Assembly: GCF_008931805.1 (NCBI RefSeq)
Contig: NZ_CP044399.1
Span: 2,963,370 to 3,027,369 of the forward strand
Direction of reading: 5' to 3'
Source of the DNA: Moritella marina ATCC 15381
GTDB taxonomy: Bacteria > Pseudomonadota > Gammaproteobacteria > Enterobacterales > Moritellaceae
Length of the DNA stretch: 64,000 bases
In this document: positions 1 through 64,000 of the stretch, one piece after another
Layout of the letters: each line of letters starts with the position of its first letter
How positions within the stretch are numbered: the stretch's first letter is position 1
The notes under the pieces: model-generated
Seen by the model: the letters and a program-made list of their open reading frames with translations, nothing else
Databases searched by the model: none
What the model was told of the DNA's origin: nothing
Position numbers and translations under genes: made by a program

Positions 1-2584
1 TCTCAATACCTTCAAATACAATTTCATTACTTAATTTTTTTATTTCATTAATTAGTACTTTTATCGATAATATAAACGTGTCATTGTTGTGCATTGCATT
101 AAACAAACTACGGTCTAGCTTTACACAATCAAATCTAAATTCACTGAGCATAACCAACGAGGAGTTACCTGTACTGAAATCATCGAGTGAGAACCTCACC
201 GAAAAATCGCGTCTAATTTCCGTGATAAATGCGATAACTTCATGCTTATGTTCAGGTAAGATTGATTCGGTAATTTCAAACTCTAAATTTTCCAGCATCC
301 TATTTTGAGTCAATAGTTTGCGTAAATCACGTTTGAAATCATCACAAACAATACTTTCAGAACTCAGGTTAATAGAAAAAATAACATCAAAAAAACCATT
401 TATTTTAATGAAGGAGATGGTCTTTGCTAACACCATATAATCTAATTCTGGAATACGTCCACACTGCTCTAAATAGTGCACGAATACCTGAGGAGAATAG
501 TGCGTACCATTGATACAGAGACGCGCCAACGCTTCCGCGCCATATATCTGGCCCGTATTCAAATCAAACTTGGGTTGGAAATTTATATCAAACAACTGAC
601 CCTTTAACGCTTTATTAATAACATCTTTGATGATGTTACGATTAATGTACTCCTTTACCTCTTTAGTCTCCTCGTAAGAGTAGAATAAACAGTTATCATC
701 CAGCGAGTTCGCGTACATAGCTTCGGCACTTGCAATCAGATCTGACTTCATATCAGTCGTTATTTCTTTTATCCCACAGTTAAATATAATGTGTTTCTTT
801 TGAGCATTATATTTTAACGCCACCAACAGACTTTGTATTTTTTCAATTGAATCTTGTTTAGAAAAAACGACAAAATGGTCTCCGTATAGACGGAATATTT
901 TTTCACCCGATGAAAAACATACCTTAATAATACCGGCAAATATTTTTATTACATTATTAGAATATTCCACACCTTCTGATTTTTTAAGACTTTCAAGGTT
1001 AGCGATACTAATATAAGTTATATAATTAAATTTATTCTTCTTGTGGTATTTATGCATTAAATTCGGGTTTAATAATTGAGTGCTAGGATCAATACTTACT
1101 TTTTTATAATAAGTATAAATACAAATCACCAAAATAATAGATAGAATAATATAAGAGTAAAAATCTCTTGATCTCAATGCCATTTCACCCTCCATAACCG
1201 ATTGTAGAATAAGGTCTCTGGTATGATTACTCATTCCGACATAACCGGTGTTGTTGGATATCTCGATTAGTGAATTTAATATAGATAACAAGGCATTACT
1301 TTCAGAGTTTAATTTCGGGACTAAAAACACGACCGATTTCAGACCTAATGGAATTTCAATGATATTTAAATCTAGGTCTTCCGCAAATAATAATCTGCCA
1401 TCTAGATCAGTTGAAATAAAGGCATCTATCTCACCTTGCTTAAAAGATTCGATAAGCTCAGCTTGATGCGAAAACTCAATATACTCAGCTGGTATTGAGT
1501 GCAGATCTTGGGGCATGCTTTTCATTATACCAATACGCTGAACTTCGTTAACTCGCGTATTTTTAAATAGCGCAACTCGCACTAACCCTAAGGTCTTTGT
1601 GGCTAAATTTTGCTCCAATACCCCGGGATCATATAACGCCATTTTGACGTCATCATCATACAAATCAAAACAGTTATCATCATGGCAATCCTGAGCTATA
1701 AGATCAATATCATATAGCTCTTCCGCCAAACTCTTATACTTGTTAAAAATCAAGAAATCGGTATATTTATCGCCATAAAAAGGAAATAAATGAAAACTAA
1801 TCAGTATATTAACAGGCTTACTATTCTGTAGTTCTGCACTGGACAAGGGTAAATATTGCGTATTGCCAGTCTCAGATGGTATATTTTCTACGCTGCCAAT
1901 AATGGCATTTATCATGGGTAATAGCGCAGCACTTTTGCTTTTAATCACAGCTATATGACTACTCAATGCTGTCGATATAGGCATTTTTAAATGATGGTAA
2001 TAGCTTATGTGTGAGCTTCCGGATACGAATAAAGAGGCTTTGTTTAGCTCTGAAATAGAGCCAACTAATTTAATTGGATTGCTTAATCCAACTGACGCTA
2101 GAAATGCCTCAGTCAACTCAACCCAAGCAGAGCCTTTAAGTGTCTCTATCGCTTGTCCCGATTGAAGTTGTTCCAGTAACGGGCCATTACTGACAATATA
2201 AGGGGTTTCATCGCTTAACTTTACTGAAAAATCGAGATACTGCTGTCTAAGTTGGGTCTTAGATAGATCAAAAATAACATCAACTTTTTCATCCTTAGCC
2301 AGAGCAGTTAATTCAATTAAATTCTTTTCAATAATCAGGATATTCAGCCCTGAACAGCGCTCTATTGACTCTGTAATAACTTCATATGCAGAGCTGCCAT
2401 TAGCTACTTCCCTGGTGTATAAGCTATCGCTAACAAGGCCAATTTTGATAGTTTCATTCTGATAAGATGATTTATCGATTACAGCAGCAGTTAAACCACA
2501 ATTGGCATAAGCCGGCGTTAAAAAGATAAAAAACAGCAACAAGTAAAATACATATGGACTAAATGTGTAAAAAATAGGCTTCAT
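1..2584 (-). CDS. Membrane c-di-GMP protein: two periplasmic solute-binding domains, TM, degenerate GGDEF, EAL (3' end off window)
   Basis: The frame stays open from an ATG at 2584 to the window edge, about 861 codons without a stop. Residues 1-28 look like a signal sequence. Two SBP_bac_3-like periplasmic modules follow (about 35-260 and 270-465), then a TM helix near 474-492. The GGDEF region (about 510-645) carries YGDHF in place of GGDEF, so it should not make c-di-GMP. The EAL domain starts near 683 (GAEALAR) and keeps the other expected motifs: SINLS, EITES, SLDDFSTGNSSL, VKLD and FEGIE. It is therefore probably an active phosphodiesterase driven by a periplasmic ligand. It is co-directional with the tad locus just upstream and could set c-di-GMP levels for attachment; that link is inference. 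The true C-terminus is not visible. Confidence 0.85.
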   Translation of the reverse strand, partial: MKPIFYTFSPYVFYLLLFFIFLTPAYANCGLTAAVIDKSSYQNETIKIGLVSDSLYTREVANGSSAYEVITESIERCSGLNILIIEKNLIELTALAKDEKVDVIFDLSKTQLRQQYLDFSVKLSDETPYIVSNGPLLEQLQSGQAIETLKGSAWVELTEAFLASVGLSNPIKLVGSISELNKASLFVSGSSHISYYHHLKMPISTALSSHIAVIKSKSAALLPMINAIIGSVENIPSETGNTQYLPLSSAELQNSKPVNILISFHLFPFYGDKYTDFLIFNKYKSLAEELYDIDLIAQDCHDDNCFDLYDDDVKMALYDPGVLEQNLATKTLGLVRVALFKNTRVNEVQRIGIMKSMPQDLHSIPAEYIEFSHQAELIESFKQGEIDAFISTDLDGRLLFAEDLDLNIIEIPLGLKSVVFLVPKLNSESNALLSILNSLIEISNNTGYVGMSNHTRDLILQSVMEGEMALRSRDFYSYIILSIILVICIYTYYKKVSIDPSTQLLNPNLMHKYHKKNKFNYITYISIANLESLKKSEGVEYSNNVIKIFAGIIKVCFSSGEKIFRLYGDHFVVFSKQDSIEKIQSLLVALKYNAQKKHIIFNCGIKEITTDMKSDLIASAEAMYANSLDDNCLFYSYEETKEVKEYINRNIIKDVINKALKGQLFDINFQPKFDLNTGQIYGAEALARLCINGTHYSPQVFVHYLEQCGRIPELDYMVLAKTISFIKINGFFDVIFSINLSSESIVCDDFKRDLRKLLTQNRMLENLEFEITESILPEHKHEVIAFITEIRRDFSVRFSLDDFSTGNSSLVMLSEFRFDCVKLDRSLFNAMHNNDTFILSIKVLINEIKKLSNEIVFEGIE

Positions 2585-2704
2585 AATAGTGGTACACTCA
2601 ATTTCGATTAACTTGCTGGATCAAGAAATCAGTCTATCGAGCTTTACGCTTCTTTACTTTAAGCAAATGTAAGCTGGTATAACGTCCATGTTAATCAACA
2701 AGTA

Positions 2705-3340
2705 TTACAAACGAATAATATCAACCTCTACTCGCCTATTTAGCTCTCTTCCAGCTGCTGTATCATTATTAAAATCAGGTTTTCCCTCTCCTTCAGAATC
2801 AAATGCAATCCCTTGTTCGTTAACATTATTCTCGATTAAATACTGCTTCACTCTTTGCGAACGTCTTATACCAAGTTCGTAATTATATACATCTTTACCA
2901 ATAGCATCAGCATGGCCAGTTAACTGTAAGTGACTACTTGAATATTTAATACTCTGAGCGAGTCCCTTTAAAGTATAACGACTTTCATCCGTTAATTCAT
3001 GCTCGTCAAACGCAAAGTTAACGCGAGCAAAAATACCTTTATCGCCAGCGCTTAGCGTACTATTTTTATATAAATACGTAGCGCACTGCTCTTTTAAGCC
3101 CATATCAGCAAAGCTTTGCGTCATAATGTTAAGTACATAATCAGTATCACTACTGGTTGTGACGGCCATAATTTGATGCTGCTTTTCGTAAACTCGTGTA
3201 GCCTGACCGACTGCAACATCGACTTGATATTCTTTCTTTTCGTCTGAGCAATAGGCAATAAACTCGCTTTGTTTCATCGCCTGTACAGAGACACTAGTAC
3301 AAGCTGATAGTGTGGCTAACAACATTATTTTATATTTCAT
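2705..3340 (-). CDS. OmpA-family lipoprotein at the end of the tad locus
   Basis: This is a 211-residue protein with a short export signal ending in an LSAC box, so Cys13 may be lipidated. The C-terminal half is an OmpA-like peptidoglycan-binding domain: VNFAFDEHELTDESR, then LTGHADAIGKDVYN, LGIRRSQRVKQYL and the closing GRELNRRVEVDI. Such proteins often close tad clusters and are thought to anchor the apparatus to the cell wall. It begins 15 bp after tadG ends on the same strand, so it is almost certainly cotranscribed. The N-terminal half (about 20-110) has no motif I recognise. Confidence 0.85.
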   Translation of the reverse strand: MKYKIMLLATLSACTSVSVQAMKQSEFIAYCSDEKKEYQVDVAVGQATRVYEKQHQIMAVTTSSDTDYVLNIMTQSFADMGLKEQCATYLYKNSTLSAGDKGIFARVNFAFDEHELTDESRYTLKGLAQSIKYSSSHLQLTGHADAIGKDVYNYELGIRRSQRVKQYLIENNVNEQGIAFDSEGEGKPDFNNDTAAGRELNRRVEVDIIRL

Positions 3341-3355
3341 ACATTCCCTTCACTG

Positions 3356-4567
3356 CTATTGTAGATGGCCAATTTCTTCAGAGATTAACTCTAATATTTT
3401 ATCTATTATTTGTTGTTCATTGTCGACTTCATAAATGTTTTCATTGCCGACACACCGCGCTAATTCTTTATTTTCGTCGAGCTCATCACCAAAGGAAATA
3501 GCAGCTAATTTAGCAGAGTACTGCTCCCCATTAGCATTTTCACCTGTCGAAAGTCCATTTGTAATTAATTTACAATATCCCCTTTCATTTAATGACCTAT
3601 GAGTCCGAATTCTTGAATCAATGCCATCTGAAAGTACGACCAGCAACCTTCTCGAGTTACTTCCTTGTTTAAGCATTTGAGCTCCGCTAATAATCCCTTC
3701 ATATGAAGATGTACCACCTCCAGGCTGAAAAGCTTCAAAACGGCGAATAAAATCATCGTAATCATTAGTTAAAGGGATATCATAATAATATGATCTATAT
3801 GAATTCTGCGGTGAGTTAAAACCTTTGTTCCAAAGGGAACGGATCGTAACGTCTGCATTATTCTTATAGTTCAGGATTTGATTCTGTCTTGAATCAACAG
3901 TGAAATAAGTGAAGGGGACTACCCCAACGTTATTTTCACCCTTAGTTTTTTTATCCATTTTTTTTATTTCGTCGGTAAGACTTTTCATTACGCGTTTAAG
4001 GGTATCTATCTTTGCCTTCCCGTTCCAGGGATGTTTCATTGAACCTGAAAAATCCGCGACAAAAACAACATCAACCGCTTTATTAACGTATTTTCTGGAT
4101 TTCGCACTATGCCCAACTGTGAATGTATCGCCAAAGCCAACAATGGATTCATTGCCTGGAAACCAGGTATCATGGCGAGTTTGGGCTTCAATTCTATATT
4201 CATAAAAACGACTACCACCTTTTTTTAACCCTGCTTGGCATTCTAGATTATCAGCACACGATAAACGATTTATCTTAAGCTGATTAGGTAATACATCTAC
4301 CTGACCATAAAAGTAATTAGAAATGATACTACTGGCTAGTGAGCGATTAATTTCGGAACCACTACCATCAAATCGAGTATCTTTATTATTAGCATTTGTT
4401 GCCGATATCGTTAGCACTGCAACTTCTGCAGCATCCCCTAATCTCGCTTTGTTTTGTAATGCACGAACCCCATCAGTCGCTAATGTAAAAATGCCAAATA
4501 ACACCGGTATTATCATGGTAAATAACAGTGCTGCATGGCCTTTTTGATGCTGGTAATATAAATTCAT
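3356..4567 (-). CDS. tadG: TadG-like pseudopilin/von Willebrand factor A protein
   Basis: The protein has 403 residues. The N-terminus (HQKGHAALLFTMIIPVLFG) is the short charged stretch plus single hydrophobic helix typical of TadE/F/G. From about residue 165 there is a vWA domain with an intact MIDAS start, VFVADFSGSMKHPW, and later VVLSDGIDS. The middle segment is the Tad-type extracellular region. The family is needed for Tad pilus assembly at the envelope. The gene starts 1 bp after tadF ends and is followed by the OmpA-like gene, the standard tadEFG order. Confidence 0.88.
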   Translation of the reverse strand: MNLYYQHQKGHAALLFTMIIPVLFGIFTLATDGVRALQNKARLGDAAEVAVLTISATNANNKDTRFDGSGSEINRSLASSIISNYFYGQVDVLPNQLKINRLSCADNLECQAGLKKGGSRFYEYRIEAQTRHDTWFPGNESIVGFGDTFTVGHSAKSRKYVNKAVDVVFVADFSGSMKHPWNGKAKIDTLKRVMKSLTDEIKKMDKKTKGENNVGVVPFTYFTVDSRQNQILNYKNNADVTIRSLWNKGFNSPQNSYRSYYYDIPLTNDYDDFIRRFEAFQPGGGTSSYEGIISGAQMLKQGSNSRRLLVVLSDGIDSRIRTHRSLNERGYCKLITNGLSTGENANGEQYSAKLAAISFGDELDENKELARCVGNENIYEVDNEQQIIDKILELISEEIGHLQ

Positions 4568-4568
4568 A

Positions 4569-5105
4569 TCATCGGCCTATAATGACAGAGCTAGACGAAA
4601 CGCGATTAAATTCTTCACCGATTAATTCTCCAAACCAATTATCTGTTTTATACATCATAGTCACACGATAAATAGTCGCCTTTCGCCCCCAACTAGTCTG
4701 AACCGCTAAATTAGCTAACTCATTCATTGCGACATAAGGCGTAATAGATTGATTACCTCCACGAAACGAGGATACAGACATCTCATTTTGAGCATTAAAC
4801 TGTAATGCTTCAATAGACAACCCCCATCGCTTTCCATCAAAATTATGAGATGTTCTGCGCATACTGCTTTTTGCAATCCTATTAAGGATCTCGACTTCCT
4901 TATTAGCTAATACATAGTTTTCATATTGAAATTGGGTTCGCTCTCTAAGAATATTTGCTACTGAGTAACTGAGTCGATCTAACTTACCTTTGAGTGATAA
5001 TTTAATAATCACATCCGTGCTAAAAACCAGAATTAAAGAAAACATCACCCCAACAATGGCAAATTCAACGGTAAAGTTACCACCTTGTTTAAAACTTAAA
5101 TGCAT
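4569..5105 (-). CDS. tadF: TadF-like minor pseudopilin
   Basis: A TadE-like prepilin signal (FKQGGNFTVEFAIVGVMF) is followed by a single TM helix. Longer in-frame starts exist at 5156 and 5114. The ATG at 5105 is preferred because an AGGAG lies 10 bp upstream and because the signal then sits at the very N-terminus, as the family expects, giving 178 residues. It overlaps the end of tadE by 17 bp. Minor pseudopilins of this type are cleaved by TadV and are required for Flp pilus biogenesis. The C-terminal 140 residues are predicted to be periplasmic. Confidence 0.85.
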   Translation of the reverse strand: MHLSFKQGGNFTVEFAIVGVMFSLILVFSTDVIIKLSLKGKLDRLSYSVANILRERTQFQYENYVLANKEVEILNRIAKSSMRRTSHNFDGKRWGLSIEALQFNAQNEMSVSSFRGGNQSITPYVAMNELANLAVQTSWGRKATIYRVTMMYKTDNWFGELIGEEFNRVSSSSVIIGR

Positions 5106-5580
5106 CTCGTTCATACTCCTGTATAACAATGGACTCTCGAACCAGTAATTGCTCATCAGTTAAAAAATAATTGAATATCGGATCATATTCATACTCAACT
5201 CGGTATATGGCAATAGGACTATTATTTTTTACTCCGCATTCTTTGAACTTGTCATCTCCGGTTTTACAAGCTGCTGTGATACTCTTCAGCATCTTCAAAT
5301 CTGTAATATAATGAATAGATACTTTAAACTTGCTGGTATCAAGAAACTCAGACCATAACGAGCCATTACTTTTGATACTGCGTCGAAATTGATTCATATA
5401 GTCACCGTCACGTTTCTTAACTACGCGAGAAGATTCAGCCAATGCCAAATCCGTCAAGCCCGATATATAAGAGACGTAGCTCATTTCAACCCAGGCACAA
5501 ACTAATAACCAAAACGGAATTAAGCCAAGCACAAACTCTATCGTCGCAACGCCACTCTGTGGCCTCAACATTTTATTCAT
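5089..5580 (-). CDS. tadE: TadE-like minor pseudopilin
   Basis: This 163-residue protein starts with a class IVb prepilin-like motif, QSGVATIEFVLGLIPF, in which G is followed by VATIEF, and one TM helix. The rest is a soluble periplasmic region containing two cysteines about 13 residues apart that could form a disulphide, notable because a DsbA-like gene lies just beyond the locus. It lies 15 bp after tadD and overlaps tadF. Its role is in pilus biogenesis after processing by TadV. Confidence 0.87.
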   Translation of the reverse strand: MNKMLRPQSGVATIEFVLGLIPFWLLVCAWVEMSYVSYISGLTDLALAESSRVVKKRDGDYMNQFRRSIKSNGSLWSEFLDTSKFKVSIHYITDLKMLKSITAACKTGDDKFKECGVKNNSPIAIYRVEYEYDPIFNYFLTDEQLLVRESIVIQEYERDAFKF

Positions 5581-5595
5581 TACAATGACTCCATA

Positions 5596-6288
5596 TCACA
5601 ATTTTAATTCAAGTAATTCAGCTATAATCCCGTCTATTTCACTTTGTGAATATTGCGACATTAAGATACTTCTTACTGCACTTACATCGTCAATTTGAGC
5701 AAAAGCGATAAGCAGATTAGACTTAATTTTAATATCATTTTTATCTTGCCTGTAAAGCGGTGTTAATCGCGATATCGCAGCCTGAGGCTTTCTCTCAAAC
5801 AAATCTAAAACAGCTAAATTATTTTGAATAATGGTATCGTCATGAAAATGAGTCCTCGCACGATTAAAATATAATCTTGATTCTTCATAGCGGTTATTTT
5901 CAGCATGAATTAGCCCCATCATATTTTCAATTTCGGCATTAATACTCTCATTCGCCAAGATGGTTTCACACGTTAATTGTGCATTATAAAAATCGTTAAT
6001 TTTATAAAGAGCCTTGGCCTTTATCGACAATATTTCACTGGAAACATCATTTTTCTCGAGCAAGGGAACTAGCGTAAACAAACTTGATTCATAGTCATCA
6101 ATCAACAAATAAGTGTTCGCCAGTTTTGTTCGTATGCTAGTGCTATCACTCTTCTTTAACTCAGCCTTATACAAGTCAATCATCTTGTGATAGTTATGCG
6201 TTTGTTCATAAAAATCGAGTGAGTTAGACATCGACTCATCGTTATTCGCCGCGCAGCCAGAAATAAGCAACAGCATAGTGAACATCAT
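5596..6288 (-). CDS. tadD: TadD-like TPR lipoprotein
   Basis: A lipoprotein signal (MLLLISGC) is followed by tandem tetratricopeptide-like helices through about residue 200, for example ENRYEESRLYFNRARTHF. TadD proteins act as pilotins or assembly factors for the secretin. A GTG start at 6300 would overlap tadC, but GGAAAG sits too close to it. The ATG at 6288 has that same site about 11 bp upstream and leads directly into the signal peptide, so I use it. It sits between tadC and tadE. Confidence 0.82.
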   Translation of the reverse strand: MMFTMLLLISGCAANNDESMSNSLDFYEQTHNYHKMIDLYKAELKKSDSTSIRTKLANTYLLIDDYESSLFTLVPLLEKNDVSSEILSIKAKALYKINDFYNAQLTCETILANESINAEIENMMGLIHAENNRYEESRLYFNRARTHFHDDTIIQNNLAVLDLFERKPQAAISRLTPLYRQDKNDIKIKSNLLIAFAQIDDVSAVRSILMSQYSQSEIDGIIAELLELKL

Positions 6289-6292
6289 ATAT

Positions 6293-7174
6293 TTATGCAC
6301 TTTCCAACAACCTCATGATCCCTGGCGCTGCGATAAGAATAACAATTGGCACCATAATAAATAAAATAAGTGGAATTGACATTTTAGCCGCCAACTGACC
6401 GATTTTTTCTTCTATACTCAACATTTGTAATTCACGTATATCCTTAGCTAACGTTGTTAAAATAGTGTATATCGACGAACCGTATCTCAAACTCTGTTTA
6501 AGCGTCACGACAAAACTACGCATTTCATTGCTGGGAACTAACTCATGTAATTCGTCTAAGGCTTTTTCCAACCCGACAATCTGTGAGCGTTCATTAGTCT
6601 TACTAAGGTAATGACATATATCCTTGTCAAATGCTGCCATCTCTTTGGATAGGTAGCGTATCGACGATTCAATCGTCATACCAGTTTGTATACAAACTGC
6701 CATCAGATCTAATAAATAAGGTAGTTTATTAGCAATTTTATAACGTAATTGCTTGCTCCTAGAATCAAGATAAAAATCTGGCAGTATCACACAAATCAAC
6801 ACCCATATTGCGATGAATATCACATGTTGACTGATTTTTATCGACAGGTTAGGCAGCAAGAAATAATAAGTAAATAAGCCGATAACCAATAACGTATATT
6901 TAATTTTTAGATAGTTTTCACCCCAAGTCACATGGTAGAAACCTGCGGACTCAAATCTATTCTTGGTTATCTTTGTTCGATCATGGCGTTTTTTATTGAC
7001 CTGCGACTTTGCCAACGCAGACCGTGGCCCATCCATTCCTGTATATTTAAAAACATGGAGCTTAGAGAATGCCTTTCTACGAATCCAAAAAATAGTCAGA
7101 TTAAATATAATGAGCCCGAAACCAATACTCACCAACAACAGCATAAAGAATAATTTATGTTTATCGCTCAGCAT
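6293..7174 (-). CDS. tadC: TadC, inner-membrane platform protein of the Tad pilus
   Basis: This is a GspF/T2SSF-domain membrane protein. Hydrophobic helices lie near the N-terminus, around residues 85-140 and at the C-terminus (IPLILFIMVPIVILIAAPG). The cytoplasmic loop carries typical family helices (YLLDLMAVCIQTGMTIESS). The ATG at 7174 overlaps the TAA of tadB as TAATG and has AAAGG upstream. A TTG nine codons earlier is possible but less likely. TadB and TadC together form the platform driven by the TadA ATPase. Confidence 0.9.
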   Translation of the reverse strand: MLSDKHKLFFMLLLVSIGFGLIIFNLTIFWIRRKAFSKLHVFKYTGMDGPRSALAKSQVNKKRHDRTKITKNRFESAGFYHVTWGENYLKIKYTLLVIGLFTYYFLLPNLSIKISQHVIFIAIWVLICVILPDFYLDSRSKQLRYKIANKLPYLLDLMAVCIQTGMTIESSIRYLSKEMAAFDKDICHYLSKTNERSQIVGLEKALDELHELVPSNEMRSFVVTLKQSLRYGSSIYTILTTLAKDIRELQMLSIEEKIGQLAAKMSIPLILFIMVPIVILIAAPGIMRLLESA

Positions 7175-8094
7175 TACTTTACGCCTTTCATCAAAGACCA
7201 AATAATGGTCATACCAATTAATTCACTTACTAATACGTAATAAAGGATCGGTTTACCAGAGGCACTAAACATTACAAATTCGAAATTTTCTGGGCTTAGA
7301 TATTGCAACATAAACAAAAATATAAAAGGAATTGCGCCGACAATTTTAGCCGATGTTCTGGCTTCAGAGGTCATCGCATACTTTTTCTTTTCAATTGCAT
7401 TAGAATCGAAGATCAAACGGTTTAATCGCGTTATTATTTCTTTCAACTGACCACCTCGCTGCATATTCGCACGCAACGTAATAACAAAAAATTGAAACGT
7501 AGGATAGGGATAACGTATACATGATTTTTGAAAAACTTTGTCCGGTGTTTCACCTAACTGTAGTCGCTCGCCCATTATCTTAAACTCCCGACCGACATCA
7601 TCATCTAACGACTGGCCAACAAAAATAATCGCATGCATAATACTGTCACCGGCACTCACAGCACTAGCGAGCATATTAAGCGCATCAGGAAAAGACGCTT
7701 CAAATTTTTTCTGCGCGCGCTTTACCAACCAAAAATAACCCGCAACAGAAGAAAAAAGGCACATAGGCAGTGAAACAAACAACCAATTAACTCGAAAGAA
7801 AGTGGTATTAACAACCTGTGATAACATCATAATCACCACCATAAACAGACCAACTTTAAGCGCTGCCCCCTTCCCGAGATAACGCTGTAAATTAAACCAC
7901 AACCTTTGCCACTTTTGTTTCCAATTTAGCGTTGTCAACGAGTTAAAGTTTAACGCTTGCTTATCATCATCCATCGAACTAACCAATACAGTGCGGTTCA
8001 GCCCTTCAAGGTATTTTTTTTTGGTTTTGCTACTTGGTTTCAAGCTTAAAAGTAGTAGTCCGCCACCAAGGCAAACGCATAGGCTGGCTATCAT
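7174..8094 (-). CDS. tadB: TadB, inner-membrane platform protein of the Tad pilus
   Basis: This 306-residue protein has an N-terminal helix, two central TM helices (about 85-130), a T2SSF cytoplasmic domain (FPDALNMLASAVSAGDSIMHA) and two C-terminal helices. This is the standard TadB arrangement. Its start overlaps the tadA stop as ATGA, and its stop overlaps the tadC start by 1 bp, so translation is probably coupled. It pairs with TadC. Confidence 0.92.
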   Translation of the reverse strand: MIASLCVCLGGGLLLLSLKPSSKTKKKYLEGLNRTVLVSSMDDDKQALNFNSLTTLNWKQKWQRLWFNLQRYLGKGAALKVGLFMVVIMMLSQVVNTTFFRVNWLFVSLPMCLFSSVAGYFWLVKRAQKKFEASFPDALNMLASAVSAGDSIMHAIIFVGQSLDDDVGREFKIMGERLQLGETPDKVFQKSCIRYPYPTFQFFVITLRANMQRGGQLKEIITRLNRLIFDSNAIEKKKYAMTSEARTSAKIVGAIPFIFLFMLQYLSPENFEFVMFSASGKPILYYVLVSELIGMTIIWSLMKGVK

Positions 8095-9389
8095 GCCTGC
8101 TCTCCTACTTTAAACTCCGGTTCACCAACACGGAATGCAGCTGATAACTTATCTTCTAAGCCAAAGAAACGGGCCTTTTCCATTAATATTGAGCGCTGCA
8201 TTAAACCAGCTGTAATAAAATTACCGTTGACCTTACCACTCTGAGATTGGGACATATTAGGTTGAAAACGAAAAATTTCTTCTAACACGACATTACAGCC
8301 CTCCAAACTAACCACCTCAGTAATACTCATTACTTTGCGGCTACCATCATGCAAACGACTAATTTGAATAACTAAATCAACAGCGCTGACAATGGTTCGT
8401 CGAATAGCTTCTAAAGGTAAATTATTCGTTGCCATCATCACCATAGATTCAACACGAGCAAGCGCGTCTCTTGGTGTATTAGCATGCAACGTTGACATGG
8501 AACCATCATGACCCGTATTCATTGCTTGCAACATTTCAAATGCTTCCGATCCTCGACACTCGCCGACAATGATTCGATCGGGTCTCATCCGTAATGAATT
8601 AATAACGAGATCGCGTTGTGTAATCGCACCATTACCTTCAATACCGGCGGTTCTAGTTTCAAGTCGCACCACATGCGGTTGCTGCAATTTAAGCTCGGCC
8701 GCATCTTCAATGCTGACAATCCTTTCGTTTTCAGAAATATATTGAGAAAGCGCGTTCATCATGGTGGTTTTACCTGAGCCCGTACCACCCGAAATTAAAA
8801 TATTCAAACGACAACGAGCCGCGATCATCAGTAATTCGGCCATTTCTGGTGACATTGCACCAAGCTCTGCAAGATTATCTAAACCCAAACTGCTTTTTTT
8901 GAATTTACGTATAGAGATAGATGTACCATCTAAGGCCACAGGAGGAATAACGATATTCACACGACTGCCGTCTGCTAGGCGAGCATCACAGGTTGGTTGC
9001 GATTCGTCCACACGTCGTCCGACTCTATTAGCAATACGTTTAGCTATTTGTAGCAGTTGTTGCTCGTCAATAAATGACGCCATTGAACGCTCTACCAAAC
9101 CATTACGTTCGATATAAATCTGACTCCAACCATTGATCATAATGTCGCTGATACCATCGTCATCCATTAAGGACTGCAAAGGGCCTAAGCCATGAATTTC
9201 GTCAATCAGACTCGTGACAAATTCAGCTCTTAGCATTTCGGTAAGCGGTAAACTTAGGCGTTCAGCCAATAAATCAATCGCGCCTGACAATTGCCTCCCA
9301 AGCTGCTCTTTAGTCAGACTATTAACGACTTCCAGTTCTAACGCGTCAAAGATTTGTAATCTCAGTTTGGCATAAACAGACATTTCCAT
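8091..9389 (-). CDS. tadA: TadA/CpaF secretion ATPase
   Basis: This 432-residue hexameric motor powers Flp pilus assembly. Walker A is at about 201-209 (GGTGSGKTT), followed by an Asp box ([12 protein letters not shown]), Walker B region [16 protein letters not shown] and the His box [14 protein letters not shown]. The length matches the family. The gene starts at ATG 9389, overlapping the TAA of tadZ as TAATG, and overlaps tadB by 4 bp. All catalytic motifs look intact. Confidence 0.95.
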
Positions 9390-10624
9390 TAGGGTTTTCT
9401 CTTAAAAAGCTGCTTAATTGAAAAGCGTGTAGGAGGCATATACTGTTGACCTAAAATCAAATCTGTAAGCTTATGGATCTTGTCCGACAAGGCGTTATCA
9501 AGCTGATAAATATGTTTACCTGCAATAATGTCTTTACTCGTACTTTTATTAAAACCACACACGACATCCACTTTTTGTCCTAAACACTTTTCAACTTCGG
9601 CGAGAGTGATTGTTGCAGACAGTTCCGGTCTAGTGTAGTTCATCACCAAAATGCACCTTAGCGGCGATCCTATTTTATCTAGCACAGAAATAATCCGTCC
9701 CGCTTCCCTGACACTCGATATACTAGGGTCAATGGTTAACACGAAAATATCGCATTCTTGCGAGACATAAATCAGATCCTTTTTACAGTTCACCGAACAC
9801 GATAAATCTTCCAAAATAAAATTATTCTGACTGGCTAATTCCGTGGAAAAAATGCGGACATATTCTTTCAGCTCTAATTCATTTAACTCAGGCGACTCGA
9901 TTGAAAGTACCGACAACATATCATTCAATTTTTTGGTCATGCTTGTGGCATAACTAAAGTCCATGTTGGCTGTCAATCCACCTTTTTGCACTGCGCGTTT
10001 TTCAAAGTCTGGGATACCTAAAAAAATATCGATATCGCCACCACTAAAGTGATGATCTACAACCACGCACGAGCTGTTTTTGAGATTACTTAAAATAAGT
10101 GCAACTTCACAGGTTAGCAGCGTCACCCCCGACCCGCCTTTGGTGCCCCAGAAAGCGACTTTCTTAGCGATTCGGTTTTTACCTAATCCCGCTTGTTGTT
10201 TACGGTTCTCATAAACGTGTTTAACAAAATCAACCAATTCCGCTTTAGTAATTGGCCAAAATAGGTAATAAAAACCCATGTTTTTTAAATTTCGAATTGT
10301 TGATATCGCGTCTTCACTACCAATAACAATCACCGAAGCATGGTTAGGTAGTAGATGCGAGATCCGCTCCATATCTTTAGCCACATCATTACTGCGGTTA
10401 AGATCAACAAGCACAACATCGATTAACGACTCTCTGACATGACGGCGGATATTTTCGTCGGTGTTTTCTAAAGTTGTAGGTGTCGTGAGTCCCTCAAAAC
10501 GAAAAGCTTCTTGGACCAATTCTTTACATTCTAATGTTTGATTGAATAATACTGCGGAGAAGGTATCTTGCTTTCCGACTGCGTCATCATTTTTTAATTT
10601 AAGTATATCAACAATATTAAGCAT
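9389..10624 (-). CDS. tadZ: TadZ/CpaE localisation ATPase
   Basis: The protein has 411 residues. Its N-terminal part (about 1-140) resembles a receiver-like domain (VVLVDLNRSNDV). The C-terminal part is a ParA/MinD-type ATPase with a deviant Walker motif, WGTKGGSGVTLLTC, in which the usual second lysine is replaced, as is common in TadZ. TadZ places the Tad machinery at the pole. TAATG overlaps join it to the lipoprotein gene upstream and to tadA downstream. Confidence 0.88.
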   Translation of the reverse strand: MLNIVDILKLKNDDAVGKQDTFSAVLFNQTLECKELVQEAFRFEGLTTPTTLENTDENIRRHVRESLIDVVLVDLNRSNDVAKDMERISHLLPNHASVIVIGSEDAISTIRNLKNMGFYYLFWPITKAELVDFVKHVYENRKQQAGLGKNRIAKKVAFWGTKGGSGVTLLTCEVALILSNLKNSSCVVVDHHFSGGDIDIFLGIPDFEKRAVQKGGLTANMDFSYATSMTKKLNDMLSVLSIESPELNELELKEYVRIFSTELASQNNFILEDLSCSVNCKKDLIYVSQECDIFVLTIDPSISSVREAGRIISVLDKIGSPLRCILVMNYTRPELSATITLAEVEKCLGQKVDVVCGFNKSTSKDIIAGKHIYQLDNALSDKIHKLTDLILGQQYMPPTRFSIKQLFKRKP

Positions 10625-11142
10625 TACGAATCCTTTGATGGACGGCTATCCAAGTCAGATTGATTCAATACGGCATCAGGACGGACCATCGACTTCCAGC
10701 GTGTCGAGTCCATTGAGCAACCTAAATCTCGGTTAAAAAAATAGCCCGATTGAGCAGAACGACAAATAGGCACTATCGCTTGATGATTGCTAATCTGAAC
10801 AACATAATCGAAACGCTGGTTAATCGGTTTCTTAACTCGAGTGATCGCGATAGTCATTGCATCAATACCTTGTCCATGCAATTTAGATTCAGCTTGTAAG
10901 GCGAAGTTGTACGCGGTATCAGTAGCAACGAATATCTCGACTTGACCAGATAAAATGCGCTCGTGTTGCTCAATAAAAAACGTATCCAACCGATGCTGAG
11001 CATCTTTATTCTTATTCAAATTTAATGACAAGGTATAATAGGTCGGCACGATATCTATATGAATACCACGTGTGCTTTCAGCTCGGTCTGCACACGCAGT
11101 TAACAACAGAGTACTCATCATTAATATTTTAAAAATTCTCAC
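10624..11142 (-). CDS. CpaD-like pilus assembly lipoprotein
   Basis: This is a 172-residue lipoprotein (signal ending LLTAC). It sits between the secretin and TadZ genes, where CpaD or RcpB is found in other tad loci. The central part matches the CpaD pattern only loosely. Four cysteines, one of them in the lipobox, suggest a disulphide in the mature protein. It overlaps rcpA by 4 bp (ATGA) and tadZ by 1 bp. The assignment rests mainly on position, length and signal. Confidence 0.7.
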   Translation of the reverse strand: MRIFKILMMSTLLLTACADRAESTRGIHIDIVPTYYTLSLNLNKNKDAQHRLDTFFIEQHERILSGQVEIFVATDTAYNFALQAESKLHGQGIDAMTIAITRVKKPINQRFDYVVQISNHQAIVPICRSAQSGYFFNRDLGCSMDSTRWKSMVRPDAVLNQSDLDSRPSKDS

Positions 11143-12455
11143 AGCTTAAACCCTCCATTTGATAGTAACTCGTCGGTCCATTGCGTTTGTGCAGTCGAGA
11201 AATTACGTTCAACCGCAAATAAACGCTTAAATGTGGTGGTTCTTTGGATCGTTGGTAATTGGATTTTTGCTGCACTGATCGGTTTAACCAGATTAACGGT
11301 AGCTACAATGACCAACTCAGTTTTATTGCGTGAAGTTTCTGTTTTTCTAAATAGCGCGCCTAAAATAGGGATTTCAGACAGTAAAGGTACTTTATTTAAC
11401 ATTTCTTTATCTTCCGTACTCAATAGTCCACCAAGCAGAAAACTCTGACCATCACCCAGTTCAACAGTCGTACTTGCTTTACGTGTTTTAAGTGCAGGTA
11501 TGTCATATGCGTACTGGGTATCTAAATTACTGACTTCAGGTTCAAGAGATAATCTAATTTTATTGTCTTGTAGTACTTCTGCAGAGACAGTCAATTTGAC
11601 ACCGTACTCTTTGTACGTCACCCTGGTTCCACCATCCTCCTGATAAATAACAGGTAATTCACCACCAACTAAAAATTCAGCTGACTCACCAGAGATAACC
11701 GACAAATTAGGTTCTGCTAATATTTGCCCTAATGAGTCATTACCTGATGCAGTGATCCAAGAAAAAACATCGCTACTTTCGCCTGTTACTAGGTTTTTCA
11801 TAAACTCTCCGGCAACGAAGTTTTGGTTAAGGATAGTGCCGTACTCAACACCAATATCTTCCAGAAAAGAGTGCGATACTTCTGCTATCGACAATTTAAC
11901 ATTGACCTGCTTAGTCATCGCCACTTCAAGTTCATTTAATACGCCCGTATACACTTTTTTCTTCAGATACAGCCTGGTCGTATCTTGATTTTTTGAATCA
12001 CTTAACGACGTTGAAACCAAATGTAAAATCTTATCAATAACATCTTGAGAAGACACTTTGCCACGTACCAAAATTTGTTTGCCCACATTGATGAGTCTCA
12101 CTTGCTGCTCTGGATATAAAGCACTAATTTGGTGACGAATATTGGTAAGATTTCGCGCCACGACTATTTTATAATTACGAATGCTTTGGCCATCTTCATC
12201 AAAGATAATCAAGTGTGTTTGGCTGCGTTTTTTAGCATAGATTATGACTTTGTGTTTATCGATAACTTGATAATCTGCAATACTGGGATCGCTAATAAAA
12301 ACAGTCCCTATTTCAGCCTTAGTGGTAACGGTATGTGCATCACCATTATCGATATAAATCCATTCCGCAGAATATGAATAATGAGGTAATGAGAATAAAC
12401 ATAATACGATGAGTATCTTCAATAGCAGGGGTGTCTGAACACTTATATTAGTCAT
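11139..12455 (-). CDS. rcpA: RcpA/CpaC outer-membrane secretin
   Basis: The protein has 438 residues with a signal peptide ending near SYSA. An N-terminal pilus/secretin N0 domain (about 35-110, VFISDPSIADYQV) and a BON-like segment lead into the secretin core (about 230-405), with GGELPVIYQEDGG and the closing VPLLSEIPILGALFRK motif. This forms the outer-membrane pore for the Flp pilus. It is the fourth gene of the operon and directly abuts rcpC. Confidence 0.93.
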   Translation of the reverse strand: MTNISVQTPLLLKILIVLCLFSLPHYSYSAEWIYIDNGDAHTVTTKAEIGTVFISDPSIADYQVIDKHKVIIYAKKRSQTHLIIFDEDGQSIRNYKIVVARNLTNIRHQISALYPEQQVRLINVGKQILVRGKVSSQDVIDKILHLVSTSLSDSKNQDTTRLYLKKKVYTGVLNELEVAMTKQVNVKLSIAEVSHSFLEDIGVEYGTILNQNFVAGEFMKNLVTGESSDVFSWITASGNDSLGQILAEPNLSVISGESAEFLVGGELPVIYQEDGGTRVTYKEYGVKLTVSAEVLQDNKIRLSLEPEVSNLDTQYAYDIPALKTRKASTTVELGDGQSFLLGGLLSTEDKEMLNKVPLLSEIPILGALFRKTETSRNKTELVIVATVNLVKPISAAKIQLPTIQRTTTFKRLFAVERNFSTAQTQWTDELLSNGGFKL

Positions 12456-13274
12456 TTATTTTATCACCATATTATTGCCACGCATTTCGGTCACCGATTT
12501 AAAATCAGGTAACACATCTCCAGCATCGGCCTTTAAATCTGCAGCTGAAAAATCACCTATAGATTTGTGTATTTCTATCTCCGCAATACGCTTCGCGACC
12601 GTTAATATCGCCACTTGTTTGCGCGTCAATTCCAAGACAATATCGACATTCGCAGAGCTCGGTTCTAACTCACCACTAATAATCTGAGTTTGTTGGATGA
12701 CTTTAATCACTTTGATATTCATCATCACCGGAGTTACTCCGATCATTCTTGCTTTTTTTGACAATTCTGAACCGACCTCAATACTCATTTGATATTGCGG
12801 TAGTGTTAGTGCAACCAAGTCAACTCGCATGTTATTACTGACAGTACCGCCGACGACGGATTTAGCAGGTACGCTCAACACATAAGGCACTTGACCAGGG
12901 GCCAAAACAACGTCTATATAGGCATCATGTTGTGGCGGCACCAGCATGTCAGGAAAAAACAACGTGCCCTGAACCTGATCTTGTCGATAAACTGCACCGG
13001 AGGTGAAATTAATATTCACATCGGTATAAATACCTCGTTTATTCGCATCGACTTGCACTAAATACTGAACGTCAAAATCACTACGTTTAACCAATGTCCC
13101 ACGTTGTACATCCTCTTTCAGCCACCACGTTTTAATTTTAACTACGGGGGCAATATTCTCTGCCAGCGGAATATTAGGCAGATCCTTTTCGATATGACTG
13201 AGACTGTCAGCAATACCATATAAGCCAAGGATAATTAACCCTATAGCAAGACTTAAAATGATTTTAGACTTCAT
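12456..13274 (-). CDS. rcpC: RcpC/CpaB pilus assembly protein
   Basis: This 272-residue protein has one N-terminal TM helix and a SAF-like beta-clip domain (VKRSDFDVQYLV), followed by the Flp-assembly CpaB region. Such proteins work with the secretin in the periplasm or outer membrane. It abuts rcpA with no gap and follows tadV by 9 bp. The length is usual for the family. Confidence 0.88.
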   Translation of the reverse strand: MKSKIILSLAIGLIILGLYGIADSLSHIEKDLPNIPLAENIAPVVKIKTWWLKEDVQRGTLVKRSDFDVQYLVQVDANKRGIYTDVNINFTSGAVYRQDQVQGTLFFPDMLVPPQHDAYIDVVLAPGQVPYVLSVPAKSVVGGTVSNNMRVDLVALTLPQYQMSIEVGSELSKKARMIGVTPVMMNIKVIKVIQQTQIISGELEPSSANVDIVLELTRKQVAILTVAKRIAEIEIHKSIGDFSAADLKADAGDVLPDFKSVTEMRGNNMVIK

Positions 13275-13283
13275 AGAAGTTTC

Positions 13284-13745
13284 CTAAATGGAAGCTGCGA
13301 TACCAAATAAACAGCCAACACAAATAGCGAAACCATAAGGTACTCCTCGTGTATAGAGTTGATTTTGGGACCATGAAAAAAATACAAGTAGCATCGCTTG
13401 TAGCCCACCAATAACAGCAATTAACATGATGGTTATCGGTAAATAATTCGGCGCAATCGCTATTGAAAAAGCAAAAAACAGTTTTGCATCACCGCCACCT
13501 ATGATGCCTAATCGATTCATAATAAACCCACCAACTAAAGTGGATATGGTATAGAGTACCGAGCACGCGGCTGAATATGGCGCTACATACAGCATACTGA
13601 TATAGCGATCGCTATGAATAAAAATAACAACGCACAATACAAATACACACACGCAATTAAAATTCGATATATGTCTTCGATTCGCATCAGATATCCAGAT
13701 AAACACAGATAATGTGGCTAGCAATAGCCACACATACAAAAGCAT
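13284..13745 (-). CDS. tadV: TadV/CpaA prepilin peptidase
   Basis: This 153-residue polytopic aspartic peptidase (type IV prepilin peptidase family, A24) lacks the N-methyltransferase domain, as in CpaA. The catalytic GxGD motif is visible as IGGGDAKLFFAF, and a first aspartate lies near the end of the first helix (WISDANRR). It cleaves the Flp prepilin and the TadE/TadF pseudopilins. It lies 12 bp after the pilin gene. Confidence 0.9.
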   Translation of the reverse strand: MLLYVWLLLATLSVFIWISDANRRHISNFNCVCVFVLCVVIFIHSDRYISMLYVAPYSAACSVLYTISTLVGGFIMNRLGIIGGGDAKLFFAFSIAIAPNYLPITIMLIAVIGGLQAMLLVFFSWSQNQLYTRGVPYGFAICVGCLFGIAASI

Positions 13746-13757
13746 ACTTAGTTCTTA

Positions 13758-13970
13758 TTAGGTGTTAGGTTCATTGGCAGCGCTAATATTGTCCGTGACC
13801 GTCGTCATAGCGGCTGTTAATGATTCGCGTAAAGCACCATTGAATACCGCTAAAACAATTGATGAAATAGCAACACCGATAATTGCATATTCAATCGCAG
13901 TTACACCGCGTTGATCTTTTTTAAATTCTTGTAGTGCAACCGCTGATTTTACATATAATTTAGTGATCAT
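13758..13970 (-). CDS. flp: Flp-family type IVb major pilin
   Basis: This is a 70-residue prepilin. Its leader ends at the processing site KKDQRG, followed by VTAIEYAIIGVAISSIVLAV, the hallmark Flp motif with Glu5 and Tyr6. A short hydrophilic tail follows. It is the first gene of the tad locus. The 234-bp region between it and the divergent dsbA-like gene (13971-14204) must carry the tad promoter; I do not see a clear -35/-10 pair there. Pilin genes are usually the most highly expressed of the operon. Confidence 0.93.
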   Translation of the reverse strand: MITKLYVKSAVALQEFKKDQRGVTAIEYAIIGVAISSIVLAVFNGALRESLTAAMTTVTDNISAANEPNT

Positions 13971-14222
13971 CTTGTCTACCCTATTAATAAAATTATTATG
14001 AAATGGTTATATTCATTTCTGTTATAGCCCCTAATCAAGGCGTTACTTATTTAAACAAAAATCAAATGAAATACACACTAAGGAAAGTTAAGGCTAATTA
14101 AGAGCTTGTAGGATACTGCGCTTACACTCTCTTAAAGACAGGTCATTATTGATTACTTAAACTCTAGGTGCGATCAACGATGAAATAGCAATAACGAGGA
14201 CACAATGAAAGGAGTAAATGCA

Positions 14223-14837
14223 ATGATGAAACCAGCATATTCAATAATAAAATCGATGTTTGTCGCATTGATATTATGTCAGGCAGTTAGCGTTTACGCT
14301 GCCCCGACGGAAGGTAATCATTACGATAAGATTACAAATAATTTCACTGAAGAGAGCCTTGGTGTAGAGAAGTTTTTTTCATTAACCTGTAGACCTTGCT
14401 TGAGTCTAAGTAGGATGTTGCCTAGCATCAGCAAACAGAGTCAACAGACTATCTATAAAACGCACGTCATATTCAATGATACCACGCACGCAGCAGCAAC
14501 TATCTATTACTCTGCGGCTATTCAAAGTGAAACACTACCTGATCGGTTTATCAGTGAACTGTTTCTCCTTACGCAAGCGAATGCCCCCGTTAATGGAACA
14601 ACCTTAACGGGCTTGTTTAACCGATATCAACTAGTACCAATAAATAAATTAACTCCAGAGCAGCATGCTCAAGTAGAGACTCAACTACTGCGCGCCGAAA
14701 AGCTCACAGCACAAGCCAGCATAATGCAAATACCAACGATCATTGTAAATGGTCAATATCAGATAAATATGCGTGCACATAAGTCACTTACTGAATTGTC
14801 AGACACAATTAAACAGCTCGTTGATTTACCAAGCTAA
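14223..14837 (+). CDS. DsbA-like periplasmic thiol-disulphide protein
   Basis: A signal peptide (about residues 1-27, ending VSVYA) precedes a DsbA-type thioredoxin fold. The redox motif is CRPC in KFFSLTCRPCLSL, and the cis-proline loop is QIPTIIVNG. The length fits DsbA. ATG 14223 is chosen because AAAGGAG lies 7 bp upstream; an ATG at 14205 with a weaker site is the alternative. It is divergent from flp. CRPC is unlike the CPHC of classical DsbA, so redox potential and client may differ. Helping oxidise Tad lipoproteins or pseudopilins with several cysteines is a guess from position. Confidence 0.8.
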   Translation: MMKPAYSIIKSMFVALILCQAVSVYAAPTEGNHYDKITNNFTEESLGVEKFFSLTCRPCLSLSRMLPSISKQSQQTIYKTHVIFNDTTHAAATIYYSAAIQSETLPDRFISELFLLTQANAPVNGTTLTGLFNRYQLVPINKLTPEQHAQVETQLLRAEKLTAQASIMQIPTIIVNGQYQINMRAHKSLTELSDTIKQLVDLPS

Positions 14838-14856
14838 GGTATTGGTATTGGTATTG
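14838..14856. repeat. GGTATT hexamer repeat
   Basis: Three copies of the hexamer GGTATT follow directly after the stop codon of the dsbA-like gene. It is intergenic and I see no function, but it is one of several hexamer tracts in this window. Confidence 0.6.
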
Positions 14857-14898
14857 AAGTAAAAATATGATCGTACAAGTGGTAATAACTCTGTATTC

Positions 14899-14935
14899 CC
14901 CTTATGCTATTTAGTACGAATAATTAGCATAAGGG
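14899..14935. terminator. Bidirectional hairpin between dsbA-like and histidine kinase genes
   Basis: An 11-bp perfect inverted repeat, CCCTTATGCTA / TAGCATAAGGG, surrounds a 15-nt loop between two convergent genes. The U-run is weak, so this is a likely but not certain terminator. Confidence 0.6.
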
Positions 14936-14950
14936 AAAATCGATTTATGA

Positions 14951-16177
14951 TTAGCGATTCATAACAATAGTAACCTGACCACCGCGTTCATGATTATCAA
15001 GAATAACTCTGCCGTCTAATAACTTCGTCAATTCAAGAATCAATACGAAACCAATACCAAAGCCATCTTTACTCAAGATATTAGTGATATCACCATTATT
15101 AAACGCCGATATTATTTGCGCTGAAAAACCCTTACCGTCATCCTTTACTCTCACTACATCATGATGTAAATAAGCGGTAAATGAAATCCCAATCGTTTCA
15201 TTGGCATAACGCTCGGCATTAGACAATATGTTAAGAAATAACACGCGGAGTAGTTTTTTATCACTGCAAATTATTTGGTTACAGTTAAAGAGTTCGAATT
15301 TTTTTCGACCACCAAATGTGGCGATAGTAAGGTCTAACACATCGGTGAAATTAATGTTTTCTTGAGACTGCACGACTTCTTTATTCAACAATTTAAACAA
15401 GTGGAGACTACTTTCACATAAGGTGTTTAAGCTGCAAACTTGCGTGTCTAAACGTGCTAACAGAAAGTCATTATTACCTTGGTGTGATACTAATATATCG
15501 CTGGTTAACTGAATCGCAGCCAAGGGAGTCCGAATGTCATGGGGTAACGTGGCATAGAGCATCTTTTGCTTAGTCATAAGTTCATCAATCGTATTCGCCA
15601 TTTTGTGCTGATTGCGAATTAGACTACGAATAGACTCAGGACCGACTTCTTCGACCCTATTTTTAAACTTGCCTTCAGCATAGCTTTCCGACAACACATG
15701 CAGAGACACAATACCCTTGCTCCATGTCCGCAGTGATATTAACAAAATAACTAACGTACAAAACACCTGGATAGCATCATCAATTAACTCAATGCTTTTA
15801 AGCTCATTAACGATGGCATCATTGGCGTAAGCCTCGCTATTAAACGTCGCGCGAATAAACTTTGCATCATCATAACTGCGGGTAACCGAATGCAAATTAT
15901 TTTGAGAGGCATTGTCCAGACAATCTGCATCTGCATCTGCATCTGCATCTACATCTGCATCTACATCTGCATGACATTGAAACTCCCATATTGCGGTATC
16001 GCTATGCGCATGATTGTCGTGGTTGACGAAACCATTTATCACCATTTCGACACGGCTGAGATTAAGCTGTTCTACAAGTGCTTTTTTTTCAGGGGCTATG
16101 AATACTACTGAAATGCTAGCACTAACAATATAGCCTAACATTACCGAGGTAAATATCTGTGCGATAAATGTTTTCAT
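14951..16177 (-). CDS. Sensor histidine kinase with a DA-repeat in its periplasmic domain
   Basis: The 408-residue kinase has TM helices near 8-28 and 138-158. The periplasmic region between them contains a DADVDADAD-type acidic repeat (about residues 70-84). The cytoplasmic part has a HisKA H-box (LPHDIRTPLAAIQ) and a HATPase with N-box LNILSNAERYA, G1 VKDDGKGF and G2 DGFGIGFVL. All key residues are present. Its start overlaps the response-regulator stop as ATGA, so the two form an operon. The signal is unknown; an acidic patch could bind cations, but that is speculation. Confidence 0.88.
   Translation of the reverse strand: MKTFIAQIFTSVMLGYIVSASISVVFIAPEKKALVEQLNLSRVEMVINGFVNHDNHAHSDTAIWEFQCHADVDADVDADADADADCLDNASQNNLHSVTRSYDDAKFIRATFNSEAYANDAIVNELKSIELIDDAIQVFCTLVILLISLRTWSKGIVSLHVLSESYAEGKFKNRVEEVGPESIRSLIRNQHKMANTIDELMTKQKMLYATLPHDIRTPLAAIQLTSDILVSHQGNNDFLLARLDTQVCSLNTLCESSLHLFKLLNKEVVQSQENINFTDVLDLTIATFGGRKKFELFNCNQIICSDKKLLRVLFLNILSNAERYANETIGISFTAYLHHDVVRVKDDGKGFSAQIISAFNNGDITNILSKDGFGIGFVLILELTKLLDGRVILDNHERGGQVTIVMNR
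15925..15972. repeat. In-frame hexamer repeat (CTGCAT)n within histidine kinase gene
   Basis: About eight near-perfect copies of CTGCAT, with two CTACAT variants, encode the alternating Asp-Ala/Val stretch. The unit length is a multiple of three, so slippage would change repeat length without breaking the frame. Confidence 0.85.
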
Positions 16178-16869
16178 TGTTTTATGATGGAATGAGCGAG
16201 ATAAAAACCTTTGGCTCGTCTATTTTTGATCAGTTCAATACCGGGTAACTCAACACTCAATTTCTTCCTTAATGAAGAAATACGCATATAGATTGAGCGG
16301 TCTTCTTCGTGGTAACTAAACCCGTGAATTTTTTCAAATAAAACAGAGACGAGAACAGGCTGCCCAGCATCTGATAAAATTTCTAATAATTCGAATTCAG
16401 ACGGGATCAATTTTATCTGTAATTGATTATAAAACAAGCTCGACTCTTGCGTATTTAAATAAAGCTGATCACGGTTGCAACTCGTATCTTGTAATTCTTC
16501 CACCAAATAGTTATTCAGTTGGCGTTTGATTCGTTCACTTAATACCTTAGTTCTAATTGGTTTAGTAACATAATCGTCAGCGCCTAAAAGCAAGGAGTTT
16601 GTTTCCGTTAGTTCATTATCATTCGCGGTCATCATCACTATCGGCGCTGCAAACTTTTGCTCTTTTAATGCTTTCAGCACACTTAAGCCTGAAGTATGCG
16701 GAAGTTGTATATCAAGCAGTACGAGCTTGGGTTGTTTTTCTATAATAAATTCGACAGCACCTTCACCGGTATCAAGGCTGTCGATATCATAACCTTCGAT
16801 TGCAGAAAGAAAGTAGCACAACATTTCTCGCAATTGTTGATCATCTTCGATAATCACAATGTCTAACAT
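16174..16869 (-). CDS. OmpR/PhoB-family response regulator
   Basis: The receiver domain (about 1-115) shows the acidic pair EDD, the phosphorylation Asp in LVLLDIQLPHTSG, the switch Thr in IVMMTANDN and the Lys in DDYVTKPI. A winged-helix DNA-binding domain (about 130-230) ends RRAKGFYLAH. ATG 16869 is used rather than an upstream start at 16923 because MLDIVIIEDD is the usual N-terminus and AGGT lies at suitable spacing. It is the first gene of the two-gene operon. Targets are unknown; the tad locus next door is a candidate. Confidence 0.9.
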   Translation of the reverse strand: MLDIVIIEDDQQLREMLCYFLSAIEGYDIDSLDTGEGAVEFIIEKQPKLVLLDIQLPHTSGLSVLKALKEQKFAAPIVMMTANDNELTETNSLLLGADDYVTKPIRTKVLSERIKRQLNNYLVEELQDTSCNRDQLYLNTQESSLFYNQLQIKLIPSEFELLEILSDAGQPVLVSVLFEKIHGFSYHEEDRSIYMRISSLRKKLSVELPGIELIKNRRAKGFYLAHSIIKQ

Positions 16870-17121
16870 ATAATACCTATTTCTTTGATTTAAAAATAAA
16901 ATAATCGTTATTTTTAACGCCATGAATTGAGTCTAGTAACCAATACAATAACGCGCGCAATTAGATACCACTTTATTATAAAAAAATCATCATTAAACGA
17001 CTAAACATACCTTACATAATCGATAAAATAGCATAAACATCAATAAACCTCGAGACTAAGATACTAAAAGTATCTTTAAATACATGCATTATGCTACTTT
17101 TTTACTCATGCGCAAGCCTCC

Positions 17122-17268
17122 TTAATCACTCTCACTAAAACACAATGAACAATCCATATTGCCAGCGATGTCAGGATCACGGTAAAGGTAATCGAACTGA
17201 AACGATAGACAATAGAGAAGAATGCATCTTGTTGTCCAGGTTGAAAAGCTGTTGTGAGTGGCACCGCC
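17122..17268 (-). pseudogene. 3' fragment of a DUF2955 gene (decayed duplicate)
   Basis: About 145 bp match the last part of the DUF2955 gene at 19698-19850 nearly base for base, including the run encoding the end of the last membrane helix (tctcactaaaacacaatg, gccagcgatgt). No matching 5' part lies next to it. The homology stops near 17268, where transposase-derived sequence begins. It is not expected to make a product. Confidence 0.8.
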
Positions 17269-17274
17269 AGCGCG

Positions 17275-17481
17275 AGAGGCGTATTTCACATTCAAAATGT
17301 AAATGCCTTCGATAGTAGGCTTAAAGAATGGATGATCCGCTTCCATGGAGTGTCGACAAAATATCTCGGAAATTACTTGGCTTTGCGCCGAATGCTAGAG
17401 CGTTATCAAGGCAAAATGCAACCAACAGAATGTTTATTAGAAGCTGCTGGGCATTCACCGCAACAGTTTATTCACATATAA
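17275..17481 (+). pseudogene. C-terminal remnant of an IS1595-type (ISXO2-like DDE) transposase
   Basis: Translation gives [16 protein letters not shown] followed by [19 protein letters not shown]. This matches the C-terminal end of IS1595-family transposases, where the final DDE-domain stretch typically reads HxxxVNxxHSRLKxW...NGVxTKYLxNYL. Only about 65 residues remain, the catalytic core is gone, and I see no intact element ends. It is joined directly to the DUF2955 fragment. Confidence 0.7.
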
Positions 17482-17486
17482 CCATT

Positions 17487-17523
17487 AAAAAGCCATTAAG
17501 TGATGACACTTAATGGCTTTTTA
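17487..17523. terminator. Strong bidirectional terminator
   Basis: A perfect stem AGCCATTAAGTG / CACTTAATGGCT with a 4-nt loop is flanked by A-run and T-run. It lies just past the stop of the chemoreceptor gene (minus strand) and of the transposase remnant. Confidence 0.85.
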
Positions 17524-17550
17524 TTACATCTAATTTAATCAGATGAAAGG

Positions 17551-19461
17551 TTATCTAAGTTTAAATTGACCTACGATTGATTTTAGTTGCTCGTTAGCGA
17601 CTGCCACGTTTACTGACTCTTGCGCGGTAGATTGACCATTGATCGCTAACTCTTGCGCCATTTCACGGATCGCCGTCATGTTACGCGTCACTTCCAGCGA
17701 TACACTACTCTGCTCTTCCGCTGCTGTGGCAATTTGCGTGTTTAAATCATTAATTTGCGTAACAGAACTAGCAATATGATCCAAATCTTCCGCTACTGCA
17801 TAAGTACTTTCAGCCGCTTTCTGGCATGTTTCCTGGGTCATATTCATCGCTAGAATTGCAGAACTTGAACCTGCTGTTAAAGCACCCAACGTCTCTTTAA
17901 TTTCCGCCGTACTCACTTGTGTTCTAGCTGCAAGCGCACGCACCTCATCAGCTACAACAGCAAAACCACGCCCTTGCTCGCCCGCTCGCGCCGCTTCAAT
18001 TGCCGCGTTAAGCGCTAGTAGGTTAGTTTGTTCTGCAATAGCACCAATGACATTAAGTACTTTGGTAATGGCTTGGGTATCGTTCTCAATATCTTGAATA
18101 CTTTTTGATGAACTTTCCACATTTTCAACTAACTTAGATACCGTTGTTGTGGTTGTGTTTACCGTTACTTTCGACGTACCTACCTGCTTATTCATGGCAT
18201 CGGTAAATTGCGACGCTTCTTCAGCATTACTGGCAACATCGTTTGCAGTGGCACTCATTTCTTCTACTGCCGCTGCAATTTGGTCAGTTTCAATAGAGTG
18301 TGCTTCCAATACTTGGTTGTTCGTTGTAGTTTGCTGTTCTAACTTGCCAACACTTTCTGAAATATGTTGTGAAGAATTATCAATCTCTAGCATCAGTGTT
18401 TGCAGATTGGCAATGAAAGTATTAATACCCGCGGAAATATCACCGAGATCATCGTTACTATCAATTGGTAAACGGCGTGTTAAATCACCATTACCCTTAG
18501 ATAAATCAGTCACCACTTCTTTCAATGAAATGATCGGACGATAAACAATATTCAATACTGTAATAGTCAAAAATAAACCGACAGCGAGCAGAATAATAGA
18601 AACCACAATCGACGTTTCTAACGCTTCATCAACTTCTGCATAAGCAACTAATTTATCAACACCAATGAATAAATACCAACTTTTGCCATTAACGAGGCTG
18701 ATCTCTTGCGTAAAGGCAAGTTTATCAACGCCACCTAATGTATAAGCCGTGATGTGCGCATGCTCACTTAACATACCGATTTTCACATTACCCATGCCAA
18801 TATCTGAGAAATTAACACCTGTTCTCAATGTTATTGAATTTGATGCTAATGCATTACCATCACTATCCATGATCGCAGTAACAGAGCCAGGATAGTTAAC
18901 ATTTTTAACGGTTTCTTCAAGGATGCTTAAATCAATATCACCCCGTAACACACCATTACCTATGTTACGCACCACTGAAATAATCGGCAGACCAGTGCCT
19001 TTGTCGTTATAAACATCGGAAATATCGAACGTTGACGCATTTTCACCTAAATTATACCAAGGACGTTGACGTGCATCATAACGCGCTGTAATAGCGACGC
19101 CATTAACCCAGCTTGGATCTACTGCTGTGGAATAAGTCACACCGTCATCAAAAGCGAAAAACACACTACCAAAGCCATTGGTTTCTTTTATGAGTCGTGC
19201 GATAGTGACATAATTATCACCTAGACTATTGGACTTATACTTTTGGGTGAGGACATTAAGTGCATCGGTTTTTTCTGTGAACCAATTCTCAATTTTATTG
19301 GCTTCGTAACTGACTAATGAACTCGACAGCAGGTTCACATCGTTGATGGTTTTAGATTTAAGTATGTTATAAGAAATTATATTTGCAACAAGTAAAATAG
19401 CAGTCAGTAAGATGACTACCGACAATATGATGAGTCTTTTGAACCCTAAATTTTTTAACAT
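17551..19461 (-). CDS. Methyl-accepting chemotaxis protein with dCache sensor
   Basis: This 636-residue receptor has an N-terminal TM, a large periplasmic double-Cache-like domain (about 35-275, with [19 protein letters not shown]), a second TM (about 280-305), HAMP, and a signalling domain containing the conserved hairpin tip [23 protein letters not shown] 19461 follows GGAA at good spacing; a TTG five codons upstream is less likely. The RPWY motif is common in Cache domains that bind amino acids or similar small ligands. It lies alone between DUF2955 gene fragments. Confidence 0.92.
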
Positions 19462-19611
19462 TATTTTATTCCACAATTAAATAGTTCAGAGGTTTACCGC
19501 TGAAATAGTTGGACCAGAACAATATCATCTTGTAAATAGAAAAAAAAGTAAGGGTATGTAAGGTGAATACCGATGTTGTGGGAAAGAGTTATTAGTTAAA
19601 AATAAGCCAAT

Positions 19612-19678
19612 TCACTGACCCACAATGTTAACGTAAACTCTTAGCTATCAAAATCAGGATAGCTCATAAAATTAAGCT
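19612..19678 (-). pseudogene. Internal fragment of a DUF2955 gene
   Basis: This stretch repeats 20332-20396 of the neighbouring DUF2955 gene (shared runs such as cactgacccacaatgt, gcgtaaactctt and atagctcataaa) with scattered substitutions. Together with the 3' fragment at 17122-17268 it looks like the rest of a second DUF2955 copy, now split by the chemoreceptor gene. Confidence 0.75.
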
Positions 19679-19695
19679 TCACACCAAGCTCAATG

Positions 19696-20723
19696 TCACA
19701 CTTTAATTACTCTCACTAAAACACAATGTACCAGCCATATTGCCAGCGATGTGAGGATCACGGTAAAGGTGATAGAGCTAAAGCGATAAACAATAGCGAA
19801 GAATGCATCTTGCTGTCCCGGCTGAAAAGTGGTTGTCAGGGGCACGGCTAACGCACTCATCGCCGAGAACCCGAGTCCGCCTTTAACCCCACCTAAAGCC
19901 AATAACCAAGCAAAAAAACCAACCGCGATTGCAAACGCCATCAAAAATAGCAGACCATTGTTAGCCCAACTTGATAAACCTAATTGGATCGCCATACCCG
20001 CCAGACAACCAAGTAATGTGCCACTAATACGAATTTTAGCCGCCGCCATTGCGCCAATAAATGTCATTGGCGTGAGCACAATAAAAATGGACGCTTGCGC
20101 TGAGACTGAATCACTCAAGTCGCCAAACTGAAAGATTAAAAAAGCTAACATGGAGATAGTCCACCCCATGGCTGTTTGTCGTAACATGCCAATATGGTCG
20201 TGCTGCACGGGCACATTCTTGGTTGTGATTTCGCAGGTTCAGGTTCGTGATCTACTTCGTGCCCAGCTTCGAGTGCTGGTTCGCTAAATAAATAATACGC
20301 TAGCCCGCAGATAGGATAGATCGCGAACGCACTGACCCACAATGTCAGCGTAAACTCTTCGTTATCAAAACTTGAATAGCTCATAAAGTTAAGCGCTATA
20401 GAGCCCACCAGCAAGCCAGTAAAACCAAACAGATAACCGCTTGGTTTAGTCATGGCGATACATTTACTCATAAATAAAATAGCCACGGCGACAGTCATTA
20501 ACCACGGATACGGCTGTAAAAATCCGGTAATAAAATTCACTTCTAAACTAACCCAAACAATACCAAGTACCATTTGATTAATTAAGCTGATATTAAAATG
20601 ATCGGCGCGGGCGATAATAAACGTCGGCAGCAATATAGCAAAAAAACCATTCGACCAACCAAACACCATGCTTAACGCTAAGCCAAAAACACAAGCAAAC
20701 CAAAGTCGCATTGTTTTCATCAT
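19696..20723 (-). pseudogene. DUF2955 inner-membrane protein of an HlyD-linked efflux pair, frameshifted
   Basis: Two overlapping frames together make one DUF2955 protein of about 340 residues. The 5' frame (start 20723) covers the first five or so TM helices (WFACVFGLALSMVFGW onward) and runs into unrelated residues after EPAKSQPR. The 3' frame (19696-20214) resumes with VPVQHDHIGML and supplies the rest. The break is near 20215, consistent with loss of one base. No slippery run is seen there, so it is a real mutation or a sequencing error rather than programmed frameshifting. DUF2955 proteins work with HlyD-type adaptors in FusC/AaeB-like export. The adaptor gene lies 77 bp upstream. Confidence 0.8.
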
Positions 20724-20750
20724 GTATTCCCCACTGCACTCAACAGCATT

Positions 20751-20812
20751 AATAAATCGAATGAGTAAATCGAGTTAGTACATCTAATTAATAAATCGAA
20801 TTAGTATATATA
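20751..20812. repeat. Short direct repeats between hlyD-like and DUF2955 genes
   Basis: Three imperfect copies of a 16-bp word similar to TAAATCGAATTAGTA occupy the intergenic gap. No function is evident. Confidence 0.5.
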
Positions 20813-21868
20813 ATGCAGTAAACCTGCGAGCTTTATTTGTAGACTTGCTAATGTTTGCCACCACACATTACCGGCAGGATAAAGCACCACAGTCGCTCGC
20901 GAGCCCACAAACAGCTGTACAGGAATGACCTCTTCACTGACTAAGTTAACCCTAATTCGCTGCGCATCACGCACCCAACGGTTACTCACTTCGACTGATG
21001 TTAACTTACCACTGGCGGTTTGCTGTGCAGACGCGACGCCAAAGTCACGGCTGCCGACGGTGAAATCAAAGACTTGCCCAGGCAGCGCATCATAAGTGAC
21101 ATAAGCCGCGGATGTATTGCTAATAAGCGCAGTGGCTTTTTCACGAAAATCTGCCGCCACCCATAATGAATCACTGGAAATAAACGTCAGCATGGGTTGA
21201 TTCACGATGGCCATCGCCCCTACTTCCAATTGCAGATTGGTGATCACGCCTTTATTCGGCGCAAATATTTGCGTATGAGATAGGTTCAATTGCGCTTCAG
21301 CAAGGTTATTTTTAGCCGCCATCACCAGCGAACTACCACCAACGTCATCGCCTAGCTTGGCCTTGATCACCAATGTTTGCTGTTGATAGGCATGCAGTGT
21401 CGAACCCGCAGCTTGATACCGTGCATAAGCACTGTCTTGCATTGATTTAGAGACGAGATTGTTTTTCGCTAATTTGCCGATACGCTTATATTCGGCAACC
21501 GCATTAGTATAGTTAGCCTTACTACTGGCAGTATTGGCAATGGCTGCTTCAACCTGCGCATACAAGGATTCTTCTTGCTCATAGGCTTGTTGCAGCGCCA
21601 CTTCGGCCTTGTTAACCGCGATAGTGTATTTACTGTCATTAATAGTAAACAACAGCTGACCTTTTTCAACGCTTTGATTATTACGGATCATAACGCCAGT
21701 GATTGGTCCTGATACTTCCGGTGCTAATTGCACCACATAACCATAAACGCGACTCTCAGTGGTTAACGGGGCATATCTATCGGCAACGATGATGTAAGCC
21801 ATAAAAACAATGAACAAGACAATAAGGCGGCGCATCCAATGATGAAAAACGGACTGGGTATGAGACAT
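20801..21868 (-). CDS. HlyD/EmrA-family membrane fusion protein
   Basis: This adaptor is about 355 residues long. One N-terminal TM (LIVLFIVFMAYIIVADRYAP) is followed by a lipoyl/beta-barrel half (VYGYVVQLAPEVSGPITGV), a coiled-coil hairpin (about 95-200), the second lipoyl half (THTQIFAPNKGVITN) and a beta-barrel domain. ATG 21868 follows GGAA; an upstream TTG is unlikely. It is the first gene of the pair with the DUF2955 transporter and is divergent from a LysR regulator, a common layout for inducible export of aromatic acids or drugs. The substrate is unknown. Confidence 0.88.
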   Translation of the reverse strand: MSHTQSVFHHWMRRLIVLFIVFMAYIIVADRYAPLTTESRVYGYVVQLAPEVSGPITGVMIRNNQSVEKGQLLFTINDSKYTIAVNKAEVALQQAYEQEESLYAQVEAAIANTASSKANYTNAVAEYKRIGKLAKNNLVSKSMQDSAYARYQAAGSTLHAYQQQTLVIKAKLGDDVGGSSLVMAAKNNLAEAQLNLSHTQIFAPNKGVITNLQLEVGAMAIVNQPMLTFISSDSLWVAADFREKATALISNTSAAYVTYDALPGQVFDFTVGSRDFGVASAQQTASGKLTSVEVSNRWVRDAQRIRVNLVSEEVIPVQLFVGSRATVVLYPAGNVWWQTLASLQIKLAGLLHYIY

Positions 21869-22011
21869 ATAAATTTCCGATAACAAATAAAACAGTGCGG
21901 ATTATAGAAATATTCCACTTGATTAAATACTATGATTAAATCACCATTTGCGTCCTATAAATAGGACGCCGTATTCTTACATACTAAATAATTGAATAAT
22001 TAGGACCAATA

Positions 22012-22881
22012 ATGAAAGCATCGATGGATGACCTGTACTTATTTATATTAACGGTAAGACATGGCGGTATTAGCGCTGCGGCACAGGCCCATGGACTGCA
22101 GCGCTCCAAGGTCAGTCGTCGCCTGCAAGAGTTAGAGAAAGCGCTGGGTTGCCAGTTGCTTATTCGCACCACCCGACAAATAGAACTCACCGAACATGGG
22201 CGTTTGTTGTATCAACACATTAACCAGCCATTAAGCGATGTAAACCAAGCTATCTCGCTGCTTAAAAATCAACAACAAAGCCTGCAAGGGGTATTACGCA
22301 TTGCCGTACCTGCAGCGTTTATTGCTTCAACCTTGTTTGCTGAATTGCTCGATGATTATGCGCGCCAATTTCCAGATATCACCTTAGAAATTATTCACCG
22401 TCATGAAAGTATCGATTTAAAACGTGAAAACGTCGATCTGCAACTGCTGCCCGATGTCGTAGACATCATTAATGAAGACTATGTGCAGCAAGTGTTTTTT
22501 CCGTCTAAAAAAGGGCTATTTTGTTCACCACACTACCTGCTTAATCACCCGCGGCCAGAATCTGTGAACGCTCTGTTTGAGCATGCGATTTTAACCAGTA
22601 GCTATGATTCTAGTATCTTGCCAGAAGGGTTAACGATACGGTTAATATCTGAAGATTTGGGGTTAGTAAATAAGATGGCACAATCAGGCCATGGCATTGC
22701 CTTACTGCCGATGATTTTAGTACGACAGCAATTGCAGCAAGGTCAGCTAATACATCTGCTACCAGATATTTACCAGTCCGAAATAGCCATGACGTTAGTG
22801 TATTCATCACGCCAGTTTTTGCCCGAGAAAACCCGCAGTATGATCAACTTGCTGCGCGATAAATTTTTAAATCATCACTGA
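22012..22881 (+). CDS. LysR-family regulator, probably of the HlyD/DUF2955 pair
   Basis: This 289-residue regulator has an N-terminal winged HTH (about 5-62, GGISAAAQAHGLQRSKVSRR) and a LysR substrate-binding domain (about 90-285). The start is the ATG at 22012. The 143-bp divergent gap to the hlyD-like gene is the obvious operator region. The inducer is unknown. Confidence 0.88.
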   Translation: MKASMDDLYLFILTVRHGGISAAAQAHGLQRSKVSRRLQELEKALGCQLLIRTTRQIELTEHGRLLYQHINQPLSDVNQAISLLKNQQQSLQGVLRIAVPAAFIASTLFAELLDDYARQFPDITLEIIHRHESIDLKRENVDLQLLPDVVDIINEDYVQQVFFPSKKGLFCSPHYLLNHPRPESVNALFEHAILTSSYDSSILPEGLTIRLISEDLGLVNKMAQSGHGIALLPMILVRQQLQQGQLIHLLPDIYQSEIAMTLVYSSRQFLPEKTRSMINLLRDKFLNHH

Positions 22882-22944
22882 TATCAGGCTTATCAGTCAC
22901 AGATTGTTAGTCACCAAATCATATCGATTGTAAAAATGCCCCAT

Positions 22945-22985
22945 AAAAAAATCCAGTAGCAAAATTAATTGCACACTGGATTTTT
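22945..22985. terminator. Bidirectional terminator
   Basis: Inverted repeat AATCCAGT / ACTGGATT with flanking A6 and T5 runs and a loop of about 17 nt. It separates the convergent LysR and chemoreceptor genes. Confidence 0.75.
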
Positions 22986-23030
22986 AGTTTATCACCGACT
23001 AACCATCTTGTAATATCTTACTGATAAAGA

Positions 23031-24653
23031 TTATTTCACTTGGAATTTATTTAACCAGCTAGCTAAATCAGCGGTTAATCGCACCAAGCTTTGCGAACTT
23101 TCAGCACCATCTGATACCGTTGTTGATAACTGGCAACTGCTCTGCTCAATCATATTGACCTGCATAGCAATGTCTTCACCCACCACTTTTTGTTGTTCGG
23201 CTGCAGTGGCGATCTCATGGCTCATCGATGATATCGTCTCTAGCGCGGTAACGATTTGCGCTAACGCTGCCGATGCATGTTGTGACTCTGTGACCGTACT
23301 AGCGCTAGTATCAGCACAAATATCCATTGTTGAAATCGCATTACGCGAGCCAGTTTGTAGGTTCGTCACCATTTGCTGAATTTCTTTCGTGCAATTTTGG
23401 GTACGCCCGGCGAGATTACGCACTTCATCAGCAACTACCGCAAAACCACGCCCCTGTTCACCAGCACGCGCCGCTTCAATCGCCGCATTTAAAGCTAGCA
23501 AATTAGTCTGCTCAGCAATATCACCAATCACATCTAAGATTTTGGTAATGTTATTCACATCACTATCTAATGAAGATACCGCAGAACTTGCCGTGTGTAA
23601 CTGATCAGCAAGACCTTGGATATTATTCACCGTCGAATCAATTAAATTATGGGTATCAACACTTTGTTTATCCGCATCCAAGGTATTCTGCGCAGTGGCT
23701 TGAGCAGAATCTGCCACACCATTAGCCGACTCAGCCATTTCGGTCATTGCCGTAGCGATCATTACCGTTGACTGTCGTTGTGTTTCAGTCAGTTCACTCA
23801 TTTGTTTAGCGCGAGCGTCGACATTATGCAATTCTGAGCTTAATGCATTCATCGCATTACCAAGATGCTGAACCAACTCACCCAAAGACATACTCATTGT
23901 TTGTACTGCACCATAAATACTGTCTCTTGGTGCTGACTCATTAAATGATGTACTGATTTTACCATCGGCAACGGCCTGTATCGCCGCTAATACATCACTC
24001 GGCTCACCACCAATGATCGCGGTCATACGCTTAATAGACGTCAACAACAGCCCAAATATAATGCTCGCAATAACAAAACATAGACCAAACTGCCATTGAG
24101 CACTTGACCAAAAACGCGCATTGACTTCATTTTCACCGATACCGGTTCCCACGATCCAACCCCAACGCACGGTTCTTTCCGCAATAGAGTGTTTTTCTTC
24201 AATCGAACCATCAGGCAATCTTTGCGTCCAAGTGTATTCAGCAAGCTTGTTACCTTGACGATTCACTGCATTTTGTAATATCTGTCCTACACTTTTACCT
24301 GCACTGTCTTTAAAATCATTAAAGCTAGTACCGTGCAATTGTGGATCCAGAGGCGCTGCAATAAACATTAAGTTTTCATCTGCGACGTACACATATTCAT
24401 TATCTTTATAAATATTATTTTGCAATACACGGATGGCAATACCTTTAGCTTGCGCTTCTTCTAACTCGCCAGCTGATACCATCTTTTCCATTTCACTAAT
24501 AAAATTATAAGTCGTTTGAAAAACTTCAGTTACGCGTGATTTATTATCCGCAGAACTTGATGCTTTAAGCGTCCACAGACCCACAGCAGTAATAGCGACA
24601 AGTGCTGATAATATGATGCCAGCAAGCAAATATGATTGGGTTTTTAAATTCAT
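23031..24653 (-). CDS. Methyl-accepting chemotaxis protein with single Cache domain
   Basis: This receptor has 540 residues. TM1 is at about 8-28 and a periplasmic sCache_2-like domain at about 30-185 ([25 protein letters not shown]). TM2 is at 188-208, followed by HAMP-like sequence and the signalling tip [20 protein letters not shown]. sCache_2 domains in other receptors bind small organic acids. ATG 24653 has AGAAG upstream; a GTG at 24662 is the alternative. It is a single-gene unit. Confidence 0.92.
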
Positions 24654-25085
24654 TAACAGCACTTCTATAAAAATTATGGGATATAAGTATATCGTCAGGA
24701 TCGAAGATAACTTTATTATGATTTGAAATTAAAGCACATGTTAGATATTTTTTTATACGAACCGATCAATTTAAACGACCAAAAGTAATCACAAATGAGT
24801 AATTTAAAGCGTAAGATCACATATTTAGTGACATCACACAAATAACATTCGTTTTATTACTAACATTTTAGCGGGCATATCAGCACTGGCAGTGAATACC
24901 GTGATGGCCAATGTGAAAAACATGACAGGTAACAGACGATGAGTCATACAACTCACAAACACATAAATAATACTTAATGTATATATCCCGTCCTTCAGCA
25001 TAATGTTACTAATAGCATTTATCCCCGATCAAGCGGGGTCATCAGTTGTATAACAAAACAGGCATCACGCACCTTAAAGGATCCC
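24654..25085. other. 432-bp intergenic region
   Basis: This is the shared promoter region of the minus-strand chemoreceptor and the plus-strand GGDEF-EAL gene. The only coding-like content is a 37-codon minus-strand frame (24834-24947) that reads as a signal peptide (VMFFTLAITVFTASA) with almost nothing after it. It could be the stub of a lost secreted protein. Confidence 0.5.
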
Positions 25086-27719
25086 ATGTTAAAAAAATTA
25101 AAGGCATCTATCGTTATACAGCTTATCTTTGTCGTGTCTATCGCATTATCTGCAATTACTATTTATTCTATTTACAGTTACCAGCATCAGAAAGCACGTT
25201 TAGCCATTCAAAACTTATCGCATATTTATGTCAATCTAATTGAGAGCACAATCAACCAAGCATTATCAGCGACATTTCCACTGGCTGCTATGGTCAAAAA
25301 ACAACAAATTAGTGCCGATCAATTCAGCCAGTTTGCGACTGAAATGCTCCCCTTCTATCCTAATATCGCCGCGCTGCAACTCGCCCCAGGCGGTATTATT
25401 CGCTATACAGCCCCCTTAGCAGGCAACGAAAAAGCCATAGGACATAACTTACTCACAGCGCCAAATAGAAACAAAGAATCTGTCGCCACCAAAAATAGCG
25501 GTAAATTAACCTTGGCAGGCCCCTTTGATTTAGTACAAGGTGGCTATGGCGCAGCGGGGCGTTTACCAATATATTTAGACCGCCCCAACGGTGAAGCCTA
25601 TTTCTGGGGCTTCGCGACGGTATTACTGCGCTTTCCTCAAGTCTTGGCACCAGTAAAATTATCCGCTTTAGTCGATGCTGGATTATCCTATGAATTATCC
25701 CGTGTCCACCCCGATACCGCAGAAACACAAGTTTTAACAAGATCACCGACAGCACTATCAGCAGATCCGATTATCAATAAAATCAACATTGCCAACGTGA
25801 CTTGGACGTTAAAAGTATCTAACAATAAAGCTGGTGCTCATTATATTTCGATTTTAATGATGTCGCTGCTGGGCATCGTTTTGACAATACTCGTCACCTT
25901 TTCTGCCATCTCAATATTGCGGATAAGAGACGACAAAGCAGGCCTTAAAAACATTGTCACAGCGCGAACCAAAGAATTAGACGATAATTTAAAACGTTTA
26001 AATCTCGCCTTAACCTCTGCCGGTCAAATCTGGTTTGAACTTAACGTACAAAGTGGTGACATTTCATTTGGTGGTCAAACCGGAAAAATGGCAGGCTATG
26101 CAGCAGCCGACATGAAAACGACATTACAGTTCTGGTTACAAAGCATTCATCCCGATGACCTTGAGTCTGCCTCAAAGAAATATCAACAATCTTTGCTCAA
26201 GGGCGTCCCATTTGAATTAGAATATAGAAGAAAAAGTAAAGATGGCCATTGGTTATGGATCCAAACCATCGGCGAATTCACCGCATGGGATGAGCAACAG
26301 AAACCACTCTGGTGCACAGGTGTACACACCGATATATCACAGCGTAAGCAACAGCAGCAAAAATTAGAATTAATGGCGCATTACGACATACTCACCAAAT
26401 TACCCAATCGCTCATTACTGGCAGAGCGTTTTAAATTAGGGACCGTTCATAGCCAGCAATCTGGCAGTATGCTCGCTGTCTGTTTTCTTGATTTGGACAA
26501 TTTCAAACCCGTTAATGATAGTTATGGTCATGATATTGGCGATCAATTACTTATCGAGGTAGCGCAACGTCTAAGTATCAATATTGATGTTCAAGATACC
26601 GCGTCACGCCAAGGTGGAGATGAATTTGTCTTATTATTAGAAGACATAAAATCTCTGGACCATTGCAAAGAAATATTAGCACGCATTAATAACGCGCTTG
26701 CCCAGCCTTATCTTATTGCCGGGTATACATTTAATATCAGCGCATCGATAGGCGTTACCCTGTATCCAGATAATAATGCGGATTTAGATACCTTATTGCG
26801 TCACGCTGATTACTCGATGTACCAAGCCAAACTCGCCGGTAAAAATCGAATTCATTTGTTTAACCCAGAACAATACAAACAAAAAACTCAAAAAAACCAG
26901 CTGCTTGATGAAATTGAGCAAGCCTTATCTAATAACGAGTTTACGTTATATTACCAACCAAAAATAAATATGAAGACCGGCGAAGTGTATGGTGCTGAAG
27001 CCTTAATCCGGTGGTTACACCCTGAAAAAGGCTTGATCCCCCCATTGGATTTTTTACCCATTATAGAAGGGTCTGCGCTAGAAATTAAGGTCGGTGACTG
27101 GGTCATCAATCAAGCACTACAACAAGCCGTTACATGGCAAAAACAAGGTATCTTTATTGAAGTCAGTGTCAATATCGCTTGTTATCATTTGATCTCGGCC
27201 ACCTTTTTAGCTCAATTGAAAAATGCATTAGCCAGCTATCCCCACTTTAATGCTAAATACTTACAATTAGAAATATTAGAAAGCGGTGCGCTGACAGACC
27301 TCGATACCATGCGCGGCATTCTCAATACTTGCCGCAATGAGTTTGGCGTTAACATCGCACTGGATGATTTTGGTACTGGCTATTCATCACTGACTCATCT
27401 CAAAGACTTACCTGCAAACACCATTAAAATAGATCAGAGTTTTGTCAAAAACATGCTCGAGGAATCTGATGACTATGCCATCATCAATGGCGTACTCGCA
27501 CTCGCGGGATCGTTTAATCGAGACGTAATTGCCGAAGGTGTTGAAACAACAGAACACGGTTTAATGCTAATCGAAATGGGGTGTTATGCTGGCCAGGGTT
27601 ATGGCATTGCACGGCCGATGCCAGCTGCTGCGCTGCCAAACTGGTTACACAGCTATATCCCCAATCAACAATGGTTAGACAGCGGTAATATAGTGCGTCA
27701 ATCTAAAATTTATTCATAA
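25086..27719 (+). CDS. CHASE-PAS-GGDEF-EAL c-di-GMP enzyme
   Basis: The protein has 877 residues. TM1 is at about 7-28, then a periplasmic CHASE-like domain (about 40-240) and TM2 (about 255-280). A PAS domain with PAC (about 300-430) contains HWLWIQTIGEF. The GGDEF domain (about 440-600) has an intact GGDEF near residue 510 and FLDLDNFKPVNDSYGHD. The EAL domain starts near 638 (GAEALIRW) with complete LDDFGTGYSSL and AEGVE motifs. Both activities could be present. ATG 25086 follows AAGGATCCC. It is monocistronic as far as can be seen, with a small unknown gene 65 bp downstream. Confidence 0.93.
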   Translation: MLKKLKASIVIQLIFVVSIALSAITIYSIYSYQHQKARLAIQNLSHIYVNLIESTINQALSATFPLAAMVKKQQISADQFSQFATEMLPFYPNIAALQLAPGGIIRYTAPLAGNEKAIGHNLLTAPNRNKESVATKNSGKLTLAGPFDLVQGGYGAAGRLPIYLDRPNGEAYFWGFATVLLRFPQVLAPVKLSALVDAGLSYELSRVHPDTAETQVLTRSPTALSADPIINKINIANVTWTLKVSNNKAGAHYISILMMSLLGIVLTILVTFSAISILRIRDDKAGLKNIVTARTKELDDNLKRLNLALTSAGQIWFELNVQSGDISFGGQTGKMAGYAAADMKTTLQFWLQSIHPDDLESASKKYQQSLLKGVPFELEYRRKSKDGHWLWIQTIGEFTAWDEQQKPLWCTGVHTDISQRKQQQQKLELMAHYDILTKLPNRSLLAERFKLGTVHSQQSGSMLAVCFLDLDNFKPVNDSYGHDIGDQLLIEVAQRLSINIDVQDTASRQGGDEFVLLLEDIKSLDHCKEILARINNALAQPYLIAGYTFNISASIGVTLYPDNNADLDTLLRHADYSMYQAKLAGKNRIHLFNPEQYKQKTQKNQLLDEIEQALSNNEFTLYYQPKINMKTGEVYGAEALIRWLHPEKGLIPPLDFLPIIEGSALEIKVGDWVINQALQQAVTWQKQGIFIEVSVNIACYHLISATFLAQLKNALASYPHFNAKYLQLEILESGALTDLDTMRGILNTCRNEFGVNIALDDFGTGYSSLTHLKDLPANTIKIDQSFVKNMLEESDDYAIINGVLALAGSFNRDVIAEGVETTEHGLMLIEMGCYAGQGYGIARPMPAAALPNWLHSYIPNQQWLDSGNIVRQSKIYS

Positions 27720-27784
27720 TAAGCTCAGTAATAAAAATTATTTTACTGTAGTATATTTAGGTCTTTCTTATATGAGCGCTTTCA

Positions 27785-28087
27785 ATGTCAAATACCTGTC
27801 AAAATCAGTCAACTGCTAACATTTCTATCGCACAATTAACACAATCACTCGATGCCATGCACATTGCCCAATTAACGTCATTTGCTTATGGCTTACCACC
27901 ACTGTACTTTTGCCGCGAATATTTAGAGCAAGACGAGCAGACCGCGATTGGCCATTGTCTACAACGCCTAGAAAATGGCATAAATGAGCACGCATTCACA
28001 TTAGATAAACTGACCGTATTATTAGCCGAAAAAGATTACTACGACGACTATGAAGCGCGTCTACGTTTAGGTCCTGAGCTAACGTAA
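27785..28087 (+). CDS. Small conserved-looking hypothetical protein
   Basis: This is a 100-residue acidic soluble protein with no signal peptide, two cysteines and a leucine-rich helical character (IAQLTQSLDAMHIAQLTSF). I do not recognise the family. It follows the GGDEF-EAL gene and ends before a clear terminator. Coding use resembles its neighbours, supporting a real gene. Confidence 0.6.
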   Translation: MSNTCQNQSTANISIAQLTQSLDAMHIAQLTSFAYGLPPLYFCREYLEQDEQTAIGHCLQRLENGINEHAFTLDKLTVLLAEKDYYDDYEARLRLGPELT

Positions 28088-28138
28088 TTAGCCATCTACA
28101 CATTAAGCTTTGTTCGGCTTGAGTGGAAAAATATGATT

Positions 28139-28167
28139 AAAAAAGGCTATCAACTGATAGCCATTTT
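28139..28167. terminator. Bidirectional terminator
   Basis: Stem GGCTATC / GATAGCC with a 4-nt loop is flanked by A8 and T5. It lies between the convergent small gene and the marC-like gene. Confidence 0.8.
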
Positions 28168-28193
28168 TACATGCTTACGACCAGTATGACTGA

Positions 28194-28811
28194 TTAGCTT
28201 ATCGTTCTCATCACTTCCGTTACGCCACCAATCAACATTTGCATGCCAATAACAGCCAAAATCAGTCCCATCAGGCGGGTCACAATACTAAGACCACTCT
28301 CACCGATTGCCGCTATAATCTTTGACGAAAAAATAAAACACACAAAAGTAATCAGACATAGCACCGCAAATGCAGCTACCGTAATAATAATTTCACTCCA
28401 GCCACCAGCTGACGAATAATTCATTGCTGTCGCGATTGTGCCTGGGCCTGCAAGCAAGGGAACGGCGAGTGGAGAGACTGCAATATCCGAGTCATCACTT
28501 TCCTCTGCCGTATGTAACTTCGAGCTTTTTCCTTGCAGCATATGATAACCGACCAGAAATACCAGAATACCGCCTGTGATACGTAATGCCGGAAGTGTAA
28601 TACCAAAAAGATGAAAGATTGATTTACCCAAAATAGAAAATAAGACGATAATAACAAACGTGATCGTGAGCGATTTAATCGCCACCTTCATTTGTTTCGC
28701 TTTCCCCATCGACCCTGTTAGACCAGCAAATACAGTGGTATTTGCAATTGGATTCATGATTGCAAAAAAGGCCATAAACACGGTCAAAGCATGTTCAAGT
28801 AATTGACTCAT
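28194..28811 (-). CDS. MarC-family integral membrane protein
   Basis: This 205-residue protein has about six TM helices and the MarC/YchE family signatures FFAIMNPIANTTVF and PLAVPLLAGPGTIATAM. The family's transport function is not established; the old link to multiple antibiotic resistance has not held up. It appears to be a single-gene unit. Confidence 0.9.
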   Translation of the reverse strand: MSQLLEHALTVFMAFFAIMNPIANTTVFAGLTGSMGKAKQMKVAIKSLTITFVIIVLFSILGKSIFHLFGITLPALRITGGILVFLVGYHMLQGKSSKLHTAEESDDSDIAVSPLAVPLLAGPGTIATAMNYSSAGGWSEIIITVAAFAVLCLITFVCFIFSSKIIAAIGESGLSIVTRLMGLILAVIGMQMLIGGVTEVMRTIS

Positions 28812-29090
28812 TTATCTTATTCCTTAGTAAGTTACGATACGGTTCGCACGAATGTGGACAGCCACTATACCAGAGCGGATTAAGCGTGACGATGTAATAA
28901 TGAAACCATATTGCCGCCAAATTTTTAGCTGATTACTTTTTATTTAATGCTTTTATAGCCTTTTTCTGTTTTAGCGACAAGTAAAGTCGTGCGATATTAA
29001 AAGTCTAGATTATACTTATAACGTATTGAATTTAGTAAGTGTCCCCCTACCTCTGTGTTAAAGGATTTAATCTTCCGGAGTAACATGATA

Positions 29091-29837
29091 ATGAATAAAA
29101 TACTCATCGCGTCTGCGATCTTGATCGCCTGCCCTTTTCTAGCACAAGCCGAAGCGGATACAGCTACCGTCGAGAAACAAGATAGCTTTAGTGGCGACGC
29201 CGAGTTAGGCGCGACTATCACCACAGGTAATACCGAGACCACCTCAGTAAAAGCCCGTTTAGATATGGATCATAATTGGGGTAACTGGGAGAACCAATAT
29301 TTACTGGAAGCTTTATACAAAAAAGATAGTGGTGAAGTGACAGGTAAACGTTACCTTGCTCGGATACAGGGTGATTATCAGTTATCCAATGTTAATTATA
29401 TATTTGCCACCGCCAATCATGAAGTAGACCCCTTCACTGGTTTTACCTCAACCACGACAATTTCTTCAGGTTACGGCCATAAATTTATTAATAATGATAA
29501 AACCGAGTTTAATATTGAAGCCGGTCCAGGTTATAAATTTAAACGTTTAGACGACGAAAGTGCCGCTGAAGCAGGTTACGATACCGACAATACATGGTTA
29601 GCTTATGGGGTGATGAACTACGAGAGAAAAATATCGACAAGTTCTAAGTTCAAGCAGATGTTCATCGGCGAATATGGTGAAGTCTTTGAAGCACGTTCGG
29701 AAACATCCATCACCGCCAATATTATCGATGCACTAGCAATGAAGTTTGCTGTGATAGTACGTTACAACAATACCCCGCTTGATAATAAAGAAAACACAGA
29801 TACAGAAACCAACATGACACTGTTATACGCTTTCTAG
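29091..29837 (+). CDS. DUF481 (YdiY-type) outer-membrane protein
   Basis: A signal peptide ends at FLAQA, followed by an all-beta DUF481 domain with aromatic-rich strands and a C-terminal Phe (LLYAF), typical of outer-membrane barrels. Related proteins are called salt-induced. GGAG at 29077 favours the ATG at 29091 over that at 29085; a GTG at 29055 is unlikely. It converges with the LysR gene, whose 3' end overlaps it by 4 bp. Confidence 0.85.
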   Translation: MNKILIASAILIACPFLAQAEADTATVEKQDSFSGDAELGATITTGNTETTSVKARLDMDHNWGNWENQYLLEALYKKDSGEVTGKRYLARIQGDYQLSNVNYIFATANHEVDPFTGFTSTTTISSGYGHKFINNDKTEFNIEAGPGYKFKRLDDESAAEAGYDTDNTWLAYGVMNYERKISTSSKFKQMFIGEYGEVFEARSETSITANIIDALAMKFAVIVRYNNTPLDNKENTDTETNMTLLYAF

Positions 29838-30721
29838 GTAGTGACATCATATTTCGTCTGCAACATCGACAATATATGTTCCAACACCGGGCCACTCTTC
29901 TGCCTTCTTGATACCAAGCAGCCCACTGCCGTCATCCAGCCATTGGGTTCAAATACCACAGGTAATGCCACCAGCCTTTTATCGCATAAATAAGCCGCCG
30001 CCATACTTTCAGGAACCACAGCCCAACCGACACCGCCTGTCGCCAGATCTAATAGCATTTGGTGACTATTGGCATACCAAGAATGAGTACTGATGCCATA
30101 ACTAAACCACAATTCTTTATATTCCGCACTACGATATACAATTTGACGATGCGCTTGTAAATCAGCCTCGGTCACTTGTGGTAACACATTTAAAGCATGT
30201 TCAGGAGACACAATCGTGATGAATTTATTGTGGCCAATAATATAATGATCCATATCGCTTTTCAGTAAGCCATTAAAATAAAGAATGCCCACCTGTGCTC
30301 TGCCACTTCGCACCATGTCTTCAACATCAAACGTCGGGCCTAATAAGATTTCAATATGCGTTAGCGGAAATCGCTCTGCGCATGCACAAAGTAAATCGAG
30401 CAAAATCTGATTAACGGCACTTTCATCAATGGCGATCACCAATTCATGTTCATCGAGGCTGCTTAACGATTCAACTTTTTGATCGAAAAAATGCTGTTGA
30501 TGCAAGATCGCACGGGCAATTGGCAGCAAAGCCTTACCATTTTCGGTTAACACTGGGGTATTTTTATCGCGTGAAAAGAGCGCTTGATCGACCGCAATTT
30601 CCAAATTCGAGATCGATTGGCTGACACCTGATTGCGCCCGTTTTAATTGCCGAGCCGCAGCTGAAAAAGAGCCACACTCGCACACACAGACAAATATTTT
30701 CAGTTGCTCAAAACTGTACAT
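29834..30721 (-). CDS. LysR-family regulator divergent from a PACE efflux gene
   Basis: This 295-residue regulator has an N-terminal HTH (CGSFSAAARQLKRAQSGVSQ) and a C-terminal effector domain. ATG 30721 is preceded by GGAAAG; the upstream GTG at 30763 is less likely. Divergent LysR genes next to PACE pumps (AceR/AceI in Acinetobacter) activate the pump when its substrate is present. By analogy this one probably controls 30929-31369; the 207-bp gap would hold the operator. Confidence 0.85.
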   Translation of the reverse strand: MYSFEQLKIFVCVCECGSFSAAARQLKRAQSGVSQSISNLEIAVDQALFSRDKNTPVLTENGKALLPIARAILHQQHFFDQKVESLSSLDEHELVIAIDESAVNQILLDLLCACAERFPLTHIEILLGPTFDVEDMVRSGRAQVGILYFNGLLKSDMDHYIIGHNKFITIVSPEHALNVLPQVTEADLQAHRQIVYRSAEYKELWFSYGISTHSWYANSHQMLLDLATGGVGWAVVPESMAAAYLCDKRLVALPVVFEPNGWMTAVGCLVSRRQKSGPVLEHILSMLQTKYDVTT

Positions 30722-30928
30722 CCACTTTCCACCCACATTGTCATTAATCCTCCAAGCTATCACACTTTGTGATGGCTGTTAACTTGGTGCTACATCACAG
30801 CAGTGCAATAATCCTCACCATGACTACCAAGACTGTTTTTTAAATAAACAATCAGCTAAAACATAACATCAATAACAGCTATCAAACATAACTATCAACC
30901 ATAACTATCAAACATAAAGAGCACAGCC

Positions 30929-31369
30929 ATGTCGACACTAGAACGTATTTTTCACGCCCTGCTATTTGAAGTATTAGCGGTTTCGCTTTCCATCCTCGGA
31001 TTAATCATCTTTACCGATCATGACCCTCAGATCTTATCAGGTACCATGATAGTCATCGCGAGTATGGCCATGGCGTGGAATTTTTTCTTTAATTGGCTAT
31101 TCGATCTATTCTTCACTGGAGATAAAAACAAGCGGACCATGAAGCTACGGTTATTTCATGTCATCATTTTTGAATTGGGACTATTAGTACTCACCGTACC
31201 TGTGATGGCTTATATTTTAACGATCAGTATTGTCGATGCGTTTATGATGGATATTATGGTGACGGTTTTCATTACTATTTATGCTTTTATCTTCAACTGG
31301 GTGTACGACAACGTAAGAGCCGTTATTATCCGCCGAAAAAGCATACCGGTAACAGTATCGATACACTAA
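30929..31369 (+). CDS. PACE-family efflux transporter (AceI-like)
   Basis: This 146-residue protein has four TM helices arranged as two tandem bacterial transmembrane pair domains. It keeps the family residues: the membrane-embedded Glu in ALLFEVLAVS, and FNWLFD and FNWVYD at equivalent positions of the two repeats. PACE proteins export biocides such as chlorhexidine, and polyamines have been suggested as native substrates. It is single-gene and divergent from its likely regulator. Confidence 0.9.
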   Translation: MSTLERIFHALLFEVLAVSLSILGLIIFTDHDPQILSGTMIVIASMAMAWNFFFNWLFDLFFTGDKNKRTMKLRLFHVIIFELGLLVLTVPVMAYILTISIVDAFMMDIMVTVFITIYAFIFNWVYDNVRAVIIRRKSIPVTVSIH

Positions 31370-31442
31370 AAAGCATCTATCGCTTTATTCTAAACAGAGA
31401 AACTCGAAATGCATATATAAAAGCAGAGCACAAACGGGTAGG

Positions 31443-32819
31443 ATGCACCCCATATTACTTAAAATGAGTACCGACATGTCGATCGCAACAACAGAACACT
31501 CCGTTAGCCGCGCCTTATTAATCGCTATTCGCACGCCTTGTGTTAGCCAGCAGGAAGTAGACGAATCATTATCTGAATTAGGCCGTTTAGTTAATACCCT
31601 TGGATTTTCTGTGGTTGGAGCAAAAACCCAACGCCAAAGATCGACCAAACAGCTGTCAGTATTAGGCTCAGGTAAATTAGAAGAGTTAGCCACATTAACA
31701 GGTGAAAGCACATTTTATGAAGACGATGTGCAGATTGAATTAGACCAAGACGAGTTAAGCCAATTATTAGCAACAACAGATGTTACATGCCAAGCTAACG
31801 TTGTGGTATTCGATTGCGAACTCAGCCCGAATCAATTAAGTAATGTTGAAGCCGCACTCGGCGTCGAAGTTTACGATCGTACCCGCGTTATTATCGAAAT
31901 TTTCAGTAAACACGCACGTACTCGTACTGCGAAGCTGCAAGTAGAGATCGCGCGACTTAACTACTTAACACCACGATTACGTGATGAAAGCAGTGGCGAT
32001 CGTGAACGTCAAAAAGGCCGCTCAATCAGTGAAACCGTGTTTGAGATTAGTCGTCGCCGTGTTCGTAATCAAATCGCCGAACTAAGACGTGAGCTAGTCA
32101 AATTACAACGTGAAATGGAAGGACGCAGTAGTGGTCGTGTTGAACAGTTAACAGTGGCACTTGTTGGTTATACCAATGCTGGTAAATCATCATTAATGCG
32201 CGCTTTAACAGAAACCGAAGTCTTGGTTGAAGACAAACTGTTTGCGACGCTAGATACCACGGTGCGAACGCTACAGCCGCCAACACAACCGCGTATTTTA
32301 ATCTCGGACACCGTTGGTTTTATTCAAAAACTGCCACATGATTTAGTGGCATCGTTTCATTCTACGTTGGAAGAAGCTAAAAATGCCGACCTGTTGCTTT
32401 ACGTCGTTGATGCTTCAGATCCGAATTTCACTTCGCAGTTAGCCATTGTTGACCATGTATTAGATCAGCTAAATATCGATTTAAATAACAAGGTATTATT
32501 GTTAAACAAAGTTGATTGTTTAACTGAAGAACAGCAATTAGACCTGCTAGAACGCTATCCTGATGCCCTGCAAATCAGCGCGCATGACAAAGGTGATGTC
32601 GCGTTCGTGCATAAAGAAATTCAAAACTTACTTGAAAAGAAAATGTGTTCTGCGTGTTTTGATATCCCTTACACTGCCAGTGGTGTGATGGGTGAAATTC
32701 ACAGTAAAATGCAGGTTATTGAAGAAGAGTATCACGAGTCTGGTATCCGTATTACCATGAAAGCGAGTCCTGTTGCCTTAGAGCGTTTGCATAAAATGCT
32801 GCAGTTAACTACGTTTTAG
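31443..32819 (+). CDS. hflX: HflX-family GTPase
   Basis: The protein has 458 residues. The N-terminal HflX domain (about 20-200) contains the glycine-rich segment GDRERQKGRSISE. The G domain starts near 242 with the P-loop GYTNAGKSS, then G2 (DTTVR), G3 (DTVGF) and G4 (NKVD). HflX binds 50S subunits and rescues stalled or hibernating ribosomes. It stands alone, not beside hfq, so it may be a second paralogue. The exact start is uncertain: ATG 31443 has poor spacing from its GG-rich site, and 31464 or 31476 are possible. Confidence 0.9.
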   Translation: MHPILLKMSTDMSIATTEHSVSRALLIAIRTPCVSQQEVDESLSELGRLVNTLGFSVVGAKTQRQRSTKQLSVLGSGKLEELATLTGESTFYEDDVQIELDQDELSQLLATTDVTCQANVVVFDCELSPNQLSNVEAALGVEVYDRTRVIIEIFSKHARTRTAKLQVEIARLNYLTPRLRDESSGDRERQKGRSISETVFEISRRRVRNQIAELRRELVKLQREMEGRSSGRVEQLTVALVGYTNAGKSSLMRALTETEVLVEDKLFATLDTTVRTLQPPTQPRILISDTVGFIQKLPHDLVASFHSTLEEAKNADLLLYVVDASDPNFTSQLAIVDHVLDQLNIDLNNKVLLLNKVDCLTEEQQLDLLERYPDALQISAHDKGDVAFVHKEIQNLLEKKMCSACFDIPYTASGVMGEIHSKMQVIEEEYHESGIRITMKASPVALERLHKMLQLTTF

Positions 32820-32892
32820 TCCTTAGTTACGATCCGCGTTAAAAAAGCTGAACCAACAAAAGTATAACCATACTGACAGCTTAGCGCTTTAT

Positions 32893-32940
32893 TGTTATTA
32901 GCCTCCTTCCTTGGGGGCTTTTTTGATCTTGGGATAAAGT
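32893..32940. terminator. Repeated terminator element, copy 1
   Basis: The stem TTAGCCTCC...GGGGGC is followed by T6 and then GATCTTGGGATAAAGT. The same sequence, including the part after the T-run, recurs at 40171 and 43411, and a variant lies at 51961. Here it directly abuts the stop codon of the convergent porin gene. Confidence 0.75.
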
Positions 32941-33878
32941 TAGAACTCGTAACGAGCACCCAACATGAACTCATCTGCATTTTTACCTAGCGCAGCTGAA
33001 GTATCAGAGCTTAATGCAACTTTATAACCTGTATATAGCGCGACGCCACCAAAATAACGACCATATTCAACGGCAAGGAAGTTAATATCTATATTTTCCC
33101 GTGCATCAGCACTTAAATAGTTATACGAAAGACTAACCGTGTTTTCACCAAAGCCATAAGACGCAAATGCATCCACAGCATTAAAGTCATCATCGAATAG
33201 CGTACCTTTTTGCACTAAGCCAGACAGTAATAAGCCGTCTTTAATATAGCGAGCACCAAGCATGTATACCTCTGACGAGTCTGATAAAAACTCAGTCGCT
33301 TCTGTTGTAGCATAACCCGCACTCACTTCAACATCGGGACGTAATTGGTAAGCAAGCATCACGCCGCCACCTTTTTCATTATCGTCGAAATTTGCTGAGG
33401 CATTAAATTTAAAATCACCCTTGCCCACACTATAAAGCAACGTACTTTCAGCACGATCATCACTTGCGATAATATTGGAGTTGGTATAACCGCTATAAAC
33501 TTCAGCCATATCGGTAAAGTCTGTTAGATAGGTAACCGCATTATCTTGCGTACCGTATGTTAGCGTACCATAAGCCGTTTCAACACCCGCATAGGCATAA
33601 CGAGTATAATCTGAAAAACTCGTATTAGATAAAGAGGTTAGAAGTTCAGATTCAAGTTCTAATTTACCAACTGCCGTAATAGCATCATTCAGTTGGTATT
33701 TGCCTTGACCATGTAAGCGAGCTGTAAATTCATCGGAATAAAAACTATCAGTAAGAAAACCTTGTGCTTCAACACGTCCACCAAAAGAAAATTCGTTGGT
33801 GTTTTTATCGTCTGCAATAGCAGCTGTAGATACCAGTGCGGTCAATGTAAGAGACAATGCTTTATTGATATTATTCAT
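32940..33878 (-). CDS. Gram-negative general porin
   Basis: This 312-residue protein has a signal peptide ending STAAIA and then repeated amphipathic beta strands (EFSFGGRVEAQGFL, YAGVETAYGTLTYGTQDNA). It ends in the outer-membrane barrel signature GARYEF with terminal Phe. It resembles OmpC/OmpU-type trimeric porins of marine gammaproteobacteria. The long 562-bp upstream region suggests complex regulation. Confidence 0.9.
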   Translation of the reverse strand: MNNINKALSLTLTALVSTAAIADDKNTNEFSFGGRVEAQGFLTDSFYSDEFTARLHGQGKYQLNDAITAVGKLELESELLTSLSNTSFSDYTRYAYAGVETAYGTLTYGTQDNAVTYLTDFTDMAEVYSGYTNSNIIASDDRAESTLLYSVGKGDFKFNASANFDDNEKGGGVMLAYQLRPDVEVSAGYATTEATEFLSDSSEVYMLGARYIKDGLLLSGLVQKGTLFDDDFNAVDAFASYGFGENTVSLSYNYLSADARENIDINFLAVEYGRYFGGVALYTGYKVALSSDTSAALGKNADEFMLGARYEF

Positions 33879-34440
33879 GAACAGTTCCGTTTTTTAAAGG
33901 CGATAATTAAGTAATAGTTACAGTTACGTAACGGCAAGAACGTGACTCAAAATAGTATATAAACTAAGTCGAGCTTCGTCAGCCGCGCCAATGTATTTAA
34001 AATACTTAGTGAAATCAAATTGAACTAAATTTTCTTACTGTACTTTACTTTAACTACTAACTTGCTGACTTTACTTTACTTATCCCAGCATTTTGTTCAC
34101 TAAATAGCTAAATAAATGACCACCAGTAACATTAGCCAAGCCTCGTTCAGCTTCTGTTCATATTCGTTTTGTTATAGGAACGTGACTTTGTTATAGAAAG
34201 GTATTTTTTTATAGAAACGTACTTTGTTATAGAAAGGTACTTTGAATATCCCTCCCCTTGTGTTTCAAACTCAAAATACCAGTAAAGACGTTTTACATGC
34301 ATAATCCGCCACCAGCAACTTAGAGTATGGTAATTACCAATATAACTAGATTTATATATTGACTATGTTGCATATAAAAGTAAAATCGCCCAATAGAATA
34401 AAAACTCAGTTTTAATGAATAAAAAATCAAGGCGAATTTA
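33879..34440. other. 562-bp intergenic region with short tandem repeats
   Basis: No gene is visible between the divergent porin and yjiH genes. It holds several CTTTACTTTA-like words around 34035-34082 and the 18-bp repeats listed separately. Promoters for both neighbours must lie here. Confidence 0.6.
34168..34243. repeat. Four tandem 18-bp repeats upstream of yjiH
   Basis: Four imperfect units of the form TTTGTTATAGAAAGGTAC follow one another, varying at GGAACG/GAAAGG/GAAACG. Each contains a GTTATAG-like core, which could be a regulator's repeated binding site or simple tandem duplication. Confidence 0.65.
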
Positions 34441-35787
34441 ATGAGTAATACCAGAAAAAATATATTAGTGTTTTTAATCCCCTCTTTATTCGGGTTATTT
34501 TTCTTTCTTGCCCCACTCAGTGTCGACGGTAATTTCACCTTCCCATTGGCGTTAATGGCGAAGGGTGTAAAGAGCTTGCTAGGTGATGCAATTCACCCAT
34601 TAATCACGGTTATTATTTGTTTTTCAGCACTGATTTCGGTATTCGCAAATACCATTAAACCGGCCTTTATTGTTAACTCAGCATTATTAACGCGTTTATT
34701 TATGCTTACTCCGGTTTGGGTTGTGATCCGTGTACTGGGTGCTGCATTCACTTTATTAGCATTGAATCAGGTTGGTCCTGAGTTCATTTGGAGCGCGAAT
34801 ACGGGTGGACTAGTATTGCATGACCTACTGCCATCGCTGCTGGTGACCTTCTTCTTCGCCGGTTTGTTACTGCCATTATTATTAAACTTCGGCCTATTAG
34901 AGTTTCTAGGCACTATGCTAAGCAAGGTAATGCGTCCGGTATTTCGCTTACCAGGTCGTTCTGCGATTGACTGTATTTCATCGTGGTTAGGTGACGGCAC
35001 CGTGGGTGTGATCTTAACCAGCAAGCAATATGAAGAGAAAAAATATACCCAAAGAGAAGCTGCGGTTGTAGCAACTATGTTCTCGCCTGTGGGCATTTCG
35101 TTTTCGTTAGTGGTATTAACCCAGGTTGGTTTAGAAAACTACTTCGTGCCTTTCTACTTAACTATTTGCTTATCAGGTATTGTGGCTGCAATGATTATTC
35201 AGTTCTTGCCACCGTTAAGCTATAAAAAAGACACCTACATTGACGGTAGCGCACCCGATCTAGATAACGAACTGATCCCTGAATCAATGTCAGCGGTTAA
35301 ATATGGTTACCAATTAGCGTTGGAAAGAGCGAGTAAAGTCACCAGCGTCAGATCGACAATTGCGGAAGGCCTACAAAATTCATTAGATATGATGTTTGGG
35401 GTATTACCTGTGATCATGGCAGTGGGTACCATGGGTTTAGTGATTGCCGAAACAACACCGTTATTTGCCTGGTTAGGCATGCCGTTTGTACCGCTATTAA
35501 ATCTATTAAACCTACCTGAAGCACAAGCAGCAGCAGAAACAGTATTAGTTGGTTTTACCGATATGTATGTACCATCAATTATCGCCGCATCAACGATTGA
35601 AAGTGACATCACTAAGTTTGTGATTGCCGCACTGTCTATCTCTCAGCTTATCTTCATGTCAGAAACAGGCTCGGTTATCTTATCAAGCAAGATCCCAGTG
35701 AACATTGTGGAATTAATGGCAATCTTTATTCTGCGTACCCTGGTTACATTACCTATCATCGCACTTTGTGCGCACATGATATTTTAA
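34441..35787 (+). CDS. YjiH-family membrane protein (nucleoside-recognition/GATE domain)
   Basis: This 448-residue polytopic protein has about ten TM helices and two Gate-type halves. Signatures include LPGRSAIDCISSWLGDGT and AAVVATMFSPVGISFSLVV. The family is presumed to transport small solutes; its substrate is unknown. It ends before a large hairpin. A decayed copy of its 3' part lies at 37018. Confidence 0.85.
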   Translation: MSNTRKNILVFLIPSLFGLFFFLAPLSVDGNFTFPLALMAKGVKSLLGDAIHPLITVIICFSALISVFANTIKPAFIVNSALLTRLFMLTPVWVVIRVLGAAFTLLALNQVGPEFIWSANTGGLVLHDLLPSLLVTFFFAGLLLPLLLNFGLLEFLGTMLSKVMRPVFRLPGRSAIDCISSWLGDGTVGVILTSKQYEEKKYTQREAAVVATMFSPVGISFSLVVLTQVGLENYFVPFYLTICLSGIVAAMIIQFLPPLSYKKDTYIDGSAPDLDNELIPESMSAVKYGYQLALERASKVTSVRSTIAEGLQNSLDMMFGVLPVIMAVGTMGLVIAETTPLFAWLGMPFVPLLNLLNLPEAQAAAETVLVGFTDMYVPSIIAASTIESDITKFVIAALSISQLIFMSETGSVILSSKIPVNIVELMAIFILRTLVTLPIIALCAHMIF

Positions 35788-35818
35788 TATAAATAGCAAT
35801 TCCGAAAATTAAGTGATC

Positions 35819-35914
35819 AAAATGCTATTGCTCCTGCAAACCGCTCAAGACATCCCTGTTCGCTTAGACATGGCCATCCATGGCCATGTCTGTTTGCGAT
35901 AGCAATAGCATTTT
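35819..35914. terminator. Long compound hairpin between convergent genes
   Basis: The outer arms AAAATGCTATTGCT / AGCAATAGCATTTT pair perfectly. Inside are GCAAAC / GTTTGC and an inner stem AGACATGGCCA / TGGCCATGTCT with a 4-nt loop. It probably ends transcription from both sides, but at 96 nt it is much larger than a usual terminator. Confidence 0.7.
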
Positions 35915-35977
35915 TCTGCACAGTTATGTGACCTTTACCTTATGTGACCTTTACCTAAACATGTCCTAATAAATGCC

Positions 35978-36895
35978 CTAGAAAATAAATTCGTAGAGGA
36001 AACCCGCACTAATTGCCATGCCAATGATGACGAATAAGAACGCTGCAATCATTTGGTTTTTGAAGATAGATTTTAGTAATACCACTTCCGTTAAACTTGC
36101 ACCTGCACTACCAATAATCAATGCCATTACCGCGCCAAGTCCCATGCCTTTTGCTGCTAACGCTGCACTTAAAGGAATAACCGCTTCAGCTCTGATATAC
36201 AGTGGAATACCAATGATAGCAGCAACTGGGATAGCTAATGGGTTGTCAGCACTGGCTACACTCGCGACAAATTCTGTTGGCATAAAGCCGTAAATCATTG
36301 AACCAAGGGCAATACCACCGATTAAATACGGTACTACTTTTTTGAAATCAACCCAAGTTGTGTTCCAAATACGTCTCCATTTGTTCACTGGCGCTTTTTT
36401 GCCACCACACGCTGTCGCACAACCTTTTGCTTCTGGCGTTATATATGCTTCTGCTTTAACGTATTTTTCAAAACCTAATTTTTCTAATGTGTAACCCGCG
36501 ATAACCGATACACCCATGGCGATAGCGAAGTAGAATACCGTTACTTCAAGGCCGAATGTGACTGCAAATAAACCAATGATGATAGGGTTAAGCAGTGGGC
36601 TTGCGAATAAGAATACCATCATAGTACCAAACCCGGCTTTTGCTCTTAACAGCCCTTTAAGAAAAGGAATTGTAGAACATGAGCAGAACGGTGTTATGGC
36701 ACCGAGTAGGCCTGCAACAAAATAACCCTTACCATTTTTACCACTGAGAATACTTTGTATCTTTGCTGGCGGAATATATTCTTGTAAAACGCCAACGATG
36801 TAGCTAATCAATAAAAATAAAATTGTTAATTCAACTGCGAGGAATGCGAACATTCCGAGTGTGTCCATCACCATGTCTTGTGTAATTTCAAACAT
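35978..36895 (-). CDS. Permease of the ArsP/YraQ (DUF318) type
   Basis: This is a roughly 305-residue protein of eight or more TM helices. The first half has GAITPFCSCSTIPFLKGLL, with the CSC motif typical of this permease family, and a cytoplasmic loop with CATACGG. The second half has IIGSAGASLTEVVLL. Related proteins export arsenicals or other metal-linked substrates, and the cysteine motifs suggest thiol-reactive ligands; the substrate is unproven. ATG 36895 follows AGAGG; longer starts to 36988 lack a ribosome site. Confidence 0.8.
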   Translation of the reverse strand: MFEITQDMVMDTLGMFAFLAVELTILFLLISYIVGVLQEYIPPAKIQSILSGKNGKGYFVAGLLGAITPFCSCSTIPFLKGLLRAKAGFGTMMVFLFASPLLNPIIIGLFAVTFGLEVTVFYFAIAMGVSVIAGYTLEKLGFEKYVKAEAYITPEAKGCATACGGKKAPVNKWRRIWNTTWVDFKKVVPYLIGGIALGSMIYGFMPTEFVASVASADNPLAIPVAAIIGIPLYIRAEAVIPLSAALAAKGMGLGAVMALIIGSAGASLTEVVLLKSIFKNQMIAAFLFVIIGMAISAGFLYEFIF

Positions 36896-37322
36896 AATTT
36901 CTGCCTCTGTTCTTTCTTGTTGTTTCGAATTAATATTTCGATATTTCTGGAATAGTTGCAATATACCGATATGATAAAACGATGTCAAAATTATTTCGAC
37001 AAAAGCAGAAATGAATTAAATTTGTGATTGCAGCACTGCCAATCTCTCAGCTTATCTTCATGTCAGAAACGAGCTCCGTGATCTTATTAAGCAAGATCCC
37101 AGTTAACGTGCGTTGCGGCAGTTATGTCACAATAGTAACAACTGGATTTAGTATGCTATCTCTTCATACCGCTTTTGATGTTACTTGAAAGTGTCGGTAG
37201 TCTTAACGATATAAATAACCTGACAAAACAATATCATCAAGAACCGACTAGTATTGACGAGGTATTAAACCATGCTTAATACACCTCTAATCGTAATATA
37301 GAGTAGAGCTAACGTTATTAAC
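36896..37322. other. 427-bp intergenic region containing yjiH debris
   Basis: Upstream region of the permease gene. It contains the yjiH 3' fragment listed separately. The rest (about 37113-37322) has no gene I can support. Confidence 0.6.
37018..37112 (+). pseudogene. Decayed 3' fragment of yjiH
   Basis: About 95 bp repeat yjiH 35614-35710 with scattered changes; long shared runs include CTCAGCTTATCTTCATGTCA and AGCAAGATCCCAGT. It has no start, and the parent's frame is not continued past 37112. It lies 1.3 kb from its parent, on the far side of the permease gene. Confidence 0.85.
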
Positions 37323-37883
37323 CTAACGCCCGACCAAGTTAATAAAATCTTGCCCTGTTATTACGACCTGCTCTTGTTCAACATGAATAAACTCGCCAGA
37401 GTCTAAATCGACCAACCTTGCTTGTACTGAAATAAACCCGGTTTTACTCAGCCTGTCTAAGCTAAGAATGCGTAAAGTAACGTGGGTATCGTGCGCAGTC
37501 GATTGGACATAACGCTGGTCACGCCAATAAGTGGATATCGAGATATTGGCATTGTTGTTGGCTGTAGCGGTTATCGTGGTATCCGCGGCAATCAAGCTCC
37601 TTAGCGTAGTCACTTCAACAAAGTTTTGTGATGACGGCTCGTTATTAACACGAGGTACAATACCAATTGCCACACCGACTGCAGGCGCGTTGTTCAACAT
37701 GATGTCAAACCCCGTCACACCAATCAGTTGTGAATTGTTAATCGTATCGATCGTGTTAACCGCAGCGGTGTTGTCAATAAAGTCGGTAGGGTTAATAATT
37801 TCGATAGTTTCTGTCTTAGCACTACACCCAGATAAAAACAGCACCAGCGCTGTAGCCGTACATTTTAATCTACTATTCATCAT
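37323..37883 (-). CDS. Hypothetical lipoprotein
   Basis: This is a 186-residue lipoprotein (LVLFLSGC). The mature part is mainly beta-strand and rich in Thr, Asn and Ile, with a closing segment GFISVQARLVDLDSGEFIH that resembles the C-terminal half of FlgO/CsgG-like outer-membrane assembly proteins, but not strongly enough to name. GGAG lies upstream of tandem ATGs at 37883 and 37880. It is divergent from the phospholipase D gene. Confidence 0.65.
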   Translation of the reverse strand: MMNSRLKCTATALVLFLSGCSAKTETIEIINPTDFIDNTAAVNTIDTINNSQLIGVTGFDIMLNNAPAVGVAIGIVPRVNNEPSSQNFVEVTTLRSLIAADTTITATANNNANISISTYWRDQRYVQSTAHDTHVTLRILSLDRLSKTGFISVQARLVDLDSGEFIHVEQEQVVITGQDFINLVGR

Positions 37884-38003
37884 GACTCCTGAATATAACT
37901 ATTCACATATTGCGACTTCCATATAGACACAATATATAAAAAAATAAGCAGAAAATAGTCCCTAATGATATGGTGACCTAAATAACCAAAGGAAGTATTA
38001 CCA

Positions 38004-39626
38004 ATGCCTGTGCTGCAACAGATCACTGCCACCCTATTTTTAATCGTCACGCTTACAGGGTGCGCGTCATTGCCCGAAGAGATTCAACATCCTGCAGAGC
38101 CCTTGGTCACGCAGCCAGTCAGTACCTTATCGACATTGGTTGATACCCATAAAGCTGAGCTAGAACTAGAACTAGAACTAGAACTAGAACAAGCTTTGCC
38201 AAATCAAGCGCAAGCAGCAATGAGCGCGGTACTGTTATTAGATAGCGGTTGGGATGCATTGGCGCAGCGCCTGGCACTTATCGAAACAGCAGAGCACAGC
38301 ATTGATATCCAATATTATATTTGGAACAGCGACCGATCAGGAAGCTACCTAGCCAGTCGTCTGTTGGCAGCAGCAGATCGCGGCGTTAAGGTGCGAGTCA
38401 TGCTTGATGATATCAACCTTAACGAACGAGAGGCTTTGCTGGCGACACTTGATAGTCACCCGCAAATAGACATTCGCATATTTAATCCGATACCCGCTCG
38501 CGGATACACTAAGTGGTTTAATTTCATGGGTGACTTTTCTCGCCTAAACCGCCGCATGCACAACAAATCATTTACCGTCGACGGTGCTTTGTCTATAGTC
38601 GGTGGCCGTAATATTGGTGATGAGTATTTTGACCTGTCTGATGACATTAATTTCCGCGACCGCGATGTACTGGTGGCAGGTTCTGTGGTTAACGATATTC
38701 AAACCAGCTTTACTCAATACTGGAACAGCCAATGGTCTTATCCGGTTAATTTACTGACAGACGGTAATGCAGCAAATGACGCTCTACAAAGCAATTTACC
38801 AAAAAACAGTGTAGAACCTATCGAATTCACCCAGCTAGATGAAGTTGCAACGCCCCACTACAAAAACTATCCTGCGTTACCAGCAGACCAGCAAACTGCC
38901 AAACGCTTGTTAAATAATGCAATGAATAACTGGTCTTGGGTAGAAGCGCGTTTTGTTTACGACCAGCCAGTGCCTATTGATAGCAGCGATACCAACAAAC
39001 CGAAACTGACAGCCCAAACACTCGGCGAATTAGCGGTTAACGCCGAGCAAGAAGTGCTCTTAGAATCTGCTTACCTGATATTCGATGATGGCCAACTCGA
39101 CAAATTGCAGACATTAACCAGCAAAGGCGTGCAGGTAAAAGCGCTGACTAACTCACAAGCCTCTAACGACCTAGTGGCTAATCATTCTGGTTACGCAGCG
39201 CGACGTGAAGACATGCTTGAAAACGGCATGCAATTGTTTGAGTTAAAGCCTGATGCGAGTCTGTGTGCAGCATCAACCAAAGACCTAACCAAGTGCGCGC
39301 CAATCGCGGCCTATGGTCTGCATGCAAAGTCGGCGGTGTTTGACCGTAAAGTCGCGGTGATCGGTTCGTTTAACTACAACTTACGCTCAACCTACCTCAA
39401 TACAGAGTCTATTTTAATTATTGAAAATGAAGCTGTCGCGATAAGTTTGGCAAATGATATTGAGCAAGCGATGCATATAGATAACAGTTGGAGTCTAGAT
39501 TTAGACGACGGCGATGTGCGTTGGCATTCAGCAACACAAAGTTGGGATCATGATCCAGAGACAAGCCAATGGCAACGCTTTAAATCTGGATTTTTACAAT
39601 TATTGCCGATTGAAAAGTACTTGTAA
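38004..39626 (+). CDS. Phospholipase D/cardiolipin synthase-like lipoprotein
   Basis: This 540-residue lipoprotein (VTLTGC) has two HKD motifs: HNKSFTVD near residue 186, followed by GGRN, and HAKSAVFD near 439, followed by GSFN. Both are intact, so it should be active as a phosphatidyltransferase or phospholipase. It resembles the YmdC/ClsC group in layout, but a lipobox places it at the periplasmic face or outer membrane. Residues about 52-62 are an ELELEL tract encoded by hexamer repeats. A phasin-like gene follows 113 bp downstream. Confidence 0.88.
   Translation: MPVLQQITATLFLIVTLTGCASLPEEIQHPAEPLVTQPVSTLSTLVDTHKAELELELELELEQALPNQAQAAMSAVLLLDSGWDALAQRLALIETAEHSIDIQYYIWNSDRSGSYLASRLLAAADRGVKVRVMLDDINLNEREALLATLDSHPQIDIRIFNPIPARGYTKWFNFMGDFSRLNRRMHNKSFTVDGALSIVGGRNIGDEYFDLSDDINFRDRDVLVAGSVVNDIQTSFTQYWNSQWSYPVNLLTDGNAANDALQSNLPKNSVEPIEFTQLDEVATPHYKNYPALPADQQTAKRLLNNAMNNWSWVEARFVYDQPVPIDSSDTNKPKLTAQTLGELAVNAEQEVLLESAYLIFDDGQLDKLQTLTSKGVQVKALTNSQASNDLVANHSGYAARREDMLENGMQLFELKPDASLCAASTKDLTKCAPIAAYGLHAKSAVFDRKVAVIGSFNYNLRSTYLNTESILIIENEAVAISLANDIEQAMHIDNSWSLDLDDGDVRWHSATQSWDHDPETSQWQRFKSGFLQLLPIEKYL
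38159..38190. repeat. In-frame hexamer repeat (CTAGAA)n in the phospholipase D gene
   Basis: Five CTAGAA copies encode an alternating Glu-Leu tract just after the lipobox region. Copy-number change would lengthen or shorten the linker without frameshift. Confidence 0.85.
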
Positions 39627-39739
39627 CGAAAATTAAATAATTTATTTTTACTCTGGTATGACCTTTCTAAATAAAACCAATATGATTAACTCAGTTGAAA
39701 GAAACCTTAATCTAAATTATTTAACTAGGAGTGATTATC

Positions 39740-40147
39740 ATGAGTAACTTACTTAACCAAGCACAAACTATCTTAACTGTTGCAAAAAACACTGCAAAAA
39801 CATCTGTCACTGCTGGTTTTGGTGTTTATGGCACCATCGTTGATGAAGCATCAAAATCATCAGATAAAGCAACGCAACTGTTTGAATCTCTTGTTGAGCG
39901 CGGCGCACAAGTTGAGCCGAAACTGAAAGAGCAAACGTCTGCAATCTTTTCTAAAAAGATCACGCTAGGTTCTGTTGAAGCTAAAACGAAAAGCATCACT
40001 AGCCGTTTTACTGGCGACCAAGGTTCAAAAATAAGTGAAGTAGAAGCTAAAATTGACCAACTTACTACAATGATTGCAGAGCTAAATACTGTTCCTGCTA
40101 CTGCACCAAAAAAAGTAGTTAAAGCAAAAGAAACTACTGAAGCATAA
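39740..40147 (+). CDS. Phasin-like protein
   Basis: This 135-residue helical protein is rich in Ala, Lys and Thr (TILTVAKNTAKTSVTAGFGV), with an amphipathic middle and a PATAPKKVVKAKE tail, like phasin or apolipoprotein-type coat proteins. No PHA synthesis gene is nearby, so a storage-granule role is uncertain. ATG 39740 has AGGAG 9 bp upstream. It is followed by the repeated terminator element. Confidence 0.6.
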   Translation: MSNLLNQAQTILTVAKNTAKTSVTAGFGVYGTIVDEASKSSDKATQLFESLVERGAQVEPKLKEQTSAIFSKKITLGSVEAKTKSITSRFTGDQGSKISEVEAKIDQLTTMIAELNTVPATAPKKVVKAKETTEA

Positions 40148-40170
40148 TAATGCGTTAACTATTATAGTTA

Positions 40171-40218
40171 ATTGAAGTTAGCCTCCTGATTGGAGGCTTT
40201 TTTGATCTTGGGTAAAGT
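40171..40218 (+). terminator. Repeated terminator element, copy 2
   Basis: ATTGAAGTTAGCCTCC, a short loop, then GGAGGC, T7 and GATCTTGGGTAAAGT. It lies 24 bp past the phasin-like stop. Confidence 0.8.
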
Positions 40219-40340
40219 GTGTATAAACATAAGAACTAAAAATATCCATAAGTGAATAACGACTTTAATCACACTTAAAAGCTCCCTAATACAGAAAAAC
40301 AATCTAGCACAGCATAGTTCAAACAAACTATTTGACACTG

Positions 40341-40353
40341 ATAATCATTATCA
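40341..40353. promoter_or_regulatory. Putative Fur box
   Basis: GATAATCATTATC is a perfect palindrome matching the core of the Fur consensus. It lies about 60 bp upstream of the ATG at 40412, where it would cover a promoter. This suggests iron-dependent repression of the downstream gene. Confidence 0.65.
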
Positions 40354-40411
40354 ATACGATTTGATTCAGACCCGTTACGGTTAAATGGGTAACAATTGAT
40401 AAGGATGTTCT

Positions 40412-41620
40412 ATGAAAAAAGTAACTTTAGCGATGCTGGTTATCGCACCTCTCACGTTAATTAATTCCTCCTTTGTTTCTGCAGCGCAATCTAACGATAC
40501 AAAACAAATAATTCAAAAACAACCTGAACACGGTATCAGTGTTTCCAATGCTAAACGTGAAATAGCCTTGGAACTTAGTCGACAATATATTCAAATCTTG
40601 CCGACGCTACAATCTGACATCAATCGATATAATTTAACCGTCAATGCGGAGCAAGTATTACAGTCGAGCGGCGTGGCCACTAAAGCATTGCATAAAAGCG
40701 AACAAGCAATTCGCTCGGCAAAAGGTTTATCAACTCGATCAGCACAAAGCTCCGCTTTTATGCGTGTTGAGAATCCGAATATAGTGCAATTTCGTCTCGC
40801 TGACGCCAGTATGCTAAGTGACTGGCAGCAAGGTGTACTACCGTTATTTGCCTTTGAACCAGCGGGCAATGATAAAGACTGGGCTAATATTGAAGCTTAT
40901 GATGTAGATGGTAATATTCAGCTGCTAGATGTGTACCAACTGCCGGACAGACCGGTTTTCGTGGTTGAATTAGATAAACAACAAACGGTGCATGAAGGGC
41001 TAGCTGTCATGCGCGAGATCTTAGCGCAAAACGGTGATTCAGCAAAACCACTCAAGTCTGTTCATCTTCAGCGCAGCGCGTCTAGAACTGCTGATAAACC
41101 GATATCGACCACAGTGATTAATCAAATAAGCTTACAAGATGATCAAGAACCTTGGATATCAGGCGCTGCAGAGGTATACGCGATAGTAAATGGCGTAAAC
41201 CCAAGCCGTGATGAGCCAGTACTAGATATCATTGAAATGCCTTACCTTGATTATGCAGAAAAAGAATACTACCCAAATCAAGTCGTCATTCATTGGGAGC
41301 GCTATCGCTGGGCTGCAGCAGATATGATATTGATGGAGCATGATGACGGCACTAATTACAAAGAACTTGCTACGGCTCTTCTCTCTGCAGCTGAAACAAT
41401 TTTAAAATCAATTCCAGATCCAGAAGTACAAGGCTTTGCTATTGTAGCCACCATCACCAATGGCATACTCAAAGCCTTACCGGATGCCTGGTTTACGAAT
41501 GATGATGATTTTGTCGATGCCTATTACACATTACAAGAAGGTGAAACATACACAAACCACTCTGGTTCAGGGGGCAATGCAAGAGCAACCTTCACACCTC
41601 TGGTGATTGATCCAAGGTAA
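40412..41620 (+). CDS. Secreted protein, probably DUF3103 family
   Basis: The protein has 402 residues with a signal peptide ending at FVSAA. The mature protein has an N-terminal helical region, a central beta-rich part (about 110-270) and a C-terminal acidic part (NDDDFVDAYYTL). The layout fits DUF3103 proteins known from Vibrio and relatives, whose function is unknown; I am fairly but not fully sure of the family. It is preceded by a Fur-box-like palindrome. Confidence 0.65.
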   Translation: MKKVTLAMLVIAPLTLINSSFVSAAQSNDTKQIIQKQPEHGISVSNAKREIALELSRQYIQILPTLQSDINRYNLTVNAEQVLQSSGVATKALHKSEQAIRSAKGLSTRSAQSSAFMRVENPNIVQFRLADASMLSDWQQGVLPLFAFEPAGNDKDWANIEAYDVDGNIQLLDVYQLPDRPVFVVELDKQQTVHEGLAVMREILAQNGDSAKPLKSVHLQRSASRTADKPISTTVINQISLQDDQEPWISGAAEVYAIVNGVNPSRDEPVLDIIEMPYLDYAEKEYYPNQVVIHWERYRWAAADMILMEHDDGTNYKELATALLSAAETILKSIPDPEVQGFAIVATITNGILKALPDAWFTNDDDFVDAYYTLQEGETYTNHSGSGGNARATFTPLVIDPR

Positions 41621-41741
41621 ATGATGTATTACTGACATTGTGTAGAAGTATAGATTAACGCTGTGCATTGGTTCCATATCTGATGCACCGCACTGGTAAA
41701 TCGAGCCAGACTCTGCAATAGATAATATTGATAATGACACC

Positions 41742-41761
41742 CCTAACCTAACCTAACCTAA
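41742..41761. repeat. CCTAA pentamer tract
   Basis: Four tandem CCTAA units, followed by a degenerate continuation to 41776, lie in the 166-bp gap between two convergent genes. No hairpin is associated. Confidence 0.6.
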
Positions 41762-41786
41762 ACTAACCGACCCTAAACAATGCAGT

Positions 41787-42710
41787 TCAAACAAACCTTG
41801 CTTTAAAATCCGACGGACTTAGCCCAATAATGGTTATAAACACTTTACGAAAACTACTTACATCATCGTACCCCATATTCTGCGCAATCAGCTCAAAGCT
41901 TTGAGTGGTCGATTCTAGTCGTTCACATGCTTTTTGAACTCTCACTTTTTGAACATATTTAATCGGCTTTAAGCTTGTCGCATGGGTAAATTGACGTAGA
42001 AATGTTCGCTCAGTCATACACGCTAATCCGGCTAACAAAGCAATATTTAACGCTTGATTATAGTTTGCTTGAATATAATGTTGAACTTGTAGTATGCGTT
42101 GATTCCCATGATTAAATTTTGGCGTAAAGCTGCCATAATAACGTTGCTCTCGCTTCCCTGTATCGACAATAAGATATTTCCCAAGGGTTCGCATTATGTG
42201 TGGCCGCGTAAATTGTGCCACTATCTCTAATCCTAAATCAATCCATGACATAAGACCCCCCGCCGTTATTATGTCGCCATCATTAATAAGCAAACTCTCG
42301 ACGTTAAGCGATATTTTAGGGTACAGAGCATTAAATTCTTCGGCTAACTGCCAGTGCGTCGTTGCCGGCCGGTTATCTAGCAAGCCAGTTTGGGCCAATA
42401 TAAATGTGCCAGCACAAGCACTGCATAATACAGCGCCCTTATTGTGGGCATCATGCAGAAATTGTAATACTTCTGGTTGAGGTGCACGGTAATAATGACC
42501 ATCAAAATTAGGCGGCAGGATCACAATATCACTTTGGCTATTACGACCGAACTCGCTATCAGACTGAACAACACTCACAGTAAATTGCATATCAAACTGA
42601 CTATCTATGATTATTTTATTCGCGATTAAAAACAGTTCTTTAAGGCCCTGAACTGCACTTTGCAAGGCATTAGGGTAGTCGATAATTACAATACGGATAG
42701 GACTTGTCAT
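41787..42710 (-). CDS. GlxA/FtrA-type AraC-family regulator
   Basis: The protein has about 307 residues. The N-terminal DJ-1/PfpI-like amidotransferase fold carries a Cys in GAVLCSACAGTFILAQTG. The C-terminal AraC helix-turn-helix pair (about 205-305) includes ACMTERTFLRQFTHATSL and the second helix set ending SPSDFKARFV. ATG 42710 has AGGGC upstream. It is divergent from an isochorismatase-like gene at 99 bp, a common pair in which the regulator activates its neighbour. Confidence 0.88.
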   Translation of the reverse strand: MTSPIRIVIIDYPNALQSAVQGLKELFLIANKIIIDSQFDMQFTVSVVQSDSEFGRNSQSDIVILPPNFDGHYYRAPQPEVLQFLHDAHNKGAVLCSACAGTFILAQTGLLDNRPATTHWQLAEEFNALYPKISLNVESLLINDGDIITAGGLMSWIDLGLEIVAQFTRPHIMRTLGKYLIVDTGKREQRYYGSFTPKFNHGNQRILQVQHYIQANYNQALNIALLAGLACMTERTFLRQFTHATSLKPIKYVQKVRVQKACERLESTTQSFELIAQNMGYDDVSSFRKVFITIIGLSPSDFKARFV

Positions 42711-42809
42711 TTTTGCCCTGCTTTGTGGCAACAACGCCATGGGTGTCGTTGATTTATATTTTGCATAATAGCCTTAACAAAACGTCGTAACAACACAAGA
42801 GAGCTTATT

Positions 42810-43373
42810 ATGTCTAATACCGCATTATTATTAATTGATTTTCAAAATGACTATTACTCAACATATACCGATGCGAAATGGGCGCTATCAGGTACTGAAA
42901 CTGCAGCATCGAATGCAGCAACGTTATTAGCAGCATTCCGCAAACAGAGCTTGCCCGTCATTCATGTCCGTCATGAGTTTCCTTCAAATGATGCACCCTT
43001 TTTTCTACCAGAATCAGATGGTGCAAAAATTCATACGAGTGTCGCGCCAATACAAGGTGAGCCCGTCATTTTGAAGCAGCAAATAAACAGTTTTCGTGAC
43101 ACTGAATTAAATAATATATTGAAAGACCTTAACGTTGATAAGTTGATTATTGTGGGTGCAATGAGTCATATGTGTATCGATGCAGTGACCCGTGCAGCGG
43201 TTGATTTGGGATATGAATGTCATGTCGCGCATGATGCTTGTGCAACACTAGAACTTGAATTTAATGGTGTCACCGTTCCTGCCATTCATGTTCATAGTGC
43301 ATTTATGGCGGCCTTGAATTTTGGGTACTGTAACGTGGACAGTACCGATAAATTACTCGACTTAGTTCGTTAA
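42810..43373 (+). CDS. Isochorismatase-family cysteine hydrolase
   Basis: This 187-residue enzyme shows the complete catalytic triad pattern: Asp in LLLIDFQNDY, Lys in VILKQQINSF, and Cys in GAMSHMCIDAVTRAA. Family members hydrolyse amides such as nicotinamide or ureidoacrylate, or vinyl ethers; this substrate cannot be told. It is divergent from the AraC regulator and followed by a copy of the repeated terminator. Confidence 0.9.
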   Translation: MSNTALLLIDFQNDYYSTYTDAKWALSGTETAASNAATLLAAFRKQSLPVIHVRHEFPSNDAPFFLPESDGAKIHTSVAPIQGEPVILKQQINSFRDTELNNILKDLNVDKLIIVGAMSHMCIDAVTRAAVDLGYECHVAHDACATLELEFNGVTVPAIHVHSAFMAALNFGYCNVDSTDKLLDLVR

Positions 43374-43410
43374 TATATCGAGGGTAATAAAAGAACTGAG
43401 CTTTCTGATT

Positions 43411-43459
43411 CATTGAAGTTAGCCTCCTGGTTGGAGGCTTTGTTGATCTTGGGGTAAAG
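43411..43459 (+). terminator. Repeated terminator element, copy 3
   Basis: CATTGAAGTTAGCCTCC, loop, GGAGGC, a T-run broken by one G, then GATCTTGGGGTAAAGC. It lies 38 bp past the isochorismatase stop and just before the convergent hipA stop. Confidence 0.8.
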
Positions 43460-43476
43460 CGCGAGCGGCTATTCAA

Positions 43477-44784
43477 TTAAAGCAGGATATGTTTCATCTC
43501 TTCTGTCTGAGCTAAGTAATACTCACAACGTGCTTGAATACTATGTTTATACTTTTCAGTATATTCAAACTCTGCATCCGAGAGTTCCCAAGCTAGATTT
43601 ACTGCTTTATCTACATTATTGATAATCGCTTTCGCTAGCTGTTTAAGCGTTATTTCAAGTACGCTCTGCTTTATCCCACATTCTTCAGCAAAGAGCATTA
43701 GCTGATAAGCATGCACTTCATCAGGTTCGAATTCATCACCAATAGCCATCGCAAGCTCTTGATCAAACTCTGGATACATCTGCACATTAACGAGATCGTA
43801 CCATGGAGTAGGTTCCAATCCATCAGCGGTCACATAGAACGAATAATTTTTGCCATGAGAATCCGCATTGCAGATAAGTAAATTAAAAATGGTCCAACGA
43901 AGCATGTCATATTTAGCTTGTGCGGGATTAACACAGTGCTGTGCAATACTAAACAGCTTTTCTAAGCTCACGCCTTCACGGATCTCTTTTACGTCACGGC
44001 TGCTACCTAAATTTCGTTCATACTTTCTAGCAACCGAAAATCCAAGCGCCTGGCAGGCATCAATCATATGGCGACGCATTACGATTTTTCGTTCCGCATT
44101 ATACATACGGTCGAAACGCGTAACAGATAGGGCTTTATACTTCCCTATTGGCATAGCCTCGACTTTCGCAACCTGCATACCAATAAGCTCAGCAAGTTTC
44201 ATGGTAATGAACTCATTGAGCACCAGATGTTGCTGAGTGTTTTTTTCAAATTTAACTATGTGGGTTGAACAAAGTTCTCCTTCACCAAACCCATATTTAT
44301 TATCGATGTGGAATAGGTTCAATTTAGACTGAACCCCTGCCACTGAAAGACGTGGTTTGCCGTCCCAAACTTCCATCGGCCACATTTCAGGATCTTCGAT
44401 TCGCTTTATAAGGTCATCTTCGCAGATCGAAGTAAAAGAGGTGACTTGTGGTTTCGCGTCCACAGGCAAATACAATATAGCGCCAGATGTATCGAAGCCA
44501 ATCCCTTTGATTAGGGCAAATGTATTGTTTTTGGAAATACCGAGGGCCTCAATGAGGTAATCAAGTCCTTTGTTTTCGGGCAGTAAGTTGGTTAGATAAA
44601 TCGAGATCTGTGAACTAGGTACTCGGCCACTGAGTGGAAGCTTTGGCGAGATCGGAAAACCCTTTTCCTGCCACTCTTTGGTGTATTCGATAGAAAAATA
44701 TTGAGTATCAATGTCGAAACATATTTCACCTATGATCATCCCCCTGAAATGCATTTCTAGCGTATTAAAGTTAGAACCACTCAT
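43477..44784 (-). CDS. hipA: HipA-family serine/threonine kinase toxin
   Basis: The protein has about 435 residues. The N-terminal HipA domain (about 1-110, with PLSGRVP and NLLPEN) precedes the kinase body (GVQSKLNLF). The catalytic loop is NADSHGKNYS near residue 304, with the metal-binding Asp in WYDLVNV. HipA kinases phosphorylate tRNA synthetases and induce persistence. ATG 44784 has AGGTGG at good spacing and overlaps hipB by 14 bp, supporting coupled translation. Confidence 0.9.
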   Translation of the reverse strand: MSGSNFNTLEMHFRGMIIGEICFDIDTQYFSIEYTKEWQEKGFPISPKLPLSGRVPSSQISIYLTNLLPENKGLDYLIEALGISKNNTFALIKGIGFDTSGAILYLPVDAKPQVTSFTSICEDDLIKRIEDPEMWPMEVWDGKPRLSVAGVQSKLNLFHIDNKYGFGEGELCSTHIVKFEKNTQQHLVLNEFITMKLAELIGMQVAKVEAMPIGKYKALSVTRFDRMYNAERKIVMRRHMIDACQALGFSVARKYERNLGSSRDVKEIREGVSLEKLFSIAQHCVNPAQAKYDMLRWTIFNLLICNADSHGKNYSFYVTADGLEPTPWYDLVNVQMYPEFDQELAMAIGDEFEPDEVHAYQLMLFAEECGIKQSVLEITLKQLAKAIINNVDKAVNLAWELSDAEFEYTEKYKHSIQARCEYYLAQTEEMKHILL

Positions 44785-45019
44785 TGCTGCCACCTACTGT
44801 ATTTTTGCTACTAGGCGTATCTGCAGCGAGGCTGATACCAAGACCATTAAGGATTTTAACTATTGTTGAAAAGTATACATCTTCGCCCTTTTCAACTCTG
44901 ATCAAGGTCTTTTTGGTAACACCACAAAATGACGCTGCGATTTCCTGAGTCATCGATGCAGCCTTTCTATGGTCTTTAATCAATTTACCTAAAGTGATTG
45001 GATCAAGTTGAGTAACCAT
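44771..45019 (-). CDS. hipB: HipB-family antitoxin and repressor
   Basis: This 82-residue HTH_3 protein has its recognition region in MTQEIAASFCGVTKKTLIRVEKG. The C-terminal tail (KNTVGGSNEWF) ends in Trp-Phe like other HipB antitoxins. It is upstream of and overlapping hipA. Three repeated palindromes just upstream are its likely operators. Confidence 0.9.
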   Translation of the reverse strand: MVTQLDPITLGKLIKDHRKAASMTQEIAASFCGVTKKTLIRVEKGEDVYFSTIVKILNGLGISLAADTPSSKNTVGGSNEWF

Positions 45020-45033
45020 TCTACAGCCCTAAA

Positions 45034-45154
45034 AAAGTGTACTTATGGTTACTTTAGGCCTTCATATGGCTATAAGCAAGAAAAAGTGTACTTATATACA
45101 CCTTTCTTATTGCTGACATTGGTATTTAGATTAAAGTGTACGATCGTTCACTTT
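45034..45154. promoter_or_regulatory. Three HipB-type operator palindromes
   Basis: Near-palindromes with half-site AAAGTGTAC start at 45034, 45083 and 45133, each reading AAAGTGTAC-N4-GTxxACTTT or close to it. The best is AAAGTGTACGATCG followed by TTCACTTT. The 49- and 50-bp spacing is about five helical turns, which fits cooperative autorepression by HipB. Confidence 0.75.
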
Positions 45155-45277
45155 TAATAGGATTTGATAAAAGGTTCCCAGCCCTGCAATCTCACTTAAG
45201 GTATCATCCATGAATTCTATATCAGACTTTATGGCTGATAACTTTCTGCCCCACTATAAGAAACCTGATAACCAATA

Positions 45278-45463
45278 TCATCGAGTACTCCTAGCGTCAC
45301 AGCGCCAAAGACCACACCATTGGCCATAAACTCTTGGGGTTAATGCACCGTTAGTGACTGTTTTAACAACGTTGCTAGCTTGCGCGGTATGAGTGCAAGC
45401 CGCTAAATACAGGGTAGCAGTGACGGATAATATCGCAGAGTTTTTCAGTGTAAAAAAGTGCAT
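45278..45463 (-). CDS. Short hypothetical lipoprotein
   Basis: This is a 61-residue frame with a lipoprotein-type signal (LYLAAC) and a short mature part (GQWCGLWRC). It may be a small envelope protein or the stub of one. No homologue is recognised. A start ATG at 45463 lacks a strong ribosome site. Confidence 0.4.
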   Translation of the reverse strand: MHFFTLKNSAILSVTATLYLAACTHTAQASNVVKTVTNGALTPRVYGQWCGLWRCDARSTR

Positions 45464-45750
45464 AAAGTAATGTCCCTAAATCGAGAAGATGTACACTCGA
45501 TTATAGAGATAAATATATTTGTGAGTGTAAGGGTTTGTATGGGGGTAGACTTAGTTTGTGTCATATAAATATTATGACGCACTTACCAAACAACGTTATG
45601 CAAGTATATGTTTTTTGATTAAAACGGTGTAATAATACCCAGTACGACAGGGGGCAATATAAAATAGGTAATAACACATGTATTCATACGTAGCCAGACA
45701 ACCGATCTGTAGTGGTCAAGTAAAACTGTACACCTAGATAGGCGTTTAAA

Positions 45751-46895
<1,145 letters not shown>

Positions 46896-48167
46896 TGTGT
46901 ACACCGTTTTTATGTTGAGGGTATTCTATCCCATTTAGGTGTACAGATTCATTAAACCACTTCAATCTTAGATACCGATAAAAATACGATCGGTTATGAG
47001 CTGCTATTTAGAGATGGTCCAAAAAACTCGTTTCCCGATATGGACGCAGAGCAAGCAACCAGTCGCTTGCTATCAGAGCAGTTTATGAATTCATGTGGCA
47101 ATACGACAGGGAATAAACTTGCTTTTATCAACTTTCCATACAGCAGCTTAATTAGGCTCATCCCAACGTTACTCCCCAAAGATAAACTTATTGTTGAGAT
47201 TCTGGAAGATTGCGAACCGACAGATGAACTGTTACAAGCGGTAATAATTTTGTCTAAAAAAGGCTACAAACTGGCCCTCGATGATTTTATCCCTGACTCT
47301 CGCTGGGAGCGTTTTCTACCTTACATCGATTTTATTAAGTTTGATATCCAAGTTTTCCCACTCGCTGAGGCAAAGTCTTTTATTCATCGCCATCTCAATT
47401 ATAAGATCAAATTCTTAGCTGAAAAAGTAGAAACCTACGATGAATTTAAACAGGCGAAAAAAATAGGTTTTGATTACTTTCAAGGTTATTTTTTTAGTAA
47501 ACCAGAGATGTTACAACAACGAATAATTGAACCATCAGAACTAGTCACATTACAATTGTGCAAAGAAATATCGAGCCCAGAACTTAATTATGCTGCTATA
47601 GAGAAATTGATAGCCAGCGATGTAACCCTATCTTATAAACTACTTAAATATGTAAATGAATCATCTGTCATTATTAAAGCCATCACCTCATTTAAACATG
47701 CTCTTATTTATCTAGGGCATGATAAGTTGCGCCTATTTATTTCTTTAATGACAGTCGCTCATGCCAACCAACATAAACCTCAGTATCTATATGTTCTATC
47801 TATCCAGCGAGCGAGAGTTTGTGAACTGCTAGTTACTAAAGGATTATTTAAAATAGAGCCTAGCCAAGCCTTTTTAATGGGAATGTTCTCTTTGCTGGAT
47901 GCTTTACTGGATCAACCTATGTCTCAACTCCTAACCAATTTACCTCTCAGTGACGAACTTAAATTGGCATTGAACGAAGGTAAAGGAGATCTTGGAAACC
48001 TGCTTAATGCAGTGAAATGTTACGAGGAAGCCGATTGGAAACAAGTAAATCATTATTGTAACGTACTCGGTATTTCAGAAGAACACTTTGCTTGTCAGTA
48101 TACTGAGTCTGTCAAATGGAGCGATAATTTCACAATCGATAGTTGAGTGGATTAATAACTGAATTAT

Positions 48168-48209
48168 GCTATTTTGCTATTTTGCTATTTTGCTATTTTG
48201 CTATTTTGC
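48168..48209. repeat. Octamer tandem repeat GCTATTTT x5
   Basis: Five perfect head-to-tail copies lie just after the EAL-HDOD stop codon. The unit is 8 bp, so copy number would be easy to type between strains. Confidence 0.9.
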
Positions 48210-48427
48210 AGTTATAACTGATCTATAGTGGGATAGCTAATTTGGCCACAAGCTAAAAGGTTAAAACCACTGCGCATAACGCATGCTATGTAAAACCATC
48301 AAAATTTACTGAATAAGGCTCTAGTGAATTTAACATATTGTATGTTATGCCAAAACACATCTAAAATTTACAGATTAAAGCCCCATTTAACATATAGTAC
48401 GTAACACGCAGAACCATAAACATACTC
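48210..48427. repeat. Imperfect ~60-70 bp repeats in the IS target region
   Basis: Segments starting near 48284, 48344 and 48401 share words such as TTAACATAT, AAAATTTAC and AACCAT in the same order, and the series seems to continue after the IS at 49934. They are diverged. No gene is visible. Confidence 0.4.
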
Positions 48428-49933
48428 TGTAAGTGCAATATAGTAATGTCACATTCTAACAATTTAGAGATGTCACATTTTGGTATGCTTGATAGTAATT
48501 AATTCAAGCGTCGAGTTGTGCCATGTTGATTACTATGTGCGAAAAAGAACTGCATCGTTTAGGTGTTATTAAAGATATTTGTCATAAGCGGATCACCCAA
48601 GTAGCGGCCGCTACACTGTTAAATTTAACCCGTAGACATGTTCAGCGACTTGTTAATCAATACCGCCTTCATGGCGATATTGGATTAGTCTCTAAACGCC
48701 GTAACATGCCTAGTAATCGGCGTTACCCAACCGAATTTAAAGAACAAATCCTCAACATAGTCAAAGATAAATACAGCGATTTCAAACCCACTTTTGCTTG
48801 TGAGAAACTCTTAGAGAATCACAACATTAGCCTATCTAGCGAAACGCTCCGTCAATGGATGGTTGCAGATGGCCTATGGACTGTTCGCCGTCGTAAAAAA
48901 CGGCAAATCTATCAGCCTCGCTATAGACGCGATTGTGTTGGTGAATTAATTCAAATCGATGGTTCTCATCATGATTGGTTCGAAGGCCGGTCACCTAAAT
49001 GCTGCCTACTCGTTTTTATTGATGATGCGACCAGTAAATTAATGTCCCTTTATTTCTGCGAAGCTGAAACCACCTATGATTATATGAACGTAACCCGTCA
49101 GTATATTGCTGAACATGGGAAACCAATTGCACTCTATAGCGACAAGCATTCCGTCTTTAAAATCAACAGTCCGAGTCGTAAAACCAGTAAGCAAATGACG
49201 CAGTATAGTCGCGCGTTATATGAGTTGAACATCGAGCTTATTTGTGCGAATAGTTCGCAAGCTAAAGGACGTGTCGAACGTGCAAACTTTACTCTGCAAG
49301 ATAGATTAATCAAAGAGATGAGGCTTGCAGGTATCAATACGATTGAAGAAGCTAATGCCTGGGTGCCACACTATATTTCAATCCATAACACCCGCTTTGC
49401 TTGCTTACCTCATAGTACTGACGATAAGCATCGCCTACTCCAAGAATCTAGCATAGAGCTTGATGATATATTTGCGCGTCAGGTGAGCCGTAGCTTAACC
49501 TCATCACTTACACTGCAGTACGATAAAGTCATTTATATACTCACTCCGACTGATAAAGCTAAGTGCTTGGTCGGTAAAAAAGTCATGATTTATGATTACC
49601 CTGACGGCACGCTTTCGATTCAACATTGCGGTGAATCATTTGAATACAGCATATTTGATAAGCTGAGAAATGTTCAGCAAGGTGAGGTTGTGAGTAACAA
49701 ACGATTGGGCGCGGTCTTAGCGGCTGCAAAACGTTCACAGGACGAAAGAGAAAAAGAACCGAGTCGTAACCGCAACTCAAGAATGGCAAGCCGAAAGGCC
49801 CCCAAGCGAGCGATGAACCCGGTTTACCTTACTGACGTAGAGTTCAAGGCAAGTTCATCTCGGGATTAAGGAGATAAACAATGTGACATTTCTAAATAAA
49901 TAACCGATGTGACATTTTAAACTTGCCATAACA
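48428..49933 (+). mobile_element. IS1202-type insertion sequence (1506 bp, 15-bp target duplication)
   Basis: Both ends begin TGT and reach an ATGTCACAT word at the same distance (27 bp): TGTAAGTGCAATATAG on the left and TGTTATGGCAAGTTTA reversed on the right. Each end carries a second ATGTCACAT copy further in. The flanks ACCATAAACATACTC at 48413-48427 and 49934-49948 are identical, a 15-bp target duplication. That length fits the ISTde1 subgroup of the IS1202 family as I remember it. The single transposase gene is intact. Confidence 0.9.
48523..49869 (+). CDS. IS1202-family (ISNCY-type) DDE transposase
   Basis: The protein has 448 residues. N-terminal HTH region (VAAATLLNLTRRHVQRLVNQ), integrase core with Asp in ELIQIDGSHHDWFEGRSP, Asp in ALYSDKHSVFK and Glu in KGRVERANFTLQDRLIKE, and a C-terminal basic tail. 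The spacing and motifs match the ISNCY/IS1202 group rather than IS3 or IS481. It is intact. Confidence 0.88.
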   Translation: MLITMCEKELHRLGVIKDICHKRITQVAAATLLNLTRRHVQRLVNQYRLHGDIGLVSKRRNMPSNRRYPTEFKEQILNIVKDKYSDFKPTFACEKLLENHNISLSSETLRQWMVADGLWTVRRRKKRQIYQPRYRRDCVGELIQIDGSHHDWFEGRSPKCCLLVFIDDATSKLMSLYFCEAETTYDYMNVTRQYIAEHGKPIALYSDKHSVFKINSPSRKTSKQMTQYSRALYELNIELICANSSQAKGRVERANFTLQDRLIKEMRLAGINTIEEANAWVPHYISIHNTRFACLPHSTDDKHRLLQESSIELDDIFARQVSRSLTSSLTLQYDKVIYILTPTDKAKCLVGKKVMIYDYPDGTLSIQHCGESFEYSIFDKLRNVQQGEVVSNKRLGAVLAAAKRSQDEREKEPSRNRNSRMASRKAPKRAMNPVYLTDVEFKASSSRD

Positions 49934-50082
49934 ACCATAAACATACTCACTTAAGAATGCCATTAAAGGACTTATTTATACATGTTAAGTAAGCTATAAC
50001 GGACTAAAAGAGGTGGGATAATTTTGCACTAAATTGGGGAATCAATGTTTCAGCTAAAATAAGCCTGAAACATCTATTTTAT

Positions 50083-50179
50083 CAAGTAACGCCGTAATAA
50101 ACGGTGATAAACGTATGATGTATTTAAGTATTCGAAAGTCGGCACGCGTTTGAAATTCGACTTAATCACGTTGTTAGCT
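50083..50179 (-). other. attC-like integron recombination site
   Basis: Read on the minus strand, 15 bp after the stop of the gene at 50195, the sequence is AGCTAACAACGTGATTAAG, then a stretch ending AAACGCGTG, then CGACTT, and about 95 bp later GGCGTTACTTG. The left end closely resembles VCR-type attC sites (TAACAA..., ...AACGCGTGGC), and position and length fit. The two 7-bp core sites deviate from RYYYAAC and GTTRRRY, and no integrase or second site is seen. Confidence 0.4.
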
Positions 50180-50194
50180 GCTTCCTGTAATAAG

Positions 50195-51124
50195 CTATTC
50201 ATGAGCTAAAATATATAGGTCATCTAACTTCCTATGCAAGCTAAGCCTAGTTGCCATTGAGCATAAAACTAAATGACTTAATTCCTCAGGAAATTTCCAA
50301 TCTTTATATGCCACTAGGCTATCGCTATCGGCGTCTTCAATTACATGATTAATAATTGTAAATATTTGATCGTATTTTTGATTGAGAGCCGCATTACTAT
50401 TTAGAGGAAATGCTGAGTGAGCCAACCTAGATTTTTCTAGTTTAAGTAGTTCATTTGCTCTTTCAAAAATAGGTTTCACCTTTAAATATTCGGCCTCATA
50501 ATTATAGAACCACTCATTTTCAAGCCATGCCTTATCCCATATTTTCCGCCAATCTTCAAAGCCGACACGCTTATTTAGTTGATAACATGCCCAACGAAAA
50601 GCAGGAGCAGCGCCGATATCTTCAGATTTTTTAGGTTTACCAAATATCTCATCGAAGTTTTGATATTCACCATCAGCTTTCTTTAAGAATTTTTCGTATT
50701 CTTTTTCACTAAATTCGCAAATTCCAAATCGAATAATAGACAAAATTGCTCTGCTAGATGAACGTCCCCAGCGAACATTATTTTCCCCATAATTTGCTAA
50801 CATTTCACTGCCATTAGAGAGGACATGCCTTAATGGCCTAGGATTAGTTCCGCCTCTATGATAATTGTCAAAGCACTCAATATCTCTAGTCCACTTACCC
50901 CAAAGTTCAAAACTAATTTCGGAAAGTGCTGATGAAGCTTCTTGTAGCTCCTTAACTAGTTCTGTATATTTTAATGTTGCAGATAAATGATGACTCGCAA
51001 GCGCATTTGATTCTGAAATCGATATGGCTTGCTTGCTTATACGTAGTGAAATAATTGCTGCTATTGCAGCCCCTATCGACGCAATAGCGGACAAGAATGT
51101 AGGTACGATCTCAAACCAACTCAT
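50195..51124 (-). CDS. Hypothetical protein with N-terminal TM helix
   Basis: This is a 309-residue protein. One TM helix near 8-28 (FLSAIASIGAAIAAIISL) is followed by a short coil (about 35-70) and a large soluble helical domain. No catalytic motif is recognised. It is the second gene of a pair with the membrane protein at 51165 (40-bp gap). Low GC and lone occurrence suggest accessory origin, possibly a gene cassette. Confidence 0.65.
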   Translation of the reverse strand: MSWFEIVPTFLSAIASIGAAIAAIISLRISKQAISISESNALASHHLSATLKYTELVKELQEASSALSEISFELWGKWTRDIECFDNYHRGGTNPRPLRHVLSNGSEMLANYGENNVRWGRSSSRAILSIIRFGICEFSEKEYEKFLKKADGEYQNFDEIFGKPKKSEDIGAAPAFRWACYQLNKRVGFEDWRKIWDKAWLENEWFYNYEAEYLKVKPIFERANELLKLEKSRLAHSAFPLNSNAALNQKYDQIFTIINHVIEDADSDSLVAYKDWKFPEELSHLVLCSMATRLSLHRKLDDLYILAHE

Positions 51125-51164
51125 TTATATTCATTTCCTTTAATGAGAACAAGTAAAATATTTA

Positions 51165-51584
51165 TTAAGTTTTAATCCATTCGATCCACGGGAGCACAAA
51201 ACCAAAGAACTCAATCATAGTGCCGAAAACAAAAGTGTAAAATACCATAGAGATCCAGAATGGAGCTGCTGAGATGAAAACTCGTATCCCATGGAATTTT
51301 TTCTCCAAGCGCCCAGTTAATTCCTTTAACTCATCGTCTTTAGGATACTCTTTACGCAACCCTCTCAATATTATGAGCGAAGGAGGGAATGACCTATAAC
51401 CATATATATACATTGGAACAATTAAGAAACTACCAACAAAACACACTTTCCATGGTTGAGCAAATTGAAGTGATGTTAAGGTTAGTAAAAATGTTGTAAT
51501 TCCAAATATCCAATTAAGCCAGTCAATATGCTTTTTGGCTTCGACTTCATATTCTTGCTCTGTAAGTAGTTTGTCTTTATACAT
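51165..51584 (-). CDS. Hypothetical membrane protein
   Basis: This 139-residue protein has about four hydrophobic segments (WIFGITTFLLTLTSL, VCFVGSFLIVPMYIYG, VFISAAPFWISMVFYTFVFG, FFGFVLPWI). Family unknown. It lies upstream of and probably cotranscribed with 50195-51124, so the pair may act together at the membrane. Confidence 0.65.
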   Translation of the reverse strand: MYKDKLLTEQEYEVEAKKHIDWLNWIFGITTFLLTLTSLQFAQPWKVCFVGSFLIVPMYIYGYRSFPPSLIILRGLRKEYPKDDELKELTGRLEKKFHGIRVFISAAPFWISMVFYTFVFGTMIEFFGFVLPWIEWIKT

Positions 51585-52087
51585 TACCTTATCCGCATCC
51601 CTTTAAACACCCTATATCATTGATAATACTGGGTAACATTTGTTTTGTTAATCTTTTGATATACCTAAACGAAAATAAAGACTATTTGAATCCAAAATGT
51701 GACTGAGATTACAAATAAGTACACGTAATTCCAGCAAGGAAAGTAATGTAATGTAGAAAATCAATGTTCACGTTATATTTTATCCGAAACATAAATGCAC
51801 TAGTTTAGTTCAGAATCATCTTGGGGATATATGGTATATTTAAAGGCTTAAGCTGTAAGAAATAAGGAGCTAATGAGACATTTTAATCGAGTGCCGCTCT
51901 GGCACTACGCATTAGAGTCATTATGTTCAATAGACCCTATTTCGCTGAATTTATCTCTAAATCAAAAAAGCCTCCAACTAGGAGGCCAAATTCAATGAAC
52001 CACTACACAACGAACAATAAAACAAAACGTATCTTTGCAGTTCCGCTGGCTAAACTTGTTAGATTCACTCTACTCAATCATTGATGA
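51585..52087. other. 503-bp intergenic region
   Basis: It holds a small stem (AGTGCC / GGCACT near 51900) and a 41-codon plus-strand frame from ATG 51873 with AAGGAG upstream. That frame runs straight through the terminator at 51961-52000, so I do not call it. No other gene is seen. Confidence 0.5.
51961..52000 (-). terminator. Repeated terminator element, copy 4 (variant)
   Basis: On the minus strand: TTCATTGAATTTGGCCTCC, loop, GGAGGC, T6, GAT. The 5' part matches copies 2 and 3; the tail after GAT has diverged. It would terminate the small repeat-protein gene. Confidence 0.75.
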
Positions 52088-52324
52088 TTACCAATCATCA
52101 AATCCCCCGCCACTACTAAATGAATCATCGAAGCTACTTCCAAAACTATCATCGATGCCACTACTAAATGAATCATCGAAGCCACTTCCAAAACTATCAT
52201 CGATGCCACTACTAAATGAATCATCGATGCCACTACTTATGGAGTCGTGACTAAAATCAGTGCAACTTTCCTCGCTAGCCGAGGTATCAGAAAATAATCC
52301 TGTAAACCAACTAAAAATACTCAT
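52088..52324 (-). CDS. Small Ser/Gly/Asp repeat protein
   Basis: This 78-residue protein starts MSIFSWFTGLFSD and is then built from repeats of SSGIDDSF and GSGFDDSF, ending GGFDDW. The DNA repeats in 48-bp blocks (GAATCATCGA-type units). AGGGAG lies 6 bp before the ATG and a terminator follows, so I believe it is real. It is very acidic and low complexity; its function is unknown. Confidence 0.65.
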   Translation of the reverse strand: MSIFSWFTGLFSDTSASEESCTDFSHDSISSGIDDSFSSGIDDSFGSGFDDSFSSGIDDSFGSSFDDSFSSGGGFDDW

Positions 52325-52671
52325 ACGTTCTCCCTGTAAAATCTAACGTTTTGTATAGCAGGACGTCTCGATGTCCCACATCGATTCACCCTAGTAAGTA
52401 GTGACCAATATATAATTGATTCTATTTAATTTTTAATTCAGCTCAAGAAAAAATAAGACTCCGCTCTGATAAAAGAGTGATTCAACTAAGAAATCAACAA
52501 ATAATGCTATATAAAACCATCATTTATAATTAACCACGGCGGCACTTTGGCGGCATAGAATGGGTCGTATTGGACATATATGGACAGGGCTACCGATTAC
52601 AAAAAATTAAAACTGTAAATTCATCCAGTGGTGTTTTGGGCTTCAACTCCCCCCGCCCCTAGCAACATTTC

Positions 52672-52758
52672 CAACCCAATAAAAAAGCGAACCCTACTTT
52701 CGCAGGACTTGCTCTGATCACTTCATGTCTTTAGCGCTGTTACACGCTAAATTAACCA
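52672..52758. terminator. gcvP-downstream terminator, copy A
   Basis: AAAAAAGCGA, CCCT, loop, AGG, CTTGCTC forms a hairpin preceded by an A-run, and a second stem TTTAGCG / CGCTAAA follows. The 86-bp unit is almost identical to 53560-53646. Here it is still joined to gcvP coding sequence. Confidence 0.8.
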
Positions 52759-52761
52759 AAA

Positions 52762-52912
52762 TTAATCGTTATACGCTTCAATTTCTGGGCATTAGCAGAA
52801 TAAGTTACGGTCGCCATACACATCATCGATGCGGTTTACTGTAGGCCAGAACTTGTCTTTCTTCACGTAAGGTGCTGGGTAAACCGCCGTTTCATGGTCA
52901 TAAGCACGATCC
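52762..52912 (-). pseudogene. gcvP: 3' fragment of gcvP (glycine decarboxylase P protein)
   Basis: Minus-strand translation gives [15 protein letters not shown], then [18 protein letters not shown] and RNLFC, then a TAA, then CPEIEAYND and the ancestral TAA at 52762-52764. This is the very conserved GcvP C-terminus with a Ser-to-stop change (TCA to TAA is enough). Homology ends near 52912, so the remaining ~900 residues are absent. It is non-functional here; an intact gcvP presumably lies elsewhere, predicted beyond the right edge. Confidence 0.88.
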
Positions 52913-53077
52913 TGATTTAACTTTAGTTAATATAAGTTCTATTGTTAAAATAAATTAACGCCCCACAAAACACCTCTTAAGTAATACTTAGTGATAGACT
53001 TACATTTCAATATTAAAATGCACAATTTTTGTGCGTCATTTAACTATAAAACCATAAATTAAAAGGATTATTAATAA

Positions 53078-53542
53078 ATGAATGTGATTAAAACACTAAT
53101 GCTACTAAGCATGGCCTTCGTGATGACGGGCTGTGCGACAAGACTCGAAGCTACTGTATCTCCGGGTCAGTCATTAGATAATTTAAATCAAAGTAAAATT
53201 TATGTTGTACCTTTCGCACCAGATAAACGTAATTTACATTATATTATTGCAGATAAACTTACTTTACTCGGTCACCCTGCAACACCTCTAGATTCAAATG
53301 AAGTCCCAAAAGATGCTGATATTAGAATTACCTATGTAGATAACTGGCAGTGGGATATGACCAATTACTTAATCAAAATTAAAATTGATTTTAGGAATGC
53401 AGAAAGTAAACAATTATTAGTAACCGGAGAATCATTTAGAACATCATTAGTTCGTAAGGACCCTGATTATATGATTCAGGAAGCACTCGAGAAAATATTA
53501 CAAGAATCAGGTATTCCATATCATCACTTCCCTAAAGAATAA
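53078..53542 (+). CDS. Hypothetical lipoprotein (DUF4136-like)
   Basis: This is a 154-residue lipoprotein (AFVMTGC) with a beta-alpha layout (KIYVVPFAPDKRNLHY, ADIRITYVDNWQWDM) similar to DUF4136 or LptE-like envelope lipoproteins. AAAGG lies before ATG 53078. It converges on the terminator at 53560, which in the ancestral order would also have served gcvP. Confidence 0.7.
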   Translation: MNVIKTLMLLSMAFVMTGCATRLEATVSPGQSLDNLNQSKIYVVPFAPDKRNLHYIIADKLTLLGHPATPLDSNEVPKDADIRITYVDNWQWDMTNYLIKIKIDFRNAESKQLLVTGESFRTSLVRKDPDYMIQEALEKILQESGIPYHHFPKE

Positions 53543-53559
53543 CTGATTGTAAATTAATC

Positions 53560-53646
53560 CAACCCAACAAAAAAGCGAGCCCTACTTTCGCAGGACTCGC
53601 TCTAATCACTTCATGTCTTTAGCGCTGTTACACGCTAAATTAACCA
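53560..53646. terminator. gcvP-downstream terminator, copy B, abutting the Tn7-like end
   Basis: The same double hairpin as copy A (GCGAG / CTCGC, then TTTAGCG / CGCTAAA). Identity with copy A runs to AACCA at 53642-53646 and stops exactly where the transposon's TGT begins. AACCA is the predicted 5-bp target duplication. Confidence 0.85.
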
Positions 53647-53653
53647 TGTCGCC

Positions 53654-53743
53654 GTGTATTAAAAAAATAGACAAAGCTGCTCACGAAGCCTTATTGGTCT
53701 CTTCCAAAAGTAACTGTATAGTGTATTTAAATTTTAGACAAAC
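53654..53743. promoter_or_regulatory. Putative TnsB-binding repeats of the transposon left end
   Basis: Two 23-bp sites at 53654 and 53721 share GTGTATT, AAA and TAGACAAA at the same positions (18 of 23 identical). A weaker third (ATTGGACAATAA) lies near 53858. Repeats of about this size, spaced along the end, are how Tn7-family TnsB binds. Confidence 0.65.
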
Positions 53744-53812
53744 TTAATTTTATTACCGTTAAAAGGTAATCTGGTCATTGCTTTCACCACCTTTGTGAAT
53801 GGATGAAAGCTA

Positions 53813-53846
53813 AGATGGTGTCAGAGTTCAGATGGTGTCAGTGTTC
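53813..53846. repeat. 17-bp direct repeat inside the transposon left end
   Basis: AGATGGTGTCAGAGTTC is followed at once by AGATGGTGTCAGTGTTC. It lies between the TnsB-like repeats and the first cargo gene, in the 397-bp region 53543-53939 that otherwise holds only the end sequences. Confidence 0.7.
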
Positions 53847-53939
53847 AGTAACTAATTATTGGACAATAACCGAATTAGAGCATAAGACTAACTCGCCTCA
53901 TCCGGATAAGGAAAATTTCTGGAAACCTTAAACTTGTTA

Positions 53940-55184
53940 TTACTTTTCTTTCCTCATGAAGAAATCATAATTCAAAAGACACTTTATCAGCTGATTTAGT
54001 GAATGCATTAAACGGTATGAATCAAGTATTTTACGAGTAAAGCCTAGAAAATATATCTCATTTGGTTTTTCTTGTTTCATACCTTCCTGCCTCGGGAAAT
54101 ATGTAATCATTTGAGAGACTTCATCGTACTCTGCTTTATAATGAGCCACAGCATTCCTCAACTGATTGTCCGCTACACTTTTTGAGATAGGCAACCAAGT
54201 ATCATCAATAAACTCTATTTTTTTACCAAATGGCTTATTGGCAAAGTCATTCAAACTTTTAATTTTATCATCTGAAAATTTATTATGATTCTTACGTTTT
54301 AGTAAGTTATTTACGCCCGCTACGAGTACAATTTGCCTAGATATTATCTCAGAAATATCTTTATAAAGGTCTTTGTAGTTTTTAAACTCGCGGGATGACA
54401 CCCTATATGGGACCTTTTCATCTCCACCAATATATTCTTTGTCGTAATCCAAAAACAATGCAGGTCTTAATGCAAGCTCTAACTCCAAAATCCTTGGGTA
54501 TATTTCGAAGCAGTCTTCCTGAAGGTTAAAGAGAAACTTTGATTCTATTAACTCTTTAACAAAAGAATCCATTTTATTTTTGTCGGTTGCGATAATTTCA
54601 TTGAATGTAGTCAGGTATAGGCTCACATCTTCTGAGTTAGATGTTGGTGTTGAAAAAGGATAAAAAACCTTCGCAATGATACAGTACATCATCATATTAA
54701 TATCACAGTCTTTAAATGATTTAGCAGGCTCATTAAACTCTTTGTCTGCAAGCTCAGAGAGGATTTTATTTCTTTTTCTTTTATGTAAATTTACTACCCG
54801 CTCAATCACCTCATGCTTTTTATACAGATCATTTAAAGCATTCAATCTAAAGTTATGAATTTCAAAATTTTCCTGACCTATTCGACCAATAGCCTTAAGG
54901 AAAGGAGTCTGCCCCATAACATAAGGTTCAAATGATACAGGGAAGTCAATATGAAGATCGATAAATGGATTTTCCCCTGTAAAATGCTCTTCTAATGGAT
55001 AACTTTCAGCCCCATACAATTTGGGCTTTTTCCCCTGTTCAACTGTTAGTTCGATTGCAGAACCACAAGAGGGACATGCAAACCTGAAAGGCTGAACATC
55101 ACGATTAGACATTCCAAACCGGCAGTCTACTAGCCCTTCACATGTTCGACACTTTAATCTTTCGTTAAAATTCACTATGTACAT
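53940..55184 (-). CDS. Zinc-ribbon protein with HEPN-like RxxxxH motif, probable defence cargo
   Basis: The protein has 414 residues. Cys12, Cys15, Cys37 and Cys40 form a CxxC/CxxC zinc ribbon. The middle is helical. Near the C-terminus R343-NAVA-H348, within long helices, matches the RxxxxH motif of HEPN ribonucleases. I do not recognise the family as a whole. It lies 273 bp after the helicase gene on the same strand inside the Tn7-like element; a nuclease triggered by infection is a reasonable guess, not shown. It could instead be an RNA-binding or sensor partner. Confidence 0.7.
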   Translation of the reverse strand: MYIVNFNERLKCRTCEGLVDCRFGMSNRDVQPFRFACPSCGSAIELTVEQGKKPKLYGAESYPLEEHFTGENPFIDLHIDFPVSFEPYVMGQTPFLKAIGRIGQENFEIHNFRLNALNDLYKKHEVIERVVNLHKRKRNKILSELADKEFNEPAKSFKDCDINMMMYCIIAKVFYPFSTPTSNSEDVSLYLTTFNEIIATDKNKMDSFVKELIESKFLFNLQEDCFEIYPRILELELALRPALFLDYDKEYIGGDEKVPYRVSSREFKNYKDLYKDISEIISRQIVLVAGVNNLLKRKNHNKFSDDKIKSLNDFANKPFGKKIEFIDDTWLPISKSVADNQLRNAVAHYKAEYDEVSQMITYFPRQEGMKQEKPNEIYFLGFTRKILDSYRLMHSLNQLIKCLLNYDFFMRKEK

Positions 55185-55457
55185 CTCGCTTAAAATTCAT
55201 AACGCTTATTAAACGTAACTTTTCCATCTACCTTGTTTATCCACCATAAGAAATTTAAGCAATATTAACAATTTATATTATTAATACGCGTAAAAATAGA
55301 AGTCACGGTAAATCAACCTAATAACACATTAACTAATCATTTACGTCAAACAGCATATAATATTCGCATTCAGAAAGTGCTTAAGCTTAAATTAGTGGCT
55401 AATATTCCTTAGCCACTACAATGAACAAAATGCTATTTTCTCAATCCATCAATGAAT
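55185..55457. other. 273-bp intergenic region between cargo genes
   Basis: The helicase terminator lies here; the remaining AT-rich sequence upstream of 55184 may hold a separate promoter for the HEPN-like gene. Confidence 0.5.
55394..55417 (-). terminator. Hairpin after the helicase gene
   Basis: A perfect stem AGTGGCTAA / TTAGCCACT with a 6-nt loop lies 40 bp past the helicase stop. The U-run is poor, so it may only attenuate transcription. Confidence 0.6.
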
Positions 55458-57989
55458 TTACTTATTTGCTTTTTTATAATTTTCTGAATATTTCTCTTTT
55501 AGAGATTCTAAATCCAATTCATGGGTATCAATAAATTTTTGAATTTCTTGGTTTCTTACGTCATGAATATTAAATTTTGCAAACTCTTTAAATAAATTCT
55601 TAACATTAACCTTCAATTTGTTTAATCTATTTTTTCTCATTATTTCAACATGATGAGTGAAATCTCCATGGTAAGAAAGCTTGTTTGTTGGGATTACCAA
55701 TATTCTTTTACATCGTTTATCGCCGTATTCACTTTCAAACCAGCCGCAATGCGAATTCATTTGGCCCGCTTCATGCTTTGATATTTCAGGTCTATCATCA
55801 TTTACTTCATTTTTACATTCTAATAAGAAGAAATAATCATCAACTCCACACCATAAATTATCAGGTCCTTTCTTAATTTCTTTATCTGGTCGTTGGCTTA
55901 AAAAGCCAATCATTTCACCTAATGCTTGCAATGAAAATTCAAATTTTTCAGAAGGCATTCCAAAGGATAAATTTTGAAGTATGCCGTCTACAGCTAACAT
56001 CATATTTTCATAAGTATCATGTTGGCTTATCCATTCTTTTATTCTGGTGATACGATTATGATTCATGTATTCAAGTTTTTTGTAACTAACGCCATCTATT
56101 GGTTTAAGTAGTTGAAGATTATTTTGAAAAGCTATTTTTTGAAAACTATTTGAATCAACTTTACTAGTTCTATATTTGTATCTTGCCATTAATTGCAAGT
56201 ACCAACCTCGCTCCAATTTATCTGAAGAGTGCTTGTCAATTAACTCTTGAGCTAATTGACAAGCCTTATCATACTCTCCAATTGAAAATAATTTTTCTGC
56301 ACGGTATTCTAACTCTAAGGATCTATAAACATTTTGTTTACCATCTCCTGCAACTAGCCCGTTCATCTCTTCTGAGTAGTAACTTTTCCATCCTTCATCT
56401 CTGTTGAGCATTTGATTGATGGTATCAACTAAAATTTGATACGAATTAACATTTGCTATGCCTTTAGAGTCTTCAATGGCAAACTCGGCAATTTGCATTC
56501 CAATATCAATTTGCTTTTGTGTCTGCGAAGAAAAATATTTTTTGGTATTTGGACTTTTAGCAAACTGGACTAAATCACCACCGACTAATAGTATCGCGCT
56601 ATAATCTTTTTCACCCCTAACACTTCTGCCTAACCCTTGCTCTACTTTTTGAGCAATTCTAATATTAATAATATCACTAGTAACGCGACAATCTTCTTCG
56701 TATCGATCTAACAATGAATCAAAGTAAGGTTTAGAATCTAAAATTAAAATACGGCATGCATCATCAGGGAGGTCTATTCCATCATATCTGTTAACAAACG
56801 TCATTGCCTTGTCAAACACCCCGTTTTTTAATTTTTGAACACTCTCAAAAAGATCTTCTGATTTAGCTACATGTGCACCGATACTTTCATATTGTTTTGT
56901 ACGATTAAAACTTGGAATTAAAGAAACAGCCCCAAAATTACGAGCCATAGGTTTCAAAATCCAACTAATAATTGCATCCCGATCTAATTCTTCATCAATA
57001 AGTGATGGTATTAATATCATTTTCTCCCCAGACCACTTCAACTCTTCATCACTTAACGGCTTGGATACAGATTCAACATCAAAACCAAGTCCCTTGATAA
57101 AAAAGGAGTCATCTTGCGTAGTAGCAGACATTAATACTCGATGGTTAGCATTACTGAAGCTACCAAAAGCATCAATAGGCATTAAAGTTGGTGATATTTC
57201 AAGACCATGACCTGAAATAAAGGCCTGACAGTTGGCTATATGATCTTTAATTACAGGCCAAGCAAAAGCGACCTCCCTTTCCTCTTTAGACTCTAAAATG
57301 GCATTAAGAACTTCAGCCTTCTTATCTTCCCAACTCCAGTACGGTATGGGAAGCATAGTATTGTATTCCCCACTTTCTATTTCTAAAAAGCTTCCTTCCC
57401 CTTGTTCTTTTAGATCGCCCTCAAAAATAGCTATTATTTTCTTATAAAGTTTATGATTTTTATTAACTTTAATTGTTAAGGAGTTTTTAATTGAATCAAT
57501 GCAAGCATGAGAATCGTCAAGTACGATCGTACCTACTGGCGTTGCTTTACTCCAGATTCCAAAAATAGTTTTACCATTAAATACTTTTTGGACATGGGTA
57601 ATGAGTATTTTTTTCCCTAATAGAAACTCATCAGGTAATTCTCTTCCATTTGAAAAATCACAAAAAGGAATACCAAATTTTATTGCTTCTTCCTTTACTT
57701 GCTTAGCTAAATATTTGTTTGGACAAACAAATACTCCCGGACCTTTTCCTTCATTTATTTTTGATTGTAAAATTAACAGCCCTATGAGAGTTTTCCCCTC
57801 ACCCGTATGGAGTTTAATTATTGTATTTTTTTGATCTCTTTTATCATTAAACCACTCTGTAAGTATTTTTTCTTGTGAGTCCCTTAGAGGACCAGCTTCA
57901 CTACGTCTATCTAATGAGTTATAAATTTCTGATGGTTCTATCTTTTTTTCAATTACTTTTTGTTTTAATCTTTTTGTGAAGTCGACCAT
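55458..57989 (-). CDS. DDSH-box superfamily 2 helicase with C-terminal PD-(D/E)xK-like nuclease, probable defence cargo
   Basis: The protein has 843 residues. Walker A HTGEGKTLIG is at 61-70, the DExH-type box is LDDSH at 157-161, motif III reads MSATT and motif VI QGLGRSVRGEKDY near 460. The motif VI form is close to RAD3-like helicases. A helical region (about 560-680) leads to a nuclease-like module: GPDNLW near 708-713 and LLECKNE at 722-728, the PD...ExK pattern. The whole resembles helicase-nuclease proteins of anti-phage systems, but I cannot match it to a named one. Both ATPase and nuclease residues appear intact. Confidence 0.82.
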   Translation of the reverse strand: MVDFTKRLKQKVIEKKIEPSEIYNSLDRRSEAGPLRDSQEKILTEWFNDKRDQKNTIIKLHTGEGKTLIGLLILQSKINEGKGPGVFVCPNKYLAKQVKEEAIKFGIPFCDFSNGRELPDEFLLGKKILITHVQKVFNGKTIFGIWSKATPVGTIVLDDSHACIDSIKNSLTIKVNKNHKLYKKIIAIFEGDLKEQGEGSFLEIESGEYNTMLPIPYWSWEDKKAEVLNAILESKEEREVAFAWPVIKDHIANCQAFISGHGLEISPTLMPIDAFGSFSNANHRVLMSATTQDDSFFIKGLGFDVESVSKPLSDEELKWSGEKMILIPSLIDEELDRDAIISWILKPMARNFGAVSLIPSFNRTKQYESIGAHVAKSEDLFESVQKLKNGVFDKAMTFVNRYDGIDLPDDACRILILDSKPYFDSLLDRYEEDCRVTSDIINIRIAQKVEQGLGRSVRGEKDYSAILLVGGDLVQFAKSPNTKKYFSSQTQKQIDIGMQIAEFAIEDSKGIANVNSYQILVDTINQMLNRDEGWKSYYSEEMNGLVAGDGKQNVYRSLELEYRAEKLFSIGEYDKACQLAQELIDKHSSDKLERGWYLQLMARYKYRTSKVDSNSFQKIAFQNNLQLLKPIDGVSYKKLEYMNHNRITRIKEWISQHDTYENMMLAVDGILQNLSFGMPSEKFEFSLQALGEMIGFLSQRPDKEIKKGPDNLWCGVDDYFFLLECKNEVNDDRPEISKHEAGQMNSHCGWFESEYGDKRCKRILVIPTNKLSYHGDFTHHVEIMRKNRLNKLKVNVKNLFKEFAKFNIHDVRNQEIQKFIDTHELDLESLKEKYSENYKKANK

Positions 57990-58446
57990 AAGGAATTCTC
58001 TTTATGAAAAGGATGTGTAAGAGGTAAGCGTTTAAACCTGTGAACCAATATACAGTAACCGGAACCGTAAAGTCATTGAAAATAAAGAGAAATGAGAGGG
58101 ATAAAGGATTTAATTAAAAACTATATAATTATCTGCTGGTATGAAAAAATAATTGATAGCTGAATCTATATTGATGAATAACGAAAATCATTTATTTTTA
58201 TGTGTACTACGCCAAACCATAAAATCGCGTCAGGTTGGATACGAATGGGGGAAACGATTTAACAGCAGGTAATCTAAGCCAGTATCTAGAGGGATTCACG
58301 TTATTAAGCGCGAGGGGACTTGGCCAGAGATAATTAAGGGACAGAGCCTAGTTCTGGACATGCATGGCTTATATTTATTGTATAAGTTAATATCTAGCCG
58401 CATATAATAAATTTATAAACAGACGAATCAACACAGGAGACAAATC
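57990..58446. other. 457-bp intergenic region
   Basis: Divergent promoter region between the helicase and a small plus-strand gene. No hairpins, repeats or gene stand out. Confidence 0.5.
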
Positions 58447-58677
58447 ATGGAAAGTTTTACTTGTAAAATTGAATCAATTAACGGAATTTACCGTTTAACT
58501 TATAAAGGTAGCCGACTTACCACAACGGCAGGGTGCGGTAAAGAAACTACAGACCGCATTGGACTTGAACGTCAAGTAATCTCACGCTTTGTTAATGGTA
58601 ATAGTGCTATTAAGCGAGAAGCCGGTAAAGCCTTTATGGAATATCTTAAAACAGATTACCAAATAATAAAAGATTAA
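58447..58677 (+). CDS. Small basic hypothetical protein in the transposon
   Basis: This is a 76-residue protein, the only plus-strand gene in the visible part of the element. ACAGGAGA precedes the ATG at good spacing. It reads SRLTTTAGCGKETTDRIG and ends in an amphipathic helix (REAGKAFMEYLKTDYQ). No HTH is clear and the family is unknown. A regulator, antitoxin or anti-defence trigger is possible. Confidence 0.6.
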   Translation: MESFTCKIESINGIYRLTYKGSRLTTTAGCGKETTDRIGLERQVISRFVNGNSAIKREAGKAFMEYLKTDYQIIKD

Positions 58678-58764
58678 AATAAAGGTATGAACGCTATTAT
58701 TACTTACAAACCACAATATGTTACTGTTCTAACGGCATTCCCCCCCCAAGCCCCAAACTAACAC

Positions 58765-60201
58765 CTACCGAACATATCTTTTATTTCTGGGAATACCTGT
58801 TGGTATATTCTGATATAACCACTCTTTCTCATGTTTATACAACCATATATAACTAGCAGCTCTCGCAAGCTTTATCTTATTTCTAGTCACATTTTTATTT
58901 GCTTGAACATAGTTAAATATTTGTTTCTGATGACGAGTGAAATCGGCAAAATACCAGATACGCTTTCTTAATAATTTAAGTTCTGGATGCTTAGTTAACA
59001 CCTTCTCGATAGCTGCAACAGACAAACAAAATTCAGTTGCTATAGAGAGTGTCTTTTCACCAACAAAAAGCTTACGCCAGATGGCTCGTTCAATATTTTC
59101 ATAAACCTTAGATGGTCTTGTATTAACGTCAACGCCCTGCTGTTGAGCTTTTATTTTTAGGGTGCTAACGGTCGTAGAAAACATATCCGCTAAAGTACGT
59201 AAGCTCTCACCTTGCTTTAAGCATGCAATAGCCTTACTCCACTGAGGTTCACGCTTAACTATACGCTTCTGCTTAGGTACTTTAGATTCCAAATCAACAA
59301 CACTATCTGATATACAGCGACTAAAATTGAGCCAACTTCCAAAAAGAACATAGATCAATAAAAAATGTTTAAGCGGTTGGTGATTACACTGAGTGCGGTA
59401 GAATAAACATTCTGGGTACTGCCCTTTTTGTACCTGAACAGCTAATCGTTGAAATGCGGGGGAAAGTTGAGGTAACAAGTTCAATTTATCGAGTAAAAGA
59501 CTCTTCAGTAACTTTTGTCTTACTCTTCCTGTGCTTGTTTGAAGTCCAAGTCTTCGTAACTGCACCATATATTGCTGGTTGATGTTACTTATAGTTAAGT
59601 TTAATGGGTATTCACTAAATTCATCAGCAATAAGACGGCTTAACTCACTCTCCTCAGTAGTACCGCGCTCTTGGGCATCATGATTTGACTCTGGCAATAA
59701 TACTTTAACAGAGCCTCTCCTAAGTCCATTTAAATGGCAGTTATGGACGGGACACACCAGAACCCCAATGAGTTGATGTACTTTGTGCCAATATGCGACG
59801 CCATACTTCTCGCAGTCTGAAACTACACATAGTGGGCAGTATTTTAGATATTGCCCTGATGCGATTCGGTTTGCCACCATACCTAATTTACTTTGCAAGC
59901 TGGCTGAATCTCCAGATTTAAGTGCTTCAAAAGCTAATTTATAGTCTCTTTCTAATAGGAATGGTTCGTAATAATGAAGGCTCCTCATATGGTTAATTAG
60001 ATCATTTAAGCTAACACCAGAAAGATCGGATAGTTGAGGCAGAAAAACAGGGAACTCATTTGTAGGTCTAGACCCATTAATACCAAGCATTGGTAGTGTA
60101 TAGTGGCGAAAACTAGAATGGGCAGCAATGAGGTGATATCTACATAGCCAACTAAAAATAGTTTCATCAGGTAGTGCATCAGGAAACAGTATATCCGGCA
60201 T
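58765..60201 (-). CDS. tnsD: TnsD-like target-selector protein
   Basis: This is a 478-residue TniQ/TnsD-family protein. The N-terminal TniQ domain (about 1-160) has PDETIFSWLCRYH and a zinc finger CPLCVVSDCEKYG with VCPVHNCHL. The long C-terminal part (about 300-478) has repeated HTH-like segments (GESLRTLADMFSTTVSTLK, KTLSIATEFCLSVAAIEKV), as in TnsD, for binding a specific attachment site. The inferred insertion next to gcvP suggests it reads the gcvP 3' end. It follows tniQ by 14 bp. Confidence 0.88.
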   Translation of the reverse strand: MPDILFPDALPDETIFSWLCRYHLIAAHSSFRHYTLPMLGINGSRPTNEFPVFLPQLSDLSGVSLNDLINHMRSLHYYEPFLLERDYKLAFEALKSGDSASLQSKLGMVANRIASGQYLKYCPLCVVSDCEKYGVAYWHKVHQLIGVLVCPVHNCHLNGLRRGSVKVLLPESNHDAQERGTTEESELSRLIADEFSEYPLNLTISNINQQYMVQLRRLGLQTSTGRVRQKLLKSLLLDKLNLLPQLSPAFQRLAVQVQKGQYPECLFYRTQCNHQPLKHFLLIYVLFGSWLNFSRCISDSVVDLESKVPKQKRIVKREPQWSKAIACLKQGESLRTLADMFSTTVSTLKIKAQQQGVDVNTRPSKVYENIERAIWRKLFVGEKTLSIATEFCLSVAAIEKVLTKHPELKLLRKRIWYFADFTRHQKQIFNYVQANKNVTRNKIKLARAASYIWLYKHEKEWLYQNIPTGIPRNKRYVR

Positions 60202-60215
60202 AAGTGATACCTCTC

Positions 60216-61109
60216 TTAATCAAAATTAAGATTAGCTCTCTGCCAATAAGCAAGTGCAATCAAATAAACAGGGTTCCTAACAAGGCTAGTTTGAGACCTG
60301 TGAATAAACATCATACTTAAAAAATCCCTCCTCCCTTCTAGTATTAAATTAGTGTAGTTTCTAAAAATATGTTTAATTAACTCAGGACCCAAATAAGATT
60401 CAAAATGTGGACTATATAGCTTGCATATAAATGACTTTATTGTTGAACTTTCTATGTTTAATCCTAAAAGTTCAATTAATTGAAATTTAATACTAGCCGC
60501 GATGGTAGGTCTTTCATGAGATATTTCATTAATTTTAAACACAAAGGATTGCCAAGAACTTAGCTCTTTAGATATATGTAACCGAATCGGTTCCCAAGCA
60601 TTTACTTGATGCGGTAGGGTTGCTTTGAAGAGGTTTCTAATTGATTTTTTCCCTTTCTCCAGTATACGATTATGTTTATAACACTCCAAAACACTCGGTA
60701 ATTGATGCCACGAATGCCAATAAGTGGTTCCATATTTATCTAAATCATATTCTCTACATTTTTTACAACTGTGCCAGCTAATATCAAAGCCAAAGCCAAA
60801 GTGCGTCATCTCACTAGCATGACCTAAATGACCCAATCCAAAATCATTTTTCTCAAGAATCTGTCCAACTGAAACTTGCCAAATTGGTATCACTGTATGA
60901 ATTCTAACTAAGCTATCACGTTCTTTAACCAGATTAATAACGCCCTTCGAAGCTGGCGTGAATACTTGATTGGAATAAAGGAATCGATCTTGAAAACCTA
61001 ATGTTTCTTGAAAATTTAAGAAAGAGCTATAACCTGATAACTTATAAGCTCGAACTAACCAGGAGAGAAGGTGCTCATTTGGTAATAGATTAAATACAGG
61101 TAAGTTCAT
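60216..61109 (-). CDS. tniQ: TniQ-family transposition protein
   Basis: This 297-residue protein has an N-terminal TniQ domain (LPNEHLLSWLVRAYKLSGY) and a zinc finger with HSCKKC and ECYKHN. It lacks the long C-terminal DNA-binding part of the neighbouring TnsD-like protein. It overlaps tnsC by 4 bp (ATGA). Two TniQ proteins in one element may mean one adaptor and one targeter, or two targeting pathways. Confidence 0.85.
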   Translation of the reverse strand: MNLPVFNLLPNEHLLSWLVRAYKLSGYSSFLNFQETLGFQDRFLYSNQVFTPASKGVINLVKERDSLVRIHTVIPIWQVSVGQILEKNDFGLGHLGHASEMTHFGFGFDISWHSCKKCREYDLDKYGTTYWHSWHQLPSVLECYKHNRILEKGKKSIRNLFKATLPHQVNAWEPIRLHISKELSSWQSFVFKINEISHERPTIAASIKFQLIELLGLNIESSTIKSFICKLYSPHFESYLGPELIKHIFRNYTNLILEGRRDFLSMMFIHRSQTSLVRNPVYLIALAYWQRANLNFD

Positions 61110-62506
61110 AAAGGAATACCCTCATAACCAAGATTATCGATAGGCATAGTAGAGGAATTCATTGCCAATTCTTTTTCTAATATCTTTACTGTTTGTTCTT
61201 CTTTTTTAGTCAACTTATACTCAGGTAAATAACGCTCAACTTGCTCATATATGGCTTTTGCTTCTTGACCTTTAAATCTATGTTCAGCTGCAATCTTTAA
61301 TAATTTTTTAACTTCCTTTTTTACTTTTTGATCAAGCTCAAAATTTGTATTCATTAAATCATCAAACGCATCAAACTTCCCATGCCTTAATGCAATAATT
61401 GCTGGTTTCATAATTGAAAATTTCGAATCAAAAATATGATCAAAGACTTCACCTGAAAAACACGGTAGACAGTCTCGAATACAATGCTTGTTTGTTTGTT
61501 CAATCAAGAAAAACAAACAATATGGTATGCCTTGTGTGAGGCTATAAATCTTATTTTCTAATGCGGGGGTTAACTTTATAAACTCAGGTAATAACTGATA
61601 ATCCCAAGCATATTCAACCAGTGACTTCCAATCAATATCCAGTTTAGAAAAGTTTACCCATTCATGCGGAATACCTAAACGACGAGCATTGGTAAATTCT
61701 TTTTCTGACAAGCGATTAGCTTTAGAAGTACCAATTTTCACTGTCGGAACATGAGCAACTTGAGTTAGTTGATCAAAAAGTGTAAAAATTTGTTTTCTTT
61801 CGTTTGGTGATGCAAAACAAATATTTTGAATTTCATCAAAGATAATCACGCCAATAAGTAACGTTGAACATAAGGTGATGACTTTGCTTATGCACCGCTT
61901 GCGAGTTAGCTTCTCGTACTGAATTTGATAGTCCGTTGTACCTAACACTTTATCAATTTCGCGAGCAATAATAAGGCATATCTCTTTACTATCGGCTTCG
62001 CCTGGAATATCTACTTTTATGTAAACAAACTGAAAAACATCTTTTCCCATTGGCCCCTCTTTAGGGTGCGATAAAACGGGGGGAATCAGAGTCAGTAGAC
62101 TATTGAATAGAGTTGTTTTACCCATGCCACTAAATCCCGTAAATTTCAGAGAAGGCGCTGTTGTTCTTGTCCTATGATAATTTTCAGTCGCCACTTGATT
62201 TTGCCAACGCTGTGTATCTTCGTTGAGAGGGTTACGTTCTTGATAGCCTTCTTTAAGAATATTAAGAAAATCACAGTAAATATCGTAATATTGAGACGTA
62301 GGCAAAACTGACTTCATTATATTGGCAGCTTTTTGCTCTAATGTTTCCACATCCAATTCAGCAATATTTTCAGGTAGCTCAACCACATCAACCACAGCAT
62401 CCCAAAAATCGCTTGCGCTAAGACGCATTGGTAATGTTTCGATAAATGGATTTCCTCGGTAATCACTATTTTTTGATAGCGTGTATTTAGCGATTTGAAA
62501 TGACAC
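61106..62506 (-). CDS. tnsC: TnsC AAA+ regulator of transposition
   Basis: This is a 466-residue AAA+ ATPase with Walker A GFSGMGKTTLFN near 124-135 and Walker B GVIIFDEIQNI near 220. A sensor-1 region (VKIGTSKANRL) follows. TnsC links the targeting protein to the transposase. It starts at GTG 62506 overlapping the tnsB stop (TAGTG). Confidence 0.92.
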   Translation of the reverse strand: MSFQIAKYTLSKNSDYRGNPFIETLPMRLSASDFWDAVVDVVELPENIAELDVETLEQKAANIMKSVLPTSQYYDIYCDFLNILKEGYQERNPLNEDTQRWQNQVATENYHRTRTTAPSLKFTGFSGMGKTTLFNSLLTLIPPVLSHPKEGPMGKDVFQFVYIKVDIPGEADSKEICLIIAREIDKVLGTTDYQIQYEKLTRKRCISKVITLCSTLLIGVIIFDEIQNICFASPNERKQIFTLFDQLTQVAHVPTVKIGTSKANRLSEKEFTNARRLGIPHEWVNFSKLDIDWKSLVEYAWDYQLLPEFIKLTPALENKIYSLTQGIPYCLFFLIEQTNKHCIRDCLPCFSGEVFDHIFDSKFSIMKPAIIALRHGKFDAFDDLMNTNFELDQKVKKEVKKLLKIAAEHRFKGQEAKAIYEQVERYLPEYKLTKKEEQTVKILEKELAMNSSTMPIDNLGYEGIPL

Positions 62507-64000
62507 TATGATTTCCTTCTTTGACGTCTTTTTTCAGCACTTTTCGCTGCAAAAATTGTTGAAATAGTATTCTCAGGATGTTGTTTTTCTGCCGGTACGG
62601 GCGATAGATTTTCTACCTGATTATCTTCAACTCCAAGCATTTGATTAAATTGTTTTTTAGAAGCAACTATTTCACGCTGAATAGCTTCCTCCCTATGCGT
62701 AGAGATATCCTGTGTATTAGCCTGGTTTACATTAATCGGAACTTGTTCATGCTTGGCTGAGATAATTAAATTACTAGCCGTAATACGCGTTTCACTTTGC
62801 TTTTCATCATGTTTTTCTTTAAGCTTTTCATGCACAACTGATTGCTTATTCTTATCATATTGAATTGCTTCATCAGACATATTTTGATACATCATATCTG
62901 AACTTTGCAGTATCGCAGGATAGAAGCCTTCTGGTGTTTCAATATAAATAGTACTCAAGGAGTAACGCATAAATCGACAAGGGAGTTTAGATAAATGCTT
63001 ACGACTTTCACGATCCTGTAACCCTTTATCTAGTGTCCATTCACATGTGTATTTAAGTCCTTTAGTCGATTGTCTCACCTCTCTACGGCCTAAATACCTA
63101 CCTTTCAAAAATAAATGGTCTCGATGTATAGTTACCTCACCAACCTCAAGTAAGCTTTGATAAAGTTCATTTTCATCAACAGGTTTCAAGTAACCGGGAC
63201 GATTTTTAAGTCCCCATTTAAATTTATCCATCGGAATTGGGTCGACTCCATCAAGCCTCATTTCTTTGCTGAGAGGTAGCCCTTCTATTGGATAATAATT
63301 GTTATACCTAGTAATGAAATCGATAAGTACTTGGTACAATTCTCGGATATTTAGTAATGCATTTTTACGAAGACGTCTTTGTATATATTCCGCAATATTC
63401 TTTTTTCCAGCTCCAGGAACCACGCCATATAAAAAATCCTCAAGCGATTTATGTCTTCGCTCTACAAGACCCTTTTGCTGCGAGTTACCTTCGGTGTTAT
63501 ATATCTGTTCAATTTGCGCATCTTTACTTAATGAACGTTCCAATTCAGCCTTGAATTCTGCATTATCGACAAAAATCATCCGGCACTTTCCAGAAATATC
63601 CCATGGCTCGGTTAGCTTTACACCAATCTCTTCACAGAATTTATTTTTATCCCTAAAGGCTACCAGAATAACTTCGCGAGCCGTATGTGCAGAGGCTTTA
63701 GCAAAGGTAAGCAGTAAGGCAACCCAAGTACGAGAAAACATGTCAATAACAGAATAACAAGTGGGTTTACCCATACGTATAGTTCTCGTTTTATCAAACT
63801 CATCAACAAGTTCTACGTTGAGAGGCGTTTCATCTACTTGGTACACATGACCGGGGCCTTCTGCATAGAACTCTTCGATATTACCTTTTAACCCTTTGTG
63901 ATCTTTATTGAATTTATCCGTTTCTCCTTGTGCGGTACGAATAACATCTACGTGCCCCTTAACGTAAGCTCGGGCATAATTTTTGAATTGCTCATAGCTA
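62506..64000 (-). CDS. tnsB: TnsB DDE transposase (5' end off window)
   Basis: The frame is open to 64000 and continues beyond, so the visible part is about 498 residues. The catalytic triad is present: Asp in VYQVDETPLNVEL, Asp in RMIFVDNAEFKAEL and Glu in KGLVERRHKSLEDFLY. A C-terminal Mu-like beta-barrel (about 240-330) and a long charged tail (about 340-498) that may contact TnsC follow. The N-terminal DNA-binding domains are missing from the window. Confidence 0.93.
   Translation of the reverse strand, partial: SYEQFKNYARAYVKGHVDVIRTAQGETDKFNKDHKGLKGNIEEFYAEGPGHVYQVDETPLNVELVDEFDKTRTIRMGKPTCYSVIDMFSRTWVALLLTFAKASAHTAREVILVAFRDKNKFCEEIGVKLTEPWDISGKCRMIFVDNAEFKAELERSLSKDAQIEQIYNTEGNSQQKGLVERRHKSLEDFLYGVVPGAGKKNIAEYIQRRLRKNALLNIRELYQVLIDFITRYNNYYPIEGLPLSKEMRLDGVDPIPMDKFKWGLKNRPGYLKPVDENELYQSLLEVGEVTIHRDHLFLKGRYLGRREVRQSTKGLKYTCEWTLDKGLQDRESRKHLSKLPCRFMRYSLSTIYIETPEGFYPAILQSSDMMYQNMSDEAIQYDKNKQSVVHEKLKEKHDEKQSETRITASNLIISAKHEQVPINVNQANTQDISTHREEAIQREIVASKKQFNQMLGVEDNQVENLSPVPAEKQHPENTISTIFAAKSAEKRRQRRKS

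Follow-up and report, generated by a model that had tools for sequence, protein, structure and literature searches.

A Tn7-like transposon just downstream of gcvP in Moritella marina, and gcvP as an apparent attachment gene

We consider it about 90% probable that Moritella marina carries a 16.8-kb Tn7-like transposon just downstream of gcvP, the gene for the glycine cleavage P-protein, and that this element homes to its site through a TnsD protein that would read the 3′ coding DNA of the gene. Related elements lie beside gcvP in many other bacteria, at a near-constant distance from a set of conserved gcvP codons, and gcvP is apparently a real, undescribed attachment gene.

The element and its two ends

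The window, a stretch of 64,000 nucleotides, corresponds to G000:C2:2963370-3027369 of a 4.76-Mb genome. An 89-bp sequence occurs in it twice, at 52670-52758 (copy A) and 53558-53646 (copy B), with 96% identity and with AACCA terminal in both copies. A reading made from the sequence alone had described two copies of gcvP-downstream sequence that agree up to AACCA, and the positions are as it claimed. Copy A continues after AACCA with AAATTAATCG into the gcvP 3′ end, while copy B continues from 53647 with TGTCGCCGTGTATTAAAAAAATAGACAAAG, a TGT start that leads, as also claimed, into two 23-bp repeats (53654-53676 and 53721-53743). One part of that reading needs qualification, since the DNA next to copy A is indeed gcvP sequence but belongs to a pseudogene fragment (52762-52923) that spans 53 codons, is interrupted by one stop, carries a terminator copy of its own, and lies about 17.6 kb away from the intact gene. 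The neighborhood also contains tandem 24-bp repeats outside the element (52109-52246) and, between the two terminator copies, a short open reading frame (ORF) of 154 amino acids (53078-53542) that looks lipoprotein-like by eye and gave no Pfam match and no DNA match in 12 other near-gcvP stretches of genus relatives.

The following features of the window belong to the insertion and its flank.

53558..53641, minus strand: native gcvP-downstream sequence with terminator (copy B), parted from gcvP by the insertion, as judged from relatives without the element
53643..53646, no strand: target repeat ACCA at the left end (AACCA, 53642-53646, if 5 bp); the same ACCA follows the right end beside intact gcvP
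53647..53743, plus strand: left transposon end, with a TGT terminus and two 23-bp TnsB-site-like repeats (53654-53676, 53721-53743); 27 of its outermost 30 bp agree with the inverted right end
53940..55184, minus strand: cargo ORF, 414 aa, with no Pfam, PADLOC, or NCBIfam match at the limits used
55458..57989, minus strand: cargo ORF, 843 aa, a DEAD/ResIII helicase and, by its PADLOC label PDC-S28, a candidate gene for phage defense
58765..60201, minus strand: TnsD-like target selector, 478 aa, with an N-terminal TniQ domain (Pfam, 6e-18) and a C-terminal TnsD domain (Pfam, 5e-13)
60216..61109, minus strand: small TniQ-like protein, 297 aa (weak Pfam TniQ match under the cut-off, E 0.006; PADLOC TniQ, 2.6e-07)
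61106..62506, minus strand: TnsC-like AAA ATPase, 466 aa (Pfam AAA_22, TniB)
62506..64000 and on to about 64749 beyond the window, minus strand: TnsB-like transposase, 747 aa (match to solved Tn7 TnsB, E 1e-25)

The selector assignment is strengthened by a profile of TnsD relatives, which matches the solved Tn7 TnsD with an E value of 2.6e-25. TnsB gave no Pfam or NCBIfam match, and the small TniQ had no match among solved structures. Compared with the closest relative, in genome G007, the small TniQ is 54% identical and TnsA, TnsB, TnsC, and TnsD are 76-81% identical, so that TniQ changes faster.

To the right of position 64000, the sequence-only reading had proposed, as a check, a search for tnsA, an ACA end, AACCA, and then an intact gcvP. 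Beyond the window lie, in order, the rest of tnsB, tnsA (C2:3028105-3028968; product identified by Pfam), a gene for a 1,376-aa protein, the right end, and intact gcvP (G000:C2:3033853-3036759), the identity of which was confirmed by NCBIfam TIGR00461. Only the flanking repeat departs from expectation: the flanks have exactly TGGT in common, and the 5-bp TGGTT/AACCA requires the right end's first T to be assigned to the target. Read in the gcvP sense, the right end is TGTAGCGGTGCATTAAAAAAATAGACAAAG and starts 7 bp past the intact gcvP stop; 27 of the 30 terminal positions are identical between left and right ends. The element measures 16,830 bp, from window position 53647 to 6.5 kb past the window edge, and its tnsA-side end faces gcvP, as in Tn7-like elements. 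With both ends, the tns genes, and an intact gcvP found in the same genome, the proposal of a Tn7-like transposon inserted just after gcvP is borne out.

Homologues of TnsA, TnsB, and TnsC in one gene cluster, together with a TniQ/TnsD-family selector, are the features by which Tn7-like elements are recognized. The ends likewise run from TGT to ACA with several TnsB-site-like repeats in inverted orientation, as judged from their sequence only. Insertion at glmS, which marks Tn7 in the strict sense, is not seen; the element sits at gcvP. Moreover, relatives without the element (e.g., G004 and G005) carry copy-B-type sequence directly 3′ of the gcvP stop. In G004, TAATTTTGGT joins directly to TAATTTAGCG, which is the sequence of the window genome minus the element and minus one copy of the repeat.

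The 1,376-aa gene (L004:2619-6749, beyond the window end) adjoins the right end and is PD-Lambda-4_A-like according to PADLOC. PADLOC contains both known and candidate defense systems; the genes labeled PDC-S28 and PD-Lambda-4_A are candidate defense cargo. The PD-Lambda-4_A-like gene has a counterpart of about 65% identity at the corresponding position in G081, although TnsB of that element shows only about 26% identity, and it is also present in L107; it is a putative cargo gene common to different elements at the same site.

Recurrence of related elements at gcvP

A survey of genomes for tns clusters beside gcvP, which the sequence-only reading had suggested, found that TnsD relatives repeatedly adjoin this gene. 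A TnsD search of 394 genomes of the order, which favors close relatives, yielded 31 matches in 30 genomes. Fifteen of the 31 lie less than 20 kb from gcvP on the same strand, with gcvP on the tnsA side (G000, G007, G346, G203, G081, G151, G078, G039, G002, G010, G029, G364, G034, G287, and G118), where about 0.07 would be expected at random positions. Three more are 29-45 kb from gcvP (G311, G320, and a second match in G039). Among the 13 others, seven adjoin a yhiN-type (HI0933-like) gene directly beyond tnsA, and one adjoins glmS. The HI0933-like gene beside these control elements we take to be yhiN. Contig ends limit three matches (G315, where the contig stops right after tnsA, G025, and G181). 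The last two, G052 and G164, have TnsDs of the gcvP group in elements that are at none of gcvP, yhiN, and glmS; these elements (L259 in G164; L026 and L068 in G052) are possible products of a second targeting route.

A second sample, picked by TnsD similarity, took 45 of 80 named loci, for which 43 genomes were searched. In 17 of the 43, gcvP shares a contig with the TnsD locus and lies 9-26 kb from it in the direction of tnsA; these come from Pseudoalteromonas, Colwellia, an Alteromonadaceae metagenome-assembled genome, Neptuniibacter, Aliagarivorans, Alteromonas, Photobacterium, Shewanella, Oceanimonas, and Vibrio. At least 3 of the 17 overlap with genomes of the order survey, and three have a short TnsD frame (L118, L126, and L133). 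Plasmid copies of the TnsD were also sought by tblastn and set aside: all 204 records were below 60% identity, the 30 records listed being about 25% identical TnsDs of enterobacteria, with four Alteromonas records among the remaining 174.

The sequence downstream of 54 gcvP genes, mostly from genomes with a TnsD match or of the window's genus, was inspected for transposon ends. An automatic rule counted a site as occupied when two or more transposon-end repeats fell within 110 bp of the stop, which was the case for 30 of the 54. It overlooked G002, later delimited by a far-end scan, and inspection by eye added G025 and G401 as well as remnants in G001, G003, and G008. By eye, the end repeats sort into seven sequence families.

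A far-end scan of 20 gcvP regions delimited 13 elements, each with an end match of 16-24 of 24 positions and a 5-bp duplication; they are 15.1-42.8 kb long and begin 5-12 bp past the gcvP stop. The scan accepted only regions that had TG/CA ends and an exact 5-bp repeat, so the independent evidence here, and the part that carries the weight, is the agreement between the two ends. The weakest accepted match is that of G151 (16 of 24), and the best rejected one among the candidates listed scored 15 (G002). The search for an exact 5-bp duplication failed in 7 of the 20 regions (G000, G007, G346, G010, G431, G311, and G287). A looser scan delimited G000, G007, and G311 with four exact shared bases, or five when the start of the right end is set one base later; for G010, a GGTGA duplication would require loss of the terminal TG from the right end, which is our reading, and G346, G431, and G287 stayed undelimited in that scan. 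Directly beyond the far end, G002, G203, G424, G320, G039, G311, and G431 show at least one extra end-like repeat, indicating that elements stack at gcvP, presumably with the youngest adjoining the gene.

An insertion this close to the stop severs gcvP from its terminator. A hairpin followed by T's is found within 200 bp of the stop at 29 of the 30 occupied sites, whereas dinucleotide shuffling, repeated eight times, gave 1-4 of 30. Such hairpins are also present at 19 of the 24 gcvP genes outside the 30, where they are presumably the gene's own terminator, and the transposon end therefore seems to stand in for the severed terminator. For ends of the window's type (L004:6762-6856), a strong hairpin arises from pairing of the second repeat with its inverse and leads into a run of T's. 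The second repeat, a presumed transposase-binding site, may double as the gcvP terminator.

Phylogenetic trees place the gcvP elements in a small number of groups. On the TnsD tree (58 rows), the gcvP rows fall into two well-supported groups and yhiN-type rows into another. Group 1 has 25 rows, of which 20 are at gcvP, three are site-limited (G025, L107, and L117), and two are elsewhere (G164 and G052, the latter entered in the tree as a site-limited row). Group 2 has 11 rows, nine at gcvP and two site-limited (G181 and L144). Group 3 has nine rows, six at yhiN plus G315, L128, and L151; G015, which is at yhiN, forms a long branch beside it. The gcvP rows are not one clade on this tree, which requires nine label changes when contig-limited rows are counted apart. 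On the TnsB tree, the gcvP rows and two unplaced rows lie on one side of a branch with a support of 94, and on this evidence gcvP homing may have arisen only once. An exchange of TnsD and TnsB modules was considered, in that the TnsB tree sets the window's lineage apart from the rest of the gcvP elements, but an AU test fails to reject the TnsD grouping (p 0.118); in the reverse test, the TnsD data reject the TnsB arrangement. Because of this p value, and because the gcvP rows are already on one side of the TnsB branch, we do not claim module exchange.

Distance from the gcvP codons and the mode of targeting

The elements keep their distance from gcvP codons rather than from the stop. In 18 of 18 elements, the right end lies 49-53 bp past the GDRN codons (standard deviation [sd], 1.04; 49 bp in the window's element), compared with 5-12 bp past the gcvP stop (sd, 1.93). 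The right-end starts in this set were placed by us from the end scans, and two of them (G010 and G431) come without a confirmed duplication. The distance from the stop offsets the length of the C terminus, such that a longer C terminus goes with a shorter distance (r = -0.88). When pairs were permuted, a spread this small arose in 3 of 100,000 rounds, or 2 of 100,000 without three near-identical Vibrio rows, although kinship among the genomes makes such P values overstate independence. Similarly, 29 of 30 sites with recognizable repeats have the first repeat 67-74 bp past GDRN. The outlier, G346 (L233), has it 105 bp past GDRN and its right end about 45 bp past the stop, against the usual 5-12. 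The usual figures recur at two gcvP fragments detached from the intact gene, each with a transposon right end immediately after it: G174 has 51 bp to the right end and 69 bp to the first repeat, and G395 has 71 bp to the first repeat, as though a former insertion site had been displaced.

A near-constant distance from GDRN combined with a varying distance from the stop means that the insertion is measured from within the coding sequence, which in turn implies a protein that reads gcvP coding DNA, as TnsD reads glmS. The TnsD footprint of Tn7 in glmS extends from +23 to +58 relative to the point of insertion (PMC2918618, part of the text). Projected onto gcvP of the window genome, this footprint covers the codons GDRNLFCSCPPI by our arithmetic, and by analogy we infer that TnsD binds these codons. 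The earlier suggestion that the TnsD-like protein targets gcvP is thereby supported by the survey and by the near-fixed codon distance, with TnsD as the probable direct contact.

We propose the following mechanism. The C-terminal part of TnsD would bind the conserved stretch of coding sequence close to the 3′ end of gcvP that includes the codons for GDRNLxCxC, and its TniQ domain would recruit TnsC. TnsA and TnsB would then carry out insertion about 51 bp downstream of the GDRN codons, with the tnsA side facing gcvP. The gene is left intact, and the hairpin and T-run in the transposon end probably substitute for the severed terminator. Comparison among genomes shows precise insertion, in one orientation, with duplications and a near-constant codon distance; that TnsD itself makes the contact, and that the end acts as a terminator, we infer from this pattern. 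The small TniQ may be needed too.

An unlikely variant holds that TnsD does not read gcvP on its own and that the small TniQ takes part, either alongside TnsD or, in its place, with a host factor. An ORF for a small TniQ (291-345 aa) adjoins TnsD in 23 of the 24 gcvP regions where a TnsD was identified (in the exception, G311, it was possibly missed), whereas tnsD directly follows tnsC in the seven yhiN elements, G315, and the glmS element. Nevertheless, G052 and G164 carry a small TniQ away from gcvP as well, and TniQ is the protein that diverges fastest between the two closest elements (54% versus 76-81%). In the accessible text of PMC10293859, moreover, CyCAST homing needed TnsD and was lowered by TniQ.

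Homologous recombination offers a different account, in which gcvP would be a general island hotspot where flanking gcvP DNA recombines, without dedicated targeting. Seven of 55 genomes, the window genome included, carry additional pieces of the gcvP 3′ end farther downstream, on the contig and strand of the gene itself, and recombination at the gcvP locus thus does occur. Also, gcvP appears in a table of genomic-island integration loci of Photorhabdus and Xenorhabdus (PMC3091717, seen in part), which lists it without Tn7. Recombination alone, however, gives no matching ends with short duplications, and it accounts neither for the near-constant gcvP-codon distance across different end families nor for the association with particular TnsD groups, and we regard it as very improbable.

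Least credible of all is RNA-guided targeting of gcvP by a CRISPR-associated system with the small TniQ as partner: CRISPR-associated Tn7-like elements do use such proteins (PMC11406308, in part), but Pfam found no cas family in the eight element proteins scanned, PADLOC, run on four of the eight, gave CRISPR labels only on TniQ models and a weak DinG-type helicase match, and a direct-repeat search found no CRISPR-like array in the element.

Relation to known elements and significance

In its tnsABCD genes, its TnsD and TnsB matches to solved Tn7 proteins, its insertion shortly past a stop codon, and its conserved 3′ coding DNA target, the element resembles Tn7. It differs in sitting at gcvP, in having a small TniQ, and in inserting 5-12 bp past the stop, as opposed to about 20 bp at glmS for Tn7 in the accessible descriptions. 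Tn6230-type elements, which target yhiN (PMC11406308, in part), share tnsABC and one TnsD with it, and the yhiN controls, which may belong to this type, are the nearest control group in the same search. These controls differ in their target, in lacking a small TniQ, and in forming separate TnsD and TnsB groups.

A parallel in gene content is a set of 998 reported dual TniQ-TnsD loci (Faure et al. 2023, PMC10293859, in part), which combine a large TnsD and a small TniQ in one locus, as does the present element. Section 11 of that paper gives no attachment gene for the non-CRISPR dual loci, and the present work ties one group of such elements to gcvP. The TnsD-type targets named in a review, in its accessible portion, are glmS, parE, and tRNA genes, along with yhiN, for which the molecular details are described as unknown (PMC11406308). 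An island inside gcvP in Pseudomonas aeruginosa appears in PMC12607901, the accessible text of which is without the word Tn7. Searches of open-access literature, covering main texts as distinct from supplements and some papers in part, did not find gcvP as a Tn7 attachment gene, and word searches of three main texts (PMC10293859, PMC8649781, and PMC11406308) turned up no mention of gcv or gcvP.

A broader but rather unlikely picture can also be drawn. Here, gcvP would be an old, major landing site for diverse dual TniQ-TnsD transposons across seven or more families of the order and in Neptuniibacter outside it. Two TniQ-family proteins would jointly read gcvP, the transposon end would restore the terminator, insertions would stack into arrays of defense genes, and displaced 3′ ends would serve as spare docking sites.

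Few genes are known as TnsD-type targets, and gcvP would add one to a short list. The gcvP 3′ site is a possible neutral insertion site beside a conserved gene, and it provides a defined place to look for new defense genes. Diverged elements use this further target at a codon distance that can be measured, and it also offers another system for learning how TnsD proteins choose their DNA.
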